This document shows, piece by piece, positions 1 through 37,073 of a DNA stretch of 37,073 nt. The notes under the pieces are model-generated. The model was not told the origin of the DNA and searched no databases. It was given only the letters and a program-made list of their open reading frames with translations. The DNA is from Phormidium sp. OSCR. GTDB taxonomy: Bacteria; Cyanobacteriota; Cyanobacteriia; Cyanobacteriales; Geitlerinemataceae. The number at the start of each line of letters is the position of its first letter. Position 1 is the first letter of the stretch. A program made the translations under genes and the position numbers. Where the stretch lies: NCBI GenBank assembly GCA_001314905.1, contig LJZT01000001.1, positions 1-37,073 on the forward strand. Direction: 5' to 3'.

Positions 1-690
1 TCCTGGTACAGTCCCGCCAAATTGTTTAAGCTACTGGCATAGTCGGAATGGGTCTCTCCCAACTGCTGTTTGAAAATCTCCATCGCTTGGCAGAAAAGGG
101 GTTCCGCCTCCCCCAACCGCCCCATCTCCTTGTACAGTGCCGCCAAACTGTTTAATAAAGCGGCATAGTGGGGATGCGTCTCTCCCAACTGCTGTTTCCC
201 AATCTCCATCGCTTGGCAGAAAAGGGGTTCGGCCTCCCCCAACCGCCCCATCGCCAGGTACAGTCCCGCCAAACTGTTTAATAAAGCGGCATAGTGGGGA
301 TGCGTCTCTCCCAACTGCTGTTTGTGAATCTCCATCGCTTGGCAGAAAAGGGGTTCCGCCTCCCCCAACCGCCCCATCGCCTGGTACAGTTGTGCCAAAT
401 TGTGTAAGCTACCGGCATAGTTAGGATGAGTCTCTCCCAACTGCTGTTTCAAAATCTCCATCGCTTGGCGGTGAAGGGGTTCGGCCTCCCCCAACCGCCC
501 CATATCCCGGTACAGTGCCGCCAAATTGTTTAAGCTGGTGGCATAGTCGGGATGCGTCTCTCCCAACTGCTGTTTCAAAATTTCCCTCGCTTGGCAGAAA
601 AGGGGTTCGGCCTCCACCAAACGCCCCATCGCCTGGTACAGTACCGCCAAATTGTTTAAGCTGGTGGCATACTCGGGATGATTAGTCCCA
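1..690. repeat. 126-bp tandem DNA repeat coding for TPR units
   Basis: The word AACTGCTG recurs at 61, 187, 313, 439 and 565, exactly 126 bp (42 codons) apart. The intervening DNA is nearly identical between units, including synonymous positions. This points to recent unit duplication or gene conversion inside the TPR gene. At least five units lie in the window and the array continues off the left edge. Confidence 0.9.
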
Positions 691-818
691 AAAGCAGATT
701 TCCCGAGATGAGCGGCTTGTTCAGCGAAGTGAACACCCCGCTCATACTCACCCTTCTCATAAGCTATATCTGACTGGTGACGCAACCGTTTAATTTGCTC
801 AAAAATTGTCTCAAACAT
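1..818 (-). CDS. TPR-repeat protein (kinesin light chain type), 3' end beyond the window
   Basis: The reading frame opens with ATG at 818 and stays open for 272 codons to the left edge, so the C-terminus is missing. After about 50 residues (start MFETIFEQIKRLRHQ) it becomes a run of 42-residue TPR units of the form LNNLAxLYxxMGRLGEAEPL followed by QAMEIxKQQLGETHPxYA. This is the TPR_10/TPR_12 pattern of kinesin light chain-like proteins, which serve as protein-binding scaffolds. GGAGG lies about 12 bases before the ATG. The gene lies 86 bp downstream of the 905-1810 gene on the same strand, so the two may be cotranscribed. Whether a CHAT, NB-ARC or other effector domain follows cannot be seen. 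The family call is firm; the cellular role is unknown. Confidence 0.88.
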   Translation of the reverse strand, partial: MFETIFEQIKRLRHQSDIAYEKGEYERGVHFAEQAAHLGKSAFGTNHPEYATSLNNLAVLYQAMGRLVEAEPLFCQAREILKQQLGETHPDYATSLNNLAALYRDMGRLGEAEPLHRQAMEILKQQLGETHPNYAGSLHNLAQLYQAMGRLGEAEPLFCQAMEIHKQQLGETHPHYAALLNSLAGLYLAMGRLGEAEPLFCQAMEIGKQQLGETHPHYAALLNSLAALYKEMGRLGEAEPLFCQAMEIFKQQLGETHSDYASSLNNLAGLYQ

Positions 819-904
819 CTGCTGACGTTCACCTCCAACTTGCACAACACAACATTTCTCCAACTCCGTCCTCGCCTTCCCCCCAGCCAAGGAACGCCTC
901 TCCC

Positions 905-1810
905 TCACCCCTCCCGCACCTGAAAGCGTTTATAAAACAGCTTCCCTTGCCATTGTTTGCCCAGTTCCTTAAAAATCTCCTGTAACCGTCGTTCATCCAC
1001 CTCAATATCCCTCGGTTCACCATCGGGACGAACCCAAGACAACGCCAGGGGAGTTTCCGTGAGAATGGCCAGAAAATACTCCTCCCCCACCTCCGTAAAC
1101 CGTAACGACGAGGCCAACGCCTTCACATCGGGGATATGGAGAGGCTGATGGGCTTGACAGCGGGGGTTCGGCTGAAAGGCTTGGGAGGGAGACAGACAAA
1201 TAGTGGTCATCTGATTGTCTTTGGACGTCTCTTGACTGCGATTGAGCAAGAGTAAATAGCCGCTTTCGGGTAACGTCGCGGTTAAGTAATAGGTTTCCCC
1301 GGCTTTGAGACTCCCCTCGGGGCTGGGAATGTCCCCTAAATCCAGTTTTCGAGATTGGGGATTCAGGGGGTTCATCTGCAACTCTTCCACCCCACAAGTT
1401 GCCAATTGGTTGGCCCAACTCCAGCCCTCACGGGGAAATTTACAGGTCCATAACCAGTCATAAATGACTTGCCAAGGATAGCGGTCTTCTGGGGTTTTGG
1501 GACTCCAGCCTCGTTCCCGTCTCAATCCTTGCAAGTCCACGCCATCGGCGGTCATCTCGTCGGCTAAGGTATCTTGGATTTTGCCTATCACCGCCGCTAG
1601 GGTGGCGGACATATTGGGGCTGTGAAAGCCGCCGTTGAGGGACTTGCGAATCTGTTTGGCGACTTGGGTGTTGGTCTGATGTCGATTTTGGGGATGGAAA
1701 CGCCACCAAAAACACCATTGCTGGGGTTCGCTGCGGCTATTCCACATCACGGTTTCGCGGATGTGATGTAAGAAGTGTTCCTGGAATGAGGAGGGGATGG
1801 GTTTGAGCAT
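905..1810 (-). CDS. Unrecognised 301-aa protein with a possible DUF4384-like C-terminal part
   Basis: A 301-residue protein starting with ATG at 1810 (MLKPIPSSFQEHF). I do not recognise the N-terminal half, which is rich in Trp and charged residues. Residues ~170-270 run LKAGETYYLTATLPESGYLL and later end in a segment like FLAILTETPLALSW. This resembles the beta-rich DUF4384 domain, whose members have a 'gYLyLlN' strand and occur with caspase-like or TPR modules. The resemblance is by eye only. The gene is followed at 86 bp by the TPR gene on the same strand, a common pairing in signalling-type accessory loci of filamentous cyanobacteria. No signal peptide or membrane segment is evident. Function is unknown. 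Confidence 0.7.
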   Translation of the reverse strand: MLKPIPSSFQEHFLHHIRETVMWNSRSEPQQWCFWWRFHPQNRHQTNTQVAKQIRKSLNGGFHSPNMSATLAAVIGKIQDTLADEMTADGVDLQGLRRERGWSPKTPEDRYPWQVIYDWLWTCKFPREGWSWANQLATCGVEELQMNPLNPQSRKLDLGDIPSPEGSLKAGETYYLTATLPESGYLLLLNRSQETSKDNQMTTICLSPSQAFQPNPRCQAHQPLHIPDVKALASSLRFTEVGEEYFLAILTETPLALSWVRPDGEPRDIEVDERRLQEIFKELGKQWQGKLFYKRFQVREG

Positions 1811-2134
1811 GGTTCGGCCTCTCGTCGGGGGAAGGGCTTGGGGACGGATTCCTGGGGATAGAGTCCGGGATGTTCTCCTATTTCAAGGTAGCACGAGTCT
1901 GGCTAATATGGCTTGAGTCTCCCGCCTTTTGGTTGGTGGGTTGAGGGCTGTGAATCTTGATTGATGGGCGTTTGGGGATGTTGGTTTTGTTTATTAAAAA
2001 ATGTTGTTGGGCGAGTATTTTATTTGTTTTTATTTGCTTTTATTGGTTTTGATTAAGTTTAATATATCTCTTGATTGTTGTGGGCAAAAATGAGGATTGA
2101 TTTGCTATCAATTCTCTTGTTGTCGGTGCGAAAA

Positions 2135-2165
2135 ATCCCCTCCTGGGAGGGGTTGGGGGTGGGTT
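2135..2165. repeat. Interspersed 31-bp G-rich repeat, copy 1
   Basis: It begins with the near-palindrome CCCCTCCTGGGAGGGG (arms CCCCTCC and GGAGGGG) and continues with a G/T-rich tail. The same 31 bp occur at 19786-19816 with one difference (G to A). A divergent relative starts near 19708. Two copies 17 kb apart suggest a dispersed genomic repeat. Confidence 0.8.
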
Positions 2166-2166
2166 C

Positions 2167-2220
2167 TCCCTCGGGGGGGAGGGATGTCCTCGTGTCATGG
2201 CTGGAGCCGTGACACGAGGA
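2167..2220. repeat. Two adjacent inverted repeats
   Basis: TCCCTC and GAGGGA (2167-2184) flank six G. Directly after it, 2187-2202 and 2205-2220 form a 16-bp inverted repeat with a two-base centre and one T/C difference that would pair as a G-U wobble in RNA. The second arm pair begins TCCTCGTGTCA and ends TGACACGAGGA. No T-run follows, so these are not typical terminators. Confidence 0.75.
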
Positions 2221-2227
2221 GGGGGGA

Positions 2228-2247
2228 GGGCGAACAGCCGTTCGCCC
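2228..2247. repeat. GGGCGnAC-type hairpin repeat, copy 1
   Basis: GGGCGAAC and GTTCGCCC form an 8-bp stem around AGCC, followed by CTACATC. The element at 19674-19697 has the same design (GGGCGCACC and GGTGCGCCC, also followed by CTACATC), so both belong to one dispersed palindromic family. Confidence 0.75.
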
Positions 2248-2464
2248 CTACATCGGGGAGGGCAACCACGGCTCGGCTATCGCTCGCCGACCACAAGGGA
2301 TTGCTACGTGGTTCCCCTCATTCCCCTCCCCAAAATCCAATTTTATTTAAATTTATATCCCTCTATTTACCACTATAATCCTTGGATTTATTGCGATTTT
2401 ACAGCTATTTACAGTAATTTTGAGCCTGGTTTTTGATGGAAGTGTCCAGGCATTCGGTGACATC

Positions 2465-2935
2465 ATGAAACCTCAAACTACTCTATCAAAAACCGCCATA
2501 CTTGAGCTTTTAGAATGTCTCATTCCTAACTTAGTGGGACTTTATCTTGATGGCTATCTCGGCTTTGGCTTGAGTCTGGTATTATTCCTCTCTCATTGGT
2601 CAAATCGCCGAGGGGGAAAAGGCTGTGAAAAACGGTTCTTGTTCTGTCTCACGGCGAGTCTGCTGTTGGTGGTGTTCCCTCACGAAAACCTCCCTGGGGG
2701 AACACTCCCACAGCGGGAGGCTCCCCGTCAGGGGGTAACTCGGGATATCTTCAGCAATGGCGAAGGGAAAGGAGAAACCTCTCCCCCCCCTAGCGTCCCC
2801 TTAACGCCGCCAACTTGCGCCGCCAGTCCTGACGCTGCACCGTCTGCCATTGCTGGCGTAACTCCTCGACGGGAACCGACTCCTTCCCATAACGCCAACC
2901 CACATAGGCTTGACAAATTCGAGACACTATGGTAG
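2465..2935 (+). CDS. Doubtful small membrane protein
   Basis: From ATG 2465 the frame reads MKPQTTLSKTAILELLECLI, then two hydrophobic stretches (about residues 17-40 and 56-70). This looks more protein-like than its surroundings. The second half is low-complexity and its last ~145 bp lie antisense to the 3' end of the transglutaminase gene. The ribosome site is weak. It could be a real short protein whose end was eroded by the palindromic repeats, or a chance frame. I cannot assign a function. Confidence 0.22.
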   Translation: MKPQTTLSKTAILELLECLIPNLVGLYLDGYLGFGLSLVLFLSHWSNRRGGKGCEKRFLFCLTASLLLVVFPHENLPGGTLPQREAPRQGVTRDIFSNGEGKGETSPPPSVPLTPPTCAASPDAAPSAIAGVTPRREPTPSHNANPHRLDKFETLW

Positions 2936-5144
2936 CAACTTCGGGAGGATAGCGATCGCCCACCTGACAAGCAAACTCCAAGGGGGTTTGAGCGGGATGT
3001 TTCGCACAGCCATCAGTCGCTAACCGTTGCAACATCTGCTGATATAACCGCTCCATCGCCGCCAACTTGGACAGCCAACGACGGCGTTTCCATTCCCGCC
3101 ACCCTTGCCAACTCAGCCATCCGGCAAAGCTAAACAGAACCAGGGTCAACAAACCCGTCAATATCCCCAACCATCCCTGGGAAAATCGCCCTAAGAACCA
3201 ATCAATGGCCCGGCCAATCATCACAAAAATGCCGTTGATAAACCCCGTCACCGGGGAAGGAAGCCAACCCGCAATCCAATCCCAAAACTGTCGTAAGACC
3301 CCAAAGGGTTCATACTCACTCACCGAGGGGGGAATCACCTCATGGCCAGGGATGGGGTCAAAGGCGAACCAACCATGACTGGGGAAATAGACCTCCGTTA
3401 AGGCGAACGCATGGGTATTCTTGACCTCATACAGTCCCGTAAAGGGGTTAAAGTCCCCTGGTCCGAATCCTGTGGCTAATCGCGCCGGAATCCCCAGGGA
3501 ACGCAACAGAAGGGTTAACACTGTGGAGAAATGGTCGGGATAGCCGCCGGGAGTACAAGCCGCTGGATTGGGGGACTCTTCGCAGCGGAAGAGGAAGTTG
3601 AGGGCTAAGTCTTCCCCTTCGTCAAGAAACTCTAAGCCAAAGGGATCTTGAGGAATGTCGTAGTTCTGTTTGAGATATTGGGCCAGATACAGGGACACCT
3701 CATAGGGGTTCGTGAGGGGGTTGACGGCGTTGGCTAAGACTGATTGGCTATAGTTCCGTAATCTCTCCTCAATCTCCTCGGGAACTTGTAAATAGACCTC
3801 GGAGATGCTTTGCGGATAGGTAGTGTCAGCTTCTCCTAGGCGGGTGCGATCGCGCAAGGAGACGTGAGAGACGACACTATAGGTTAAACCATCAGATAGG
3901 GGGACTGGGGAACGTAGCGACCCCTCTGGACCGATCGCCACATCCTCTGTGGGAAAATAGAGGTAGCGGGGTTGGTCGAGAACCGGAATCAGTCCGGGGA
4001 ACTCGGCGACAATGCTATAGGTTTGAATCACTTCCTGGGTGAAACTGCGGGGTCCCATAAAGGGTAAGTCAAAGCGGAAACTCCAGGATGAGCGACGAAT
4101 CTCGCGGACATCGTCATTTCTGGAGATGCGCCAACCCTGGCCGGTATACTCGTCAAAGGCAATCACTCGCCAAAACCCCGGAGCCTGCGATCGCACCCGC
4201 ATCACCACCTGAGGCGTCATCGACCCCCGCAGGTTTTGGTTCATACTCTCAGCAAAACCTGCATAGAAGGTCTCGTCCATCTCGCCAGGTCCCTCAGCCG
4301 GCCCGCCTATTCCCTCGCCATTACTCTGATCACTATCGGTTTGAGCTTGAGGACTAGCGATATTGCGACCATCGAAGTCTCCCTGAAAATCGATGGTACT
4401 ACTGACGGGAAACGAGCGTAACTGATATCCCGGAACCCGAGGAATGGCCGCAAATAGAACTAATCCTAAACTCAACACCAGTAAGGCCAGGGTTAGGCTG
4501 GCTTTCCAGGGAAACGACTGGCGTAAGCGTGTTACTACCGAAGTTTGGGAATGGTCGGAGGGGCGATCGCTCAACCCCAAACGGGAGCGATAATCATAAA
4601 TCAAGGTGGGAATCGCCAACAGCAAAAATAAGACTAAAAACGGGGCAAAGGCCATGGTTTGGCTAATGGTTCCCGCCACCCCAATCAGAATCAAGGCGAT
4701 GACCATCGAATAGCCCAAATCCTTGCGTCGTGGCAAGTCGAAGGTATGCAGAACTTGCACCTGAATCAACAGTTCCGCTAAAATCACCCTTGTGTCATTG
4801 AGGGTGGCCACCAGGTTGTTGAGAAAGACCACTAGGGTGACAATCAGGGCGATCGCCAAGACAAACTTCAGAACCATGTTACGCTCTCGGCGACGGAACC
4901 AACTCCAACTTGCCCCGATAATACTCAAGGGAACCGCCCAAAGACTAATCAGGGTTCCCGCCGCCACATCCGTAGCCACAATCCCCACAATCACCAGCAA
5001 TTGCACCAGCACCCGTAACGTCACCGAGTCTTCCGGGACTGGCGGGGAGAGCGATCGCCACCACTCCCAAAGTCGCCCTAATAGCGGTAGAGAAGTCCAA
5101 CGTGGGGAATTAGAAGCCGACATAGCAGTTCTCGGGTGGGCCAT
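2790..5144 (-). CDS. TgpA-family transglutaminase-like membrane protein (DUF3488/DUF4129)
   Basis: 784 residues. The N-terminal ~235 residues hold about six membrane segments (DUF3488/TgpA_N). A periplasmic part follows with a transglutaminase-like domain at ~480-605, then a membrane segment near 658-680 and a DUF4129 C-terminus (residues ~695-775). In the usual motif GxCeHFAt the nucleophile is Cys. Here the segment is GGYPDHFST (533-541), with Pro536 where Cys is expected. The nearest Cys are 521 and 530. The His (578, NTHAF) and Asp (596, FDP) of the triad are present. The family is thought to remodel proteins or peptides outside the membrane. ATG 5144 is the longest start; ATG 5123 (MSASNSPRW) is equally possible because neither has a clear ribosome site. 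Confidence 0.88.
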   Translation of the reverse strand: MAHPRTAMSASNSPRWTSLPLLGRLWEWWRSLSPPVPEDSVTLRVLVQLLVIVGIVATDVAAGTLISLWAVPLSIIGASWSWFRRRERNMVLKFVLAIALIVTLVVFLNNLVATLNDTRVILAELLIQVQVLHTFDLPRRKDLGYSMVIALILIGVAGTISQTMAFAPFLVLFLLLAIPTLIYDYRSRLGLSDRPSDHSQTSVVTRLRQSFPWKASLTLALLVLSLGLVLFAAIPRVPGYQLRSFPVSSTIDFQGDFDGRNIASPQAQTDSDQSNGEGIGGPAEGPGEMDETFYAGFAESMNQNLRGSMTPQVVMRVRSQAPGFWRVIAFDEYTGQGWRISRNDDVREIRRSSWSFRFDLPFMGPRSFTQEVIQTYSIVAEFPGLIPVLDQPRYLYFPTEDVAIGPEGSLRSPVPLSDGLTYSVVSHVSLRDRTRLGEADTTYPQSISEVYLQVPEEIEERLRNYSQSVLANAVNPLTNPYEVSLYLAQYLKQNYDIPQDPFGLEFLDEGEDLALNFLFRCEESPNPAACTPGGYPDHFSTVLTLLLRSLGIPARLATGFGPGDFNPFTGLYEVKNTHAFALTEVYFPSHGWFAFDPIPGHEVIPPSVSEYEPFGVLRQFWDWIAGWLPSPVTGFINGIFVMIGRAIDWFLGRFSQGWLGILTGLLTLVLFSFAGWLSWQGWREWKRRRWLSKLAAMERLYQQMLQRLATDGCAKHPAQTPLEFACQVGDRYPPEVATIVSRICQAYVGWRYGKESVPVEELRQQWQTVQRQDWRRKLAALRGR

Positions 5145-5526
5145 GGAACAGGTTTAGCCCCAAATTCGTCTCAACCGTTAGGGGCTACTGATTACTGTGC
5201 CATAACAGACCGCTATTTTGCGACTTAGCTAAATTTACTGATGTCTCTCGGGATAGCGCTGCCAAAGACTCCCCTAAAAACTTGTATTTGCACGTATAAT
5301 CTAACTCTAAATGGGCATCAAACAAAGCTAATCTCCTGTGAACTAACGAGAGAAAACGCTCTAGCAGATATCCATTCAGCGATATTACGGAATCCCCAAT
5401 CCATCAACTTTACCTAAACTTTATCATCACAGCCCCTAAGCCTTACACAACTTTTATACAAGTCTTCCTGCCGCTGAATTATACTAGAGATAGGAGTGGT
5501 GTTAGTAGACGTAATCTAGGACAAAG
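5145..5526. promoter_or_regulatory. Divergent promoter region of the transglutaminase and PEP-CTERM genes
   Basis: About 380 bp without a gene between divergent starts. A TATACT at 5480-5485 lies 41 bp before the plus-strand ATG and may be its -10 element; no good -35 is seen. Another TATAAT is at 5295-5300. AGGA at 5518-5521 is a good ribosome site for the gene starting at 5527. The assignments are tentative. Confidence 0.4.
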
Positions 5527-6312
5527 ATGAATAAATATCTCACAGTAGGACTTAGTTTTCTCGTCCCCTCAGTGATGGCGATCGCAGCATCTCCTGCTCA
5601 CGCCTTCAGCCTAAGTGGTTCTCTCTATAACTACGAACAGGATGACACCAAAGTTGACTACTCGCTTACCCAAGTCGAGGGTGGCATTCAATTTGACTTC
5701 AGAGTCGACACCAGTGTCAACATGGCTGACCTACGAGGGCTGTTCCTCAATATTAACGACGAATCCCTCCTCAGCGGCTTAAGTGCCACCGCCGCCAGCA
5801 ACCCCTTTGCTGACATCGATGCGGCCAACTTCTACAGCATCGGTTCTGACGACTTTAGAATCGATAGCGGGGGGACAACTGATTTTGGCTTTGGTGGTGG
5901 GAATGTTCTCCAGGGCGGAGGCAAAAAAGCCCCACAATACACGATGGGCTTTGATATCGGTGAACAAGGGATTGCCAACTACGACATTCAAGGTACATCC
6001 TTCTTGCTCCAACATGACAGCCAAGACCTCTCCTTAGACCTCTTTAGCGAGAGTATGTTGGGTGTGCGTCTGATGAGTGTTGGTGATAACCGTCAAGGCA
6101 GTAGTAAATTACGAGGAGAAACCTCCAGCGAGATTATCGCCTCTGAGCCAGAACCCGAGCCAGAACCCGAACCCGACCCCCAACCCACCGTCGTTCCGAC
6201 TCCCCTACCCACCCCCGCACCAACTCCCGAGTCTCGGGAAGTTCCCGAACCGATGGTCTTACTCGGCTTAGTCGGTATTGGTGCGGCTCTGAAAACACTA
6301 CGTCGCCGTTAA
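5527..6312 (+). CDS. PEP-CTERM sorting-signal protein, function unknown
   Basis: 261 residues. The N-terminus MNKYLTVGLSFLVPSVMAIA up to ASPAHA is a classical Sec signal peptide with a likely cut after AHA. The body is acidic and Ser/Gly/Asp rich without a domain I recognise. Residues ~205-235 form a Glu-Pro then Pro-Thr spacer. The C-terminus is VPEPMVLLGLVGIGAALKTL followed by three Arg, which is the PEP motif, membrane helix and basic tail recognised by exosortase-type enzymes. The protein is therefore expected to be exported and probably anchored or released at the surface. AGGA five bases before the ATG supports the start. It stands alone between a divergent gene and the oxygenase. Confidence 0.85.
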   Translation: MNKYLTVGLSFLVPSVMAIAASPAHAFSLSGSLYNYEQDDTKVDYSLTQVEGGIQFDFRVDTSVNMADLRGLFLNINDESLLSGLSATAASNPFADIDAANFYSIGSDDFRIDSGGTTDFGFGGGNVLQGGGKKAPQYTMGFDIGEQGIANYDIQGTSFLLQHDSQDLSLDLFSESMLGVRLMSVGDNRQGSSKLRGETSSEIIASEPEPEPEPEPDPQPTVVPTPLPTPAPTPESREVPEPMVLLGLVGIGAALKTLRRR

Positions 6313-6619
6313 TCACGTCGGGCCGTTTATCGTAGCCCCGTTTATCTTAAGGGGAGAGGGCTCCCACTCGTTGCTAAAAGCAGTTCATCCCCGTCCAGGT
6401 GCATCTACACCACTCCCTCTCCAGCGAGTCTTTGAGTCATTTCACCACAGTTGACGTATCAGATCTCGGTCATTTCAGGGTTTGAGATGTGATGGGTTTT
6501 CACCGGCTTCGAGGCTTGGCGATCGCAACCAGGCCACCAAAAGGAACTACATTAAGGAGAGGGAACACCGCGATCGTTAACCCTCCCTCACGTCCTGCTG
6601 ATAGTTCCAAGCACCGCTT
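6313..6619. other. Intergenic stretch, nothing definite
   Basis: About 300 bp between the PEP-CTERM gene and the oxygenase gene. A weak CCCC/GGGG inverted repeat lies near 6335-6355, but there is no T-run to make it a terminator. No gene, clear promoter or RNA was recognised. Confidence 0.4.
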
Positions 6620-7495
6620 ATGACCGCTTACCCACCGTCGAGTTCTCCTAACCAGGATGCAGCCGCCAACCTCAATCTCGACCGTCGGTTTCAAACCCTA
6701 ATCCAACAATCAATCACCACCCTAGAAGCCTTACTCAACGATGACACTCTCGCGCCCCTAGATCGCGCCAAAATTGCCCTAGACCTATTAGCCTTAGCGC
6801 AGAACAACCAAGACATTCCCGAGTTATCCTCCCTCAGCCACAGGAGCCGCTCCCTCGCCACAATTGGGACTGTGGCCCAGGAAGCAGTCCCCGCATCGAG
6901 TTCCCAGGAACTCGATGCAGTGGTCTGTCTCGATGATTTTTTAAGCCCCGAGGAGAATCGTCAGGCCCTTGAGATTGCCTTAAATCAACGCCAAGACTTT
7001 GTCCCCTCTAGCACCACCAGTAAAGCCGATAACTACCGCCAGTCATCGATTCTCTACGCCACCCATTTTCCCCAGTTTTATCACCGGCTCAAACATCAAA
7101 TTCTCGTGATGCTCCCCCAAGTTTGGACTCCCCTTCAGCAGTCTCCCTTCCCGGTGACTCAAGTGGAGATGCAGCTGACGGTTCATGGAGATGGCTGTTA
7201 TTACAAGGTTCATAACGACTCAGGGAGTCCAGAAACCGTCACCCGTGAACTGACCTATGTCTATTATGTGCATCAGGAACCGGCGCAGTTTTCCGGGGGA
7301 GAACTACGGTTATATCAGACGAATGCCAGTGATGGCCGCCTACGCGATCGCCACCGCTTCAAAACCATCACTCCCCGCAACAATCGGCTCGTTGTCTTCA
7401 ACAGCCGTTGTCAACATGAAGTGATGCCAGTTCGCTGTTCCTCCAACAAATTTGAGGACAGCCGTTTTACCTTTAACGGCTGGCTCAGACGCTAG
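6620..7495 (+). CDS. 2-oxoglutarate/Fe(II) oxygenase, prolyl 4-hydroxylase type
   Basis: 291 residues. The C-terminal half (from ~100) is a double-stranded beta-helix oxygenase of the P4Hc type. The metal triad is visible as H198 and D200 in YKVHNDSGS and H266 in CQHEVMPV. R282 (RFTFNGW) is placed to bind 2-oxoglutarate, and the strand FSGGELRLY is typical. The N-terminal ~95 residues are helical with no known domain. Such enzymes hydroxylate proline or other residues in proteins or small molecules; the substrate is not apparent from the context. The ATG at 6620 lacks a clear ribosome site. No operon partner: the next gene is on the other strand. Confidence 0.85.
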   Translation: MTAYPPSSSPNQDAAANLNLDRRFQTLIQQSITTLEALLNDDTLAPLDRAKIALDLLALAQNNQDIPELSSLSHRSRSLATIGTVAQEAVPASSSQELDAVVCLDDFLSPEENRQALEIALNQRQDFVPSSTTSKADNYRQSSILYATHFPQFYHRLKHQILVMLPQVWTPLQQSPFPVTQVEMQLTVHGDGCYYKVHNDSGSPETVTRELTYVYYVHQEPAQFSGGELRLYQTNASDGRLRDRHRFKTITPRNNRLVVFNSRCQHEVMPVRCSSNKFEDSRFTFNGWLRR

Positions 7496-7621
7496 GATCT
7501 CCCCCATCGCTCAACGATTTTTGACAGTTTAATGATGACATCCATAATCTGCACAATCCTCGCTAGATAAGAAAAAGGCAGATTTTTTTTGTCTTAGTTG
7601 TTTTGTCTAACAAACCCAAAA

Positions 7622-8596
7622 TTAGAGGGTTGGACAAAGGGAAAACACAAGGGGAGATTGGCCAGACGCATCAAGATGAACTTCGAGCGTATACGTGTGA
7701 TTCACCTGAATATCCGCCAGTTCAACCGTGATGTGACCGGGAGTTGAGCGTTGTGCAGTGGCCATGGCTCCCTCACCACGTAACTGAACGCGGCCTCCAT
7801 CGGGAAGTTGACAACACACTCGCAATTGAGACACATCATCCTCAGTCTCGAACGCCACCTCAAGTTGCAACAGTCCTTGAGCCGTGAGCCATTGACGGCG
7901 ATCGCTCGGCTGACGGGTCGAAACGTTCAACGATAAGGATTCGACAATTTCTTTCGCCGCCAACAGCGACAACAGCATCTGCTGAGTGGGAGTCGCCCCC
8001 TCATAACTGCTAGGAAATTCCCCCTCAGACGGTTCAATCAGCGTCTCACCACTGCGGCTTGTCGACCACACCAATAAACGCTCCGTCCAAAGATTTAACT
8101 CCTCGCTGCGATCGGGGAAGAGACCTTCAACCGCCGCAACTAAGCGTTCTCCTTGACGTAGCGAGGTTCGTAGCAACTGCTGACAGCGGACTAACAGTTG
8201 CGCAAAGGTGTCTTCGGAGATGGGAACCGGAAGCCGCAACTGTTCGAGTTGCGGTAACCAGACCGAAGTGGGAACTCTCGAATCAGCTTCCTCGTCAATG
8301 GGATCATTAGCGTATTCCAACACCTCGGTGGTTTCCCAGGGGAACAGAGGTAGGTTCTGTTCCAGTTCTTGTTGAATGCGACGCTTTAAAAGCGCCTGAA
8401 AACGGTTCTGCACGGTGGATTCCTCTCCTATGGGTATCGCGTCAAAATCCAGAAACTTAGATGGGGAGCGCTGGGGTTCGACACCCGCTCCCGCGTCAGG
8501 TTCGTTGTCCTGGATAACCTCTTGTAAAAGCCAGGCGAGGAAGCGTTCTGCTAAGCGCTCCTCCTCCTGACTCCATTGGTTCCTATCATTATTCAT
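7622..8596 (-). CDS. patU: PatU-like heterocyst-pattern family protein
   Basis: 324 residues from ATG 8596 (MNNDRNQWSQEEERLAERFL). The segment NRFQALLKRRIQQELEQNLP followed by LFPWE, and the later TPTQQMLLSLLAAKEIVESL, match my recollection of PatU. In heterocyst formers this gene, split there into patU5/patU3, sits directly after hetZ and affects heterocyst pattern. The order hetZ then patU on the same strand supports the call. The stretch GGAGAAGGGAAG just before the ATG is a good ribosome site. The frame is also open upstream to an ATG at 8770 overlapping the hetZ stop, which would add 57 low-similarity-looking residues; I prefer 8596. Role in a strain without heterocysts is unknown. Confidence 0.75.
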   Translation of the reverse strand: MNNDRNQWSQEEERLAERFLAWLLQEVIQDNEPDAGAGVEPQRSPSKFLDFDAIPIGEESTVQNRFQALLKRRIQQELEQNLPLFPWETTEVLEYANDPIDEEADSRVPTSVWLPQLEQLRLPVPISEDTFAQLLVRCQQLLRTSLRQGERLVAAVEGLFPDRSEELNLWTERLLVWSTSRSGETLIEPSEGEFPSSYEGATPTQQMLLSLLAAKEIVESLSLNVSTRQPSDRRQWLTAQGLLQLEVAFETEDDVSQLRVCCQLPDGGRVQLRGEGAMATAQRSTPGHITVELADIQVNHTYTLEVHLDASGQSPLVFSLCPTL

Positions 8597-8613
8597 TCGT
8601 TGACTTCCCTTCT

Positions 8614-8633
8614 CCGGACGTTGGTCCGTCCGG
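8614..8633 (-). promoter_or_regulatory. Hairpin directly before the patU ribosome site
   Basis: CCGGACG and CGTCCGG form a perfect 7-bp stem around a 6-base loop. On the minus-strand transcript the 3' arm runs into the GGAG of the patU ribosome site. It lies in the 166-bp gap between hetZ and patU and could modulate patU translation or act as an RNA-processing or stability element. Confidence 0.5.
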
Positions 8634-8762
8634 TTCCTGATGGCGAGGTCTAGCTTCGAGATCTCAGACAAGGGGCCAGTTTGAGGCCGGTTTGAAGACT
8701 TGCCTCGATTGTCCCCCTTCAGCGAGATGTTTGTCACCCCATCGGCTTGACTGACGGCTTTT

Positions 8763-9905
8763 CTACTCATTGCGATAGTCCCAGGCCCGCTTGAGAAGCG
8801 TAAACCAACGTCGCTGGAGTTGCGAGAGACTGATTCCCAACTGTTGAGCCAAATCGTGATCGTCATCGCCGCGACGTTTCCCTTCAAGCAATATCAACTC
8901 ATCAGATTGACAAGTCTCGACGAACGCCTCCCATTCCGCCGTCGTCATCCCCAGATTGCGATCGAGATCCGCATCGAGCCATTGGTGAACTAACTCCCAG
9001 CGGTGGGATAGGGCAAATCGGATCAGATGGTACTTAAACCGTTGTTGTAAATAATCTCGCTGGCGGGGGTCTAACCCCAGGATGGCTTCAATCTCCCCGG
9101 CTGGCAAGTCCTGTAGCCGCAAGACAAAGTAGTCGGCACAAGCACTTTGATCATTCTCATCGAGGTAAGCAATCAGTTCCTCGATAATGCGGTTGCGCAA
9201 CAGATCATTGGTGGGATCTTGGGCGCGATCAACCATGCGATCGCGGACTTGAGCTAACGACGCTTCCCCCCAACTACTCCCCCCCTCATTGGGCTTACCA
9301 TCACTGGCTTGTTGTAAGTCAACGGAGTATTCAAGAGGCTGTTGCTGTGCAAAAGTCTGGGCGCGTAAAATCACTAACTGCTGACTACGTCCTCGATTGA
9401 GATGAATGCGCCGTTTCCCATAGCGTTCGGTAAACGCCAGATATTCAGCCAATTCCAGGAGCGATCGCGGCGAGTAGGTCGGCGGAAGTTGCGCTTCGCG
9501 ACGCAAAGCGTTAAGGGTTTCGACGTAAAACCCCTGTAGGAAATCCTCAATCAGTTGCAACCGCGCCCCATAACTCGACTGCACTGTTGGGGGCGTAATA
9601 TAGCGATAGACAATGGCGCTGAGGGTACTATGCAACTCCAAGCGCCCCCCTTCTGAGCCACGCCGATAATAATTGAGAACTTGTTGCAAGCGATGTTGTG
9701 CTAAATGATAGCCCCAGCCGAGCACATCACCGGAGCGTTGAATACGTTGACTTTGTTGACAGGTTCGCGTCACTTCCTCGGCAATGCGATTAGCGACGGT
9801 TTGGCAATGTTTGGGGCTGGCGCGAGTACCGGTTTGCAGTTGTTCGACTAACCATTGCACGAGGGAATCTGTCATGGAACTTTCGGGCGCTACTGGGCTA
9901 ACCAT
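8763..9905 (-). CDS. hetZ: HetZ, heterocyst/cell-pattern regulator
   Basis: 380 residues from ATG 9905. The protein matches the HetZ family by segments such as RLELHSTLSAIVYRYITPP, LIEDFLQGFY, TERYGKRRI and LDPRQRDYLQQRFKYHLIRF. The C-terminus (DLAQQLGISLSQLQRRW) looks like a helix-turn-helix. In Anabaena HetZ is an early DNA-binding regulator of heterocyst differentiation downstream of HetR, and the gene is kept in many filamentous strains without heterocysts. Upstream in-frame GTG 9908 and TTG 9911 are possible, as is the internal ATG 9875 (MTDSLVQ); none has a clear ribosome site. The gene is followed by patU. A second family member lies at 19844-21082. Confidence 0.85.
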   Translation of the reverse strand: MVSPVAPESSMTDSLVQWLVEQLQTGTRASPKHCQTVANRIAEEVTRTCQQSQRIQRSGDVLGWGYHLAQHRLQQVLNYYRRGSEGGRLELHSTLSAIVYRYITPPTVQSSYGARLQLIEDFLQGFYVETLNALRREAQLPPTYSPRSLLELAEYLAFTERYGKRRIHLNRGRSQQLVILRAQTFAQQQPLEYSVDLQQASDGKPNEGGSSWGEASLAQVRDRMVDRAQDPTNDLLRNRIIEELIAYLDENDQSACADYFVLRLQDLPAGEIEAILGLDPRQRDYLQQRFKYHLIRFALSHRWELVHQWLDADLDRNLGMTTAEWEAFVETCQSDELILLEGKRRGDDDHDLAQQLGISLSQLQRRWFTLLKRAWDYRNE

Positions 9906-9943
9906 CACCAAGAGTATTGAAACAGCATCAAGCCCAAATCCCC

Positions 9944-9960
9944 CAACCTGTCTAAGGTTG
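9944..9960. promoter_or_regulatory. 17-bp palindrome upstream of hetZ
   Basis: CAACCTGTCTAAGGTTG consists of perfect 6-bp arms around 5 bases and sits 39 bp before the hetZ ATG. As I remember it, the HetR site upstream of Anabaena hetP has the same 6+5+6 layout with arms GAGGGG/CCCCTC. The arm sequence here is different, so it may be an operator for HetR, HetZ or another dimeric regulator, or only an RNA hairpin in the leader. Confidence 0.45.
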
Positions 9961-10081
9961 AGCGATTGGCTTGGTCATGGTAGATGCTCCCTCAAGGGTT
10001 CAACTTAGATCACACCCATTCCGGGACAATCGGCTATCCTTCGGACTCAAAAGCTGGCGGTCGGTGTTTCTGTGTGGGAGA

Positions 10082-10174
10082 TGCAGGGAAAGTCAAACCC
10101 CTCGAACCTGAGAGTAGGTGTCTCGATCCGGGCTTTCGACTCCCTAGCGGTACTTGACTCGACTATTCCCTGCA
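10082..10174. ncRNA. Possible structured RNA in the hetZ upstream region
   Basis: TGCAGGGAA (10082-10090) pairs perfectly with TTCCCTGCA (10166-10174). Inside it AGTCAA (10091-10096) pairs with TTGACT (10154-10159), and smaller hairpins such as ACCT/AGGT follow. The result is a 93-base closed structure without coding potential. It could be a small RNA, a long hetZ leader structure (the hetZ transcript would run right to left through it) or the leader of nothing. The strand is undecided. It is not a tRNA although the minus strand contains GGTTCGA. Confidence 0.35.
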
Positions 10175-10229
10175 AGTTCCATTTCAGCGTCTCGTCGCCT
10201 GAGAAGGACCGATCGTGACGATTTTGGCG

Positions 10230-11480
10230 TCACAGTTCTTTGATCTGGCCAGTCTGCGATCGCCCTTGCGCCTCAAGACGACGTTCGAGTTGTTTAAGAA
10301 TCGGTATCATCAGGGCCACGCTCACGGCCAGAACCAGCCAGAAGCTGTTGGCGACGCTTTGGGAGCGATCCAGGGCGGCCCCGCCAAGGGGGGGTCCGAT
10401 CGCATAGCCAATGGCCCAACACAGGGAGTTAATCGATAGATACACCCCTCGCATCTCTTCGGGGGCTAATTCAACCACTAAGGCGGAAGCGGACGGGGTA
10501 TAGGAGATGGTGGCGATCGCCATCACCCCCAAGGCGACAATTGCCCAAATCAACGGATGACTGCTCACCCCAATCACCCAAACACTGACAAAGCTCAACG
10601 CCCAGATCCCACCGGAAATCATCAAGGCGTGAGCATGATTAAAGCGATTCAACCAACGGGCGATGGGCAATTGCAGAACCACGGACACCGCAATATGCCA
10701 AGCAAATAAGCCGCTAACAATTTTAGCCGGAAAACCGCCGCCTTCGGTTCCCGGAACGAAGTTACTGAGATACACCGGGAGAGCGGTGTGGTTTTGGGAA
10801 ATGTAGGTGGTAAAGAGGATATTGGCGGCGGCGTAGATTAAGAGGGTGCGATCGCCTAAAGCCCGCAACCAGGTTTTAATCGGGTTATCCCGGTGCAGTG
10901 TCTCGGAGACGGTTTCTCTCAAGGCTATGGCCAGCAGTAGGAAAAAGACCACATAGGAAATACCGTCAATGATAAACAAGAGACGATAGTCCTCGGTCCA
11001 TTCGACCCAAGCCCCCCCCAACACAATGCCAAATTCTAACCCCAGGCTATCGGCGAGACGGTTAATCGCATAGGTTTCTCGCCGCCGTTCGGGTTCGGTG
11101 AGATCGGCCACAATGGTTTCGGCGGCGGGCCAATATAGACCTAGCCCCAATCCATTCAGTAAACTGCCCAGCAGCAGGGTGGAGAAATCTTGGGTATTGG
11201 CCAGCATAAACGACCCTAACCCGGAGGAAACGGCCGACAACAGCAGAGTTCGTTTGCGGCCAAACCTAGGAGAATCGCACAGAGAACCACTGAGAACTCG
11301 CCCGACAATGCCGGTGATTGAGGCAGCACCAAGAGCGGTTCCCACCAGTGTCGCCGAAATTCCCACCTGGTTAACGAAGAAAATTGGCGCGTAAAAGAGG
11401 GTGAACCCTGTCCCAATTTGTGAAAGAAACCGTCCTAAAATCAGGATGCGGACTTGTTGACGGGCGCTAGTGTTTAGCAT
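10230..11480 (-). CDS. Major facilitator superfamily transporter A
   Basis: 416 residues with about 12 hydrophobic segments in two halves of six, the standard MFS length and layout. The loop between helices 2 and 3 carries a version of the MFS signature (GRVLSGSLCDSPRFGRKRTL). The segment LNGLGLGLYWPAAETIVADL and the second-half PSASALVVELAPEEMRGVY are typical of drug/metabolite exporters of the DHA type. The substrate cannot be told. ATG at 11480 is the start; no strong ribosome site is seen. It lies 65 bp downstream of another MFS gene on the same strand, so the two may form an operon, although they are only distant relatives. Confidence 0.85.
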   Translation of the reverse strand: MLNTSARQQVRILILGRFLSQIGTGFTLFYAPIFFVNQVGISATLVGTALGAASITGIVGRVLSGSLCDSPRFGRKRTLLLSAVSSGLGSFMLANTQDFSTLLLGSLLNGLGLGLYWPAAETIVADLTEPERRRETYAINRLADSLGLEFGIVLGGAWVEWTEDYRLLFIIDGISYVVFFLLLAIALRETVSETLHRDNPIKTWLRALGDRTLLIYAAANILFTTYISQNHTALPVYLSNFVPGTEGGGFPAKIVSGLFAWHIAVSVVLQLPIARWLNRFNHAHALMISGGIWALSFVSVWVIGVSSHPLIWAIVALGVMAIATISYTPSASALVVELAPEEMRGVYLSINSLCWAIGYAIGPPLGGAALDRSQSVANSFWLVLAVSVALMIPILKQLERRLEAQGRSQTGQIKEL

Positions 11481-11545
11481 AAAAACTCTATAATGTCAAC
11501 CCCTATTCTCCATCCTAACCGGGCAGGCTGAGACGCGTCAGACGC

Positions 11546-12799
11546 TCAAATGCCGCGATCTAAGGCATAGATATCCCGTTCTCGTCCTAGGGCAAAGCGC
11601 AAAGAGTGGGAGATATCTTTGCTGTTGCGGGTGATAAATAACAGCTCGGCGATCGCCGACAAAATAGCGGCAATAGCAAAGAGTTGGGCATAGCCGAGGG
11701 ACTCGGCGAAGGTTCCCAGAAGCGGGCCAGCGATGGCAATCCCGAGGTCAAAACCACCGATACAGAGGGAAAAGACCCGTCCTCGTTCTTGGCTTTGAGA
11801 GCGATCGCTCATCAGGGCGATGGTCGTCGGCAGCATGGTTCCGGCCGCCATCCCCTCGATCAGTCCTGCTAGGGCAAACATGAACGGGGTCTGGGCTTGC
11901 CATAACAGTACCATTGCTAGGAAATAGCAAATCAGAGCGCCACTGATAAACACACCCCGTCCCAGGCGATCGGAGGCTCGTCCCGTGAGTAAACGCATGG
12001 AAAAACTAGAGATGGCCGTCATGGTATAGAAAAAGCCGGGATTAAAGTTAACCCCAGTGTCTTGGATATACAGAGGCACAAAGGTGGTAATCGTCCCGAA
12101 AATCAAACCCACAATTAGCATCAATATGGCCGGAACCTGAATCCGGGGGCTGGCTAACATGGTCCAGAATCCCTCGGAGGGGGTGGCAGAGGCAGCCTTA
12201 GCGCGAGCTTCCTGGCGGTTGGGAGCGGGCGCGTTATCGAGAAATCCTGAACACAGAAGACTCACCAGTCCTAAACTGGCGGTCATCAGAAATAGGGATA
12301 AATACCCGAGTCCCTGTTGCACGAACCCTCCTAGGGCTGGCCCAATGGCTAATCCTAGGGGTGTGACCAAGCTCATATAGCCGATGAGTTCTCCTCGTTG
12401 CTTGGGAGGGGAGAGATCGGCGATTAAGGCACTGTAGGCGGTGGTGAAAGCGGCAATGCTGATGCCATGAAAGACCCGCAAGGCCATCAGTTCGGGGATG
12501 GAGTCGGCCAGGAGATAGCCGAGGGGGGCGATCGCCACCACGGTGGTTCCCACTCGCAACACTAACACTCGGCTGTGGTGGTCAGCCCAACGGCCTAGGG
12601 TGGGACGCGACAGCAGTAAGCCAATGGCAAAGGACCCCATCACCCAGCCAATTTGCTGTTGGCTGCCCCCGAGATCTTGGACGTAAAGCGGCAAAGTCGG
12701 CAACAGTGAGGCCATGCTGGACCAAAAGAAGAGACCTCCGACAAATAACAGGCTCAGATTCCGTTTTTGGGCGCGATCGAGGGATTGAAAAACTTGCAA
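11546..12799 (-). CDS. Major facilitator superfamily transporter B
   Basis: 417 residues with about 12 membrane segments. The loop 2-3 motif is GLLLSRPTLGRWADHHSRVL, and the matching loop in the second half is RLLTGRASDRLGRGVF, both MFS signatures. SALIADLSPPKQRGELIGY is typical of DHA/Bcr-type exporters. The best start is TTG at 12799, supported by AAGGA about eight bases upstream; no ATG is near. The substrate is unknown. It is the first gene of a minus-strand pair with transporter A. Confidence 0.85.
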   Translation of the reverse strand: MQVFQSLDRAQKRNLSLLFVGGLFFWSSMASLLPTLPLYVQDLGGSQQQIGWVMGSFAIGLLLSRPTLGRWADHHSRVLVLRVGTTVVAIAPLGYLLADSIPELMALRVFHGISIAAFTTAYSALIADLSPPKQRGELIGYMSLVTPLGLAIGPALGGFVQQGLGYLSLFLMTASLGLVSLLCSGFLDNAPAPNRQEARAKAASATPSEGFWTMLASPRIQVPAILMLIVGLIFGTITTFVPLYIQDTGVNFNPGFFYTMTAISSFSMRLLTGRASDRLGRGVFISGALICYFLAMVLLWQAQTPFMFALAGLIEGMAAGTMLPTTIALMSDRSQSQERGRVFSLCIGGFDLGIAIAGPLLGTFAESLGYAQLFAIAAILSAIAELLFITRNSKDISHSLRFALGRERDIYALDRGI

Positions 12800-13066
12800 A
12801 ACAACCGTCCTTGCTCTGGAATGGTACGAAAATTTCTAACCAGGACGATCGCCTTGGGGATAAGGCTCCGATGTGACTCTCGAATGGGAGTCTCGGCAGT
12901 CCGGGGCGATCGCCATAATTGTTCAAAATATGAATTTATGTTAACAAACTTCTCAGATGCGGACAGGTCGAGAATCATCCTGAGTAGACAACAGACTAGG
13001 CAACAGACTAGACAACAGGGCAGACAAAAAATGAATCCAATGGATACACTGGATTAGCGTCGATTC
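12800..13066. other. Divergent intergenic region
   Basis: 267 bp between the divergent MFS gene and the LSDAT gene. GACTC/GAGTC flanked by CCGA/TCGG makes a small hairpin around 12868-12896. HIP1-like GCGATCGCC sits at about 12905. A 12-bp tandem repeat is listed separately. No reliable promoter was picked. Confidence 0.4.
12985..13020. repeat. 12-bp tandem repeat, three copies
   Basis: TAGACAACAGAC, TAGGCAACAGAC and TAGACAACAGGG follow each other without gaps, with a partial fourth copy (CAGACAAAA). It lies upstream of the LSDAT-type gene. Copies differ by one or two bases. Confidence 0.85.
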
Positions 13067-13867
13067 TTGGGGCTAACCGGGAATCTTCAGCGGTTATCCT
13101 TTATCCTTGACCCTTTACTCGTGAAACTGAGTCACTTTTGCTTTAAGAATCAACAGACTGCCATAGGAAGTCAGATCGATCAATGGTCAGATCTGCAAGA
13201 ACTTCCTTACCAAATCGGAATTGCCACGGGCCAGCCGGTGTTGGTCTTAGTCGGCGGGGCCAGCAAGATGGAACCCGAGGCCTTGGACCGGTTACAACAG
13301 GTCTTTATGGACGTGTTAGCCCCGCTGATGCAACGTCTCAACGGAGTTGTCATCGATGGGGGAACGGATTGTGGTGTTATGCAGCTCATGGGTCAGGCCC
13401 GGCAGGAAATCGGTGCAACCTTCCCCCTGATTGGGGTTTGTGCCATCGGTACGGTGATGTTACCGGACGGAACCCCTCCCACCTCTCCAGACGCCGCTGA
13501 ACTTGAACCCCATCATAGTCATTTTGTTCTGGTTCCAGGAGATAACTGGGGGGCGGAAAGTCCCTGGCTGGCGAAACTCGCTACGGTCATCGCCGATGGC
13601 TCTGCGAGTTGTACGGTGGTCAGCAATGGCGGGGAGATTACTTGGCAAGATGTCGGCTGTAGTGTCGAGGAACAGCGCACCACCTTTGTCTTGGATGGGA
13701 GTGGTCGCACCGCTGATGCGATCGCGGCGGCCCTCAAGGGAGAGGACAGTGATCCGCGATCGCAGCCCCTAATCGCCTCTGGTTATCTCCAACGTCTGGC
13801 ACTTGGTGATGAGTTAGAGCAGTTACAGCAGATTTTGCACACCTGTCTAAAAGGCATCAAACGTTGA
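13067..13867 (+). CDS. LSDAT/SLOG-superfamily nucleotide-sensor-like protein
   Basis: Up to 266 residues. The core has PVLVLVGGASKMEPEALDRL, then VVIDGGTDCGVMQLMGQAR and later FPLIGVCAIGTVMLPDG. This Rossmann-like pattern (GGAS, DGGTxxGVM) is that of the LSDAT branch of the SLOG superfamily, the prokaryotic relatives of the TRPM N-terminal domain, proposed to bind nucleotide-derived ligands. The His-rich LEPHHSHFVLVPG precedes a second ligand loop. The frame opens after a stop at 13055. The only early starts are TTG 13067 and GTG 13121 (MKLSHFCF), and neither has a ribosome site, so the N-terminus is uncertain. No effector domain is attached and no partner gene is obvious. Confidence 0.7.
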   Translation: MGLTGNLQRLSFILDPLLVKLSHFCFKNQQTAIGSQIDQWSDLQELPYQIGIATGQPVLVLVGGASKMEPEALDRLQQVFMDVLAPLMQRLNGVVIDGGTDCGVMQLMGQARQEIGATFPLIGVCAIGTVMLPDGTPPTSPDAAELEPHHSHFVLVPGDNWGAESPWLAKLATVIADGSASCTVVSNGGEITWQDVGCSVEEQRTTFVLDGSGRTADAIAAALKGEDSDPRSQPLIASGYLQRLALGDELEQLQQILHTCLKGIKR

Positions 13868-13873
13868 AAATTG

Positions 13874-13902
13874 TTGATTTTGTATTGACAATCCTGTATA
13901 AC
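13874..13902 (+). promoter_or_regulatory. Candidate sigma-70 type promoter
   Basis: TTGATT (13874-13879) and TATAAC (13897-13902) are spaced by 17 bp. It would drive the small membrane protein at 14078 with a leader of about 170 bases. It begins just after the stop of the LSDAT gene. Confidence 0.45.
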
Positions 13903-14034
13903 TATGGTAAGGAAACAAGTGTAGAAGTTGTAGGCGTTTGTCCAAATTTCGAGCGATCACCCATTATCTTGGAAAAAAGACTCCCATCAACGATCGCCCG
14001 TCCTCAACTCAAAGTCCCCCCACCTCCTGCCTTC

Positions 14035-14069
14035 TATTCACTACTCACTATTCACTATTCACTACTCAC
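14035..14069. repeat. Heptamer repeat TAYTCAC, five copies
   Basis: TATTCAC, TACTCAC, TATTCAC, TATTCAC and TACTCAC run head to tail and end nine bases before the ATG at 14078. Short tandem heptamers of this kind (STRR) are known from filamentous cyanobacteria. It occupies the place where the ribosome site of the next gene should be. Confidence 0.9.
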
Positions 14070-14077
14070 CGTAACCT

Positions 14078-14395
14078 ATGCACTTCTGGGAATCCTTCTG
14101 GCAAACCCTAGTTACCGCCAGCCGGGCTAATCCTCCCCGCTTCGTGGAACTGCTGATGCTCAGTTTAGCCGTGCTGATGTTGCTATTGTGGCTGTGGCAA
14201 GATCAATGGCCCTATCTGTTGCTGAGCGCCAGTTACGTCCTCGGATCGGGGATGTCCCTGTGGGTTCGTGAGTGGATGGCTCCCCAGAGGGGCGATCGCC
14301 GCCGCCGCCTCAGCCGGGCCAGCGCCCTCCTAGGTCTAACCATTATGTTAATGCTCTTGAGTCTACAAGAACTCAGTCAGCAACTGACTCACTAG
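14078..14395 (+). CDS. Small membrane protein of unknown function
   Basis: 105 residues from ATG 14078 (MHFWESFWQTLVTASR). Three hydrophobic segments are visible: about 25-41, 45-62 and 83-98. A basic stretch, QRGDRRRRLSR, lies before the last one. I recognise no family. No ribosome site is visible because a heptamer repeat lies right upstream. The 3' end overlaps the convergent VOC gene by 23 bp, which supports neither gene being spurious but may couple their expression. Confidence 0.65.
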   Translation: MHFWESFWQTLVTASRANPPRFVELLMLSLAVLMLLLWLWQDQWPYLLLSASYVLGSGMSLWVREWMAPQRGDRRRRLSRASALLGLTIMLMLLSLQELSQQLTH

Positions 14396-14762
14396 CTCCT
14401 TGGTGGAGAATCAAGCGGTTGCCATCGGGATCATAACCATAGATTTCTCGACCATGGGAAGCCGTTATCAGAGACCCCGGCGGCGGGTAGCCCAAAGCCG
14501 TTAAATGGGCGATCGCCCCATAAATATCCTCAACCTCCAAACAGAGACTCATCGCCCCCGGCGGAAGCGGTTTAAACTCCGATGTCTGGGACGCTCCCGG
14601 CTGAAAAATCGCCAGCCGCAGTCCCGGGACTTGATACTCGGCATAAGTACCCGGAATCGCACTGTGGGGAGACTGGCCCAACAGGCGTGTGTAGAACTGC
14701 ACCAACGTCTCAACCTGCTGACTGGCTACAGTGACAAAACCATTACAAAGGCCAAGGCTCAT
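14373..14762 (-). CDS. VOC-superfamily protein (glyoxalase/dioxygenase fold)
   Basis: 129 residues from ATG 14762 (MSLGLCNGFVTVASQQVETL); a TTG two codons upstream is less likely. The pattern VxxFYTRLLG near the start, an AMSLCLEVEDIYGAIAHL middle and a REIYGYDPDGNRLILHQ end are those of glyoxalase I/bleomycin-resistance type VOC domains. The C-terminal 'DPDGNRLIL' strand is diagnostic. Members include lyases, dioxygenases and binding proteins, so the reaction cannot be told. One domain copy means the active protein would be a dimer. It is convergent with, and overlaps by 23 bp, the small membrane protein gene. Confidence 0.82.
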   Translation of the reverse strand: MSLGLCNGFVTVASQQVETLVQFYTRLLGQSPHSAIPGTYAEYQVPGLRLAIFQPGASQTSEFKPLPPGAMSLCLEVEDIYGAIAHLTALGYPPPGSLITASHGREIYGYDPDGNRLILHQGASESVAD

Positions 14763-14943
14763 CGTCAATCACACCCAAATGATAGTCCGAGACTTCATCT
14801 TAGCTTTAAAGTTCCCCATCAAATCTCTTAAAAATAACAAGTTTCTGTAAAGTCTGCCCCAATAGGATGACAGGCTGCGATGGATTTGGTTAGGCTTAAC
14901 CCATAACTAGAGTTGTCCCGAGTCCCATCCACCGAGAAATCCC

Positions 14944-15657
14944 ATGAATCGTCAAATCCTCGCCCTCAGTCTATCGCTTCCGCTACTCGGATTGGCTGGT
15001 TATGCACCTCAAGCCCAAGCCTTTACCGTTAACGGTCATCTCAATGGCGAACAGGCCTTTGAAGACTTAGGAGTCACCCCAGCCTGGGCCGCCGAGAGCC
15101 GCATTGGTGGCCAGAGCACTTACGAAATTGACATTCATGATGCGGATTGGAATGTTACCCAAAATGAGTTTGATTGGGTCAACGGAGCAGAGTATAACTT
15201 TTCCTTGACGTTTGATGGCAGTCAACTGATTTATGACGTTGCCGGTGTTAGTGTCACTCAAACAGTGAGCCAAAATAACTTTTCTGACTTACTAATTCGC
15301 ACCACAGCGCGTCAAACCGGCGACAGTGCTGAAGTGAAAAACCTCTTTCTCAGCGATGCTAATGGGAGCAGTGCTATTAGCGAAACCTCATTTTTCGGAT
15401 GTGAAGATGCTAGCGGTTGTGACTATGGGAACTCCTCCCAGTATCTCCAAATTTCCGACCTCTCAGGTCCGTTTACCCTAACCGGAACCTCCGTCTTTTC
15501 CTGGGAAGGCAATCGCCCCGAACAGTCGAAACTCGCCTATCAAATTAAACTCGTTGAAGGCGATGACCCTCAGCCAGTGCCTGAACCCGCCTCCATTCTG
15601 GGATTAGGAGTCATTGCTGGCTGTGCCAGTCAACTCAAACGCCGTCGCAATGGCTAA
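14944..15657 (+). CDS. PEP-CTERM sorting-signal protein, function unknown
   Basis: 237 residues. A signal peptide (MNRQILALSLSLPLLGLAGY to AQA) is followed by a beta-rich secreted body of about 180 residues with two Cys near each other (FGCEDASGCDYG) that could form a disulfide. The C-terminus is VPEPASILGLGVIAGCASQL and a KRRRNG tail, a textbook PEP-CTERM signal. It should be exported and processed by an exosortase-like enzyme, none of which is encoded here. The ribosome site is weak. A strong terminator follows 70 bp after the stop, so the gene is probably a single transcription unit. Confidence 0.88.
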   Translation: MNRQILALSLSLPLLGLAGYAPQAQAFTVNGHLNGEQAFEDLGVTPAWAAESRIGGQSTYEIDIHDADWNVTQNEFDWVNGAEYNFSLTFDGSQLIYDVAGVSVTQTVSQNNFSDLLIRTTARQTGDSAEVKNLFLSDANGSSAISETSFFGCEDASGCDYGNSSQYLQISDLSGPFTLTGTSVFSWEGNRPEQSKLAYQIKLVEGDDPQPVPEPASILGLGVIAGCASQLKRRRNG

Positions 15658-15726
15658 GAGTTCGGCCACCTCCAAAATTTCGTTCAACTCTCGTTCAACT
15701 CTCGATTCTCTCTTCGTTGTTTTTTG

Positions 15727-15756
15727 CCCCCCACGCTCAATTGTGGGGGGTTTTTT
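15727..15756 (+). terminator. Rho-independent terminator after the PEP-CTERM gene
   Basis: CCCCCCAC (15727-15734) and GTGGGGGG (15743-15750) form a perfect 8-bp stem around 8 bases, followed directly by six T (15751-15756). It ends the transcript of the gene at 14944-15657. Confidence 0.93.
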
Positions 15757-15823
15757 CGGCCGTCCGAGGGGTGAAACCTAGATAATAGAACCAGCATCCC
15801 TGACCTTCGAGATCCGAGCAACG

Positions 15824-17122
15824 ATGACATCAGCGAAATCTCAACACCGACCAACCTGGCAACGGGGACTTCGGCTGGCGATCGCCCTCTGCCTCAGCCT
15901 ACTCCTAGCCGCCTGTCAACCCTTCTCATCCCCAGGAAACCAGACCCCCTTAACCCTGACCCTTTGGCATGGTATCAACCCGCCGCCGAACCGGGATGTC
16001 TTCAACGAACTGGTGGCCGAGTTTAATGCCGACCACCCCAATTTACAAATTAATCCCCTCTACATCGGACAACCCGATCAACAACTCCCCAAAATTTTCA
16101 CCGCCGTTGTCGGTGGACTCCCCCCCGACTTACTCTGGTTTACCCCCATGATTACTGGGCAGTTGCTGGAGTTGGGAGCCATTCATCCCCTCAATGAGTG
16201 GTTTGATGACTCGATTAACGCCCGTCAGTTAAACCCAGCCTTGTTAGAGGCCATGACCCTCGAAGACCAGATTTGGTCAATTCCCATGGCCACCAATAAC
16301 CTAGGACTCTTTTATCGTCCCAGTCTCTTCGAGGCGGCGGGAATCGACAGCTTACCCCGTACCTGGCCAGAGTTGCGACAGGTGGCCCGAACCCTCACTG
16401 TCGATAACGACGGCGATGGCCGGCCCGATCGCCATGGCCTGTTACTCTCGTTGGGTAAAGGAGAATGGACTGTCTTTACCTGGCTGGGATTTCTCTACGG
16501 AATGGGGGGAAGCTTAATCGAGGATGGGGTTCCCAATCTTGTCACCCCAGAAGCCGTCGCCGCCTTGCAATTTTGGGCCGACTTAGTGGCCGACGGGTCT
16601 GTTAAATTCTCGCAACCCGAACGAGGCTATGAACTCAACGACTATCTCGCCGGTCGCGTAGCTATGCAGTTAACGGGTCCGTGGACCCTGGAACAACTCG
16701 AAGACTCGGACATTGACTATGATGCCATGGCCATCCCCGCCGCACAGCAGCAGGCCACCGTCTTGGGAGGAGAACATTTATTTGTCATGAAAACTCGCCC
16801 CGAACGACAACAGGCAGCGCTAGAATTTCTGGAGTTTGTGTTGAGTGATCGCTTTCAGACTCAATGGGCCTTAGGGACGGGATATCTCCCTGTGACCGAA
16901 ACGGCCCAAAAAAGTCCGGCCTATCAAGCCTATGTCCGCGATCGCCCAATTCTAACGGTGTTCCTTGAGCAAATGTCAGGAGCGCGATCGCGTCCCATCA
17001 TTGCCAATTATGCCCGTCTCTCCGATAGTCTCGGCCGGGCGATCGAACAAACCCTTCTCGGTACCAATCCCCTCGAGGCCCTCGAAACGGCCCAACGGCG
17101 AATTGACCGGATTTGGCAATAG
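15824..17122 (+). CDS. ABC-transporter sugar-binding lipoprotein
   Basis: 432 residues. The N-terminus ends in the lipobox LLLAAC with Cys31, so the protein is a lipoprotein. LTLWHGINPP, VGGLPPDLLWF and IWSIPMATNNLGLFYRPSLF are hallmarks of family 1 solute-binding proteins (MalE/UgpB-like). VFTWLGFLYGMGGSLIEDG and the EEH-type GGEHLFVMKTRPERQQAALEFLEFV fit a disaccharide or osmolyte binder such as those for glucosylglycerol, sucrose or trehalose. No permease or ATPase genes are adjacent, so it must work with components encoded elsewhere. The neighbouring sucrose synthase, 89 bp downstream on the same strand, hints at sucrose, which is an inference. The ribosome site is weak. Confidence 0.87.
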   Translation: MTSAKSQHRPTWQRGLRLAIALCLSLLLAACQPFSSPGNQTPLTLTLWHGINPPPNRDVFNELVAEFNADHPNLQINPLYIGQPDQQLPKIFTAVVGGLPPDLLWFTPMITGQLLELGAIHPLNEWFDDSINARQLNPALLEAMTLEDQIWSIPMATNNLGLFYRPSLFEAAGIDSLPRTWPELRQVARTLTVDNDGDGRPDRHGLLLSLGKGEWTVFTWLGFLYGMGGSLIEDGVPNLVTPEAVAALQFWADLVADGSVKFSQPERGYELNDYLAGRVAMQLTGPWTLEQLEDSDIDYDAMAIPAAQQQATVLGGEHLFVMKTRPERQQAALEFLEFVLSDRFQTQWALGTGYLPVTETAQKSPAYQAYVRDRPILTVFLEQMSGARSRPIIANYARLSDSLGRAIEQTLLGTNPLEALETAQRRIDRIWQ

Positions 17123-17211
17123 CCATCAGGAAAGGTTGAAGACACCCGACTGCGGGGATCTCAAACCACCCCACACCTCTCCTCAAACTCGTACTCTGGC
17201 AAGACCTAATT

Positions 17212-19632
17212 ATGTCCCAACTCCTTGAATCGGTTCTCAACAGCAACAACAAACTGGATCTGCGTCAGTTTCTCGGTGAACTCCGCCTCAAAGAGCAACG
17301 CTACCTACTGCGTAACGACATTGAACGAGCCTTCAGCGACTACTGTAAAGACCACCAGAAATCTCAGGAGTTCAAAACCCACTCTCCCCTGGCCCAACTG
17401 ATTTTCTATACCCAAGAGTTCATCGTCGATGGCGAGAGCATTTGTGCCATTATCCGCCCCAAAATTGCTGACCAAGAAGCCTTCCGCATTCACGAAGACC
17501 TCAGTTACGACCCCATTACGGTTCAAGACCTTCTCGATACCCGCGATCGCTTCGTGGGCCATTACCGTCCTCAAGACGGCGATGTCTTCGAGATTGACTT
17601 CGAACCCTTCTACGACTACTCCCCCAGCATCCGTGACCCCAAAAACATCGGTAAAGGGGTCGAATTTCTCAACCGCTATCTCTCCAGCAAACTCTTCCAA
17701 GACCCCCGAGAATGGCAAGAAACCCTGTTTCAGTTTCTCAGCCTCCATTCCTACAACGGCTTGAAACTCCTCATCAACCCCCGTATCCGCACCTGGCAAA
17801 AACTCTCAGACCGCGTTAAACAAGCGATTCAGTTCACGAATCAACGTCCTGAGAACGATCCCTATGACAGCTTCCGCTTCGACCTGCAAGACCTGGGATT
17901 TGAGCCAGGCTGGGGGAATACCGCCGGCCGAGTCCGGGATACCCTCAATATCCTCGATGAACTCATCGACTCCCCCAACGATCAGGTTCTCGAAACCTTC
18001 GTCTCGCGCATCCCCATGATTTTCCGCATCGTCTTGGTGTCGGTTCATGGCTGGTTCGGACAAGAGGGAGTTCTCGGTCGTCCTGACACTGGCGGCCAGG
18101 TGGTCTATGTTCTGGACCAGGCCCGCAGTTTGGAAAAACAATTGCAAACTGAACTCCATGACGCCGGACTTGATGTGTTAGGGGTTCACCCCAAAGTCAT
18201 CGTCCTGACACGCCTGATTCCCAACGCCGAGGGAACTCGCTGTAATGAACGCCTAGAAAAAATCTGGGGAACCGATGATGCTTGGATTCTCCGGGTTCCC
18301 TTCCGGGAGTTTAATCCTAAAATGACCCAGAACTGGATTTCTCGCTTTGAAATTTGGCCCTATTTGGAAACTTTTACTCTCGATGCCGAGAAAGAGCTGC
18401 TGGCGGAGTTTAAGGGAAGCCCAGATTTGATTGTTGGCAACTACTCTGACGGCAATATCGTTGCCTTTTTGCTCTCCCGTCGCCTCAAAGTGACTCAGTT
18501 CAATGTTGCTCACGCCCTGGAGAAGTCTAAATATCTGTTTAGTAACCTCTATTGGCAGGATTTGGAGAAGCAATATCACTTTTCAATTCAGTTCACGGCA
18601 GATTTGATTGCCATGAATGCTGCCAATTGTATTATCAGCAGCACCTATCAAGAGATTGTGGGCAAGCCGGATAGTGTCGGACAATATGAGTCCTATCACT
18701 GTTTTTCAATGCCAGATCTCTATCATGTTGTCTCCGGGATCAACTTGTTTAGTCCTAAGTTTAATGTGGTGGCACCTGGGGTCAATGAAACGGTATTTTT
18801 TCCCTATAAACGTCAAGAAGAGCGGGTTCCCAGCGATGTTGAGCGCTTGGGTAAATTGCTTTTTACCGATGATGATCCGGCACAAGTTTTTGGTCAACTT
18901 GATGACCCCAACAAGCGACCCTTGTTTTCGATGGCTCGCCTCGATCGCATCAAAAACCTCTCAGGGTTAGTAGAATGTTTTGGACAAAGCCCGGAGTTGC
19001 AAGAGCATTACAATTTAATTTTCATTGCCGGAAAACTCCGAGAAGATGAGTCAGATGATTCTGAAGAGATTGCCGAAATGCGCAAACTCTATGAATTGAT
19101 TGAACGGCATAATCTGCATGGCAAATTTCGTTGGCTAGGGGTTCGTTTACCCAAAGTGGATTCAGGAGAAGTTTATCGCGTCATTGCCGATCGCCGTGGC
19201 GTTTTCGTGCAACCCGCCTTGTTTGAAGCCTTTGGGTTAACCATCCTAGAGGCGATGATTTCTGGCTTACCTACCTTTGGTACTCAATTTGGTGGTCCGC
19301 TGGAAATTATTCAAGACCAGATTAACGGGTTTTATATCAACCCAACGAATCTGGAGGAAATGGCAGAAAAATTGGTTGATTTTGCCACAAAGTGCGAGCA
19401 GAATCCTGACTATTGGTTGGAAATTTCCAATCAAGGGATGGAGCGAGTCTATAGCACCTACACTTGGAACATTCACACCTCGCGCCTATTGTCAATGGCA
19501 AAAACCTACGGATTCTGGAACTACTCATCTCAGGAAAACCGGGAGGATATGTTGCGCTATCTCGAATCCCTGTTTTACCTTATCTACAAACCCCGCGCCC
19601 AAGCCATGTTAGCTGAACACATGACGCGCTAA
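17212..19632 (+). CDS. susA: Sucrose synthase
   Basis: 806 residues, the normal length for this enzyme. It interconverts sucrose + NDP with fructose + NDP-glucose in the cytoplasm. The N-terminal ~260 residues are the regulatory region. The GT4 catalytic part starts at VSVHGWFGQEGVLGRPDTGG (277-296). NVAHALEKSKY contains the conserved His434, and the donor-site E-x7-E is E672 and E680 in FEAFGLTILEAM. In cyanobacteria SusA mostly cleaves sucrose to feed NDP-glucose to polysaccharide synthesis. It follows the sugar-binding lipoprotein by 89 bp. ATG 17212 begins MSQLLESVLNS, typical for the family. No frameshift or missing residue was noticed. Confidence 0.95.
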   Translation: MSQLLESVLNSNNKLDLRQFLGELRLKEQRYLLRNDIERAFSDYCKDHQKSQEFKTHSPLAQLIFYTQEFIVDGESICAIIRPKIADQEAFRIHEDLSYDPITVQDLLDTRDRFVGHYRPQDGDVFEIDFEPFYDYSPSIRDPKNIGKGVEFLNRYLSSKLFQDPREWQETLFQFLSLHSYNGLKLLINPRIRTWQKLSDRVKQAIQFTNQRPENDPYDSFRFDLQDLGFEPGWGNTAGRVRDTLNILDELIDSPNDQVLETFVSRIPMIFRIVLVSVHGWFGQEGVLGRPDTGGQVVYVLDQARSLEKQLQTELHDAGLDVLGVHPKVIVLTRLIPNAEGTRCNERLEKIWGTDDAWILRVPFREFNPKMTQNWISRFEIWPYLETFTLDAEKELLAEFKGSPDLIVGNYSDGNIVAFLLSRRLKVTQFNVAHALEKSKYLFSNLYWQDLEKQYHFSIQFTADLIAMNAANCIISSTYQEIVGKPDSVGQYESYHCFSMPDLYHVVSGINLFSPKFNVVAPGVNETVFFPYKRQEERVPSDVERLGKLLFTDDDPAQVFGQLDDPNKRPLFSMARLDRIKNLSGLVECFGQSPELQEHYNLIFIAGKLREDESDDSEEIAEMRKLYELIERHNLHGKFRWLGVRLPKVDSGEVYRVIADRRGVFVQPALFEAFGLTILEAMISGLPTFGTQFGGPLEIIQDQINGFYINPTNLEEMAEKLVDFATKCEQNPDYWLEISNQGMERVYSTYTWNIHTSRLLSMAKTYGFWNYSSQENREDMLRYLESLFYLIYKPRAQAMLAEHMTR

Positions 19633-19646
19633 TTCCACAAACAAAC

Positions 19647-19665
19647 TGGGGGCAACTTGCCCCCA
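19647..19665. terminator. GC-rich hairpin after susA
   Basis: TGGGGGC and GCCCCCA form a 7-bp stem around AACTT, 15 bp after the susA stop. On the plus strand it is followed by A-rich, not T-rich, DNA; on the minus strand a T-rich tail (GTTTGTTTG) follows. It may therefore stop the convergent HetZ-related transcript or protect the susA mRNA end. Confidence 0.5.
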
Positions 19666-19673
19666 AAAGAAAA

Positions 19674-19697
19674 GGGCGCACCGCAGGTGGTGCGCCC
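19674..19697. repeat. GGGCGnAC-type hairpin repeat, copy 2
   Basis: GGGCGCACC and GGTGCGCCC form a perfect 9-bp stem around GCAGGT, followed by CTACATC. This is the same design as the element at 2228-2247. Confidence 0.78.
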
Positions 19698-19746
19698 CTA
19701 CATCTTTCCCCTCTTGGGAGGGGTGCCCGGAGGGCGGGGTGGGTTC

Positions 19747-19845
19747 TGCCTCTTGCCTCTTGCCTCTTGCCTCTTGCCTCTTGCCATCCCCTCCTGGGAG
19801 GGGTTAGGGGTGGGTTATGCCTCTTGCCTCTTGCCTCTTGCCTCT
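19747..19845. repeat. TGCCTCT heptamer arrays around a 31-bp repeat
   Basis: TGCCTCT is repeated five and a half times at 19747-19785 and four times at 19818-19845. The 31-bp G-rich repeat (second copy of 2135-2165) sits between them at 19786-19816. The second array touches the stop codon of the HetZ-related gene at 19844-19846. A divergent copy of the G-rich repeat lies just before at 19708-19746. Confidence 0.93.
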
Positions 19846-21082
19846 ATTCCCGATTCCGATGTTGCCAAGCCAAATCGAGTAGTTTCGTCCAACGTTTTTG
19901 AGCTTGCTTGGGGGTACAGTTGAGGATGCTAGAAATTTCAGTATTGTTGCATCCTTGTTGTTTCAGGGCAATGAGTTTCACTTGAGGAGGGGTGAGATCC
20001 TTGAGGAAACGTTGCCATTGCCCCGGAGACATCCCTAGATTGCGATCGAGATCGGCGCCAAGCCATTGGTGAACCAGTTTCCAGTTGCCAGCGCGGGAGA
20101 ACTTCTCAACATGGTATTTAAACCGTTGTTGGAGATAATCCCGTTGACGAGCCGTTAAACCAAGAATCTCATCAATTTCATGGGCGGGGATATCTTGCAG
20201 TTTCAGAGTCAGGTAATCGATGCATTCAGGTTGTCCCTGATCTTTGAGATAGTTAATCAGGGCCTTGATGACGCGATCGCGCATCACGGATTCTGCTGGG
20301 TCAATGGTATCAGAGACCATCTGTTCGCGCACTTGACGGGCGGCGGCCGAGCGGCTGACGCTTTCGTCTTCTTCGCTTTTGCCCGATTCAACGGCTAACT
20401 CCATGTCAATGGAGGTTTCAGGGGGTTGTCCCTTAGCGAAGCCTTGGGCTCTCAGGATAATCAACTGTTGAGAATTACGCCCTGGGAGGGAAATGCGCCG
20501 TTTAGCATATTGTTCGGTAAAGGCCATATATTCGGCCAGTTCAACCCGAGTTCTGGGCGTATAGTTTTCGGGGACATCATGTTCCCGGCGGAAGGCTCGT
20601 AAAACTTCGATATAAAAGCCTTGCAGGAAATCTTCGATAAGGGTATAGCGACCTTGGAAACCTAGGCGAGCGCGGCTGGGGGCAATATGGCGGTAGACAA
20701 TCACACTCAGATTGCTGTGCAGTTCACTACGGCCGCGTTTGGAGCCAAGTTCGTAGTACCCGGCGATTTTTTGAATCCGATGTTGGGCCAGGTTCAGTTG
20801 CCATTTTTTAACTTCTCCCGAGCGTTGGATGCGATCGCTCTTCTCACAAATTCGCTCGACTTCTCGGGCAATCCGTTCGGCCACGGCTTGGGCGCTGCGA
20901 GACCGAGTTTCGATGGCTTCAGCTAGCCGCTGGTTTAAGGTGTCGGCTAGAGGATCAGCCCCCGAACCCGTCCCCGGAGACGACGATGACATGGTTTGGG
21001 GTTGTGTGGGCTTAATGTCATGTTCGTTGGGGTGGCGTTGGTCGAGGTCACGATGGAAGGAGGTTTGAAGTTTAATAGTCAT
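19844..21082 (-). CDS. HetZ-related protein
   Basis: 412 residues from ATG 21082 (MTIKLQTSFHRDLDQRHP). It is clearly homologous to HetZ of this window: SELHSNLSVIVYRHIAP, LIEDFLQGFYIEVLRAFRRE, EQYAKRRI, LTARQRDYLQQRFKYHVEKF and LVHQWLGADLDRNLGM all have direct counterparts. The end GCNNTEISSILNCTPKQAQK looks like a helix-turn-helix, so DNA binding is likely. A longer frame to 21253 adds residues that look non-coding; ATG 20970 region (MSSSSPG) is another possible start. No patU partner follows here. HetZ paralogues are typical of filamentous cyanobacteria; the role of this one is unknown. The stop codon abuts a heptamer repeat. Confidence 0.85.
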   Translation of the reverse strand: MTIKLQTSFHRDLDQRHPNEHDIKPTQPQTMSSSSPGTGSGADPLADTLNQRLAEAIETRSRSAQAVAERIAREVERICEKSDRIQRSGEVKKWQLNLAQHRIQKIAGYYELGSKRGRSELHSNLSVIVYRHIAPSRARLGFQGRYTLIEDFLQGFYIEVLRAFRREHDVPENYTPRTRVELAEYMAFTEQYAKRRISLPGRNSQQLIILRAQGFAKGQPPETSIDMELAVESGKSEEDESVSRSAAARQVREQMVSDTIDPAESVMRDRVIKALINYLKDQGQPECIDYLTLKLQDIPAHEIDEILGLTARQRDYLQQRFKYHVEKFSRAGNWKLVHQWLGADLDRNLGMSPGQWQRFLKDLTPPQVKLIALKQQGCNNTEISSILNCTPKQAQKRWTKLLDLAWQHRNRE

Positions 21083-21495
21083 GATGGTAGGTGGCAGGTA
21101 GCGCACTGGGTAGAACAAGAGCTTGTCGGTGAACTTCACAGGATGTCCGTCGTCGGCTTCACTGCTGAATCCCTTGACGGTTCTGTGTTGTCCATACTTC
21201 AACTGTAGAGAGCCTTTGAGCCAACGTAGCCCCAGTTCATGCCACTCTTTCAACCTTGCGATCGCCGTTTAACCAGTTACTCAACTGCCCCGAATTTCCC
21301 CTGGGTTGAGGCTCACCTCGAACAGCCGTAATCCCAGGCCAGACGGAGGCTAGAGAGGGGCGATCGCCGCCGGTACTTGGCATCACGCCACTGGGCCAGT
21401 TCCCGGAGCGATCGCCCCCCTCGCGATCACTGTGCCAATTGGCACAAACAATGTCGGTGTAGAGCCTGGCTTCTCAATGACGGCGATCGGCTAGA
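21083..21495. other. Intergenic region between the HetZ-related and yciO genes
   Basis: About 410 bp in which no gene is convincing. It contains several HIP1-type GCGATCGC sequences (for example near 21258, 21360, 21409 and 21483), more densely than the surroundings. The promoter of the HetZ-related gene should be here, but no good -35/-10 pair was found. Confidence 0.4.
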
Positions 21496-22158
21496 TTAAA
21501 TCCAAGCCGCCGCTGTTTCCCAATTCAAGCCCCGGCGGACGATTTCAGGATAATTGGCATCTGTTAAATCTAAAATGGTGGACATTTCATACCCCGGTTC
21601 GCTGCCATCGTCGATAATCAGGTCAACCAGTTTCTCAAAAGCGTCGAACAATTCAGCTTTGTCCAGGGTTTGCCCGACTTCTAAGGTGGGAATTGGCGTA
21701 CTATGTTCCTTATCGAGCAGATAGGCCGAAGTCGAGACAATGGGAACTTGCAAGGCATCGAGGAGGGCAAGACAGACGGGGCGATCGGGAACCCGAATCC
21801 CCGTGGTTTTGCGTTTCGGAGACATCACCAGTTTGGGAACCTGCTTCGTCGCCGGCAAGAGAAAGGTAAACGGCCCAGGGATAAGACGTTTCATAATTCG
21901 ATAGGCCGGATCAGAGACTTGGGCATAACTGGCAATGTTCGACAGAGAGGGGCAAAGAAAGGTTAGGGGTTTTTCATTAGACAGTTGTTTGATTTGACGA
22001 ACTCGTTGCACAGCAGACTTAACGCTGATGTCACAACCGATGGCGTAAACCGTGTCGGTGGGATATAACATCACAGCCCCTTGAGCTAGGGCATCTTTAA
22101 TTTCCTCTATTCGCCGAGGTTGCGGGGTGTCCGGATGAACTTCGTAAATGGTTGCCAT
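21496..22158 (-). CDS. yciO: YciO/Sua5/YrdC-family protein (threonylcarbamoyl-AMP synthase-like)
   Basis: 220 residues from ATG 22158 (MATIYEVHPDTPQPRRIEEI). The order of motifs matches E. coli YciO along its whole length: AVMLYPTDTVYAIGCDI, IRQ/IKQLSNEKPLTFLC, YRIMKRLIPGPFTFLL, KRKTTGIRVP and the end STILDLTDANYPEIVRRG. The fold binds ATP and tRNA and in Sua5/TsaC makes threonylcarbamoyl-AMP for t6A tRNA modification. The C-terminal Sua5 domain is absent. YciO members are weak or different in activity, so the exact role is open. A frame upstream to 22299 overlaps the divergent larC gene and is rejected. The start lies 127 bp from the larC start on the other strand. Confidence 0.87.
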   Translation of the reverse strand: MATIYEVHPDTPQPRRIEEIKDALAQGAVMLYPTDTVYAIGCDISVKSAVQRVRQIKQLSNEKPLTFLCPSLSNIASYAQVSDPAYRIMKRLIPGPFTFLLPATKQVPKLVMSPKRKTTGIRVPDRPVCLALLDALQVPIVSTSAYLLDKEHSTPIPTLEVGQTLDKAELFDAFEKLVDLIIDDGSEPGYEMSTILDLTDANYPEIVRRGLNWETAAAWI

Positions 22159-22174
22159 AGGGTTGCAATAATCA

Positions 22175-22207
22175 GATATATGGGCGATATATGGGCGATG
22201 TATGGGC
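22175..22207. repeat. 11-bp tandem repeat in the yciO-larC gap
   Basis: GATATATGGGC occurs twice and GATGTATGGGC once, head to tail. It lies 17 bp upstream of the yciO ATG and between the two divergent genes, so it may overlap promoter elements of both. Confidence 0.8.
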
Positions 22208-22285
22208 TGCATTTGATGGCACTGCCAACCTATAATCGCATTGGTTTCCCCGTCTAACGGGTTTTCGAGGGCAAAAGAACAGGTT

Positions 22286-23578
22286 ATGACCCGTCGCATT
22301 GCTTATTTTGATTGTCCAACAGGTGTCGCTGGGGATATGTGTCTCGGGGCGTTGCTCGATGCCGGCCTCCCCTTGGACTATCTTGAACAACAACTGGCCG
22401 GCTTAGGTTTGGCCGATGCCTTCAGGTTGCGGCCCGAACGAGTCCATCGCAATGGCCAAGCTGGGTTAAAGCTCCATGTGGAGTTAGCCAAGGTCACTCA
22501 AGAGCCGCCAACGTTTGAAGGGCAGGATCACTCCCATCATGATCACTCCCATCATGATCACTCCCATCATGATCACTCCCATCACGGCACTCGTCATTTG
22601 CCCGAGATTGAAACCATGATTCAGGGCGCGAATTTGAGCCAGCGTGCCAGGGATTGGAGTTTGAAGGTGTTTCGACGTTTAGCCGCTGCCGAAGGGGCTG
22701 TTCACGGAATTAGCCCCGATCGCGTCCATTTTCATGAGGTGGGGGCTGTCGATGCGATCGTCGATATTGTGGGAACCTGTATCGGTTTGGATTGGTTCGA
22801 GGTTGACCAGATTTTCTGTTCGGCTCTCCCCAGCGGCGGCGGTACGGTGAACGCGGCCCATGGACGGCTGCCGGTTCCGGTTCCGGCGGTGTTGAAATTG
22901 TTTGAGATGGGCGGGGTGATGATGTATGACAATGGCATTCAGCGGGAGTTGGTAACGCCCACGGGAGCGGCGTTAATGGTGACGCTGGCCCAGTCGTTTG
23001 GCCCGGTTCCGGCGATGACATTACGACAAACGGGGTTGGGGGCGGGAACTCAGGAGTTACCGATTCCCAATCTATTACGTCTGTGGTTTGGGGAAGTCGA
23101 GGAGATGTCTGCGGGGTGCGATCGCGTCTGTGTTTTGGAAACTCAGTTGGATGACACGACGCCTCAGGTGATTGGCTATACCTGCGATCGCCTGTTTGAG
23201 ATTGGGGCCTTAGATGTCTTTACGCAACCGGTTCAGATGAAGAAATTTCGCCCCGGAATCTTATTAACGGTGATTTGTCTGCCCGAGATACAAGAGATCT
23301 GCAAACAGGTGATTTTCCAAGAAACCACGACTCTCGGGATTCGCCAGCGTATTCAACCGCGATCGCTCCTCAACCGTCGCTTCGAGACAGTCATCGTTGA
23401 CGGCCAACCGGTTCGCGTCAAAATTGCCAGTGATACCAGCGGGGCCATTGTTAATGTGCAACCGGAATATGAGGATGTGGCGGCGATCGCCCGTCAACAG
23501 CAACGCCCCTGGCAACAGGTTCAGCAACAGGCCCGAGACGCTTGGCATGACTCTGGATCTCGAACGACTCGACAATGA
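22286..23578 (+). CDS. larC: LarC, nickel-pincer cofactor nickel insertase
   Basis: 430 residues from ATG 22286 ([20 protein letters not shown]). [38 protein letters not shown] and [11 protein letters not shown] are LarC signatures. LarC uses CTP to insert nickel into the pyridinium-bisthiocarboxylate pincer cofactor of lactate racemase and relatives. Residues 81-100 are a His-rich loop of four DHSHH units, a plausible metal store. Unlike lactobacillar larC, which needs a programmed frameshift, this is one continuous frame. No larA, larB or larE is present nearby, so the cofactor's user is elsewhere. AGG lies five bases before the ATG. A Zur-like box overlaps its stop codon. Confidence 0.9.
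22526..22585. repeat. 15-bp tandem repeat coding the LarC His loop
   Basis: GATCACTCCCATCAT is repeated four times, the last copy with C as final base. Each unit codes for DHSHH. Identity at synonymous positions suggests recent slippage. Confidence 0.95.
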
Positions 23579-23590
23579 AAACAATTATCA
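23576..23590. promoter_or_regulatory. Zur-like box upstream of the COG0523 gene
   Basis: TGAAAACAATTATCA fits the cyanobacterial Zur consensus TGAnAATnATTnTCA at 11 of 12 fixed positions. The consensus is from memory of Anabaena work. It lies 38 bp before the ATG of the GTPase gene, and its first three bases are the larC stop codon. It should give repression by zinc-loaded Zur. Confidence 0.7.
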
Positions 23591-23627
23591 TTTACCATAG
23601 TCACTACCCGCCACAACGTTCGATTTT

Positions 23628-24599
23628 ATGGTCAATACCCCCATGCTCAACACCGTCCCCGTCACGGTCCTCACCGGTTATCTGGGAGCCGGGAAAACCA
23701 CCCTCCTCAACCGCATCCTGACCTATGAACATGGCAAAAAGGTTGCCGTGATCGTCAATGAATTTGGTGAAGTCGGCATTGACAACCAGTTAATAATTGA
23801 TGCCGATGAAGAAATTTTTGAAATGAATAACGGCTGTATCTGTTGCACCGTAAGAGGCGACTTAATTCGCATTATTGGTAATTTAATGCGTCGGCGCGAT
23901 AAATTTGACCACCTAGTGATTGAAACCACCGGCTTAGCCGATCCGGCCCCCGTGATTCAAACCTTCTTCGTCGATGAAGATATGCGCGAGCAGCTCAACC
24001 TGGATGCCGTAGTCACCGTGGTAGATGCCAAACATATCCATGATCACTGGGATGCCGATGAAGCTCAAGAACAAATCGCCTTTGCCGATGTGATTCTGCT
24101 CAACAAGACCGATTTAGTCAGCGAAGCCGAGTTACAAGACCTCGAAACCCGCATCCGTTCTATGAATATCATGGCTAAGGTCTATCGCACTCAAGATGCT
24201 GCCATTGAGATGAATGATATTCTCGGCGTCAAGGCCTTTGACCTCAATCGAGCCTTGGAGGTCGATCCGCAGTTCCTCGACGAAGATGCCCACGAGCATG
24301 ATGAGACGGTGGGATCGATCGCCCTTGTTGAAGCCGGGGCCGTGGATGCCGAGAAACTCAATGCTTGGCTGAGTGAGTTGCTGCAAACTCAAGGGCCAAA
24401 CATCTTTCGCATGAAAGGTATTTTGAATCTTGAGGGAGAAGACGATCGCTTTGTCTTTCAAGGGGTGCATATGCTCTTCGATGGTTCCCCCGATCGCCCC
24501 TGGAAGCCCCAGGAACCCCGCAAAAACGAGTTAGTCTTCATTGGCCGCGATCTCGACGAAACGCAGTTAAAAGAGGACTTTCGCGCGTGTCTGGTCTAA
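23628..24599 (+). CDS. COG0523/CobW-family GTPase, probable zinc metallochaperone
   Basis: 323 residues. The P-loop GYLGAGKTT is at 17-25, the metal-binding CxCC motif (GCICC) at Cys70, 72 and 73, and the G4 motif NKTD in the middle. A His/Asp-rich bit DEDAHEHDE is at ~218-226. The C-terminal CobW_C domain ends FVFIGRDLDE. These GTPases deliver metals to proteins. The Zur-like box upstream and the znuACB genes downstream point to zinc rather than cobalt or nickel, although larC directly upstream makes nickel worth a thought. The ATG at 23628 has no strong ribosome site; ATG 23643 is an alternative. It overlaps the WD40 gene by 13 bases. Confidence 0.9.
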   Translation: MVNTPMLNTVPVTVLTGYLGAGKTTLLNRILTYEHGKKVAVIVNEFGEVGIDNQLIIDADEEIFEMNNGCICCTVRGDLIRIIGNLMRRRDKFDHLVIETTGLADPAPVIQTFFVDEDMREQLNLDAVVTVVDAKHIHDHWDADEAQEQIAFADVILLNKTDLVSEAELQDLETRIRSMNIMAKVYRTQDAAIEMNDILGVKAFDLNRALEVDPQFLDEDAHEHDETVGSIALVEAGAVDAEKLNAWLSELLQTQGPNIFRMKGILNLEGEDDRFVFQGVHMLFDGSPDRPWKPQEPRKNELVFIGRDLDETQLKEDFRACLV

Positions 24600-25648
24600 G
24601 GAAATTTTCCCTCAAACAAGCGCGTCGGGGTCAGTTACGCGACTATGGAACGGCCCTGGCTTGGACCCCCGATGGTGCTCAGGTGGCCATGGCCTCGGCC
24701 GCCGGCGAGATTGTCCTGATTTCTCTCGACGGGGCACCCCAACAGGTGCTCCAGGAGGCCGATGGCCAATCCATCGATGTTCTGGCCATGTCCCCCGATG
24801 GTCAATTTCTCGCCGCTGGGGGACAAGCGGGGACGTTACTGATTTGGCGTTTGGGAGAGTCTCCTGAGCTAATTAGCCGCCTGGACAATCCCCGCACTTG
24901 GTTGGACCATCTAGCTTGGCATCCTCAGCGTAATGAGCTGGCCATGGGGTTAGGCTCCTATGTGCAAATTTGGGACGCTGACGCGGCGGAGGTGGTCACA
25001 ACTGTCATGTTTGAGTCCTCCTCGGTATTGGATTTAGCCTGGCATCCCGAGGGAACTCAGTTAGCGGCGGGAGGCCATCAGGGGATTAAGGTTTGGAATT
25101 GTCAGGATTGGGATGAAGACCCCCAAATCTACGAACTTCCTACGGTTAGTGTCTGTTTGGCTTGGTCGGCGAATGGGGAATATCTGGCTTCAGGAAATAT
25201 GGATCGCACTCTGGTGGTTTGGGCTATGGGCAATCCCTATCCTTGGCAAATGCAAGGGTTTCCAGGTAAGGTGCGAGACTTGGCTTGGTCTGAGTTTTGG
25301 TTGGGAGAAGCCCCCCTGTTAGCGTCAAGCAGTCGTGAGGGGATTGTGATTTGGCATAAACATCAAAATGATGACCAGGGTTGGAATCCTCAAGTGTTGG
25401 AACTGCATAATGCTCGTGTCAGTGCGATCGCCTTTCAACCCCAAACTCAGCTACTGGCCTCGGCCTCGGAGGATGGCTCAATTTGTCTCTGGGCAGATGC
25501 GATTGAGGTGGTGCAACTCCTCGATGGAGCCGAGGCCGGGTTTTCGGCCCTGGCCTGGAACCCCAGTGGCACAGCGTTGGCTGCTCTGGGCCAAGCGGGG
25601 GACTGGCTGCTTTGGCAGCAACGCCGCCCCAAAACCGGATTTTTCTAG
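24587..25648 (+). CDS. WD40-repeat protein coupled to the COG0523 gene
   Basis: 353 residues from GTG 24587, inside the end of the GTPase gene. AGAGGA lies about ten bases upstream. The sequence is a chain of about seven WD40 blades, for example LAWTPDGAQVAMASAAGEIV, VLAMSPDGQFLAAGGQAGTLL plus IWRL, and IAFQPQTQLLASASEDGSIC plus LW. This makes a soluble seven-bladed propeller, a protein-binding platform without catalytic residues. The 13-base overlap and the shared strand imply translational coupling with the zinc GTPase. That suggests they act together, perhaps as a docking partner or client selector; this is inference. No metal-binding motif is evident. Confidence 0.9.
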   Translation: MSGLRKFSLKQARRGQLRDYGTALAWTPDGAQVAMASAAGEIVLISLDGAPQQVLQEADGQSIDVLAMSPDGQFLAAGGQAGTLLIWRLGESPELISRLDNPRTWLDHLAWHPQRNELAMGLGSYVQIWDADAAEVVTTVMFESSSVLDLAWHPEGTQLAAGGHQGIKVWNCQDWDEDPQIYELPTVSVCLAWSANGEYLASGNMDRTLVVWAMGNPYPWQMQGFPGKVRDLAWSEFWLGEAPLLASSSREGIVIWHKHQNDDQGWNPQVLELHNARVSAIAFQPQTQLLASASEDGSICLWADAIEVVQLLDGAEAGFSALAWNPSGTALAALGQAGDWLLWQQRRPKTGFF

Positions 25649-25707
25649 GAGATGTCCTCGGAGAATAGGATTTAAGGATTTGAGGATCTAAAGTCTCACA
25701 AAGTTTG

Positions 25708-25722
25708 CAATAATGATTATCA
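25708..25722. promoter_or_regulatory. Zur-like box upstream of znuA
   Basis: CAATAATGATTATCA matches the TGAnAATnATTnTCA pattern at 10 of 12 fixed positions. Seen another way, AATGATTATCATT (25712-25724) is a perfect 13-bp palindrome. It is 46 bp before the znuA ATG and shares 11 of 13 bases with the aligned part of the box at 23576. Confidence 0.7.
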
Positions 25723-25770
25723 TTCACAAAAATAGCTCAATCTGCGACCCCATTACCGAGAACGTCAGCC

Positions 25771-26862
25771 ATGTCTATTCCTTATCTGCCAACGCTTCTG
25801 ACCCCACCTCGTCGCTGGGTTCGTCCTCTGTGGGCGATCGCCACTTCTGTCACCTTAGTGGGGTTGAGTAGTTGTGCCGCAGACCCCGACACCACCTCTG
25901 CAACGCCTCAAGGGGAAACCGACAGCGAGGAACTACAAGTCGTAACCACCTTTCTGCCGATGACTCAGTTCACCAAAGCCGTCGTGGGCGATCGGGCCGA
26001 AGTCACTCAACTGTTACCCCTTGGCGTCGAGCCTCATGACTATCAAGCTCGGCCCGCCGAAGTTCAAACCTTAGTCGAGGCGGATATCTTGGTGAAAAAT
26101 GGCTTGCAGATGGAGTTCTACCTCGATGACCTCATCGCCAATGCTGAAAATCCCGATTTGTTGGTGATCGACACCAGTGAGGGAATCGCGGTTCTCTCGA
26201 ATCAGGACAGCAAAGGTCACGATCATGACCATGATGACCACGACCATGACCACGACCACGACCATGACCATGGACATGACCATGGAGAATACAATCCTCA
26301 CATCTGGCTCGATCCCAAGCGAGCAATCCAACAAGTCGAAAACATCCGCGATGGTCTAATCACCCATGATCCCGAGGGAGAAGCCGAATACACCGCCAAT
26401 GCAGCCGCGTATATTGAACAGTTACGAGATCTCGATGCTGACATTAGCAACGCCTTAGAGCCTTATGCGGGAGGAACCTTTATTGTGTTTCATGACTTTG
26501 CCCCCTACTTTGCCGAGAGCTACAATTTAGAAAGCGATTTCTTGGTAGATGTCCCCGAGTCCAATCCATCTCCCGGAGATGTACAGCGAATCTCAGACCA
26601 AGTGGCCCGAACCAATCTCAAAACCCTTCTGGCTGAACCTCAAGCCGGAGAAGAGACCTTTAGTGCGTTAGCCAGAGATTTAGACATCAATGTCAGTATT
26701 TTTAGTCCCGTAGCAGTAGCCTTCAGTCCTGAGGATATGCAACCCGAGGCCTATCTGACGATGATGCGTGAGAATTTGGCGAATCTCCAGTCAGCCTTTG
26801 CGGGTTCGGCTCAGTCTTGGTGGGAGCTTGAGAAACCTGAGCTGGCCCGCGTCAGTCATTAA
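25771..26862 (+). CDS. znuA: ZnuA, zinc-binding lipoprotein of the ABC importer
   Basis: 363 residues. The lipobox LSSC puts the lipidated Cys at 35. The cluster A-I metal-binding family is shown by LLPLGVEPHDYQ (H89), NPHIWLDP (H177) and FIVFHDFAPYF (H241), the three zinc ligands. Residues ~150-172 form a loop of alternating His and Asp before NPHIW; this loop is characteristic of zinc rather than manganese binders and may capture zinc or sense its level. A Zur-like palindrome precedes the gene. znuC and znuB follow on the same strand, 74 bp and further on, completing the importer. Confidence 0.93.
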   Translation: MSIPYLPTLLTPPRRWVRPLWAIATSVTLVGLSSCAADPDTTSATPQGETDSEELQVVTTFLPMTQFTKAVVGDRAEVTQLLPLGVEPHDYQARPAEVQTLVEADILVKNGLQMEFYLDDLIANAENPDLLVIDTSEGIAVLSNQDSKGHDHDHDDHDHDHDHDHDHGHDHGEYNPHIWLDPKRAIQQVENIRDGLITHDPEGEAEYTANAAAYIEQLRDLDADISNALEPYAGGTFIVFHDFAPYFAESYNLESDFLVDVPESNPSPGDVQRISDQVARTNLKTLLAEPQAGEETFSALARDLDINVSIFSPVAVAFSPEDMQPEAYLTMMRENLANLQSAFAGSAQSWWELEKPELARVSH

Positions 26863-26890
26863 AAAGCCGCAAAAGACCACATCAATCCAG

Positions 26891-26903
26891 CGGTACAATA
26901 CCG
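26891..26903. promoter_or_regulatory. Small palindrome between znuA and znuC
   Basis: CGGTACAATACCG is a perfect 5+3+5 inverted repeat in the 74-bp gap. It could be a hairpin that sets the znuA:znuC expression ratio or an operator; it is too short to decide. Confidence 0.3.
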
Positions 26904-26936
26904 GTTTAAGGCTAACTAAGATAACGGAGGGAAAGC

Positions 26937-27704
26937 TTGAGTGATACTGTAATGACCGTTGATAACTTAACGGTTTATCGTGAGACCTATGCCGCCGTGC
27001 AAGAGGTCTCGTTTTCCCTGGATGCGGGTACAGACACCGCTATTGTTGGCCCGAATGGTGCGGGTAAAAGTACGCTTGTTCAAGCGTTGTTAGGGATTTT
27101 GCCGAGAAAAACTGGTGATGTTTTTATCTTGGGACAGCCGTTAAGCCGTCAAGGAAAACTCCCGTCCCAGGTTCGCGAGCAAATCGCTTATCTGCCCCAA
27201 AATTTCCTCTTTGATCGTCGCATTCCAATCACTGTTGAAGAGTTGGTTGGCTTAGGCTGGGATGCACCGGGAATCCGTCTTCCTTGGGTGGGTGCGAGAG
27301 CGCGATTTCACCATGTGCGTCAGGCGTTAGCGCGGGTTGATGCGGCTCATTTGCGATCGCAACCCATCAGCAATCTCTCAGGTGGAGAGATGAAGCGAGT
27401 GCTACTGTCGTACTGTTTAGTTCGTCCCCGAAGTTTGTTGATTTTAGATGAAGCGCCTGCTGGGTTAGATATTCAAAGTGAGTCGGAGTTTTATCAACTC
27501 CTCTATCAATTGAAACAAGAGCAAGGCTGGGCAATTTTGCAGGTTTCCCATGACTTAGAAATGGTCCGGCGACATTGCGATCGCGTCCTCTGTCTTAACC
27601 GAACCCTACGCTGTCAGGGAGTTCCCGAAGTTGCCCTTTCTCCTGAAAATCTCGTCGCCGCCTACGGAAATGACCGCACTCCCTACCACCATTCTCATTA
27701 TTAA
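26937..27704 (+). CDS. znuC: ZnuC, ATPase of the zinc ABC importer
   Basis: 255 residues. Walker A is GPNGAGKST (38-46), the signature is LSGGEMKR, Walker B is LLILDEAPAGLD and the switch His is in VSHDLEMVRRH. The short length and closeness to ManX/ZnuC-type ATPases fit a cluster 9 metal importer. The TTG at 26937 is the best start because GGAGG lies seven bases before it; an ATG is five codons in. It powers zinc uptake with ZnuA and ZnuB and is separated from znuB by only 6 bp. The C-terminus ends HHSHY, a possible minor metal site. Confidence 0.92.
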   Translation: MSDTVMTVDNLTVYRETYAAVQEVSFSLDAGTDTAIVGPNGAGKSTLVQALLGILPRKTGDVFILGQPLSRQGKLPSQVREQIAYLPQNFLFDRRIPITVEELVGLGWDAPGIRLPWVGARARFHHVRQALARVDAAHLRSQPISNLSGGEMKRVLLSYCLVRPRSLLILDEAPAGLDIQSESEFYQLLYQLKQEQGWAILQVSHDLEMVRRHCDRVLCLNRTLRCQGVPEVALSPENLVAAYGNDRTPYHHSHY

Positions 27705-27710
27705 ACTCTC

Positions 27711-28556
27711 ATGGTCATGTCTTTGACTGTTGAACTCGCTCGTGTTGTCGATTTGTTTCAACTTCCGTTCATGCACCGCGCCTTAATTGGTGGTGTTTTA
27801 ACTGGCATGATGGGAGGACTCCTCGGGAGTTTTGCCATATTACGACAGTTATCATTTTTTAGTGATACCTTAGGGCATTCAGTCCTCCTGGGAATCAGCC
27901 TAGGCATAGTATTTGGACTCAATCCAACCGTGGTCTTATTACCCTTTGCCGTTGTTTTTGCCCTCGTTGTATCCTACTTACTAGAAAAAACGAAACTTTG
28001 GACAGATGCTCTTTTGAATATCGTCTATTCTTCGTCATTAGCACTAGCCATTATCTTACTCAGTTTTGTGGGTCAATATAAGGGAGGACTCAACAATCTT
28101 TTATTTGGAGATATTTTAGCAATTCGCCCCGGAGATTTGGTCTTTAGTGCCGTTCTGCTTGTGGTTTGTGTCTTATTTGTGGGGTTAACTTTGAATACTC
28201 AAATGCTCGTAACCCTTCACGAAGAATTAGCCATGGCTCGGGGGATTTCAGTCTCGACCCAGCGAATGTTATTTATTGTTTTATTGGCTTTAGTTGTGGG
28301 TATTTCTATCAAAGCAATTGGAGTATTACTCATCAGTGCCTTTGTGGTTATTCCGGCATCTGCCGCCCAATTTATTGCCGGCAAATTTTCCCATTATATC
28401 ATCATTTCTTCTCTGATTGGTGCAGTTAGTGCTGTTGGAGGAATGTTGCTCTCTGCTCTTTTTGATTTACCCTCGGGTCCAAGTATTGTGCTGACTCAAT
28501 TGACCCTATTTTTTATGGCGGCGTCTCTTCCTTATCTACGGAGACTGGCGTTTTAA
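27711..28556 (+). CDS. znuB: ZnuB, permease of the zinc ABC importer
   Basis: 281 residues with about eight hydrophobic segments. FMHRALIGGVLTGMMGGLLG, FFSDTLGHSVLLGISLGIVF and the later IGVLLISAFVVIPASAAQFI are signatures of ABC-3 type metal permeases. It forms the membrane channel for zinc entry with ZnuC as motor and ZnuA as binder. Two ATGs two codons apart (27711 and 27717) are possible starts. The gene ends 3 bp from the convergent DUF6544 gene with no room for a terminator, so the transcripts probably overlap. Confidence 0.92.
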   Translation: MVMSLTVELARVVDLFQLPFMHRALIGGVLTGMMGGLLGSFAILRQLSFFSDTLGHSVLLGISLGIVFGLNPTVVLLPFAVVFALVVSYLLEKTKLWTDALLNIVYSSSLALAIILLSFVGQYKGGLNNLLFGDILAIRPGDLVFSAVLLVVCVLFVGLTLNTQMLVTLHEELAMARGISVSTQRMLFIVLLALVVGISIKAIGVLLISAFVVIPASAAQFIAGKFSHYIIISSLIGAVSAVGGMLLSALFDLPSGPSIVLTQLTLFFMAASLPYLRRLAF

Positions 28557-28559
28557 TCA

Positions 28560-29309
28560 TCAGCGATAGGTGAGGCGATCGAGGGTCGCTTGGAAAAAGG
28601 CCGTCTCGTCGAGGTTATCTGACTCAACCTGGCCCCAACCGACGGAAAACTGACTGGGAACTCGATAGCCAGCTACCTCTGTTTCTGCATCCATGACTCC
28701 CGAAAAGAGGCGATCGCCATAACCAGTTTCATCAGGATTTCCCCAACGTTGAAAAGCGATACGTTGCACTTGTCCTTGAGGACTAAGATGTAAGCGTAAT
28801 CGCGTCGTTTCTCCCAATAGGTGAATTGGAGTTTCAATTTCACGGTCATTGAGAACCGTCCAGGGGCGATCGCCATTGGCCAAAACCGACGGAAGCCAAA
28901 TACTTTCCCCTTGCATTCGTCCAATAATCGAACGGGTGATGTCGTCTCCGTCCGCCGTCATTACCGGAATCAGTCCTAGGAGTTTCCACTCTAAGCGTCC
29001 GCAGCGATCGATGAGTGAATCAGCCCCCAAAATGGGCAAAACTCCCTTCATCCAGGCCGTTGCACTCCAAATCATTCCCTGATTCCAAACAATGACTTGT
29101 TCAGCTTGGAAGGGAGTCCAGGTGTTGAGTTTGATCTGGCCGTGCATCCGTAGGCGAACAGCGGTGGCCAGGGGCGTTCCTGGGGCGATGCTATGGTTCA
29201 GGTAGCGTTGTACGGGGTCGGGAAGATGAGTGAGGCGATCGGGATCGAAAACGAGAGAATTAGGCGTTACAGACTCCCAGAGGTGGCTTAGAGCATATTT
29301 TTTAGACAT
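28560..29309 (-). CDS. DUF6544-family protein
   Basis: 249 residues. LPDPVQRYLNHSIAPGTPLA, RLRMHGQIKLNTWTPFQAEQ and GRLEWKLLGLIPVMTADGDD match my recollection of the DUF6544 family, soluble proteins of unknown function. There is no signal peptide or membrane segment. It is convergent with znuB (3 bp apart) and lies 97 bp downstream of the CDF transporter gene on the same strand. Being between two metal-transport units may be chance. ATG 29309 begins MSKKYALSHLWESV. Confidence 0.72.
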   Translation of the reverse strand: MSKKYALSHLWESVTPNSLVFDPDRLTHLPDPVQRYLNHSIAPGTPLATAVRLRMHGQIKLNTWTPFQAEQVIVWNQGMIWSATAWMKGVLPILGADSLIDRCGRLEWKLLGLIPVMTADGDDITRSIIGRMQGESIWLPSVLANGDRPWTVLNDREIETPIHLLGETTRLRLHLSPQGQVQRIAFQRWGNPDETGYGDRLFSGVMDAETEVAGYRVPSQFSVGWGQVESDNLDETAFFQATLDRLTYR

Positions 29310-29386
29310 ATTTTTGGCATATTGATGTAGGAATTAACGGCTAAAAATCAATCGTCCAAAACAAAACATCAACATCTTTACCCATT

Positions 29387-29425
29387 ATCAGAGTCATCCA
29401 TCAGCGTCATCCATCAGAGTCATCG
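29387..29425. repeat. 13-bp tandem repeat over the CDF gene end
   Basis: ATCAGAGTCATCC, ATCAGCGTCATCC and ATCAGAGTCATCG follow directly. The stop codon of the CDF gene (29407-29409) is inside the middle copy. Since 13 is not a multiple of three, a change in copy number would move the stop and alter the C-terminus. Confidence 0.85.
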
Positions 29426-30312
29426 CCGTAACTGATCTTCTCAGATTGATAGTTCGGCGGTTCCATATGAATCGTGAGGCGAATGGGGGAAAAACGATCT
29501 TCAAGTTTCGCTTCAATATCTTCAGTAATACCATGAGCCGTTGCCAAATCTTGAGCATCAACCACAACGTGCATTTCCACAAACAACTGGCGGCCATTTA
29601 AGCCCCGCGAGGCGATATCATGGCAATTGATGACCCCAGGAACCTCCATCACTAGATTATGGATGGCTTCGGGGGCGATCGCCATCTCATCAATCAACCA
29701 GGGGAGATTCTCCCGCAACACCTCCCAGCCGCTGCGAAAGACTAACCCAGCCACCGGAATCGCCAAGAGAATATCCAACTGGGGATACCCCAGCCACACC
29801 CCAATCAGCCCTAGCATCACCGTAATCGTAATCCAGACATCACTCATGGTATGGTGAGCATCGGCAATCAAAATTTTACTGCCGAGTTTCAGGCCGACTC
29901 GTCGCTCATAGTAGGTGACGAGGATATTAACCCCCAACACAAAGAGCATTAGCCAGAGGACTAGCGGAGACATCGTCACGGGGTTCTCATCAGCCAACAG
30001 ACGCTCTAACACCCCCTTGAGAATCTCGAAAAACGCCGCCCCCAGAAACGCCGCAATCCCCAAAGCACCAATGGCTTCAAACTTCTGATGTCCATAAGGA
30101 TGTTCGCGATCGGGTTTGGGAGACGATAACTGACTCGTCACCAATCCGAGGATATTACTCGCACTATCGGTGGTGCTATGGAGCGCATCAGCGACTAAAC
30201 TCAGGGAGCCAGTCCACCATCCTAAACTTCCCTTAATGATGACCACTAAGAGATTCAGGGCCAAGGTGACCAGCAACACCTGGCGGACTTGAGGGCGATG
30301 ATCGACAATCAT
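29407..30312 (-). CDS. Cation diffusion facilitator (CDF) metal exporter
   Basis: 301 residues with six membrane segments. The two metal-site motifs are H45-x3-D49 in DALHSTTD and H154-x3-D158 in DAHHTMSD, on helices 2 and 5. DREHPYGHQKFEAIGALGIA is the conserved cytoplasmic loop. The C-terminal domain (MEVPGVINCHDIASRGLNGR, then VEMHVVVD) is the dimeric ferredoxin-like part. CDFs swap Zn, Mn, Fe or Co for protons. H-x3-D rather than D-x3-D at both sites leans towards zinc or cadmium; the zinc import genes on the other strand agree. The last residues SYGDDSDG come from a 13-bp repeat. ATG 30312 is the start. Confidence 0.9.
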   Translation of the reverse strand: MIVDHRPQVRQVLLVTLALNLLVVIIKGSLGWWTGSLSLVADALHSTTDSASNILGLVTSQLSSPKPDREHPYGHQKFEAIGALGIAAFLGAAFFEILKGVLERLLADENPVTMSPLVLWLMLFVLGVNILVTYYERRVGLKLGSKILIADAHHTMSDVWITITVMLGLIGVWLGYPQLDILLAIPVAGLVFRSGWEVLRENLPWLIDEMAIAPEAIHNLVMEVPGVINCHDIASRGLNGRQLFVEMHVVVDAQDLATAHGITEDIEAKLEDRFSPIRLTIHMEPPNYQSEKISYGDDSDG

Positions 30313-30452
30313 AGTCAGTCGGCTCCAAAATCAAGAAAAGTTCATAAAATGTAACTCAGCCAGGGGCTGAAATGAGTCAGAGTCACCAATTTTACGCAAA
30401 ATCAGTCTAATCGGCTAATTTAGAAAAGAAGCGCTTTAAGACTACCTATAGC

Positions 30453-31286
30453 ATGAAAACTTCAAATTCCCGTAAACCCTCATCTCTAGCAGCACGAAGC
30501 CTGAAAGTCGTCGGTCTATTATTGATTATCTCGTCCTTCGTTGACGTTTTGATTATCCCGGCTCCCTATCAACCCTTAGACTTACCCTGGCGACTTGAGT
30601 TTGCCTCAACGATTGTCGATCGCGGTATCATTCCCATGATTGGGATTGCCCTAACCTTTGCCGGCTATTGGATGGATACCTCCGGTGCTGCAACGGCTCT
30701 CCCTCGTAAGAAATGGCAGGATTTGCGCTTCTGGGGGCTAATTCTCTCAAGTCTTCTTGGTGTTGTCTTTCTTTTAGTGACAGCAATTCACTTTAACGAT
30801 GTACGGATGCAAAGCAGTAGCCGTTTACAGGATATCCAGCAGCAAGCACGTCAAGCGGAAACCGAGTTAAATGTCCAGTTGGGGAGCGAGGAGTTTCAAC
30901 AACAAGTCACCCAACAACGCACGCAACTCCAAAACCAATTGAGAGGCCTTTTGGAGAACCCGGCCCAGGTCAATCAACTGCTTGAGAGTCAGCAAACCCC
31001 TGATCAATTGCGGGCTTTATTAGAAGCCTCCCAGGAAAATCCCGAGGAGATTGATCGCTTTTTGGATGAACAAGCAGCACAACTTCCCGAACAGTTGAGC
31101 GGACAAATCCGCGAGCGAGAGTTAGAACTAGAACGGCAGACTCGTCTAGCCGCCTGGAAATCGGCATTCCGAATTGGGACTAGCTCGTTGCTGTTGGCCA
31201 TTGGCTACATTCTCATTGGCTGGACTGGACTCAAAGGAATGATGCGTCCTAGCCGGGCCGCACGCCAAGCACCATCCGCCAACTAA
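30453..31286 (+). CDS. hpsJ: HpsJ-like membrane protein
   Basis: 277 residues. Hydrophobic segments at about 17-37, 57-75, 92-112 and 250-268. A long Gln/Glu-rich coiled coil, residues ~115-235, lies between the third and fourth. LAARSLKVVGLLLIISSFVD and VDRGIIPMIGIALTFAGYW match my recollection of HpsJ, which takes part in secretion of hormogonium polysaccharide in Nostoc. Related proteins also accompany cyanobacterial exosortases, which is of interest because the window has two PEP-CTERM proteins. The GT2 glycosyltransferase gene follows after an attenuator-like structure, consistent with a polysaccharide role. ATG 30453 has no good ribosome site. Confidence 0.68.
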   Translation: MKTSNSRKPSSLAARSLKVVGLLLIISSFVDVLIIPAPYQPLDLPWRLEFASTIVDRGIIPMIGIALTFAGYWMDTSGAATALPRKKWQDLRFWGLILSSLLGVVFLLVTAIHFNDVRMQSSSRLQDIQQQARQAETELNVQLGSEEFQQQVTQQRTQLQNQLRGLLENPAQVNQLLESQQTPDQLRALLEASQENPEEIDRFLDEQAAQLPEQLSGQIRERELELERQTRLAAWKSAFRIGTSSLLLAIGYILIGWTGLKGMMRPSRAARQAPSAN

Positions 31287-31328
31287 GTTAACCAATTTCG
31301 AGATTAGGGTGGGCCTGCTCAAGCCAGT

Positions 31329-31393
31329 ACGGTGTCCAGTCTCTCGGTGAATGAGCCGAGGGTCTAGGGGACACCGTCTCGGTGCTCTTTTTT
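31329..31393 (+). terminator. Terminator with competing stems (attenuator-like) before the GT2 gene
   Basis: ACGGTGTCC (31329-31337) pairs perfectly with GGACACCGT (31369-31377), enclosing CTCGG/CCGAG (31343-31347 and 31356-31360). The segment CACCG (31372-31376) can instead pair with CGGTG (31380-31384), which is followed by CTC and six T (31388-31393). The two foldings exclude each other, the hallmark of an attenuator. It may simply end the hpsJ transcript, or regulate readthrough into the GT2 gene 27 bp on. Confidence 0.65.
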
Positions 31394-31419
31394 AACGTTA
31401 TGCTGTTGTCCCCGAGTCT

Positions 31420-32319
31420 ATGTTTTCGATCTACATCCTGACTTACAACGAAGAAATTGATATTGCTGAATGTATTGAGTCGGCTCAAGGATCAGACGAT
31501 ATCATTGTTGTGGATTCTTTGAGTAGCGATCGCACCGTCGAGATTGCCCGGAGTTATGGCGTTCGCGTCGAGCAACACCCCTTTGAAAGCCACGGGAAAC
31601 AGCGGACTTGGATGCTGCGATCGATTCCCACCCGCCATGAATGGGTGTATATCCTCGAAGCCGATGAGCGCATGACCCCTGAACTGTTCGCCGAATGCCT
31701 GGCCGCGATTGAGCAAGACCAGTGTATCGGCTATTATGTGGCAGAACGAGTCATGTTTATGGGGCGTTGGATTCGCCACAGTACCCAATACCCTCGCTAC
31801 CAACTGCGGTTATTCCGTAAGGATAAAGTTTGGTTTGACGATTACGGCCATACTGAACGAGAAGTCTGTGACGGGCCGACATCTTTTTTACAGGAAACCT
31901 ATCCCCACTATACCTGTGGCAAAGGGTTAAACCGTTGGATAGAAAAGCATAACCGCTATTCAACGGATGAGGCGAAGGAAACTCTGCGTCAACTTCACTA
32001 CGGTAAGATTCAATGGCGTAACCTCTTGTGTGGGGCCACGGAAGTTGAGCGGCGACGGGCCTTGAAAGACCTATCCCTGAGGCTTCCCCTGCGTCCCTTG
32101 GTACGATTCCTCTATATGTACATCTTCCTCGGTGGGTTTCTCGACGGACAAGCCGGCGTTGCCTGGTGTACCCTACAATCCTTTTATGAATATCTGATCT
32201 TGTTGAAAGTCCGTGAGTTGAAACAACAAGGTTATGTCCCCCCTCGACCCGAACCCATCAGCGATGGCGTACAGCCACCCTCCTCGAAGACAAGTTCAGT
32301 GGTCAAAACCCCCTTTTGA
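31420..32319 (+). CDS. Family 2 glycosyltransferase
   Basis: 299 residues. YILTYNEEIDIAECIESAQG starts the GT-A fold. DIIVVDSLSSDRTVEIARSYG carries the nucleotide-sugar Asp, and YILEADERMTPEL is the DxD-like metal site (here EAD). The C-terminal half (GKGLNRWIEKHNRYSTDEAK) resembles the WaaE/KdtX type that adds sugars to lipid-linked or core oligosaccharides. Near 235-250 a hydrophobic patch (FLYMYIFLGGFLDG) could contact the membrane. It follows the HpsJ-like gene across an attenuator-like structure. Acceptor and sugar are unknown. The ATG at 31420 comes 26 bp after the T-run, leaving little room for a leader. Confidence 0.85.
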   Translation: MFSIYILTYNEEIDIAECIESAQGSDDIIVVDSLSSDRTVEIARSYGVRVEQHPFESHGKQRTWMLRSIPTRHEWVYILEADERMTPELFAECLAAIEQDQCIGYYVAERVMFMGRWIRHSTQYPRYQLRLFRKDKVWFDDYGHTEREVCDGPTSFLQETYPHYTCGKGLNRWIEKHNRYSTDEAKETLRQLHYGKIQWRNLLCGATEVERRRALKDLSLRLPLRPLVRFLYMYIFLGGFLDGQAGVAWCTLQSFYEYLILLKVRELKQQGYVPPRPEPISDGVQPPSSKTSSVVKTPF

Positions 32320-32339
32320 CCGGTTCGGTCCCTAGGGAC
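32301..32339. repeat. Hairpin over the GT2 stop codon plus a perfect 12-bp palindrome
   Basis: GGTCAAAA and TTTTGACC (32301-32321) make an 8-bp stem around five C and include the GT2 stop codon. Seven bases on, GTCCCTAGGGAC (32328-32339) is perfectly self-complementary. No T-run follows, so they are not a standard terminator. Confidence 0.6.
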
Positions 32340-32541
32340 GATCCGATGGATGTTACCCTTGAACTGGGGAGATTCGTGATCCCCATCAACCCGTCGCCCG
32401 AGTCGCGACCTCCGTTGGCTGTCCTGCCCCCTTTGCAACAATTCTTCACATCTTCTAAGATAAGGACATTACGTTTAATGGCGAACCGTAAGCCCTAGTG
32501 CTGGTTGACGCTGGTTTAGGGGAATAAGGTCAGTCGACTCA

Positions 32542-33327
32542 GTGATCGCTCTTTTGGATGAGAGTAAGGTATCCGTGCTGCAACGTTTACGGCAAGATTT
32601 AAAAAACGATTTAATCGCAGGATTGCTGGTTATTATTCCGTTGGCCACCACCATCTGGATTTCCTTGGTCATCGCCAACTGGACGATTGACTTTTTAACC
32701 AGTATCCCCAAGCAAATTAATCCCTTTGATGGACTCAACCCAATTTTGGTGAATTTGTTGAATCTCCTAGTGGGGTTAGCTGTTCCCTTGTTGGGGATTC
32801 TTTTAATTGGCTTGATGGCGCGAAATATCGTTGGACGGTGGCTCCTCGATTTTGGAGAAACCCTAGTCCAAGCGATTCCCCTGGCGGGATCGGTTTACAA
32901 AACCTTAAAGCAACTCTTACAGACACTTCTACAAGACTCAAATAGTAAATTTCGGCGCGTCATCCTAGTGGAATATCCCCGGAAAGGGATCTGGGCGATC
33001 GCCTTCGTAACCGGAAGCATCAGCAGTAGTATTCAAAGCCAAATGTCTGATCCGATGCTGAGTGTATTTGTGCCGACGACCCCCAACCCGACCTCAGGAT
33101 GGTACGCTATTATTCCCGAACATGAGGCCATCAACGTGAACCTCTCGATTGAAGATGCGTTTAAAATCCTAATTTCTGGTGGAATTGTCTGTCCTACACC
33201 ACCGGAAGAATTGGCTGAGTCACAGCGGCCAACCCTGGAACAACTCCTCTCGCGCCGCAAAAACAAGTCAGAGATCGAGACGAGTGTCCCTGTCATTGAA
33301 GAGGATGCTGAAACCGTTGAAGGGTAA
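32542..33327 (+). CDS. DUF502-family membrane protein
   Basis: 261 residues. Two strong membrane helices (about 24-50 and 68-92) are followed by a conserved soluble domain with FGETLVQAIPLAGSVYKTLK, LVEYPRKGIWAIAFVTG and VFVPTTPNPTSGWYAIIPEH, the DUF502 signature. The biochemical function is unknown; the gene commonly sits next to nusB in cyanobacteria, as here. The GTG at 32542 (MIALLDESK) is the best available start. The C-terminal 30 residues are acidic and probably disordered. The nusB gene follows after 156 bp. Confidence 0.85.
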   Translation: MIALLDESKVSVLQRLRQDLKNDLIAGLLVIIPLATTIWISLVIANWTIDFLTSIPKQINPFDGLNPILVNLLNLLVGLAVPLLGILLIGLMARNIVGRWLLDFGETLVQAIPLAGSVYKTLKQLLQTLLQDSNSKFRRVILVEYPRKGIWAIAFVTGSISSSIQSQMSDPMLSVFVPTTPNPTSGWYAIIPEHEAINVNLSIEDAFKILISGGIVCPTPPEELAESQRPTLEQLLSRRKNKSEIETSVPVIEEDAETVEG

Positions 33328-33483
33328 GGGGAATCAGTTTTCCGGTTCAGGGTTGATGCTTAATCCTGGAACTGCCGCAATTGAGACGGTATTCTCAGCC
33401 TGATTCTCAGGGTTCAATACCGGATTGAGTCTGATATTTCCCTTTTGGCCTTATTCATTTTTAACTGACAGTTTTAACTTAAA

Positions 33484-34164
33484 ATGCAAGCTCGTAGCAT
33501 CTCCCGTGAATTGGCTTTGTTGAGTCTAAGTCAACTTCCTAAAAATTCTAGTAAACTCAGCCAACATCAACTGAATGATTTTATTGTGGCGGCGGTTCGG
33601 GCCATGACCCTTGAGGTTCATGAATCCCTGGAGACGGCGGCGGCGGAACTCAAGCGAGGTTACGATCGCCTTATGGATGAAGAGATCCGCGACAGTGATA
33701 TCACCAGTTCAAAAGCCAGTCTGAGTGAGGCCATGGAGTTAACTCGCCACGCCATCGATCGCCTGGGAATGGCCATTGAACTGCCGGAATTTGTCCAGTT
33801 GGCCAATCAGGCGGAGGTTCAAGACTACGCCTTGGAACTGTTGCTGGCGGTGACGCAACATCGCCAAGACATTGATGAACGGCTCGATGGTACGATCGTC
33901 GATTGGCAACTTGAACGACTCCCCCATGTTGAGCAGAATATCTTACGTTTAGCTGCCGCAGAGCTTTTCTATATCGGCACAGCAGACCAGATTACCATTA
34001 ATGAAGCCGTCGAACTCACCAAACGCTACAGTAGTGAGAAGGCCTATCGCTTTGTCAATGGCGTCTTACGCCGTCTGGTGGAACTGCGCGATCGCCCTCA
34101 AAACGAGCCAATTCGGGGGAAATCTGATGATGCGATCGCCTCAGAAAACCCCTCCAGTTTATGA
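33484..34164 (+). CDS. nusB: NusB transcription antitermination factor
   Basis: 226 residues, longer than the ~140 of E. coli but normal for cyanobacteria, where an extra N-terminal helical region is present. The C-terminal core LPHVEQNILRLAAAELFYIG and INEAVELTKRYSSEKAYRFV plus NGVLRRL is the NusB signature. It binds boxA RNA with NusE (S10) to keep RNA polymerase going through rRNA operons. ATG 33484 begins MQARSISRELALLSLSQLPK, the usual N-terminus. It sits between DUF502 and ftsY, a conserved order. The last ~20 residues are probably disordered. Confidence 0.93.
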   Translation: MQARSISRELALLSLSQLPKNSSKLSQHQLNDFIVAAVRAMTLEVHESLETAAAELKRGYDRLMDEEIRDSDITSSKASLSEAMELTRHAIDRLGMAIELPEFVQLANQAEVQDYALELLLAVTQHRQDIDERLDGTIVDWQLERLPHVEQNILRLAAAELFYIGTADQITINEAVELTKRYSSEKAYRFVNGVLRRLVELRDRPQNEPIRGKSDDAIASENPSSL

Positions 34165-34223
34165 TCTAAAGATCTAAATACGTTTGATCCATCTTTAACC
34201 CGTCTAGTTTCAATACGCGCATT

Positions 34224-35963
34224 ATGGTTTTTAACTGGTTTCGTCGTAAATTCGATCGCAGCGGCAGTCAAGAAGACGAACCCGAGCAAACTCCCCCTGC
34301 TCAAGAGGCGACAACGGCTGATGAATCTCAGGAGGTTTCTGAGTCCGTTGAGGAGGAGACGGCTGAGTCTGAAGCAACATCTGAATCGACATCTGAAGCA
34401 ACATCTGAATCGACCTCTGACTCATCTCCCCAAGAGGACTATCTGGCTTGGGCCAAAGCGGCGTATCAGAACATTCAACAGCAACAGGGGACGACAATCA
34501 CAACAGACTCCCCTGAGACGGAACCCGAACCGGAACCTGAACCTGAACCTGAACCGGAACCGGAGCCGGAGCCAGTCGCTGCAACTCCTACAGAAACTCC
34601 CGTAGAAGCCGAACCGGAGCCAGTGGCCGAAACTCCTACAGAAACTCCCGTAGAAGCCGAACCGGAGCCGGAACCCGAGCCGGAACCTGAACCGGAACCG
34701 GAGCCAGTGGCCGAACCCCCCGCAGAAACTCCCGTAGAAGCCGAACCGGAACCGGAACCGGAACCGGAACCGCAACCGGAGCCAGTTGCTGAAACTCCTG
34801 TAGAAGCTGAACCGGAACCGGAGCCGGAACCTGAGACAGTTCCCGCCTGGATGAGAGCGAGTGAGGAGCGTCAAGAACGAATCGAACGGTTAAAAGCCGA
34901 GGCGATCGAAACCCCAGTAGAAGCCGAACCCGAACCCGAACCCGAACCGGCGATCAGTTTCGACGAAAACTTTGTCTGGTCCGCAGAAGTCCTAGCCGCT
35001 CAAGGACGTCGGCCCGAAGATATCTCCGTCGAAGAGATTACCTGGCTCAAAAAACTGCGTCAGGGGTTAGGGAAAACCCGTCTAGGACTGATTAACCAAC
35101 TCAAGGCGATCGTAGGTCAGGGGCCGCTGAATAAAGATGCGGTTTTTGAGATCGAAGCCTTATTACTACAAGCCGACGTTGGCATTGAGGCGACCGACTT
35201 CGTCATCGAAACCCTACAGGAGAAATTACGAGCCGAGAGCCTTCCTCCTGACGAGGCGATCGCCTATCTCAAACAAATTCTACGGGACTTACTCGACCAA
35301 CCCTACCAAAATGGCTATAAGCCAGACTTCATTCCCGAGAAAGACCAATTCAACATTTGGCTGATGACCGGGGTGAATGGGGCCGGAAAAACCACCACCA
35401 TCGGTAAACTCGCTCATCTGGCCCAAAAATCCGACTATCGTTGTCTGATTGCAGCTGCCGATACCTTCCGGGCCGCCGCCGTCGAGCAAGTCAAAATTTG
35501 GGGACAACGTAGTAATACCGACGTCATCGCCAATCCAGGCAAAAACACCGATCCAGCGGCCGTCGTCTTTGATGCGATCGCCGCCGCGACATCCCGAAAC
35601 AGTGAATTGTTGCTAGTTGACACCGCCGGCCGGCTGCAAAACAAGAAAAACTTAATGGACGAGTTGAGCAAAATTCGCCGTATTATCGACAAAAAAGCCC
35701 CAAATGCTCGCATTGAGTCTCTCTTAGTCCTCGATGCGACCTTAGGACAAAATGGCTTACGTCAAGCGGAAGTCTTTGCCGAAGCCGCTCAATTGAGTGG
35801 CGTTGTCTTGACAAAACTCGACGGAAGTGCTAAGGGCGGTGTAGCGCTGGCGGTGGTGAAACAGTTAGGTTTACCAATCCGCTTTATTGGTGCCGGAGAG
35901 GGCATTGAAGATTTGCGCCCCTTTTCGAGTTACGAGTTTGTTGAGGCGTTGTTGAATGGTTAA
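34224..35963 (+). CDS. ftsY: FtsY, signal recognition particle receptor with an expanded Glu-Pro N-terminus
   Basis: 579 residues. The C-terminal ~320 residues are the NG GTPase: GVNGAGKTT (383-391), DTAGR (466-470), TKLDG (530-534) and the end [14 protein letters not shown]. FtsY docks SRP-bound ribosomes at the membrane for cotranslational insertion. The A domain before it (1-245) is acidic and unusual: residues ~98-245 are (EP)n runs broken by about five copies of [10 protein letters not shown] or close variants. The DNA there is repetitive too. It could act as a flexible acidic spacer. ATG 34224 begins [13 protein letters not shown], a basic amphipathic start that fits membrane contact. 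An IS element sits just downstream. Confidence 0.95.
34500..34960. repeat. Degenerate Glu-Pro coding repeats in ftsY
   Basis: Units such as GAAACTCCCGTAGAAGCCGA recur at about 34582, 34639, 34726, with diverged versions near 34792 and 34906. Between them run six-base GAACCG/GAGCCG units that code for Glu-Pro. The region is a tandem, in-frame repeat likely to vary in length between strains. Confidence 0.85.
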
Positions 35964-36066
35964 CGGGGCAGAAGACCGGTAAGAACCCCTTAGAGTCTCA
36001 GGATGGTCAGCCAGGATAAAAAACAGCCAGGACAGAAAATGTCTCAGAACACCCATCCAACTAAAT

Positions 36067-36121
36067 GTCGGCAGGGGTCGCCCACTAGACCTGACAAGGT
36101 TAGTGGGTGGGGAATGCCGAC
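36067..36121. repeat. IS end hairpin
   Basis: GTCGGCA (36067-36073) and TGCCGAC (36115-36121) are outer arms. CCCACTA and TAGTGGG (36081-36107) are inner arms with ACCT/AGGT around GACA and a bulged G. Such subterminal imperfect hairpins are bound by Y1 transposases, so this is the likely left end next to the tnpA stop. Confidence 0.75.
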
Positions 36122-36149
36122 CAACAGACAACTCGAGTGCAACGAGTCC

Positions 36150-36569
36150 TTACTCTGTTTCACGAGGCACTTGTTGTTGTTTAACATACTCTTTCAATTG
36201 CTCGACAGTTACACCACCGCAACTGGCAACAAAATAGGAACCCGTCCAGAAGACAGGTTTGCGATACACTTGGCGAAGACGCTCGGCAAAATCTTTACGA
36301 ATTAACCGACTAGAAACGGTTTTCAAATTGGCAATAAATTTGCTCAATTGAATTTGGGGGTGGTAGCGAATTAACAAATGCACGTGGTCTGCCTCCCCGT
36401 TAAACTCAACTAGGCTAACCTCCCATTTTTGACAAGTCTCATTGAAAATTTCATGCAGGCGATCGTGAATTTCCTTGTTAATAACTTGACGGCGGTATTT
36501 CGTCACGAAAACAACATGAGCGGTAAGCGCGTAAACAGACCTAAAACCTTTGTCATAAGGGTTTGACAT
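36150..36569 (-). CDS. tnpA: IS200-type Y1 transposase TnpA
   Basis: 139 residues from ATG 36569 (MSNPYDKGFRSVYALTAHVV). The HUH motif is H62-V63-H64 in EADHVHLLI and the catalytic tyrosine is Y128 in LKEYVKQQ. FVTKYRRQVI and PVFWTGSYFVASCGGVTVEQ are typical of the family. It works as a dimer on single-stranded DNA, cutting and rejoining the hairpin ends of the element. All catalytic residues are present, so it looks intact. An upstream TTG (36581) is less likely. No ribosome site is clear. The divergent tnpB starts 29 bp away. Confidence 0.93.
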   Translation of the reverse strand: MSNPYDKGFRSVYALTAHVVFVTKYRRQVINKEIHDRLHEIFNETCQKWEVSLVEFNGEADHVHLLIRYHPQIQLSKFIANLKTVSSRLIRKDFAERLRQVYRKPVFWTGSYFVASCGGVTVEQLKEYVKQQQVPRETE

Positions 36570-36598
36570 ACAAAGCGGCAAGCTGTAAAGTGGTCAAT

Positions 36599-37073
36599 AT
36601 GATGTTAGCCTACTGCTACCGAATCAAGCCGAGCGCCGAGCAAGAAGCCGTGATGCTGCACACCTTAGAGTTGCTGCGCCGTCACTGGAATTACGCTCTG
36701 GGTCAGCGCTTGGATTGGCTGCGACGAACTCGCTGCCGTTTAGATCGGTGCAGTTTGGTATCCGAACCCATCGCAGAGATCCCCGAACGAGTTAACTACT
36801 ACACTCAACAATCGGCGCTTAAAGAAACAAAACAACGATTTCCAGAGTACAAAAATATCTGGGCAGAGGCACAACAGGTTAACCTTCAGCGCCTAAATAA
36901 AGCCTGGGAAAGATGGCTGGTTCCCGATAAAACAGGCAAGCGCGGCGGGCGACCTCGATTCAAAAAGCCTGGAGAGTTACGCTCATTTGTTTATCCACGC
37001 ATCAACTGTCCGAAAGCAGGCGCTCATCTTCAAGATAGAGTCTTAAAGCTCTCGAAAATTGGGGAGATGCCCG
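36599..37073 (+). CDS. tnpB: TnpB-type RNA-guided nuclease, N-terminal part only
   Basis: The frame opens with two ATGs (36599 and 36602) and stays open for 158 codons to the right edge. The translation begins MMLAYCYRIKPSAEQEAVML and includes QQVNLQRLNKAWERWL and then GRPRFKKPGELRSFVYPRI. These are the N-terminal wedge and OrfB_IS605 parts of TnpB. The RuvC acidic residues and zinc finger lie beyond the window, so activity cannot be judged. TnpB is a guide-RNA-directed DNA nuclease that helps keep the element in place. It starts 29 bp from the tnpA start on the other strand. Confidence 0.9.
   Translation, partial: MMLAYCYRIKPSAEQEAVMLHTLELLRRHWNYALGQRLDWLRRTRCRLDRCSLVSEPIAEIPERVNYYTQQSALKETKQRFPEYKNIWAEAQQVNLQRLNKAWERWLVPDKTGKRGGRPRFKKPGELRSFVYPRINCPKAGAHLQDRVLKLSKIGEMP

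Follow-up and report, generated by a model that had tools for sequence, protein, structure and literature searches.

Why would a zinc-uptake locus encode a WD40 protein? The question is raised by the window analysed here, a 37,073-nucleotide stretch of the Phormidium sp. OSCR genome (contig LJZT01000001.1) in which a WD40 gene sits between the gene for a COG0523 GTPase and those for a metal importer. A role in rationing zinc is attributed to COG0523 GTPases in bacteria, algae and animals. We slightly favour a reading in which the locus is a zinc-limitation locus of two transcripts under Zur control, with the WD40 protein acting as an adaptor for the GTPase.

Genes of the locus

Open reading frames and domain matches placed five genes, all on the forward strand, in the arrangement given by the first-pass annotation. 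The first (23,628–24,599) encodes a 323-residue protein with the CobW N- and C-terminal domains (PF02492, 213 bits; PF07683, 98 bits). Its Walker A, CxCC and NKxD motifs, which read GYLGAGKT, CICC (C70-I-C72-C73) and NKTD (N159-K-x-D162), are kept in at least 98% of 73 sequences, and these features together place the protein in the COG0523/G3E family; the NCBIfam models for ZigA and CobW match it below their cut-offs. The WD40 gene (24,587–25,648; 353 residues) has a GTG start lying 13 nt inside the 3′ end of the GTPase gene, which gives a 13-nt overlap. Downstream are znuA (25,771–26,862; PF01297), encoding a predicted periplasmic zinc binder that carries a His-rich loop, znuC (26,937–27,704; PF00005), encoding an ABC transporter ATPase, and znuB (27,711–28,556; PF00950), encoding an ABC-3 permease, which together make up the gene set of a ZnuABC importer. 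The best NCBIfam models for the binding protein (AztC) and the permease (AztB) are zinc models and that for the ATPase (MntA) is a manganese model, all matching below cut-off. The His-rich loop of ZnuA and the Zur-type box ahead of its gene favour zinc as the probable metal.

The WD40 protein matches PF00400 with 114.9 bits, and these repeats and the propeller fold of its AlphaFold2 model (pLDDT 90.8) place it among the WD40 propellers. We predict eight blades from the model. In Foldseek comparisons its query TM-scores were 0.79–0.86 against ODA16, TBLR1 and Tako8, an eight-bladed design, and about 0.64–0.66 against the seven-bladed WRAP designs and WDR5; we take ODA16 and TBLR1 to be eight-bladed and WDR5 to be seven-bladed. 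The protein is far less conserved than the GTPase, with a mean top-residue share of 0.67 versus 0.86. Across 81 sequences the best-kept stretch is PWxMxGFPGKVR, and only one His (His274) and only one Cys (Cys300, 81%) are kept in at least 80% of them. By eye, no hydrophobic export signal was seen at the N-terminus, and no NCBIfam model gave the protein a name at E ≤ 1e-5.

Zur-type boxes ahead of the two gene groups

The first-pass annotation also described a Zur-like palindrome before each gene group, and both are present on the forward strand. Box 1, TGAAAACAATTATCA (23,576–23,590), ends 37 nt before the GTPase start, and the larC gene ends within it, the stop codon forming the first three bases of the box; box 2, CAATAATGATTATCA (25,708–25,722), ends 48 nt before the znuA start. 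Each has two mismatches to TGATAATNATTATCA, which we take to be the Zur-type consensus and used as the query of the first scan. That scan by itself is poor evidence: the window has three matches at up to three mismatches where shuffled sequence averages 0.97, and three were reached in 8 of 100 shuffles. The 13-base core of the cyanobacterial Zur consensus, AATGATNATCATT, as printed in PMC9337993, matches box 2 exactly and box 1 with two mismatches. We also scored the window with a 23-column Zur matrix built from 48 distinct sites, all from other genera. The two highest-scoring places in the window were box 2, with 25.7 bits, and box 1, with 19.1 bits, and the maximum over 30 dinucleotide shuffles was 16.1 bits.

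Promoter-like hexamers, identified by consensus match only, surround box 1 (TCGACA, 18 nt, TACCAT; 23,569–23,598, forward strand) and overlap box 2 (CTCACA, 17 nt, TATCAT; 25,695–25,723, forward strand); the stretch holds three such pairs against a shuffle mean of 1.6. With a Zur-type box at each putative promoter, the locus is a predicted member of the Zur regulon.

Conservation in relatives points the same way for box 1. Of 72 regions upstream of GTPase genes from named relatives, 63 contain a box with up to three mismatches (shuffle mean about 2) and the other nine do not, and the printed core at up to two mismatches occurs in 61 of the 72 regions, with about two expected. Box 1 itself falls within a 24-nt invariant block (23,568–23,591) that is identical in 7/7 close-relative sequences. 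Among close znuA homologues in named loci, only 6 of 12 have a box (up to three mismatches) within 300 nt.

The genome-wide scan with a Zur motif that had been proposed as a check yielded some excess over the reversed pattern (24 places versus 11 at up to two mismatches to the consensus in the 4.69-Mb genome) and was not decisive for a regulon. Two further places score 24.7 and 19.1 bits with the matrix, and by our reading both lie inside coding frames; besides these, a matrix scan of eleven more stretches of the same genome (82,251 bases) found weaker sites only, at 12.4–14.2 bits. We set the consensus scan aside as a demonstration of a regulon, since probable chance sites in coding regions equal the scores of the boxes. 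It is position and conservation, not rarity in the genome, that set the boxes above chance.

The WD40–GTPase pair and its genomic settings

Is the WD40 protein a partner of the GTPase or a neighbour only? Among 291 cyanobacterial genomes, raw counts that ignore kinship gave the WD40 gene in 63, the GTPase gene in 60 and both in 59, leaving four genomes with only the former and one with only the latter. Seven candidates were scored per genome for this count, and absences across our genome surveys rest on 7 to 17, so that some genes may be missed. The two genes are adjacent (within 0.5 kb) in 51 of the 59 genomes and apart in 8; two complete pairs occur in each of three genomes (G040, G117 and G169). 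The GTPase gene is upstream in 30/30 loci, the window included, and 76 of 80 named loci show the same order; the two sets draw on overlapping genomes and are not independent. No one-frame fusion was flagged in the 30 loci. Near cyanase genes the pair occurs in reversed order (6/8 loci), with a WD40 protein from a sister clade and the same GTPase. Other WD40 copies sit behind Zur-boxed thrS or cysS genes, or behind a box of their own. In a quick WD40 tree the thrS- and cysS-linked rows join, which may be a long-branch artefact.

On the main competing explanation, the WD40 protein is an old operon neighbour that plays no part in zinc handling and is just co-transcribed with a Zur-controlled GTPase. 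Box positions lend it some weight. None of 36 GTPase–WD40 gaps longer than 60 nt contains a box at up to three mismatches. In the eight genomes with the genes apart, no box of at least 13 bits was found in the 400 nt preceding the WD40 gene (one stretch was cut by a contig end), whereas the GTPase gene keeps a box of at least 19.5 bits in four of the eight. Because the WD40 genes sited elsewhere have no box, the box belongs to the GTPase gene, and the 0/8 and 0/36 counts together argue that the WD40 gene does not keep zinc control once it is free to move away; its zinc link runs mainly via the neighbouring GTPase gene. A few genomes (G274, G289 and G355) also have the WD40 gene without the GTPase. 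Against a passive neighbour stand the co-occurrence itself, which holds in the eight genomes with the genes apart, the duplication of whole pairs, the recurrence of the pair in another order near cyanase genes, and the lone copies behind Zur-boxed thrS or cysS or their own box. On balance we consider it rather unlikely that the WD40 protein is only an operon neighbour.

The role of adaptor for the GTPase, to which we give a little less than an even chance, is suggested by the propeller, the kept PWxMxGFPGKVR stretch and the scarcity of metal ligands. More tentatively, the WD40 protein and the COG0523 GTPase could be near-obligate partners in one cyanobacterial metal-delivery machine, in which the propeller picks out or holds the client enzyme and the GTPase brings the metal. 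This machine would be plugged into different operons, namely zinc-starvation clusters and cyanase operons, the latter with a derived WD40 clade and the gene order reversed, and lone WD40 proteins behind Zur-boxed thrS and cysS would serve those enzymes. The cyanase context would then mean that the pair is not restricted to zinc starvation. Such a partner, conserved and bearing a surface motif that is strongly kept, would also offer a concrete protein for testing client choice by COG0523 GTPases in genetically tractable bacteria.

Probable Zur control and the closest known systems

Boxes of the FUR family resemble one another and the genome holds three FUR-family genes, so the two boxes might instead serve Fur or PerR, in response to iron or peroxide. 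For one of the three genes a match at E 4.1e-31 was obtained to the Zur of Synechococcus WH8102, whose structure is solved (7NE9). Box 2 precedes znuA, both boxes fit the Zur core published for cyanobacteria (PMC9337993), and in 80 loci around the pair in relatives we found Zur-like (8), hemB (13) and cysS (5) genes and none resembling FurA or PerR, which makes control by Fur or PerR very improbable. Neighbours without an evident zinc link in the same 80 loci include alpha/beta hydrolase (23) and SufE (15) genes.

Regulation of the locus by Zur is, in our judgement, highly likely. Shared Zur control of both gene groups is a well-supported prediction, because the boxes are conserved, promoter-like hexamers accompany them, the genome has a Zur-like gene, and the 13-nt overlap links the WD40 and GTPase genes. 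The cluster is probably switched on by zinc scarcity. Zinc-loaded Zur would repress the two transcripts; as zinc falls, Zur would leave box 2, allowing znuACB to be made and zinc to be imported, and would leave box 1, leading to co-production of the GTPase and the WD40 protein. The GTPase would then spend GTP to pass scarce zinc to chosen client enzymes, and the propeller may serve as a cytoplasmic scaffold that docks the GTPase to its clients or holds a client. The computations show the gene identities, the boxes with their conservation, the gene overlap and the WD40–GTPase pairing, whereas Zur binding, the response to zinc, metal transfer and physical contact of the GTPase with the WD40 protein are what we infer.

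AztD, as described in PMC6689063, is an extracellular (periplasmic or cell-surface) zinc chaperone with an eight-bladed propeller and two conserved zinc sites, encoded near genes for a zinc transporter (ZnuA) and CobW-family proteins. The equal blade number and similar neighbourhood would fit a WD40 protein that is itself such a zinc-binding chaperone, but it has few conserved His or Cys residues in the 81 sequences (only His274 and Cys300 at the 80% level) and no export signal visible by eye, and AztD is not named among the best 50 fold matches listed by Foldseek, so we set this identity aside as a most doubtful one.

The closest precedent, compared by gene company alone, is the set of COG0523 subfamily 5 clusters of Haas et al. 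2009 (PMC2770081), who report these genes clustered with WD40 genes and znuABC, predict upstream Zur sites, and offer no role for the WD40 protein. The first-pass statement that the WD40 protein is no recognised component of zinc uptake is thus only partly right: we found no open-licence paper giving it a molecular role, but its clustering with zinc genes had been reported. The gene grouping was already noted in 2009, and this analysis adds the pairing counts, the assignment of the box to the GTPase gene, and the thrS/cysS and cyanase contexts. The Zur regulons of Anabaena sp. PCC 7120 and Synechocystis sp. PCC 6803 likewise include znuABC and COG0523 genes (PMC6103462, PMC10957091, PMC12058595); the word WD40 is absent from these three texts, whereas in the Phormidium locus the WD40 and GTPase genes are linked.

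Gene layout of the predicted zinc-limitation cluster

Five genes lie on the + strand between 23576 and 28556, encoding a COG0523 GTPase (323 aa), a WD40 protein (353 aa, GTG start at 24587), ZnuA (363 aa), ZnuC (255 aa) and ZnuB (281 aa). The WD40 frame begins within the GTPase gene, sharing 13 nt with its 3′ end, and, given this overlap, the two genes are likely to be expressed together. The first-pass annotation had placed Zur-like palindromes ahead of two gene groups on one strand, and we recovered both: box 1 (23576–23590) ends 37 nt from the GTPase start and box 2 (25708–25722) ends 48 nt from znuA. In a simple scan, both boxes were flanked by promoter-like hexamers, a weak signal (3 promoter-like sites versus a shuffle mean of 1.6), and no terminator-like site was detected between 23400 and 26000.

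The locus is a real, well-conserved cluster of an already described kind, predicted to act in zinc limitation. Haas et al (2009; PMC2770081) state that COG0523 subfamily 5 in prokaryotes has WD40-repeat, znuABC and creatinase genes as clustered neighbors, with predicted Zur sites ahead of several of its members, so the arrangement itself is already in print. We liken the GTPase to this subfamily by its gene company. The earlier view that the WD40 protein is not a known part of zinc uptake holds only in part, since its clustering with znuABC has been published.

The larC gene (22241–23578, +), which codes for a nickel insertion protein (PF01969) containing a His-rich stretch, reaches into box 1, where its stop codon forms the first three bases of the palindrome; larC is also upstream of the GTPase gene in the close relatives (L005–L007, L034–L036). 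A CDF transporter gene (29407–30312, −) is oriented towards znuB, and its product scores 502.5 bits against the NCBIfam model of the zinc exporter Cdf31, above the cut-off of 460. In L034 and L036, a CDF transporter gene likewise lies beside znuB and a DUF6920 gene, so that zinc export and import genes are neighbors.

Zur and the two boxes

The Phormidium sp. OSCR genome carries three FUR-family genes; the product of the one at locus L002 has Zur of Synechococcus WH8102 as its best solved-structure match (7NE9, E 4.1e-31). The cyanobacterial Zur consensus is printed as NTNANAATGATNATCATTNTNAN in PMC9337993. Box 2 matches its 13-base core exactly and the full consensus with 2 mismatches. Box 1 has 2 mismatches to the core, and the best full-length placement in its area has 4 and is shifted 6 nt off that core. 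Zur has been shown to bind the znuA promoter in Synechocystis (PMC12058595), and in Anabaena znuABC and COG0523 genes belong to the Zur regulon (PMC6103462, PMC10957091); the term "WD40" is absent from the two Anabaena texts. Judged from sequence, Zur regulation as originally proposed is very likely.

A consensus scan alone was weak (3 matches versus 0.97 expected), but three stronger tests agree that the boxes are more than chance. Of 80 WD40 loci from named relatives, 76 have a GTPase gene upstream of the WD40 gene, 72 of them with enough upstream sequence for the test (three from close relatives of the window). Of these 72 regions, 63 contained a match to the palindrome consensus with no more than 3 mismatches (~2 expected from shuffles), and 61 contained the printed Zur core with 2 or fewer (~2 expected). 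A matrix built on 48 distinct sites, leaving out the window's close-relative group, ranked box 2 first (25.7 bits) and box 1 second (19.1 bits) in the window, with 30 shuffles reaching at most 16.1 bits. In a seven-sequence alignment (the window, three congeneric genomes and three close named relatives), a 24-nt invariant block (23568–23591) spanned box 1 between drifting flanks. Two other places in the genome scored 24.7 and 19.1 bits, so that the matrix score by itself is no proof; the surrounding frames suggest that these two sites fall in coding sequence. In the 300 nt preceding the gene start, a box with 3 or fewer mismatches occurred for 6 of the 12 close znuA homologues found in the named loci.

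Further zinc-linked genes occur near the GTPase–WD40 pair in the 80 named loci, namely Zur-like (8), hemB (13) and cysS (5) genes, while a FurA- or PerR-like gene was found in none (E ≤ 1e-12). Genes for alpha/beta hydrolases (23/80) and SufE (15/80) are also frequent there, so not all neighbors are zinc genes. In Nodosilinea sp. LEGE 07088 (L039, 6–9514), genes near the pair include hemB, a second COG0523 gene, a Zur-like one (50% to L002) and a fusion of MerR and CbiC that we take to be like the cobalt sensor CoaR. A lone WD40 copy (L181, G014:C31, 3016–4501) sits beside a FurA-like gene on the opposite strand.

The GTPase–WD40 pair in other genomes

The GTPase gene was directly upstream of the WD40 gene in 30/30 first-fetched loci, window included, and in 76/80 named loci; 72 of these 76 pairs were at most 0.5 kb apart and 30 touched or overlapped, with gene starts estimated from alignments. 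The exceptions were L055, L059, L086 and L107, the last of which starts ~240 nt before the WD40 gene, placing any neighbor beyond reach. Of 291 cyanobacterial genomes, 63 were found to encode the WD40 protein and 60 the GTPase; 59 encode both, and in 51 of these the two genes are adjacent (raw genome counts, ignoring relatedness). One of the four WD40-only genomes (G063) carries, adjoining the WD40 gene, a GTPase gene disrupted across several frames (L186), which reduces these genomes to three. Two adjacent pairs each were present in G040, G117 and G169. In L055 and L185 (G289:C70), a frame that by eye resembles a TnpB-type transposase extends as far as the WD40 gene, which lacks a GTPase neighbor; an insertion may have displaced the GTPase gene.

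Where the two genes are unlinked (8 genomes), no box of at least 13 bits was found in the 400 nt before the WD40 gene (one stretch being cut by a contig end), whereas the GTPase gene had a box of at least 19.5 bits in 4 of them. The 36 GTPase–WD40 gaps longer than 60 nt were all free of boxes at a limit of 3 mismatches. The box thus belongs to the GTPase, and these findings count against a direct part for the WD40 protein in zinc handling.

Other observations would favor a broader role for it. Some WD40 copies without a GTPase neighbor sit in Zur-type contexts. In Chlorogloeopsis fritschii PCC 6912 (L086), the WD40 gene is preceded by a one-mismatch box and by what we read in the DNA as the final codons of a GTPase gene. 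In L210, the WD40 gene has a box of its own (16.1 bits), and the surrounding island also carries znuABC-like genes and one for GTP cyclohydrolase I. In L189 and L212, it lies behind a threonyl- and a cysteinyl-tRNA synthetase gene, respectively, and these synthetase genes have boxes of 22.3 and 23.8 bits.

In a different setting, a WD40 clade related to the window's WD40 protein lies in or near cyanase operons (9 rows, SH-aLRT 96 in a quick tree; L207, L208, L211, L213–L220) and was found in 8/243 genomes. The GTPase gene is at most 0.5 kb downstream in 6 of the 8, its product 78–82% identical to the window's GTPase, and cyanase (PF02560) is upstream in 5, within the 1.5 kb examined. None of the 8 WD40 loci had a box of at least 13 bits. 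In a FastTree phylogeny, these 6 GTPases group as a single clade within those of the zinc clusters, and a DUF1348 gene follows the GTPase gene in some loci. In the ninth row (L191/L209 of G012), the WD40 gene follows cyanase with no GTPase gene adjoining. No paper in the open-licence collection searched mentions both cyanase and COG0523.

The WD40 protein

Our best guess for the WD40 protein is that it is an adaptor of the GTPase. AztD is an earlier example of a propeller protein involved in zinc handling, although its place and metal sites differ from those of the WD40 protein here (PMC6689063).

The AlphaFold2 model is a confident propeller (pLDDT 90.8, pTM 0.88). Full-length fold agreement was best with ODA16, TBLR1, Notchless/Rsa4 and the eight-bladed design Tako8 (TM 0.79–0.86), and lower with the seven-bladed WRAP designs and WDR5 (TM about 0.64–0.66). 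Because the first group fits better, the modeled protein is probably an eight-bladed propeller. Among 81 sequences, the best conserved stretch is PWxMxGFPGKVR (219–230), and His274 and Cys300 (81%) are the only histidine and cysteine conserved at 80% or more, a pattern that argues for binding of proteins more than of metal.
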